This document shows, piece after piece, positions 1-19,509 of a DNA stretch of 19,509 nucleotides. The notes under the pieces were generated by a model. It worked only from the letters and a program-made list of their open reading frames with translations. It did not search any database and had not been told where the DNA came from. A program made the position numbers and the translations under genes. This DNA is from an uncultured Erythrobacteraceae bacterium (GTDB lineage: Bacteria > Pseudomonadota > Alphaproteobacteria > Sphingomonadales > Sphingomonadaceae), in the NCBI GenBank assembly GCA_946482075.1, contig CAMLQG010000070.1:1-19509 (forward strand). The letters run 5' to 3'. Positions within the stretch are counted from its first letter, which is position 1. Each line of letters starts with the position of its first letter.

Positions 1-13
1 CAATTTCACGCCG

Positions 14-51
14 CCCTGGATTGCTTTGTCGCTTCGCTCCTCGCAATGACG
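14..51. repeat. Short intergenic repeat, CGTCATTGCGAG family
   Basis: On the minus strand this reads CGTCATTGCGAGGAGCGAAG followed by a segment ending in GCAATCCAGGG. Its ends match those of the large inverted repeat at 1609-1698 (CGTCATTGCGAG at one side, ATCCAGGG at the other), so the two look like members of one family. It lies downstream of gatC in the non-coding left end of the window (1-186). Repeats of this look are common between genes in sphingomonads, which is general knowledge rather than something tested here. No gene is supported in 1-186. Confidence 0.6.
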
Positions 52-135
52 GGTTACGTTGCCCAAGGGGATAAGCGCCAACTTGTTTCAGGGTCCATTT
101 CTCCCCACGAACAGACGGGCAGGGAGGCGCGATGG

Positions 136-156
136 ATGCTGAACCAAGTTCAGCAT
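136..156. repeat. Perfect 9-bp inverted repeat (small REP-like hairpin)
   Basis: ATGCTGAAC, a CAA loop and GTTCAGCAT form a perfect 9-bp stem about 30 bases past the gatC stop codon. No T-run follows on the minus strand, so this is not a classical intrinsic terminator. It may still stabilise the 3' end of the gatC transcript. The unit resembles another short palindrome type frequent in sphingomonad intergenic DNA. Confidence 0.55.
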
Positions 157-186
157 GACGGTAAGAGGAAAGGTCGCCCATCAGGA

Positions 187-489
187 TCACTCGATCACTT
201 TCGGCACGCCGAAAAAGCCATGCTCCGCCGCCGGCGCGTTGGCCAGAACCTTGTCGCGAATGCCGCCGCCGGTCAGCGGATCGGCATCGACCACATCGTC
301 GCGCAGGCGCAGCGTGTTGGGAATGACGGCCGTCATCGGCTCGATGCCGGCCACGTCCACTTCGCCCAGCTGCTCCACCCATTCGAGGATCTGGTTCAGT
401 TCGGGCACCATGGCCTCCACTTCCCCATCCGAAAGTTTGATCCGGGCGAGCGCGGCGATCCTTGCCACGGTGGCTTTGTCGACGGACAT
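187..489 (-). CDS. gatC: Asp-tRNA(Asn)/Glu-tRNA(Gln) amidotransferase subunit C
   Basis: GatC is the small subunit of the GatCAB amidotransferase, which converts misacylated Glu-tRNA(Gln) and Asp-tRNA(Asn) into Gln-tRNA and Asn-tRNA in the cytoplasm. GatC bridges the amidase GatA and the tRNA-binding GatB. The 100-residue product has normal family length and the expected pattern: an N-terminal [14 protein letters not shown] helix, a central [12 protein letters not shown] helix and a C-terminal [10 protein letters not shown] tail. The start has a good Shine-Dalgarno (AGAAGG on the minus strand, about 6 bases before ATG). It follows the FKBP gene by 41 bp on the same strand. gatA is the usual next gene but would lie beyond the left edge, so this cannot be checked. 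Confidence 0.95.
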
Positions 490-530
490 GTCTGCCTTCT
501 CGTAAGTGTAAATCCTGCGCGCCGAAGCGC

Positions 531-1088
531 TTACGGTGCCGGTGCGGGCATCGGAGGCATCGGCGGAGCACCCGCCCCGCCCTGAGCGCCCCGTTGCTGC
601 TGCATCATCTGGCGCATCTGCTGCATCTGTTGGAAATCGGCATTGGAGATGAAGTCCAGCAATTCGATCTCGAAAACGAGGTCGCTGTTCGCCGGGATCA
701 CGACCTTGCCGGTCTGCGGATCGCTCTTCTCTTCCGCGCCGTAGCCCTTGTCCGACGGAATCTCGAGGCGGTACTTGCCGCCCTTCTGCATCTTGACCAC
801 GCCTTCGCCGAAGCCGGGGATCATCTGTCCGAGCGGAAGCGGCGCCTGCTGCGCCTGGTCGAACACGGTGCCGTCCTTCAGCTTGCCGACATAGTTGATC
901 AGCACCACGTCATCCGCGGCGGGATGGCCGCCCGAACCGGCCGCGATCTCCGTCACATGCACGCCATGGGGAACGGTCGCCCAGGCGAGACCCGTGCCGG
1001 CCAGCACAATGGCTGCGACACCTACCCAGATCTTGGTCAGCGATCCCTTGGCGATCGGCTGGAGGGGAACGCGGGTCACTTCGGTCAT
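531..1088 (-). CDS. Membrane-anchored FKBP-type peptidyl-prolyl cis-trans isomerase
   Basis: This 185-residue protein has one hydrophobic segment at residues about 19-38 that acts as a signal anchor or signal peptide, and then an FKBP domain at about 57-146. FKBP signatures seen are [36 protein letters not shown] and [14 protein letters not shown]. It should catalyse prolyl isomerisation and help folding in the periplasm. The C-terminal tail is unusual: a Gln/Met-rich stretch (about 153-166) and then a Gly/Pro/Ala-rich end. An upstream in-frame ATG exists, but the start at 1088 is preferred because AGAGG lies 8 bases before it and because the earlier sequence covers the rpsU terminator. The family call is firm; FkpA-like or Mip-like naming is not. 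Confidence 0.92.
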
Positions 1089-1127
1089 GTCTGAATCCTC
1101 TCGGGGCGGGCCCGGCAAACAAACTGC

Positions 1128-1160
1128 AAAAACAAAAAGGCGCGGAAATGATTCCGCGCC
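1128..1160 (-). terminator. Rho-independent terminator of rpsU
   Basis: On the minus strand GGCGCGGAA, a TCAT loop and TTCCGCGCC form a perfect 9-bp GC-rich stem at 1139-1160, followed directly by TTTTTGTTTTT. This is a textbook intrinsic terminator placed about 90 bases after the rpsU stop and about 40 bases before the FKBP start. It implies that the FKBP and gatC genes are mostly transcribed from their own promoter, although I could not recognise one. Confidence 0.9.
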
Positions 1161-1249
1161 CTCTTGGCGTATCGCAACTGCGCGTTCAAGCGCGAGTTGA
1201 CCGTGATCCACGTCTCTGCGGGAGAAACGCGATCCTGGCCGTCCGACGC

Positions 1250-1456
1250 TTACTTGGCGCCGTCACGCTCCTGGCGCTTGCGCTCCAGCTTGCGGGCGCG
1301 GCGGACAGCGGCGGCCTTTTCGCGGGCCCGCTTTTCCGACGGCTTCTCGTAATGGCGGCGCAGCTTCATTTCGCGATAGACGCCTTCCCGCTGCAGCTTC
1401 TTCTTGAGCGCGCGGAGAGCTTGGTCGACATTATTATCGCGAACGACGATCTGCAT
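1250..1456 (-). CDS. rpsU: 30S ribosomal protein S21
   Basis: S21 is a small basic protein of the 30S subunit that helps mRNA binding during initiation. The 68-residue product begins [20 protein letters not shown] and continues with the S21 signature [20 protein letters not shown], ending in a highly basic helix. The reading frame is open further upstream, but the ATG at 1456 matches the family start and has GAGGT about 10 bases before it. The upstream part of that open frame runs through the inverted repeat at 1609-1698 and is not coding. A strong terminator follows, so rpsU is probably monocistronic. Confidence 0.96.
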
Positions 1457-1478
1457 AAATTCCAACACCTCGACAGTA

Positions 1479-1502
1479 TGGGCGGAAGCCCACGATGGTG
1501 GG
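1479..1502 (-). promoter_or_regulatory. Two mutually exclusive hairpins in the rpsU leader
   Basis: TGGGC/GCCCA with a 4-base loop (1479-1492) and CCCAC/GTGGG with a 4-base loop (1489-1502) share the bases CCCA, so only one of them can form. They lie 23-46 bases upstream of the rpsU start codon. Whether they lie inside the transcript is not known because the promoter was not identified. This could be a leader structure that tunes rpsU expression, but the stems are only 5 bp and could be chance in such GC-rich DNA. I recognise nothing else between 1503 and 1608. Confidence 0.3.
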
Positions 1503-1608
1503 AAACGCCTAATCCTGAAAAACACGATTGCGCCGAATCCCTGTGGGATCGGCTCGACTGCCGCGCCCCCTATCGGAATCGGCGCGGGAAGGCAAGGCGT
1601 GGTGTGTT

Positions 1609-1698
1609 CGTCATCGCGAGGGCCAAAGGCCCGTGGCGATCCAGGGTCGGATGTAGCTGCCCTGGATCGCCACGGGCCTTTGGCCACTCGCAATGACG
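1609..1698. repeat. Long inverted repeat, arms of about 39-40 bp
   Basis: The left arm (1609-1647) and the reverse complement of the right arm (1659-1698) agree except for one C/T difference, one single-base gap and the last inner base. An 11-base loop separates them. Each arm carries the CGTCATnGCGAG and GGCGATCCAGGG ends also seen at 14-51, so the structure looks like two copies of one repeat facing each other. It sits between the divergent genes rpsU and crcB and would form a very stable hairpin in RNA from either strand. Confidence 0.85.
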
Positions 1699-1704
1699 GC
1701 ATCG

Positions 1705-1721
1705 GAGAAAAGCGGTGCTTC
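1705..1721 (+). repeat. 17-bp fragment identical to the core of the valS element
   Basis: GAGAAAAGCGGTGCTTC occurs here, 7 bases past the long inverted repeat, and again inside the 88-bp element in valS (10225-10241). The identity ends on both sides. It may be a remnant of the same repeat family or a shared mobile core. A single 17-bp match could also be coincidence in GC-rich DNA. It lies in the crcB 5' leader. Confidence 0.4.
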
Positions 1722-1754
1722 CCTCAGAAGGCGACAGACTCTAAGGCGAGCGGC

Positions 1755-2162
1755 ATGGCACCGCCTTCCCCCCTGATCGCATCGCTCTACGTCGCGCTCG
1801 GCGGCGGCGTGGGTTCCGTGCTCCGCTACCAGTTCGGCCGGCTCGCGGCGCATATGATCGGCATGAAGGCGGCGACCGCCTTTCCCTGGGCCACGCTGGG
1901 CGTGAACGTGATCGGCAGCCTGGTGATGGGCCTGCTGGTGGGCGTGCTCGCCCGCAGCGGATCGAGCGGGGAGACATGGCGACTGCTGGTGGGCGTCGGC
2001 CTGCTGGGCGGCTTCACTACCTTCTCCTCCTTCAGCATGGAGATGGTCCTGCTGGCACAGCGCGGCGCGATCGGGCTTGCGGCCGCCTATGCCGCCGTTT
2101 CGCTGGTGGCGGGCATCGGCGCTATGATGCTGGGCCTTGCCCTGATGAGAGCGCTGGCATGA
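1755..2162 (+). CDS. crcB: Fluoride efflux channel CrcB/Fluc
   Basis: CrcB is a small dual-topology inner-membrane protein that forms dimeric fluoride channels and protects enzymes such as pyrophosphatase and enolase from fluoride. The 135-residue product has four hydrophobic segments and the family motifs GGGVGSVLRYQFGR near the N-terminus, PWATLGVNVIGSLVMG and GLLGGFTTFSSFSMEM. The ATG at 1755 fits the family start; the open frame extends further upstream into repeats. The TGA stop overlaps the next ATG (ATGA). No fluoride riboswitch consensus was found upstream. Confidence 0.95.
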   Translation: MAPPSPLIASLYVALGGGVGSVLRYQFGRLAAHMIGMKAATAFPWATLGVNVIGSLVMGLLVGVLARSGSSGETWRLLVGVGLLGGFTTFSSFSMEMVLLAQRGAIGLAAAYAAVSLVAGIGAMMLGLALMRALA

Positions 2163-3382
2163 GCGACGCCGTCCGCCAGTTCATCGTCAAGCAGGATGAT
2201 GACGGAATCCGCGTGGATCGCTGGTTCAAGCGCCATCTTCCGCAGATCGGCTTCGCCACCATATCGCGCTGGGCGCGCACCGGGCAGATCCGGGTGGACG
2301 GCAAACGGGTCGACCCGGCGGACCGGGTGGAAGCGGGCCAGACACTGCGCGTGCCGCCGGGCGGAGATGTCCACAAAGGCGAGCCGAAAGCCAAGCGGCC
2401 GCTGACGGAAGAAGAGCTGGCGCTCGCCGAATCGATGGTGATCGAGCAGGACCGCGCCGCCATCGTGCTCAACAAGCCGCCGGGCCTCGCCACGCAGGGC
2501 GGCACCGGCACGCACAGCCATGTGGACGGCCTGCTCGATGCCTATGCGCCGGACGGCCCGCGTCCGCGCCTGGTCCACCGGCTGGACAAGGATACCAGCG
2601 GCGTGCTGCTGGTCGCACGCACGCCCGGCAGCGCGGCCTTCTTCTCCAAGCGCTTTTCCGGCCGCGATGCGAAGAAGATCTATTGGGCGCTGGTCGTCGG
2701 CGTGCCCGACATGTTCGAAGGCATCATCGAGGCGCCGATCGCCAAGCAGCCCGGCACCGGCGGCGAGAAGATGGTCATCGACGAAGAGAAGGGCCAGGCC
2801 GCCAAGACCCGCTATCGCGTGGTGGAACGCGCGGGAAATAGCGCCGCCTGGGTGGAATTGCAGCCCTATACCGGCCGCACGCACCAGTTGCGCGTCCACA
2901 TGGCCGCGATCGGCCATCCGATCGTGGGTGATGGGAAATATGGCGGGCAGGCGGCCTTCCTCACCGGCAGCATCAGCCGCAAGATGCATCTCCACGCCCG
3001 CCGCCTGATCATGGATCACCCGGAAGGTGACCGGCTGGACGTGACGGCCGCGCTGCCGGAACATTTTGCAGCCAGCATGGCGCAGCTGGGCTTCGATGAA
3101 AGCCTGAGCGACGCTGCGCCGGATGAAGGGCCGCCGCCTGCGTCGCGCGGCCAGAAGAAGCAGGCGGCGAAAGCCCACGCCAAGCAATATCGCAAGGAAC
3201 GCCGGGGCGAACGGCGCAGCCGGGGCGATGGGCCGGCGACGAAGCCTGCCGGAAAACCGAAGCGCAAGGGTACGCCCAATTCCCGCACCGGCGCAAAGCC
3301 AGGCCCGACGTCTCGAACTGGCCCCGCATCGCGATCCCGCCCCAAGCCCGGCGGGGCAAAGCCGGGCGGCGCCAAGCGGTGA
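2159..3382 (+). CDS. RluA-family 23S rRNA pseudouridine synthase with basic C-terminal tail
   Basis: This 407-residue protein converts uridine to pseudouridine in RNA, most likely 23S rRNA. It has an N-terminal S4 RNA-binding domain (about residues 17-67), an RluA catalytic core from about residue 98 with HRLDKDTSGVLL, where D143 is the expected catalytic aspartate, and the PYTGRTHQLRVHMA motif near residue 240. RluC and RluD both have this layout, so I do not name one. From about residue 327 to the end a Lys/Arg/Gly/Pro-rich low-complexity tail lies beyond the usual domain. It starts inside the crcB stop (ATGA) and its own stop overlaps the next gene's GTG. Confidence 0.93.
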   Translation: MSDAVRQFIVKQDDDGIRVDRWFKRHLPQIGFATISRWARTGQIRVDGKRVDPADRVEAGQTLRVPPGGDVHKGEPKAKRPLTEEELALAESMVIEQDRAAIVLNKPPGLATQGGTGTHSHVDGLLDAYAPDGPRPRLVHRLDKDTSGVLLVARTPGSAAFFSKRFSGRDAKKIYWALVVGVPDMFEGIIEAPIAKQPGTGGEKMVIDEEKGQAAKTRYRVVERAGNSAAWVELQPYTGRTHQLRVHMAAIGHPIVGDGKYGGQAAFLTGSISRKMHLHARRLIMDHPEGDRLDVTAALPEHFAASMAQLGFDESLSDAAPDEGPPPASRGQKKQAAKAHAKQYRKERRGERRSRGDGPATKPAGKPKRKGTPNSRTGAKPGPTSRTGPASRSRPKPGGAKPGGAKR

Positions 3383-4032
3383 CCATTCGCCTCGCCGTTT
3401 TCGACTGCGACGGGACTCTGGTGGACGGGCAGGCGGATATCTGCGCGGCGATGGATCTTGCCTTTGCGAGTGCCGGGCTTGCCGCGCCGGATCATCATCT
3501 GGTGCGCCGGATCGTGGGCCTCAGCCTTCCCGTCGCCATTCGCGAACTCGCTCCTTCGGCAACGCCCGAACAATGCGAGGCCGCGACCGAGAGCTACAAG
3601 GCCGCCTTCCGCGCGGCGCGCAGCGAGGGCCGGCTGGCGGAACCCTTGTTCGCAGGCATCGTCCCGCTGCTCCACCGCCTGCGGCAGGCTGGCTGGATGC
3701 TGGGCGTGGCGACCGGCAAGTCCGACCGCGGCCTTGCGAGCTGCCTGGCGACCCACGGCATCGCCGACCTGTTCGAGACGCTGCAGACGGCCGACCGCCA
3801 TCCATCCAAGCCGCACCCCGCCATGCTCAACGCCGCGCTGGACGAAGCCATGGCCGCAGCAGGCGACAGCGTGATGATCGGCGACACCCATTACGACATC
3901 GCCATGGCGCGGACGGTGGGCGTGCGCGCGATCGGCGTCGCCTGGGGCTACCACACGGCGGAGGAACTGCTGGCGGCGGGCGCCGATGCGGTGGCGCAAA
4001 CGCCCGCCCAACTGGGAGACATGCTGGCATGA
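3379..4032 (+). CDS. HAD-superfamily hydrolase (phosphoglycolate phosphatase-like)
   Basis: The 217-residue product has all four HAD motifs: FDCDGTL (nucleophile D9 and acid/base D11), VATGKS, the lysine in SKPHP and GDTHYD. A helical cap lies between motifs I and II, which makes it a subfamily IA phosphatase similar to Gph. The substrate cannot be told from sequence. It starts at GTG, with GTGA overlapping the stop of the pseudouridine synthase gene, and ends with ATGA overlapping the next start. The coupling suggests co-expression; I see no direct functional link. Confidence 0.9.
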   Translation: MTIRLAVFDCDGTLVDGQADICAAMDLAFASAGLAAPDHHLVRRIVGLSLPVAIRELAPSATPEQCEAATESYKAAFRAARSEGRLAEPLFAGIVPLLHRLRQAGWMLGVATGKSDRGLASCLATHGIADLFETLQTADRHPSKPHPAMLNAALDEAMAAAGDSVMIGDTHYDIAMARTVGVRAIGVAWGYHTAEELLAAGADAVAQTPAQLGDMLA

Positions 4033-4247
4033 CCGGCGCGGAGGACGACCGGGCGCGAGCCCGCTTCATGGTGATCCAGCTGATGCGGCTGAGCGGCGTG
4101 GCGATGGTGATCGCATCGCTGCTGATCCTCAACGGCGTGCTGCCGCTGCCGAAGATCGTCGCCTGGGTGTTCCTGCCGATCGGCATCGTGGACGTGTTCG
4201 TGGTTCCCCAGTTCCTCGCGCGCAAATGGCGCAGTCCGCTGCCGTGA
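4029..4247 (+). CDS. Small membrane protein of unknown function
   Basis: The 72-residue product has a charged N-terminus (MTGAEDDRARARF) and two hydrophobic segments at about 18-36 and 40-60, then a basic end (LARKWRSPLP). I do not recognise a family. It is very likely real because it starts in an ATGA overlap with the HAD gene and its TGA overlaps the GTG start of the ATP12 gene, as at the other junctions of this operon. Location just before an F1-ATPase assembly chaperone could hint at a membrane-linked role, but that is only inference from position. Confidence 0.75.
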   Translation: MTGAEDDRARARFMVIQLMRLSGVAMVIASLLILNGVLPLPKIVAWVFLPIGIVDVFVVPQFLARKWRSPLP

Positions 4248-4957
4248 AGCGTTTCTACAAGACTGTCGAGGTGGCCGAAGCCGATGGCGGTTGGCGCGTT
4301 TCGCTGGACGGGCGCTTCGTGCGCACGCCCGGCGAGGCCGCGCAGATCGTGCCGACGCGGGCACTGGCCGAGGCGATGGCCCGGGAATGGGCCGGACAGG
4401 GCGAGGAGATCGACACCGCCGCCTTCATCCTGCGTGATCTGGCCGATTATGCGCTGGACGTGGTGGCGCGGGACCGCGCGACGATCGTGGCGGAACTGCT
4501 GCCTTACGCCGAGACCGACACGCTCTGCTACCGCGCCGATCCGGACGAGCCGCAATATGCGCCCCAGGCCCGGGCATGGGAGCCGGTCCTGCAAGCGTTC
4601 GAAATGCGCCACGGGGTGAGGTTCGAGCGTATCAGCGGGATCATCCACCGCCCGCAACCGGCCGAAACCCTCGCGGCGCTGCGCCTGGTTCTCGAAGCGC
4701 AGGACACTTTCGCGCTCGCCGCCCTCAAGACGCTTGCCTCGCTTGCCGCTTCGCTGACCATCGCGCTGTCCGCGCTCGATCCGGATGCCGACGCCGATGC
4801 GCTGTGGAACGCCGCCAATTTCGAGGAGGACTGGCAGGCCGAGCAATGGGGCCATGATGCGCTGGCCCAGGAACGCCGAGAGCTACGTGGAAAGGCCTTT
4901 GCCGCGGCGCGCGAATTTGCCCTCCTGGCGACCGGCACGCCCTGGCGTTCGTCCTAG
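4244..4957 (+). CDS. ATP12-family F1-ATPase assembly chaperone
   Basis: ATP12 proteins bind the F1 alpha subunit during assembly of ATP synthase. The family is found in mitochondria and in alphaproteobacteria. The 237-residue product begins MKRFYKTVEV and shows family features: VSLDGRFVRTP, LAEAMAREWAGQGEEID, LLPYAETDTLCYRA, the VRFERISGIIHRPQP block and the C-terminal LWNAANFEEDWQAEQWG. I chose the GTG at 4244 because it gives the usual MKRFYK start and a GTGA overlap; an ATG at 4226 would add six residues. Its TAG stop lies in the palindrome CTAG shared with the convergent lipoprotein gene. Confidence 0.92.
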   Translation: MKRFYKTVEVAEADGGWRVSLDGRFVRTPGEAAQIVPTRALAEAMAREWAGQGEEIDTAAFILRDLADYALDVVARDRATIVAELLPYAETDTLCYRADPDEPQYAPQARAWEPVLQAFEMRHGVRFERISGIIHRPQPAETLAALRLVLEAQDTFALAALKTLASLAASLTIALSALDPDADADALWNAANFEEDWQAEQWGHDALAQERRELRGKAFAAAREFALLATGTPWRSS

Positions 4958-5583
4958 CCCACCCACTGCGCCACTTGCGCCGCCACGTCGTTCGCCGCCT
5001 GGTTCAAGGCGGGCCCGACGGAGCCGACTTTCGGCGTCACGCCCGACACTTCGCTTTCGAAGCGGCGGGTGGAAATGCGCCCATCGGCGCCGTTCAGCAC
5101 GGCTTCGAAACGCACCACGACCGTCTGGGTCTGGGCGTTATAGCCCATGTCCATCAGCGTACCGTTGAGCTTGGTGGCCGCGGCATATTGCTGGTCGGTC
5201 TCGTCCAGCACCAGCCGCGTGCCGCCCGCGCGGATACGTTCCGCGATCAGGCCGCGGAACAGGCGCGCGGGCTTTTCCACCCACACCGCATCCTCGAGAT
5301 AGGCGACCTGCGTGTCGGAGACCTGCACCGGCACGCGGTTGACGTCGAGCCGCTGAGAGGCGGCGGGTTCGATAATGGCGATCGCTTCACGCACCGTGCC
5401 CGACGCGGTCGATCCGGGAGATGCGACCACCGCCGGCGACAGGGTCAGCAACTGGTCCGGCGTCTTCACGCCCATGCCCAGGCAGCCGGAAAGCATCAGC
5501 ACCAGCGGCAAGGTGATCAGCCGCATAGTCTGCATCGTGTCGATGGCCATCATCCGCCCCTGTCGTCTCATATCCATGCTCAT
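4954..5583 (-). CDS. ABC-type transport auxiliary lipoprotein (LinN/PqiC-like)
   Basis: This is the lipoprotein partner of an MCE-type lipid transporter, probably on the periplasmic face of the outer membrane. A hydrophobic segment ends in the lipobox LMLSGC, with the lipidated cysteine at residue 34 from the start chosen here. The rest matches the ABC_trans_aux pattern: LTLSP, RLDVNRVPVQVSDTQVAYLE, VWVEKPARLFRGLIAERI. The ATG at 5583 overlaps the stop of the MCE gene (ATGA); the paired ATGs at 5553/5550 give a signal peptide of more typical length and are a real alternative. It is the last gene of the transporter operon, as linN is in Sphingobium. Confidence 0.88.
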   Translation of the reverse strand: MSMDMRRQGRMMAIDTMQTMRLITLPLVLMLSGCLGMGVKTPDQLLTLSPAVVASPGSTASGTVREAIAIIEPAASQRLDVNRVPVQVSDTQVAYLEDAVWVEKPARLFRGLIAERIRAGGTRLVLDETDQQYAAATKLNGTLMDMGYNAQTQTVVVRFEAVLNGADGRISTRRFESEVSGVTPKVGSVGPALNQAANDVAAQVAQWVG

Positions 5584-6518
5584 GGCTTGTAGGTGGGCAG
5601 GTTCTGCCCCTTGATGACCGCACCGGCGCCCTGCGCTTCGACCTTCTCGGTGATGTTGCGCAGCGCCTTGCTGGCGGCGCGCAGATCGCGCAGCGTCGCT
5701 TCGGCGGCGGGCAGCGTGCTTTCGGACAATTGCCGCGCCGCCGGCTGGGCGTCCTTCAGCGTACCCTGCATCGCATCGGCCGCCTTCTGGACCGAAGCCA
5801 TGGTCTGGCGCATCTGGTTGGCGAGCGAATTGCCGTCCTCGGCCAGCAGCTTGTCCGCCCGGCCGGCGACCTGTTCGAACGCGGCGAGGCTTTCGCGCGC
5901 TTGCGCCAGCGTCGCCTGCAACTCGGCCATCGTCGCATCGATCCGCGGGGAAGCCCGCGCCACATCGGCCGTGATCTTGTCCGTGTTGGCGAGAATGCCT
6001 TCGATCGATTTCTGGTTCTTGTCCGACAGCATCAGCGTCAGCCGCTCGGTCAAGGTCGCCAAGCGTTCGAGCAGCAGCGGCGCATTCGACAGGAGCTCGC
6101 CCAGCCCGCCCGGCTTGGTGGGGATGACCGGCGCGCCTTCCGGCCCGATTTCGGTGATCGGCGGCGCGCCGCGCGTGGCGCCGACCAGCTGGATTTTGGA
6201 AACCCCGGTGAAGGAACCCTGGATCGTCGCCGTGGTGCCCTGCAGGATCGGAACTTGATCGTTGATCTTGATCCGCACGCGAACGAATTCGGGATCCTTC
6301 CGCCACAGCTCGATCAGCTTCACCTGCCCTGCTGGAACACCGGAAAAGGTCACTTCGGAGCCCTTGGCGAGCCCGTCGACCGATTGCTTGAAGAAAATGT
6401 CGTATTCTTCCTGTTCGCCTGCATTGAGGCGCGCGATCCAGATCACGAATGCCGCCAGGGCCGCCATCAGCGCAAGCGTGACGGCGCCTACCCAAACATA
6501 GTTTGCCCGCGTTTCCAT
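5580..6518 (-). CDS. mlaD: MCE/MlaD-family lipid-transport substrate-binding protein (LinM-like)
   Basis: The 312-residue protein has one N-terminal transmembrane helix (about 8-29) and one MCE domain (about 37-115) with GLAKGSEVTFSGVPAGQVKLIEL and TTATIQGSFTGVSKIQLVG. After this comes a long periplasmic helical region (about 140-300) with heptad-like leucine/alanine repeats, which in related proteins forms a channel or needle. MCE proteins carry phospholipids between inner and outer membranes. It begins 7 bp after the ATPase gene, with GGGAG about 5 bases before ATG. The closest known system by gene content is LinKLMN of Sphingobium. Confidence 0.92.
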   Translation of the reverse strand: METRANYVWVGAVTLALMAALAAFVIWIARLNAGEQEEYDIFFKQSVDGLAKGSEVTFSGVPAGQVKLIELWRKDPEFVRVRIKINDQVPILQGTTATIQGSFTGVSKIQLVGATRGAPPITEIGPEGAPVIPTKPGGLGELLSNAPLLLERLATLTERLTLMLSDKNQKSIEGILANTDKITADVARASPRIDATMAELQATLAQARESLAAFEQVAGRADKLLAEDGNSLANQMRQTMASVQKAADAMQGTLKDAQPAARQLSESTLPAAEATLRDLRAASKALRNITEKVEAQGAGAVIKGQNLPTYKP

Positions 6519-6525
6519 AGGCTCC

Positions 6526-7473
6526 CTATGCCTCCCCCGATATTTGCTTGTCCATCGCTTTACCGTTGTCCGGGCTCGACTTGTCCGATGTTGTCCTGCC
6601 CGCCGCAGTCTTGCTTTCCGCGACCCTGTGCTGGGCCGTCTTGGCCGCGCGGCCCCGCGGACCGTTGAAATATTCCTGGATCCATTCGTGATCCAGCGCG
6701 AGCAGCTCGTCGATCGTCCCCACCGCGATCACGCGCTTGTCCGCCAAAACCGCCACGCGGTCGCAGATCTCGTAAAGCGTATCGAGATCGTGGGTGATGA
6801 GAAACACGGTCAGCCCCAGCGTATCGGTCAACTCGCGGGTCAGGCGATCAAACGCCGCCGCGCCGATCGGATCGAGACCCGCGGTCGGCTCGTCCAGGAA
6901 GAGGAGTTCGGGATCGAGCGCCAGAGCGCGGGCAAGGCCGGCACGCTTCTTCATGCCGCCCGAAAGCTCGGCGGGATACTTGCTGGTCGCTTCTTCCGGC
7001 AGGCCCGACAAGCGCACCTTGTAGCGCGCGATCTCGTGCCGGAGCTCATCGGCGATCTCCGGATAGAATTCCTTCAGGGGGACCTCGACATTCTCCGCGA
7101 CCGTCAAGGTCGAGAACAGCGCGCCGCCCTGGAAGAGAACCCCCCAGCGCGACCGCACTCCGATATGTTCGTCCGGCTCCGCATCGGTAATGGAACGCCC
7201 GAATACTTCGATCGTGCCTTCGTCGGGAATCTGCAGCCCGATGATCGATCGCATGAGGACCGATTTGCCGCTGCCCGATCCGCCCACCACGCCCAGAATC
7301 TCGCCGCGCCGGACCTTGAGCGACAGGTTGTCGTGGACCTTCTGTTCGCCGAAGCTGTTGGTCAGCCCTTCGATAACGATGGGATATTCGCCGGTGAAGC
7401 GCTTCGTCGCATCGCCCAGCACATCCTCGTGCCCGGTAGTCTCGTCTCTCGCCGCTTCCGTTTCGTCGCCCAT
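6526..7473 (-). CDS. mlaF: Mla/Lin-type ABC transporter ATP-binding protein
   Basis: The 315-residue ATPase powers the MCE lipid transporter from the cytoplasmic side. It shows Walker A GGSGSGKSV (64-72), the signature LSGGMKKR (170-177), Walker B with LLFLDEPTAGLDP (190-202) and the switch histidine in LITHDLD (H228). The LSGGMKKRAGLARAL form is typical of the MlaF/Ttg2A group. About 30 extra residues precede the domain and a charged, low-complexity tail of about 50 residues follows it. It starts 1 bp after the permease stop, so translation is probably coupled. Confidence 0.95.
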   Translation of the reverse strand: MGDETEAARDETTGHEDVLGDATKRFTGEYPIVIEGLTNSFGEQKVHDNLSLKVRRGEILGVVGGSGSGKSVLMRSIIGLQIPDEGTIEVFGRSITDAEPDEHIGVRSRWGVLFQGGALFSTLTVAENVEVPLKEFYPEIADELRHEIARYKVRLSGLPEEATSKYPAELSGGMKKRAGLARALALDPELLFLDEPTAGLDPIGAAAFDRLTRELTDTLGLTVFLITHDLDTLYEICDRVAVLADKRVIAVGTIDELLALDHEWIQEYFNGPRGRAAKTAQHRVAESKTAAGRTTSDKSSPDNGKAMDKQISGEA

Positions 7474-7474
7474 G

Positions 7475-8587
7475 TCAGTCCCACCCGATCTCGGTGAAGA
7501 AGACCGCGAAGAACGCGTCGAGCACGATCACCATGAAGATCGCCTGCACCACCGCCATGGTGGTGCGCAGGCCGACTTCCTCGGCATTCGCCTTGACCTG
7601 CATGCCCTGATAGCAGCCGGCCAGCGCCACGATCAGGCCGAATACGGGCGCTTTCACCAGGCCCACCCACACATCGGTGATCGGCACCACTTCCTGGATG
7701 CGGCTGAGGAAAGTGAAGAACGGGATATCGAGCGCAACATCGGCCAGGAACGCGCCGCCGATGATCGCGATGATGGAGGAGAAGAAGCCCAGCAGCGGCA
7801 TCATCAGGATGGCGGCCAGAATGCGCGGGATCACCAGCGCTTCGATGGGCGAGACGCCGATCGTGCGCATCGCGTCCACTTCCTCGGTCAGCTTCATGGT
7901 GCCGAGCTGCGCTGCAAAGGCGGAACCCGATCGGCCGGCCACCATGATCGCGGTCATCAGCACGCCCAGCTCGCGCAGCGTCAGCCGCCCGGTAAGATTG
8001 ATCGTGTAGATCTCAGCGCCGAACTGGCGCAGCTGCACTGCGCCCTGTTGCGCGATCACGATGCCGATGAGGAAGCTCATCAGCGCGATGATCGCCAGCG
8101 AGTTCACCCCCACCAGCTCGATCTGGCGGACGAGCGACCGCGTCGGAAAACGGGAGGGATGGCGGATCAGGCCGCCAGTCGCGACGAGGATATTGCCGAA
8201 GAAGGACAGCAGCGAGACGATGCCGCTGCCGAGATTGGTGACCAGTTCGCCCACCGCCTCCGGCACACGTTCGATGATCGCCACGCGGGGAGGCGCGATG
8301 TCCGCCGTGCTTTCATTCGACTGCACCGCTTCGATCAGACGGCGCGCAGTCTCGTTCGCGCCGACGATCTTCGCATCGTGATCGCGCGCGATGCGCCACG
8401 CGGTCCATGCGCCGACCGTGTCGATGTCCTTGACGGCGGACAGATCGATGCTGGCGAATGTCTGGTCGAGCTTGCGAAGCTCCTGGTCGAGAGGCCCGAC
8501 CGAGGCGACCACGAGAGGGCCCTGCAGCGCAAGGACAGCCCCCTGCGCACCGTTACTCTCGATCGTGAATTCTGCCCACTCTCTCAT
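7475..8587 (-). CDS. mlaE: Mla/Lin-type ABC permease with N-terminal STAS domain
   Basis: The 370-residue membrane subunit of the lipid transporter has an MlaE permease domain from about residue 110 to the end, with [60 protein letters not shown] and [19 protein letters not shown]. Residues about 5-95 form a STAS-like domain ([35 protein letters not shown]). In E. coli the STAS part is a separate protein, MlaB, so here MlaB and MlaE appear fused. The ATG at 8587 fits the STAS start although no clear Shine-Dalgarno is seen. It is the first gene of a four-gene operon and is divergent from valS across 98 bp. Confidence 0.93.
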
Positions 8588-8685
8588 GCTATTGCGCGTA
8601 TGGGGGGAAATTGGGGCGACGACAAGGCAGGTCAGGTAGGGCTTTGCTTGCGCCCACCGGCCCGCGCTGGCAAAGGCGCGGCAGC

Positions 8686-11475
8686 ATGAGCACCGCACTG
8701 GACAAGACTTTCGACCCCGCCGCGATCGAGGCGAAATGGTACGCACACTGGGAAGGCAATGGCCTTTTCCGGCCCGAGCGGCCGGACGCCCAGCCATTCA
8801 CCATCGTCAATCCGCCGCCCAACGTCACCGGCTCCCTCCATATCGGCCACGCATTGGACAACACTCTTCAGGACATTGTGATCCGGTACGAGCGTCTGCG
8901 CGGCAAGGATGCGCTGTGGGTGGTGGGCACCGACCATGCCGGAATCGCCACCCAGATGGTGGTGGAACGCCAGCTTGAGCAGCAGCAGGACAAGCGCACC
9001 AACTATTCTCGCGAAGCCTTCGTCGACAAGGTCTGGGAATGGAAAGCGGAAAGCGGCGGCCAGATCACGCGCCAGCTGCGCCGCCTGGGCTGTTCGATGG
9101 ACTGGAGCCGCGAACAGTTCACCATGGACCCGCATTTCACCCGCGCGGTGGTGAAGGTGTTCGTCGATCTCTACAACCAGGGCCTGATCTATCGCGACAA
9201 GCGGTTGGTGAACTGGGACCCCAAGCTCAAGACCGCGATTTCCGACCTCGAAGTGGAAACGCAGGAGATCAAGGGCGGCTTCTGGCACTTCCGCTATCCG
9301 CTGGCCGACGGCGTGAAGCTGGACAACGGCGCGGACCACATCGTCGTCGCGACCACGCGGCCCGAAACGATGCTGGCGGACATGGCCGTGGCCGTGAATG
9401 CCGAGGACCCGCGCTACAAGAGCGTGATCGGCAAGGAAATTCTCCAGCCGATCACCGGCCGCCGGTTCAAGGTGGTGGCGGATGAGCACGCCGATCCGGA
9501 ACTCGGCTCGGGCGCGGTGAAGATCACGCCGGGGCATGACTTCAACGACTTCGAAGTGGGCAAGCGCGCGGGCATCAAGCCCGCCGACATGCTCAACATG
9601 TTCGATGCCGAAGCGAAGGTCGTGCAGACGGCGGACGGGCTGGTGCCCGAGAAATATCTCGGCCTCGATCGCTTCGTCGTTCGCGAGATGATCGTGGCGG
9701 ACATGAAGGCGGCCGGCTGCCTCGTTCCGCATGTGACGAAGAACAAGGATGGCGAGGAGATCGAACAGGACTTCGAACCGCGCACGATCCAGACGCCGTT
9801 CGGCGATCGCGGCGGCGTGGTGATCGAACCCTGGCTGACCGACCAGTGGTATGTCGATGCCGAGACTCTCGCCCAGCCCCCGATGCAGGCCGTGCGCGAT
9901 GGCCGAATCGAGATCGTGCCGAAGAGCTGGGAAAAGACCTTCTTCAACTGGATGGAGAACATCCAGCCTTGGTGCGTGTCGCGCCAGCTGTGGTGGGGGC
10001 ACCGGATTCCGGCGTGGTATGCGGAAGACGGCAGCGTCTTCGTGGCCGAGACCGAGGAAGAGGCCCAGGCGCTCGCCGGCCACAAGAAGCTGACGCGTGA
10101 CGAAGATGTGCTCGACACATGGTTCTCCTCCGCGCTGTGGCCCTTCGCCACGCTCGGCTGGCCGGAGGGACAGAACGAATCCGTTCGTCCTGAGCTTGTC
10201 GAAGGACAGTCCTTGTCTTCCGAAGAGAAAAGCGGTGCTTCGACAGGCTCGGCACGAACGGAAATAGGGAAATCCGCTCTCTACCAGCGCCACTACCCCA
10301 ACGATCTCCTCATATCCGGCTTCGACATCCTGTTCTTCTGGGATGCGCGCATGGCGATGCAGGGGATGCATTTCAACGGCGGGCAAGTGCCATGGAAGCG
10401 GCTCTATCTCCATGGCCTCGTCCGTGCGGCGGACGGGCAGAAGATGTCCAAGTCCAAGGGCAACGTCGTCGATCCGCTGGGCCTGATCGACCAGTACGGT
10501 GCGGATGCGCTGCGCTTCTTCATGGCGGCGATGGAAAGCCAGGGCCGCGACGTGAAGATGGATGAGAAGCGGGTCGAAGGATACCGCAACTTCGCCACCA
10601 AGCTATGGAATGCCACGCGCTTCTGCCAGTCGAACGGCATCGGCGCGAGCAGTTCCATCGCCGCGCCCGCGGCCACGCTCGCGGTGAACAAGTGGATCAT
10701 CGGCGACGTGGTCGACACGCTGGGGGAGCTGGACAAGGCGATGGCCGACCTCCGCTTCGACGCGGCGGCCAACGCCATCTACCACTTCGTGTGGGACCAG
10801 TTCTGCGACTGGTATCTGGAACTGATCAAGGGCCAGATCGACAACGAGACAAAGGCTGTCGCCGCCTGGGTGCTCGACCAGATCCTCGTCATGCTGCACC
10901 CGTTCATGCCCTTCATCACCGAAGAGCTGTGGCATGCGCAGGGCGAGCGGCCCTATGAGCTGATCCTGGCGAAGTGGCCTGAACCGAAGGCGGCGGTGGA
11001 TGCCTCGGCGAAGGCCGAAGTCGAATGGATGATCGGCCTCACCGGCGGCCTGCGCGCCGCCAAGAACGAGCTCGGCATCGCGCCGGGTGCCAAGCTGGAT
11101 GCCTATCTGGCTGAACCCAGTGCAGCGGCGCGCGATGCGATCGCCCGCAATGCCGGCGCGATCGAACGTCTCGCGCGTCTTTCCGCGATCAACTTCGCTC
11201 CCGCCCCCGCAGGAGCCGCGATGCAGCTTGGCGTGGGCGAGGACACCTTCGTCATCCCGCTCGAAGGCGTGATCGACATCGCGGCGGAGAAAAGCCGGCT
11301 CGAGAAGGCACTCGCTGTCTCGCAGAAGGAAGCGAAGTCGCTCGAAGGGCGGTTGGGCAACCCTGCCTTCGTGGAGAAGGCAAAGCCCGAAGCCGTCGAG
11401 AAGGCCCGTGCGGACCATGCCGCCCATACGGCGGAGGCCGAGCGGCTGGCGGCGGCCTTGGCGCGGCTGGGCTAG
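8686..11475 (+). CDS. valS: Valyl-tRNA synthetase carrying an in-frame palindromic insert
   Basis: ValRS charges tRNA(Val) with valine in the cytoplasm. The 929-residue protein has the class I HIGH motif ([14 protein letters not shown] at 52-55), an editing domain inserted in the catalytic core, KMSKS ([10 protein letters not shown], 586-590), an anticodon-binding helical domain and a C-terminal coiled-coil arm from about residue 865. Residues about 499-528 ([10 protein letters not shown] ... [10 protein letters not shown]) are encoded by an 88-bp palindromic repeat between the conserved TLGWPE and [20 protein letters not shown] blocks. The frame stays open and all key motifs are intact, so the enzyme is probably active. 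The ATG at 8686 gives a normal N-terminus; an open frame upstream is not needed. Confidence 0.96.
10181..10268. repeat. 88-bp imperfect palindromic element inside valS
   Basis: The left arm (10181-10207, starting CCGTTCGTCC) and right arm (10235-10261) are complementary with 4 mismatches in 27 positions. The 27-base centre contains TCTTCCGAAGA. A second copy of the same length lies at 11486-11573, with 14 differences in 88 positions counted by hand and no gap. It is translated in the valS frame. The element carries no gene of its own and must be moved, if at all, by functions in trans. Confidence 0.9.
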
Positions 11476-11485
11476 TCCCATGCGG

Positions 11486-11573
11486 CTGTTCGCGCTGAGC
11501 TTGTCGAAGCACCGTACTTTTCTTCCGAAGAGAAAAGCGGCCCTTCGACAAGCTCAGGGCGAACGGAGATAGG
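11486..11573. repeat. Second copy of the 88-bp palindromic element, valS-queE spacer
   Basis: Arms 11486-11512 and 11540-11566 are complementary with 4 mismatches in 27, around the core CTTTTCTTCCGAAGAGAAAAG-like centre. It fills nearly all of the 101 bp between the valS stop and the queE start. The RNA hairpin may separate valS and queE expression, but no T-run follows, so I do not call it a terminator. It ends three bases before the queE GTG. Confidence 0.9.
11565..11568 (+). promoter_or_regulatory. Shine-Dalgarno of queE, provided by the repeat
   Basis: GGAG lies 8 bases before the GTG start of queE and falls inside the right end of the 88-bp element. The copy in valS reads GGAA at this position, so the single-base difference matters for ribosome binding. 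The right arm that pairs in the hairpin ends at 11566, so half of this site could be masked when the hairpin forms. Confidence 0.6.
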
Positions 11574-11576
11574 CGC

Positions 11577-12311
11577 GTGGTGCTAGTCCTCGCCACCACC
11601 ACTCCAGGCGAACCGGAGATCTTCGCCTCGCTCCAAGGCGAAGGGCCGTCCGCCGGGCGGCCGTCCGTGTTCGTGCGCCTGTCCCGGTGCAATCTCGCCT
11701 GCCAGTGGTGCGACACCGCCTATACTTGGCGCTTTACCGGCGACAATCGCCCGCATCGCGACGGCACGGCGTATGACCGCGCGGAGAACCAGCTCACGCT
11801 GGAGGAAGCGGATATCGCCGCCCGGATCGCGGCTCTCAATGGCAACAGGCTGGTCATCACCGGCGGCGAACCGCTGATGCAGGGGCCTGCGCTGGCCCGC
11901 ATGCTCGACGCGTTGCCGGCGATGCATGTGGAAATCGAGACCAACGGCACGGTAGCACCCCATCCCGCGCTCGATGCGCGCGTCGATCAGTACAATGTCA
12001 GCCCCAAGCTCGCCCATAGCGGCAATCCGGCCGATCTCGCGCTGGTCCCCGCGCGGCTGGCCGCCTGGGCCCAGGATTCGCGCGCCTTCTTCAAATTCGT
12101 GATCGCTGAGCCCGAGGATGTGGCCGAAGTGCTGGCGCTCCGGGCGGAATATGCGATCCCTCCCGAACGCATCTTCCTGATGCCCGAAGGCACCGACAGC
12201 GCCACGCTGCGGAGCCGCGAGACATGGCTGTCCGATCTATGCGTGGAGCACGGCTTCCGCATGAGCGACCGGCTGCATATCCACCTTTACGGGGATGCAC
12301 GGGGGACTTGA
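11577..12311 (+). CDS. queE: 7-carboxy-7-deazaguanine synthase (radical SAM)
   Basis: QueE turns 6-carboxytetrahydropterin into 7-carboxy-7-deazaguanine in the queuosine/preQ0 pathway. The 244-residue product shows the N-terminal substrate-binding EIFASLQGEGPSAGRP, the radical SAM cluster motif CNLACQWCDT (cysteines 38, 42, 45, CX3CX2C) and the SAM-binding VITGGEPLMQ (GGEP at 96-99), then EIETNGT and YNVSPKL. The start is GTG at 11577, which gives the typical N-terminus (LVLATTTPGEPEIF). No queC or queD is in the window, so the other pathway genes are elsewhere. It converges with the HerA-like gene, with 22 bp between stops. Confidence 0.95.
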   Translation: MVLVLATTTPGEPEIFASLQGEGPSAGRPSVFVRLSRCNLACQWCDTAYTWRFTGDNRPHRDGTAYDRAENQLTLEEADIAARIAALNGNRLVITGGEPLMQGPALARMLDALPAMHVEIETNGTVAPHPALDARVDQYNVSPKLAHSGNPADLALVPARLAAWAQDSRAFFKFVIAEPEDVAEVLALRAEYAIPPERIFLMPEGTDSATLRSRETWLSDLCVEHGFRMSDRLHIHLYGDARGT

Positions 12312-12333
12312 GGCCGCCGGAGAACGACGAACC

Positions 12334-14037
12334 TTACGCGCTCTGCGCCCGCCAGCGCTGGACGGTGCGATAGACAGCTTCTTCCTCGCCGCCGGTCTTC
12401 TGCCAGAGATCGGTGAAGGACGGGTCTTCGGAAGCCGGGCGCTTCGCTTCTTCCAGCGGGTCGAACGCCACGCGGATCGGGATCGACACGCCTTCGCCGC
12501 AGATGATGCATTCGCGATTGCGCAGCGCCGGGATGGAATCGAGGAAACCGCGCGCGCCTTCCGGCATCGCGGCTTTCACGAAGGCCTGGTCGCGATCGTT
12601 GTTGAGGCGCATCGAGATGATCGTGCCGCACTGGGAAAGCACGCCTTCGGCCAAGTCCGACGGGCGCTGCGTGATGAGGCCCAGCGAGATGCCGTATTTG
12701 CGGCCTTCCTTGGCGATGCGCGACAGGATGCGGCCGACGGACGAGCCGTCCGCGTTCTTCTCGTTCGGCACGTAGCGATGCGCTTCCTCGCAGACCAGCA
12801 GGATCGGCCGGGTCTGCTCGTCGCGGCCCCAGATGGCGAAGTCGAACACCAGGCGGCTGAGGACCGCAACCACGGTGGACGTGATGTCCGATGGAACGCC
12901 CGACACGTCGATGATCGAGATCGGCCGGCCGTTGGTGGGCATGCGGAAGATCTTGCCGATGAATTCCGGCATCGTATCGGCCACCAGCATGCCCGAAAAC
13001 AGGAACTGGTAGCGCGGATCGGCCTTGAGCTCGTCGATCTTGCCCTTGATGCGCTGATAGGGCGCGGTCGAAGTCGCCTTGTCGAGCTTGCCCATCTCGT
13101 TCTGGAGGATGTTGGTCAGGTCCGAAAGGAGATAGGGGATCGGCGAATCGACCGTCACCTTGCTCATCTGTTCGGCCAGGCGGTTCTTGGAACGGGCCTG
13201 CAGCAGGCATTTGGAAAGGATGTCGGCATCGATCTGCCGTTCGTCCCCCCGCGTGTTCAGGAACACCTCGCAGTGCTCCTCGAAATTCATCAGCCAGTAG
13301 GGCATCTGAAGATTGGAGACATCCAGGATGACCCCGTTGGTCTTGAACGCGGCGGAATATTCGCCGTGCGGGTCGATCATCAGGATGTGGCCGTCGGGCG
13401 CCGATTCGCAGATCCGGTGCAGAATCAGCGCGGCGCTGGTCGACTTGCCCGTGCCGGTGGACCCCAGCAGCGCGAAGTGCTTGCCCAGCAGCGCGTCGAC
13501 ATAGAGGCCCGCGCGGATATCCGTGGTGGGATAGACGGTGCCGATCTGGATGTTGGAGCGACCATCACTGGCATAGATCTGGCGCAGGTCGCTGTTGGTC
13601 GCGGGATAGACATAGGCGCCCGGAAAGGGATAGCGCGTCACGCCCCGGCGAAAGCTGTGGATGCGGCCGGTGAGCTTCTCCTCGTCGCCTTCTCCCAGGA
13701 AGTCGATCGTGGCGATGATCCCTTCATTCCCGCGCCCGTCCTTCTTCTGCGTGCGGACGCTGGCGAGCAGCCAGCTGTCGCCCACGCGGATTTTGATCTG
13801 GCTGCCGACCTGGCCGGTCAGCGCGATCGAGGGATCGGAATCCTCGGAACATTCCTGGAGACGCTGCGGATCGAGCGCGATGCGCGACGACGAGCCGGCA
13901 ATCTCCAGCACGATCCCGATGGGATGCTTGGAATTGTCGATATCCGCTGTGTGTTTCGCCACACCGGGCGCTGCCGCATCCTGCGGCGTGCCGATCGGCT
14001 GGAACGTCTGGAATTCCTGTCTGCTCATATCGCTCAT
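12334..14037 (-). CDS. HerA-like ATPase (HAS-barrel plus DUF87 domain)
   Basis: The 567-residue protein belongs to the HerA/FtsK branch of P-loop motor ATPases. Residues about 38-115 look like a HAS-barrel (GIVLEIAGSSSRIAL ... DSWLLASVRT). Then come Walker A GSTGTGKST (192-200), IDPHGEYS (221-228), Walker B ILLVCEEAH (412-420) and the TQRPSDL sensor region (456-462). HerA proteins form hexamers that pump or process DNA, often with NurA nuclease. No NurA, SIR2 or other usual partner lies next to it, so its role is unclear and probably chromosomal housekeeping. The start may be the ATG at 14037 or 14028; neither has a clear Shine-Dalgarno. Confidence 0.88.
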   Translation of the reverse strand: MSDMSRQEFQTFQPIGTPQDAAAPGVAKHTADIDNSKHPIGIVLEIAGSSSRIALDPQRLQECSEDSDPSIALTGQVGSQIKIRVGDSWLLASVRTQKKDGRGNEGIIATIDFLGEGDEEKLTGRIHSFRRGVTRYPFPGAYVYPATNSDLRQIYASDGRSNIQIGTVYPTTDIRAGLYVDALLGKHFALLGSTGTGKSTSAALILHRICESAPDGHILMIDPHGEYSAAFKTNGVILDVSNLQMPYWLMNFEEHCEVFLNTRGDERQIDADILSKCLLQARSKNRLAEQMSKVTVDSPIPYLLSDLTNILQNEMGKLDKATSTAPYQRIKGKIDELKADPRYQFLFSGMLVADTMPEFIGKIFRMPTNGRPISIIDVSGVPSDITSTVVAVLSRLVFDFAIWGRDEQTRPILLVCEEAHRYVPNEKNADGSSVGRILSRIAKEGRKYGISLGLITQRPSDLAEGVLSQCGTIISMRLNNDRDQAFVKAAMPEGARGFLDSIPALRNRECIICGEGVSIPIRVAFDPLEEAKRPASEDPSFTDLWQKTGGEEEAVYRTVQRWRAQSA

Positions 14038-14061
14038 GCGTCTGCGATCGCCCCCAAACCT

Positions 14062-14089
14062 GCGCTGGCGAATTTCCTAGCGCCAACGC
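14062..14089 (-). other. Stem-loop between the TIGR02186 gene and the HerA-like gene
   Basis: On the minus strand GCGTTGGCG and CGCCAGCGC pair over 9 positions (one G-U) around a 10-base loop. It lies 48 bases past the TIGR02186 stop and about 25 bases before the HerA-like start. There is no T-run, so it is at best a weak or Rho-assisted terminator. The rest of the 97-bp gap shows nothing else that I can support. Confidence 0.35.
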
Positions 14090-14134
14090 CGTTAAAATCG
14101 CGTCAACGAAGAATTCCGGGCAACAGGCTGCCGA

Positions 14135-14887
14135 TCAGACGAGAGCGAAGACGCGACCGGCAAGCCAGCCCATGCCGATCGAGATGAGGACCGCGAGCAG
14201 GCCGTAGAGGAAAGACTGGTTTTCCGCGAACTGGGCCACGAACCGTTCGAACCCCAGCTTGCGCACTTCCACTTCCGCCGTCGCCGAAGCAATCACCCGG
14301 CCGTGATTGATGGCGAAAGTCTCTGCGTGATAAGTGCCGGTCTGCACGCTGGAAGGGAGCTTGATGCGCGCCTGGTAGAGCACTTGCTCGCTGATCGTCA
14401 CGCCGCGATCCGCGTGCGTGTAGAGCGCATGGCGTTGGCGCAGATCGACGAGACCGGCCGCGAACCGTTTCTGTTCGTCCGGATCGATCGCGCCGATCGG
14501 CGACAGTTGCAGCCAGTTCAATCCGAGTTCGTAGATCGCTGCGGTGCGATCATCCACGATCTCGCTGATCGGCCGCGAGGAAGCGACCGCGAAGAAGGAA
14601 GGGGCGGATCGCAGCGCTATGCTGTCCGCGTTGAGCCACATGCCGGCGATCTTGCGCTTCTCGCGTAGCAGGATGGGCTGGGTCGGGCCTTTCAGCACCA
14701 CCACGATATCGTAGTCGCGCCCCGCCCGTTGTCCGTCCGGATCGAGAATCGCGCCGAACAGCAACAGTTCCGTGCCGGTGAAGCCTTGCCGCACCTGGAT
14801 TTCGTGCTGCGAGACTTCGGGCACCAGGATCGGATCGCGCGCGCCGGTAAGCGCGATCAGCCAAAGAAGTGCCAGCAGCGCTCTCAC
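14135..14887 (-). CDS. TIGR02186-family alphaproteobacterial membrane protein
   Basis: The 250-residue product has an N-terminal signal peptide (about 1-17), a periplasmic domain with VPEVSQHEIQVRQGFTGTEL and LLLFGAILD, which are typical of the TIGR02186/Alph_Pro_TM family, and a single C-terminal transmembrane helix (about 226-248). Function is unknown. It starts at GTG within a GTGA overlap with the TauE/SafE permease stop, so the two are translationally coupled. The same pairing is known from other alphaproteobacteria, which suggests a shared role in anion or sulfur compound export; this last point is inference. Confidence 0.85.
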   Translation of the reverse strand: MRALLALLWLIALTGARDPILVPEVSQHEIQVRQGFTGTELLLFGAILDPDGQRAGRDYDIVVVLKGPTQPILLREKRKIAGMWLNADSIALRSAPSFFAVASSRPISEIVDDRTAAIYELGLNWLQLSPIGAIDPDEQKRFAAGLVDLRQRHALYTHADRGVTISEQVLYQARIKLPSSVQTGTYHAETFAINHGRVIASATAEVEVRKLGFERFVAQFAENQSFLYGLLAVLISIGMGWLAGRVFALV

Positions 14888-15798
14888 AGCGGCACCACGG
14901 AATAGATCTCCTCCGGACGATAGCCCAGACCCAGCGCCATGCGCAGCGCCACCGCGAGCACGATGGCGGCCAAAGCCAGGCGCAGCACTTCGGGCTTGGC
15001 CTTCTGCGCGAACTGCGCGCCGACCTGCGCGCCGGAAACCGAGCCCAGCAGGAGCAGGACGGCCAGCACGATATCGACGGCCTTGGTGGTCAGCGCGTGC
15101 ATCATGGTGGTGGCGATCGTCACGAACAGGATCTGGAACAGCGACGTGCCGACCACGACATTGGCGCTCATGCCCAGGATGTAGAGCATCGCCGGCACCA
15201 GCACGAAACCGCCGCCGATGCCCATCAGCATGGTCAGTATGCCTACCACCATGCCGAGGATCAGGGGGGCCAGCGGGGAGATGTAGAGGCCCGAGCGGTA
15301 GAAGCGCCAGCGCATCGGCAGGCTGGCGACGATCGGATGATGACGGCGCTTGCGCGGCGGCGCAGGCACACCGCTGCGCGATGCGCGCAGCGCCTGCAGC
15401 CCTTCATTGCCCATCAGCCCGCCGATCGCGCCCAGCATCAGGACGTAGAGGATGTTGATGATCGTATCGATCTGGCCGACCGACTGAAGGAAACGGAACA
15501 GCAATGCGCCGATCCCCGTACCGAGCACGCCGCCCGCCACCAGCACGAGGCCCATGTGATAATCCACTCCACCGCGCTGGCGATGGGCAAGCACGCCCGA
15601 GACGCTGGCCCCCGTAACCTGGCTTGCGGCCGATGCCGCCGCCACGGTTGGCGGTACGCCGTAGAAGATCAGCAGCGGCGTGGTCAGAAACCCCCCGCCC
15701 ACGCCGAACACGCCCGAAAGGACGCCGGTAAGCAGGCCGAGCAGGACGATCACCAGGCCATTCACCGAAAGATTGGCGATCGGAAGATAGACATCCAT
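14884..15798 (-). CDS. TauE/SafE (TSUP) family permease
   Basis: The 304-residue protein has about eight to nine hydrophobic segments in two repeats. Each repeat carries the TSUP glycine motif: GVFGVGGGFLTTPLL (29-43) and the matching GIGGGFVLVPAML in the second half. A hydrophilic, basic cytoplasmic loop (about residues 138-160, with PPRKRRHH) splits the repeats. The family exports small anions such as sulfite, sulfoacetate or other organosulfonates across the inner membrane. The substrate cannot be read from sequence. It is the first gene of a two-gene unit with the TIGR02186 protein; 61 bp separate it from the gene upstream. Confidence 0.9.
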   Translation of the reverse strand: MDVYLPIANLSVNGLVIVLLGLLTGVLSGVFGVGGGFLTTPLLIFYGVPPTVAAASAASQVTGASVSGVLAHRQRGGVDYHMGLVLVAGGVLGTGIGALLFRFLQSVGQIDTIINILYVLMLGAIGGLMGNEGLQALRASRSGVPAPPRKRRHHPIVASLPMRWRFYRSGLYISPLAPLILGMVVGILTMLMGIGGGFVLVPAMLYILGMSANVVVGTSLFQILFVTIATTMMHALTTKAVDIVLAVLLLLGSVSGAQVGAQFAQKAKPEVLRLALAAIVLAVALRMALGLGYRPEEIYSVVPL

Positions 15799-15850
15799 GA
15801 CTTACGACGCGTAACGCACCGTCAGGGCCGATAAAAGGCGTGTGGCGGAA

Positions 15851-15870
15851 AATTCCGGTTCAGAAACCGG
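15851..15870 (-). terminator. Possible weak terminator at the end of the barrel gene
   Basis: On the minus strand CCGGTT, a TCTG loop and AACCGG form a perfect 6-bp stem, followed by AATTTTCC. The TGA stop codon of the gene lies across the loop and stem. The T-run is only four bases and the stem is short, so termination would be partial at most. The remaining 15799-15850 shows no recognisable promoter for the TauE/SafE gene. Confidence 0.35.
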
Positions 15871-17029
15871 TCGAAAGCGTCATCGCCGGCCCGCTGCCCG
15901 GTTCCGCATCGCCCAGCACGCGGAAGCGCCAATCCACCGACACACGCGAAGGCCGGCCCATCAGCACCAGATCGGCGCTTGCGCCCGGACCGATATCCAG
16001 CCGCTTCGCGCCTTTCTGCGCCCCGCCCCAGATCCCGCCGCCCAGGCGGATATCCCTTCCCCCGAGCGTCAGGAACCGCCGGTCGACCCGCAACTGCCCG
16101 TCGATGAAGCCGGTCTTGAAATCGCCTGCGACATAGCCGCCCTGGAGATAGGCCTCGCCGGTCAAGCCGAACGGCATCCGGAAAGGCGGCAGTTCAGTAT
16201 AGGCGAGCGCGGCCGGGCGAAACTGCGTCTTCCTGCCGCTGCGAAACGCGCGCGCTTCGGCTGCGAGCATGATGGGGATCGAGGCTACAGGCCGCGCGCC
16301 CAGACCCAGCGCCAGCTCGCTTTCCGGTATCCGGCCCAGCGCCTGGCTGGTGCGCAGATAGGCGAGCGGGCGATGGCCACTGTTGGGCGCGAGGCGATAG
16401 CGCAGCACCGCGCCCGCCTGGCTTCCGCCATAGATCGGCTGACCGCCCGAGAAGGAAGCGCGCCCTTCCTTGCGCAGCAGCATCCAGGCATCGGCGGACC
16501 AGCGATCCACTTTCCCTTCGGCAAGTCCCGGCGAAAGCGGGATCGGCGCCGGCGCTTCCGCTATGGACTGGGCGGCATGGCGCGGCACATCTCCGCCCGG
16601 CAATGCGTAACCGCTTTCAGCCAGCGGGGGCGCAAACCCGCTTGGGCTGGTGGCGTAGCCGCCGGAATAGGCGGGCCCCATTGCCAGTCCGACAGGCGCA
16701 GGCTGCATGGACAGCGCTGCGGAATAGCGCGGCCGAGGCCCAGCAACATAGGCCACCCACGGGTTCCATCCCGGTGGCGGATAGAAATTCGGATATGCCG
16801 TGCCGTAGGGAGGCAAATAGGATAGGGCCGCGAAACGGGGGCCGCGCGCGAGATTCGTCTCCGAAGGCGGTTGCGAAACCTTCAGCACGGAATTCCGCCC
16901 CAGAAGGAGATCGAGCTTCACATCCAGCGGTTGCCAGGTCAGCGTCCTGACACCAGCCCAGCCGGCGATCACCAGGACAAGCACGGTGAGCGGCTGGCCG
17001 CGCAGCTTTTCGCGCATTCCGGCTTTCAT
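15860..17029 (-). CDS. Probable outer-membrane barrel protein, NfrA C-terminal-like
   Basis: The 389-residue product has an N-terminal hydrophobic segment (about 14-31) that may be a signal peptide or an anchor. A Pro/Gly/Tyr/Ala-rich linker follows (about 70-170, with YLPPYGTAYPNFYPPPGW), and then a C-terminal region of about 215 residues with alternating polar and hydrophobic strands that ends in Phe (MTLSTGF), as outer-membrane barrels often do. The block GQPIYGGSQAGAVLRYRL ... LAYLRTSQAL ... ELALGLGARP suggests the C-terminal domain of NfrA, the outer-membrane partner of NfrB; I could not test this. It starts inside the stop of the glycosyltransferase gene (ATGA), which supports a joint function. 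Confidence 0.7.
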   Translation of the reverse strand: MKAGMREKLRGQPLTVLVLVIAGWAGVRTLTWQPLDVKLDLLLGRNSVLKVSQPPSETNLARGPRFAALSYLPPYGTAYPNFYPPPGWNPWVAYVAGPRPRYSAALSMQPAPVGLAMGPAYSGGYATSPSGFAPPLAESGYALPGGDVPRHAAQSIAEAPAPIPLSPGLAEGKVDRWSADAWMLLRKEGRASFSGGQPIYGGSQAGAVLRYRLAPNSGHRPLAYLRTSQALGRIPESELALGLGARPVASIPIMLAAEARAFRSGRKTQFRPAALAYTELPPFRMPFGLTGEAYLQGGYVAGDFKTGFIDGQLRVDRRFLTLGGRDIRLGGGIWGGAQKGAKRLDIGPGASADLVLMGRPSRVSVDWRFRVLGDAEPGSGPAMTLSTGF

Positions 17030-18435
17030 GAGCCCGGCCTATTCTCCAGAATGATAGCGGGATGACGGAGATGCTCGGTCTTTTCCCATACCGGCCGCTC
17101 TCCCTTGAGCGAACGAATATAGGCGCCGAGCGCGCGCCGGCCGGCGAAGATCGCCACGAAATTGGCGACCGGGATGCGCACAATGCCGCGCAGGCCTTCG
17201 ATCACGCCATATTCCCGCGAGGTGAAAGCGAACCGCCAGACTGCGCGCCAGGCAAAGCTCGCGAGATTGAGCATGATGATCGCCTGCACCGCCGGGTCGG
17301 GTTTGGGAAAATGAAGCAGGCCGACGATATCGGCGAGCCAGAACAGCCCGGCGATCACGATCGTGACATAGCCCGCCGCCAGCACCAGTGCGGTCAGCGG
17401 TCCGCGCCGATCGCGCAGCCGCATCCAGTGTTCCGCGGAATTGCCTTTCCAGCCCAGCCGCTCCCACCCCTGGAAAGCGATGCCGTGGATCCAGCGCGCC
17501 TTCTGGCGCACCGCGTCGGCCAGCTTGCCGGGAAAGAAGGCCCGGGTGGCGATCAGCCGGCCGCTGCGCCCCCGTACGCGCAGAAGCCGGGTACGGCCGC
17601 CCATTTCCGCGATCCTCAGGCCGAGCTCGTAATCCTCCGTCAGGGAATCGCTGGCGAAGGGAGCATCCGGCCGGGCATTGCTCTGCGCGATGCGGCCGAG
17701 CATCTCGCGCGAGAAAGCGCAGCCCACTCCCGCTGCGGGCAATCCTGCGCCCAGCGCCTGGCGGACCATCAGCGTCTTGCCATGGGCTTCGGCGAATTCA
17801 TCGCAGTAATGGCCGGCGATCCAGAGCGAATCCCGTTGCGGTTCGGGCAACACCGGCAGCTGGACGAATTCCGCGTGGTCGAGTGCCTGGTCGAGCAGCG
17901 CGAGCGCAGCCGGATCGACCATGTCTTCCGCATCGTGGAGTAGTACCATGCGGAAAGGCGCGCCCGATCGCCGTTCATCCTCGCACAGGGCGGCATAGAT
18001 CCGGTTGAGGCAATCGGCCTTGCTGGTCGGCCCGTCGCGCTCGTTGATCACCAGCCGCACCCGCCGGTCGTGCCGCGCCGCTTCGATCACCGCACGGCAG
18101 GTCCCGGCGTCGTTGCGATAGCAGCCGACAAAGATGCGCAGTTGCGATTGCGGCCAGGCCTGCAGCGCATGGCGCAGCGTCGTGCCGATCACCGCCGCTT
18201 CCTGCCACGCCGGGATCATCACCGCCGCCGCGCCGGAAAGGGGCTGGCTTTGCGCGGCGACTTCATCCACGGTCCGCGCGAAAATCTTCCCTCTCAGCCG
18301 GAACCACAAATAATGGAGATCAACCGCAATATCGTCGAGCGCACCGAGCAGAAAAAAGAAGCCGGCAAACAGCAGCAGCTCGTATCCGGCGAGCGCCGTC
18401 CACTCCAATAGGTTTTGCCCCAAGAGGACCAGCAC
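17026..18435 (-). CDS. NfrB-like processive family 2 glycosyltransferase
   Basis: The 469-residue inner-membrane protein has an N-terminal helix (about 18-40), a cytoplasmic GT-A domain (about 68-320) and three C-terminal hydrophobic segments (about 347-374, 383-403, 417-433). Catalytic signs of processive GT2 enzymes are seen: VMIPAWQEAAVI, HDAEDMVDP (167-174), TEDYELGLRI (266-275) and QKARWIHGIAFQGW (Q-x-x-R-W at 311-315). These and the order of helices resemble NfrB, which makes a surface polysaccharide used by phage N4 in E. coli. The c-di-GMP-binding MshEN domain at the C-terminus of E. coli NfrB is absent. The GTG start at 18435 follows GGGAGTAAGGG. The gene is divergent from nhaA across 89 bp with no clear promoter match. 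Confidence 0.85.
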   Translation of the reverse strand: MLVLLGQNLLEWTALAGYELLLFAGFFFLLGALDDIAVDLHYLWFRLRGKIFARTVDEVAAQSQPLSGAAAVMIPAWQEAAVIGTTLRHALQAWPQSQLRIFVGCYRNDAGTCRAVIEAARHDRRVRLVINERDGPTSKADCLNRIYAALCEDERRSGAPFRMVLLHDAEDMVDPAALALLDQALDHAEFVQLPVLPEPQRDSLWIAGHYCDEFAEAHGKTLMVRQALGAGLPAAGVGCAFSREMLGRIAQSNARPDAPFASDSLTEDYELGLRIAEMGGRTRLLRVRGRSGRLIATRAFFPGKLADAVRQKARWIHGIAFQGWERLGWKGNSAEHWMRLRDRRGPLTALVLAAGYVTIVIAGLFWLADIVGLLHFPKPDPAVQAIIMLNLASFAWRAVWRFAFTSREYGVIEGLRGIVRIPVANFVAIFAGRRALGAYIRSLKGERPVWEKTEHLRHPAIILENRPGS

Positions 18436-18524
18436 GCGGCCCTTACTCCCTGTTTGCCCGCTGAACGCGATATCGAAGCATCGTTACGTCCGCAATCCGA
18501 ACTATTTCGGGAATGGAAAAGAAT

Positions 18525-19509
18525 ATGTCGCCCCACCGCCCCCCCTTGTCTTCCGCCCTTGCGCCTGTCCGCGCGCTGTTCGTCGGAGATGCGGCAGGCG
18601 GAGTGCTGCTGATCGCGGTGGCAACGCTGGCGATCCTGGCCGCCAATTCGCCTTTCGGCTCCGCCTATCATGCGCTGTTCCACGCCGTCCTGCCCTGGAC
18701 TCCGATAGCCAAGCTCGACACGCTCCATCTGTGGATCAATGACGGGCTGATGGCGGTCTTCTTCTTCGTGGTCGGACTCGAAGTGAAGCGCGAGACGATC
18801 GCCGGCCAGCTCGCCACACCGGCCCAGCGGCGCCTGCCCGTGCTGGCGGCCATCGCGGGGATGGCGGCGCCGGCGGGGATATACTTGTTCGTCGCCGGCG
18901 AAGTGCCGGAACTCGCCAGGGGATGGGCGATCCCTGCCGCGACCGACATCGCCTTCGCCGTCGGCGTGCTCGGCCTGCTGGGATCGCGCGTGCCGGCTTC
19001 CTTGCGGCTGTTCCTGTTGACCGTCGCGATCGTCGACGATCTGGGGGCGGTGGCTGTCATCGCCTTGTTCTACACCAGCACGATCAAGCTCGGCTGGCTG
19101 GTGGCGGGGCTGGTGCTCCTGGGCGGACTGATCGGCCTCAACCGCTTCGGCGTCACGCGCTTCCTGCCCTATGCGGGACTTGCGCTGCTGCTGTGGGTCG
19201 CGGTCCTCCATTCCGGCGTGCATGCCACCATCGCGGGCGTGGCCGCGGCCTTCACCATCCCGATGCGCGAAGAACTGCTGGAACGAATGGAACACACGCT
19301 CGCTTCGTGGAGCGCCTATGTGGTGGTGCCGATCTTCGGTTTCGCCAATGCGGGCGTCAGCCTCGCCGGCATCGGCCTGGCAGGCATCCTCGCGCCCCTG
19401 CCTCTCGCCGTGGCGTGCGGGCTCGTGCTCGGCAAGCAGGCCGGCATTCTCGGCAGCATCGCTCTCGTCCGCATGGCAGGCATCGCGCAGCCTCCGGAAG
19501 GGGCGAGCT
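18525..19509 (+). CDS. nhaA: Na+/H+ antiporter NhaA (3' end outside the window)
   Basis: NhaA exchanges sodium (or lithium) ions for protons across the inner membrane and supports salt and alkali tolerance. The frame is open from 18525 to the right edge (328 codons) with no stop, so the C-terminus is missing. Family features seen are GGVLLIAVATLAILAANSP, LWINDGLMAVFFFVVGLEVK (helix II with GLEVKRE), IPAATDIAFAVGVLGLLG with D141, and VAIVDDLGAVAVIALFYT with the ion-binding pair D171-D172. These match D133 and D163/D164 of the E. coli protein. An in-frame ATG at 18513 is a possible alternative start. Confidence 0.95.
   Translation, partial: MSPHRPPLSSALAPVRALFVGDAAGGVLLIAVATLAILAANSPFGSAYHALFHAVLPWTPIAKLDTLHLWINDGLMAVFFFVVGLEVKRETIAGQLATPAQRRLPVLAAIAGMAAPAGIYLFVAGEVPELARGWAIPAATDIAFAVGVLGLLGSRVPASLRLFLLTVAIVDDLGAVAVIALFYTSTIKLGWLVAGLVLLGGLIGLNRFGVTRFLPYAGLALLLWVAVLHSGVHATIAGVAAAFTIPMREELLERMEHTLASWSAYVVVPIFGFANAGVSLAGIGLAGILAPLPLAVACGLVLGKQAGILGSIALVRMAGIAQPPEGAS

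Follow-up and report, generated by a model that had tools for sequence, protein, structure and literature searches.

How does a palindromic repeat come to lie in frame within the gene of a valyl-tRNA synthetase (ValRS), and which enzyme could have moved it there? The question is raised by the valS gene on a 19,509-nt stretch of DNA from an uncultured Erythrobacteraceae bacterium (contig CAMLQG010000070.1), here called the window. A first-pass annotation, made from the sequence by a model, had described an 88-bp palindrome adding about 30 residues to ValRS, with a related non-coding copy nearby, and had likened it to the Rickettsia palindromic elements. The features at the locus are as follows.

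8686..11475, plus strand: valS, valine--tRNA ligase, 929 aa (NCBIfam PRK05729.1, 1184 bits, and TIGR00422, 970 bits, both over cut-off; match to PDB 1gax)
10168..10293, plus strand: whole variable loop of ValRS, 42 codons between GWPE and YPNDLL (8-9 codons in most relatives)
10180..10268, plus strand: family A palindromic element, an inverted pair of REP-like arms, GTTCGTCCTGAGCTTGTCGAAGGAC ... GTGCTTCGACAGGCTCGGCACGAAC, read as SVRPELVEG...
11488..11573, plus strand: second family A element, in the gap between valS and the next gene, starting 13 nt past the valS end
11577..12311, plus strand: queE-like radical SAM gene 3' of valS (7-carboxy-7-deazaguanine synthase families, all under curated cut-offs)

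The palindromic element in valS

The two arms of the element (10180-10220 and 10222-10262) are 78% complementary and are separated by a 1-nt spacer. The 88 nt from 10181 to 10268 fold as DNA at -26.7 kcal/mol vs -12.0 (sd 2.3) in 200 shuffles (z -6.3), none of which folds as well, confirming that a palindrome lies in frame inside valS. The second element, 85% identical to the first and 1305 bp away from start to start, is located between the valS stop (11475) and the following start (11577) and folds with a z of -8.5; the non-coding copy claimed near valS is therefore real. The loop is 42 aa long in the window compared to 8-9 aa in most relatives, and it is also short in the ValRS of T. thermophilus (1gax), to which the HMMER alignment is interrupted at this place (query 496 to 535), in agreement with what had been claimed for homologues. 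The size of the addition had been underestimated: the palindrome does add residues in frame, but the true gain is about 33-34 codons (about 100 nt), a little over 88 bp. About 34 codons are far too few for a self-splicing intein or a group I intron.

In an AlphaFold2 model (50-sequence alignment, mean pLDDT 79.9), a check that the first-pass annotation had itself suggested, ValRS residues 496-529 are below pLDDT 50, as are two short stretches elsewhere, 46-51 and 588-593. The peptide added to ValRS is probably unstructured on this prediction. Read by eye, the window arms (CCGTTCGTCC...) contain CGTTC and lack a CGTC tag, and the left arm consists of a 5 bp stem, two mismatches, one pair and the loop CTTGT. 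The arm ends carry no GTAG, and the window gives no Rfam match at gathering thresholds.

It should be mentioned that other palindromes lie in the window. A near-perfect palindrome with CGTC-type ends (CGTCATCGCGAG...CTCGCAATGACGG) at 1609-1698, within the 5' part of a minus-strand ORF (1250-1702), folds with a z of -11.3 when taken as 1611-1700; it looks like family H, which flanks GIY-YIG genes in relatives. At 16-161, part of a family H-like palindrome (16-52) adjoins, by eye, a family F-like one (about 77-161, ACTTGTTTCAGGGTCCA...AACCAAGTTCAGCATGACGG).

Repeated filling or emptying of the ValRS loop

Related valS loci (the best 80 of 593) were compared, with loop states assigned by pattern and four loci outside the pattern read by eye. 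The family labels A, B, C, D, F, H, K and L are our own and were given by short script patterns, some by eye. Among these best 80 of 593 loci, 16 have a long palindromic insert at the ValRS loop, and four families are represented: family A (L019, L021 and L066, in addition to the window), family D (L020 and L044) and the GC-rich families B and C (11 loci). For each of the 16, none of 100 base shuffles folds as well (z from -3.2 down to -8.1). Short hairpins are found at two loci of the same 80 (L001, L014), 21-aa loops that fold no better than shuffles at two (L026, L047), and loops of 8-12 residues at 60. L060, counted with the last group, looks like a family C remnant; the loops of L001, L060 and L014 hold short hairpin or arm remnants resembling decayed or deleted palindromes.

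The loop has been filled or emptied repeatedly, by different families. In a ValRS tree calculated with the loop excluded, from 79 loci and the window (L072 left out; quick LG+G4, SH-aLRT only) and with remnants and 21-aa loops coded as filled, there are 15 changes between empty and filled, gains and losses counted together, of which 12 are forced by starred branches; over family labels, the changes number 19. Sister loci differ (L006 is filled, L055 empty), and in the smallest starred set containing the window two rows are of family B and one is of family C. The distance from GWPE to the arm, in residues, is variable.

ValRS proteins were also examined in a search that listed 120 of 7999, a biased sample in that the query region included the insert. 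Among these 120, 111 fit the pattern (30 loops are empty, 31 are of family A, 7 of family D and 38 of GC-rich type, 2 hold DUF559 and 3 are of other kinds), and the nine outside it comprise seven with a GC-rich type insert and two left unread. All 31 listed ValRS classed as family A carry the insert in the frame RPELVEG...STSSART, which the pattern itself seeks; several of the 31 share one insert, and the three unclassed inserts show no other family A frame. One partial ValRS from a MAG (P0001) has the loop and its following segment twice, once filled and once empty, and is probably a misassembly.

The location of family A copies was counted in relatives, with ORFs called by codon GC bias, without a gene finder. 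Seven paired family A elements are present in 81 sequences (979 kb), four of them in ORFs and all four of those at the valS loop; the count is biased, since the sequences are the 80 valS-chosen loci plus the window. In one genome, G016, 20 elements were inspected, of which 17 are intergenic, one is at an ORF edge, one is in a doubtful 125-aa ORF and one is in valS, which is the one clear coding copy. These 20 were chosen as head-to-head pairs, so that their dimer form does not itself count as a result.

These comparisons bear out the claim that the insert is a dispersed repeat, and the likeness drawn to Rickettsia palindromic elements is apt. Those elements are in-frame palindromes in functional genes to which they add tens of residues. 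The common feature is insertion in frame into a functional gene, here valS; the likeness is one of description. Host and sequence differ, and family A in G016 is mostly intergenic (17/20). The first-pass annotation was right about a repeat kept in frame but too narrow, as the insert is no one-off and the same loop receives four palindrome families as well as a DUF559 nuclease domain; its interpretation is supported in part, and the likely partner nucleases are absent from it. By its own account, a repeat would be contradicted if distant genera had an unrelated loop of matching length and position. Such loops do exist, yet all 16 long inserts beat 100 of 100 shuffles as hairpins, which strengthens the repeat reading.

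Nuclease genes between inverted arms

In family A, the gene found between palindromes encodes a small GIY-YIG nuclease (L181, L182). The association was evaluated in 26 sphingomonad genomes, picked mostly for a filled valS, in which 90 of 106 GIY-YIG places were tested: 74 small genes and 16 presumed UvrC genes, the latter recognised by open-frame length (at least 600 aa) rather than by a family search. The flank threshold was set at 31, the score that cuts off the top 1% of 1000 random windows drawn from the valS loci; the highest of these windows scored 700. By this measure 62 of the 74 small genes lie between inverted arms and 12 have no arms over the threshold, compared to none of the 16 presumed UvrC genes and 2 of 176 small predicted ORFs used as controls. 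Copies with the gene between family A arms exist in 10 cases, in the genomes of eight relatives. Arms of other GIY-YIG-linked families, namely F, H and many of K and L, contain CGTC.

Family A arms range from 0 to 147 per genome among the 26, with medians of 91.5 in the eight genomes that have a family A GIY-YIG gene vs 11 in the other 18 (p = 0.0009, uncorrected for kinship). Genome G013 counts against a cognate role for the nuclease: family A arms number 147 there, but all four of its GIY-YIG matches were tested and none is flanked by this family. In a class-wide sample of 58 genomes, 30 of 57 GIY-YIG matches were taken as loci, and 27 remained after removal of two from G016 and one with a short flank. 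Twelve of these 27 are flanked by inverted arms, family A-like and CGTC-type included, and 15 are unflanked. The link between nuclease and arms extends past the first 26 genomes and is far from universal.

A few GIY-YIG frames run on past the nuclease. At L198, L202 and L204, in three genomes, the frame continues into RNA methyltransferase-like sequence, which we take to resemble TrmJ/SpoU; perhaps this is another recurrent site or a fusion. At L235, a GIY-YIG frame with family A arms continues into pseudouridine synthase-like sequence, presumably RluD-like.

The second nuclease, DUF559 (Vsr-like), is found at the ValRS loop itself; the loops encountered here include none with a GIY-YIG. A search among long proteins with the DUF559 part of a loop-bearing ValRS returned 18 proteins, 15 of them ValRS with DUF559 between GC-rich arms at the same loop; the other three, judged by their Pfam accessions, look to us like a biotin carboxylase, a Mur ligase and a helicase. 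Fourteen of the 15 can be followed through to the far side of the insert, and P0133 stops within it. P0122 and P0123 share one insert, so the 15 proteins are not 15 events. As we read them, the Pfam lists of the 15 contain no intein accession. In some ValRS, such as P0124 and P0125, the loop seems to hold two arm sets, tandem or nested, which suggests repeated hits at one site.

DUF559 genes are present in 25 of the 26 sphingomonad genomes. Of 88 places, 73 were taken and one had too little flank; 48 of the remaining 72 are flanked by inverted arms that score above 99% of random windows, and 24 have no arms over the threshold. A clade of 15 DUF559 rows (L102-L105, L120, L146, L147 and others), spread over many genomes, is without arms in 14 cases and looks domesticated. 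Its fifteenth row, L145, is located beside family F palindromes; this is treated as chance, although the row is included in the 48. Long reading frames surrounding DUF559 were considered as further in-frame fusions and set aside, several of them looking like antisense frames in GC-rich genes.

Both nuclease trees follow arm family. Arm-family changes number 18 in the GIY-YIG tree (74 rows) vs 48.3 in shuffles and 11 in the DUF559 tree (70 rows, calculated without the partial domains L118 and L119) vs 36.0, with none of 200 shuffles as low in either case. Families B and C, which account for 43 DUF559 rows, are separated by one change vs 14.6 in shuffles. It is noted that these trees are short (about 100 columns) and contain many weak forks.

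Candidate mobilisers and the nature of the ValRS site

The window insert alone is an instance of something already known: in-frame palindromes in Rickettsia proteins and REPs in tRNA synthetases have both been reported, and the insert is therefore not new in kind. In the available portions of Di Nocera et al. (2013, PMC3733652), the CGTC-tagged REP super-family is described as common in alphaproteobacteria, the class in which it was mostly found, with short hairpin arms, mostly in head-to-head dimers and mostly intergenic, and with no dedicated transposase. REPs are sometimes found in ORFs, including tRNA synthetases of E. litoralis and S. alaskensis that these portions do not specify further, and the CGTC REPs include Rickettsia RPE-4 and RPE-6; Rickettsia palindromic elements are described there as entering functional genes without loss of frame and lengthening the product by tens of residues. 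The same portions report no nuclease link for CGTC REPs. Family A resembles this super-family in its hairpin arms, head-to-head dimers and mostly intergenic location, as seen in the window element with its copy and in 17 of 20 elements in G016. In contrast, the family A arms of the window have CGTTC in place of the tag CGTC (TGTC/CCTC) and fall outside the tag definition, and their stem around the loop CTTGT is, by eye, imperfect. A stem of 8-9 bp and a loop of 4-5 nt are given for CGTC REPs.

The available text of Dunin-Horkawicz et al. (2006, PMC1564403) on GIY-YIG proteins describes one recent GIY-YIG insertion into an HsdR protein and does not contain "palindrom-". Neither GIY nor endonuclease occurs in the main text, as available, of a 2025 REP survey (PMC12306157), and in the accessible part of a Caulobacter VsrA paper (PMC12907096) a DUF559 protein is handled as an enzyme with a predicted function in repair. 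None of the CC-licensed PMC papers listed (at most 20 per search) connects REPs with GIY-YIG or DUF559 nucleases.

We consider it likely that the insert is a non-autonomous REP-like mobile palindrome, lying in frame in a ValRS loop predicted to be unstructured, with a GIY-YIG nuclease as its cognate enzyme. Arm pairs occur both empty and enclosing a nuclease gene, each arm family goes with a single enzyme clade, and many family A copies are gene-less; this is the anatomy of an autonomous/non-autonomous pair, by analogy with REPINs and RAYTs. A small nuclease of its own tends to accompany every repeat family and is a candidate for the missing agent of movement. From these associations we infer movement driven by the nuclease. 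The cognate nuclease would recognise its own arms and cut or nick target DNA, and host repair would copy the element in, in a homing-like manner; in the stead of a RAYT transposase, the nuclease would drive the spread of both nuclease-bearing and nuclease-less copies. In valS, an insertion would survive only where it leaves the reading frame intact and the peptide it adds is unstructured. Homing endonucleases include GIY-YIG and Vsr-like kinds and are free-standing or carried by inteins and introns. Nuclease fold and a recurrent site in a conserved essential gene are alike in the two systems; here, the insert stays in the ORF, and nuclease-less copies of family A far outnumber nuclease genes.

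The association alone would fit either a nuclease that moves the palindrome or one that settles in it. In the latter case, the nuclease genes would be parasites homing into, or tolerated in, the loops of palindromes moved by other machinery. Insertion sequences are reported to target REPs in the available part of PMC1525189, and some GIY-YIG genes (L181, L182) have a complete palindrome, not a single arm, on each side. Such parasitism seems unlikely: each nuclease clade is largely bound to one arm family across genomes, GC-rich arms occupy the ValRS loop whether or not they enclose the nuclease, Y1_Tnp, the one other mobiliser tested, offers no apparent alternative, and parasitism would itself need cognate recognition.

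That the insert is an adaptive feature of ValRS, serving regulation, editing or tRNA binding, is very improbable. ValRS is essential, the insert is kept in frame, and the family A frame recurs in 31 of 31 listed ValRS so classed; the site is, however, filled by different peptides of various lengths, close relatives do without an insert, and the inserted segment is predicted to be unstructured.

A slimmer prospect still is that a RAYT (tyrosine transposase) moves the repeats, as proposed for GTAG REPs and REPINs. The anatomy is REPIN-like, with inverted arms, a short loop and up to 147 arms per genome, and REPIN/BIME systems share with the present families the inverted arm pairs, the many copies and a gene-bearing form between arms. 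In RAYT systems, enzyme and repeat families go together. The gene in those systems is a Y1 transposase, in place of a GIY-YIG or DUF559 nuclease, and the window arms lack the GTAG ends. RAYT-type genes (Y1_Tnp, PF01797) were found in only 7 of the 26 genomes, and none in G001, G005 and G007, which have 84, 58 and 19 family A arms. RAYT genes of GTAG REPs are flanked by cognate repeats; in contrast, none of 13 Y1 loci in the relatives has a family A arm, and the RAYT was rejected as mobiliser. Inverted flanks, though of a different kind, do accompany two of the 11 Y1 loci that could be tested, and G016 has Y1_Tnp genes.

An assembly error or one-off strain artefact is next to negligible, for although the exact window protein comes from one contig only (P0002), inserts of this kind occupy the loop in independent assemblies, isolates included.

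Returning to nuclease-driven movement, a broader proposal is quite possible and is put forward tentatively: that RAYT-less REP-like palindromes may form a separate nuclease-driven class, with GIY-YIG enzymes for CGTC/CGTTC-type arms and DUF559 for GC-rich arms, and that the ValRS loop may be a genuine homing-like target visited independently by both. Visits by families tied to two unrelated nucleases favour a loop that is merely tolerated, and the few other coding copies in small samples favour one that is targeted.

The mobiliser of CGTC REPs is left open in the available portions of Di Nocera et al. (PMC3733652), and a cognate nuclease for each family is a directly testable answer. It would give a likely role to many small GIY-YIG and DUF559 genes and would explain palindromes in frame inside proteins. 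Related bacteria have the ValRS loop empty, filled by a palindrome alone or filled with a nuclease as well, which makes it a convenient site for an assay.
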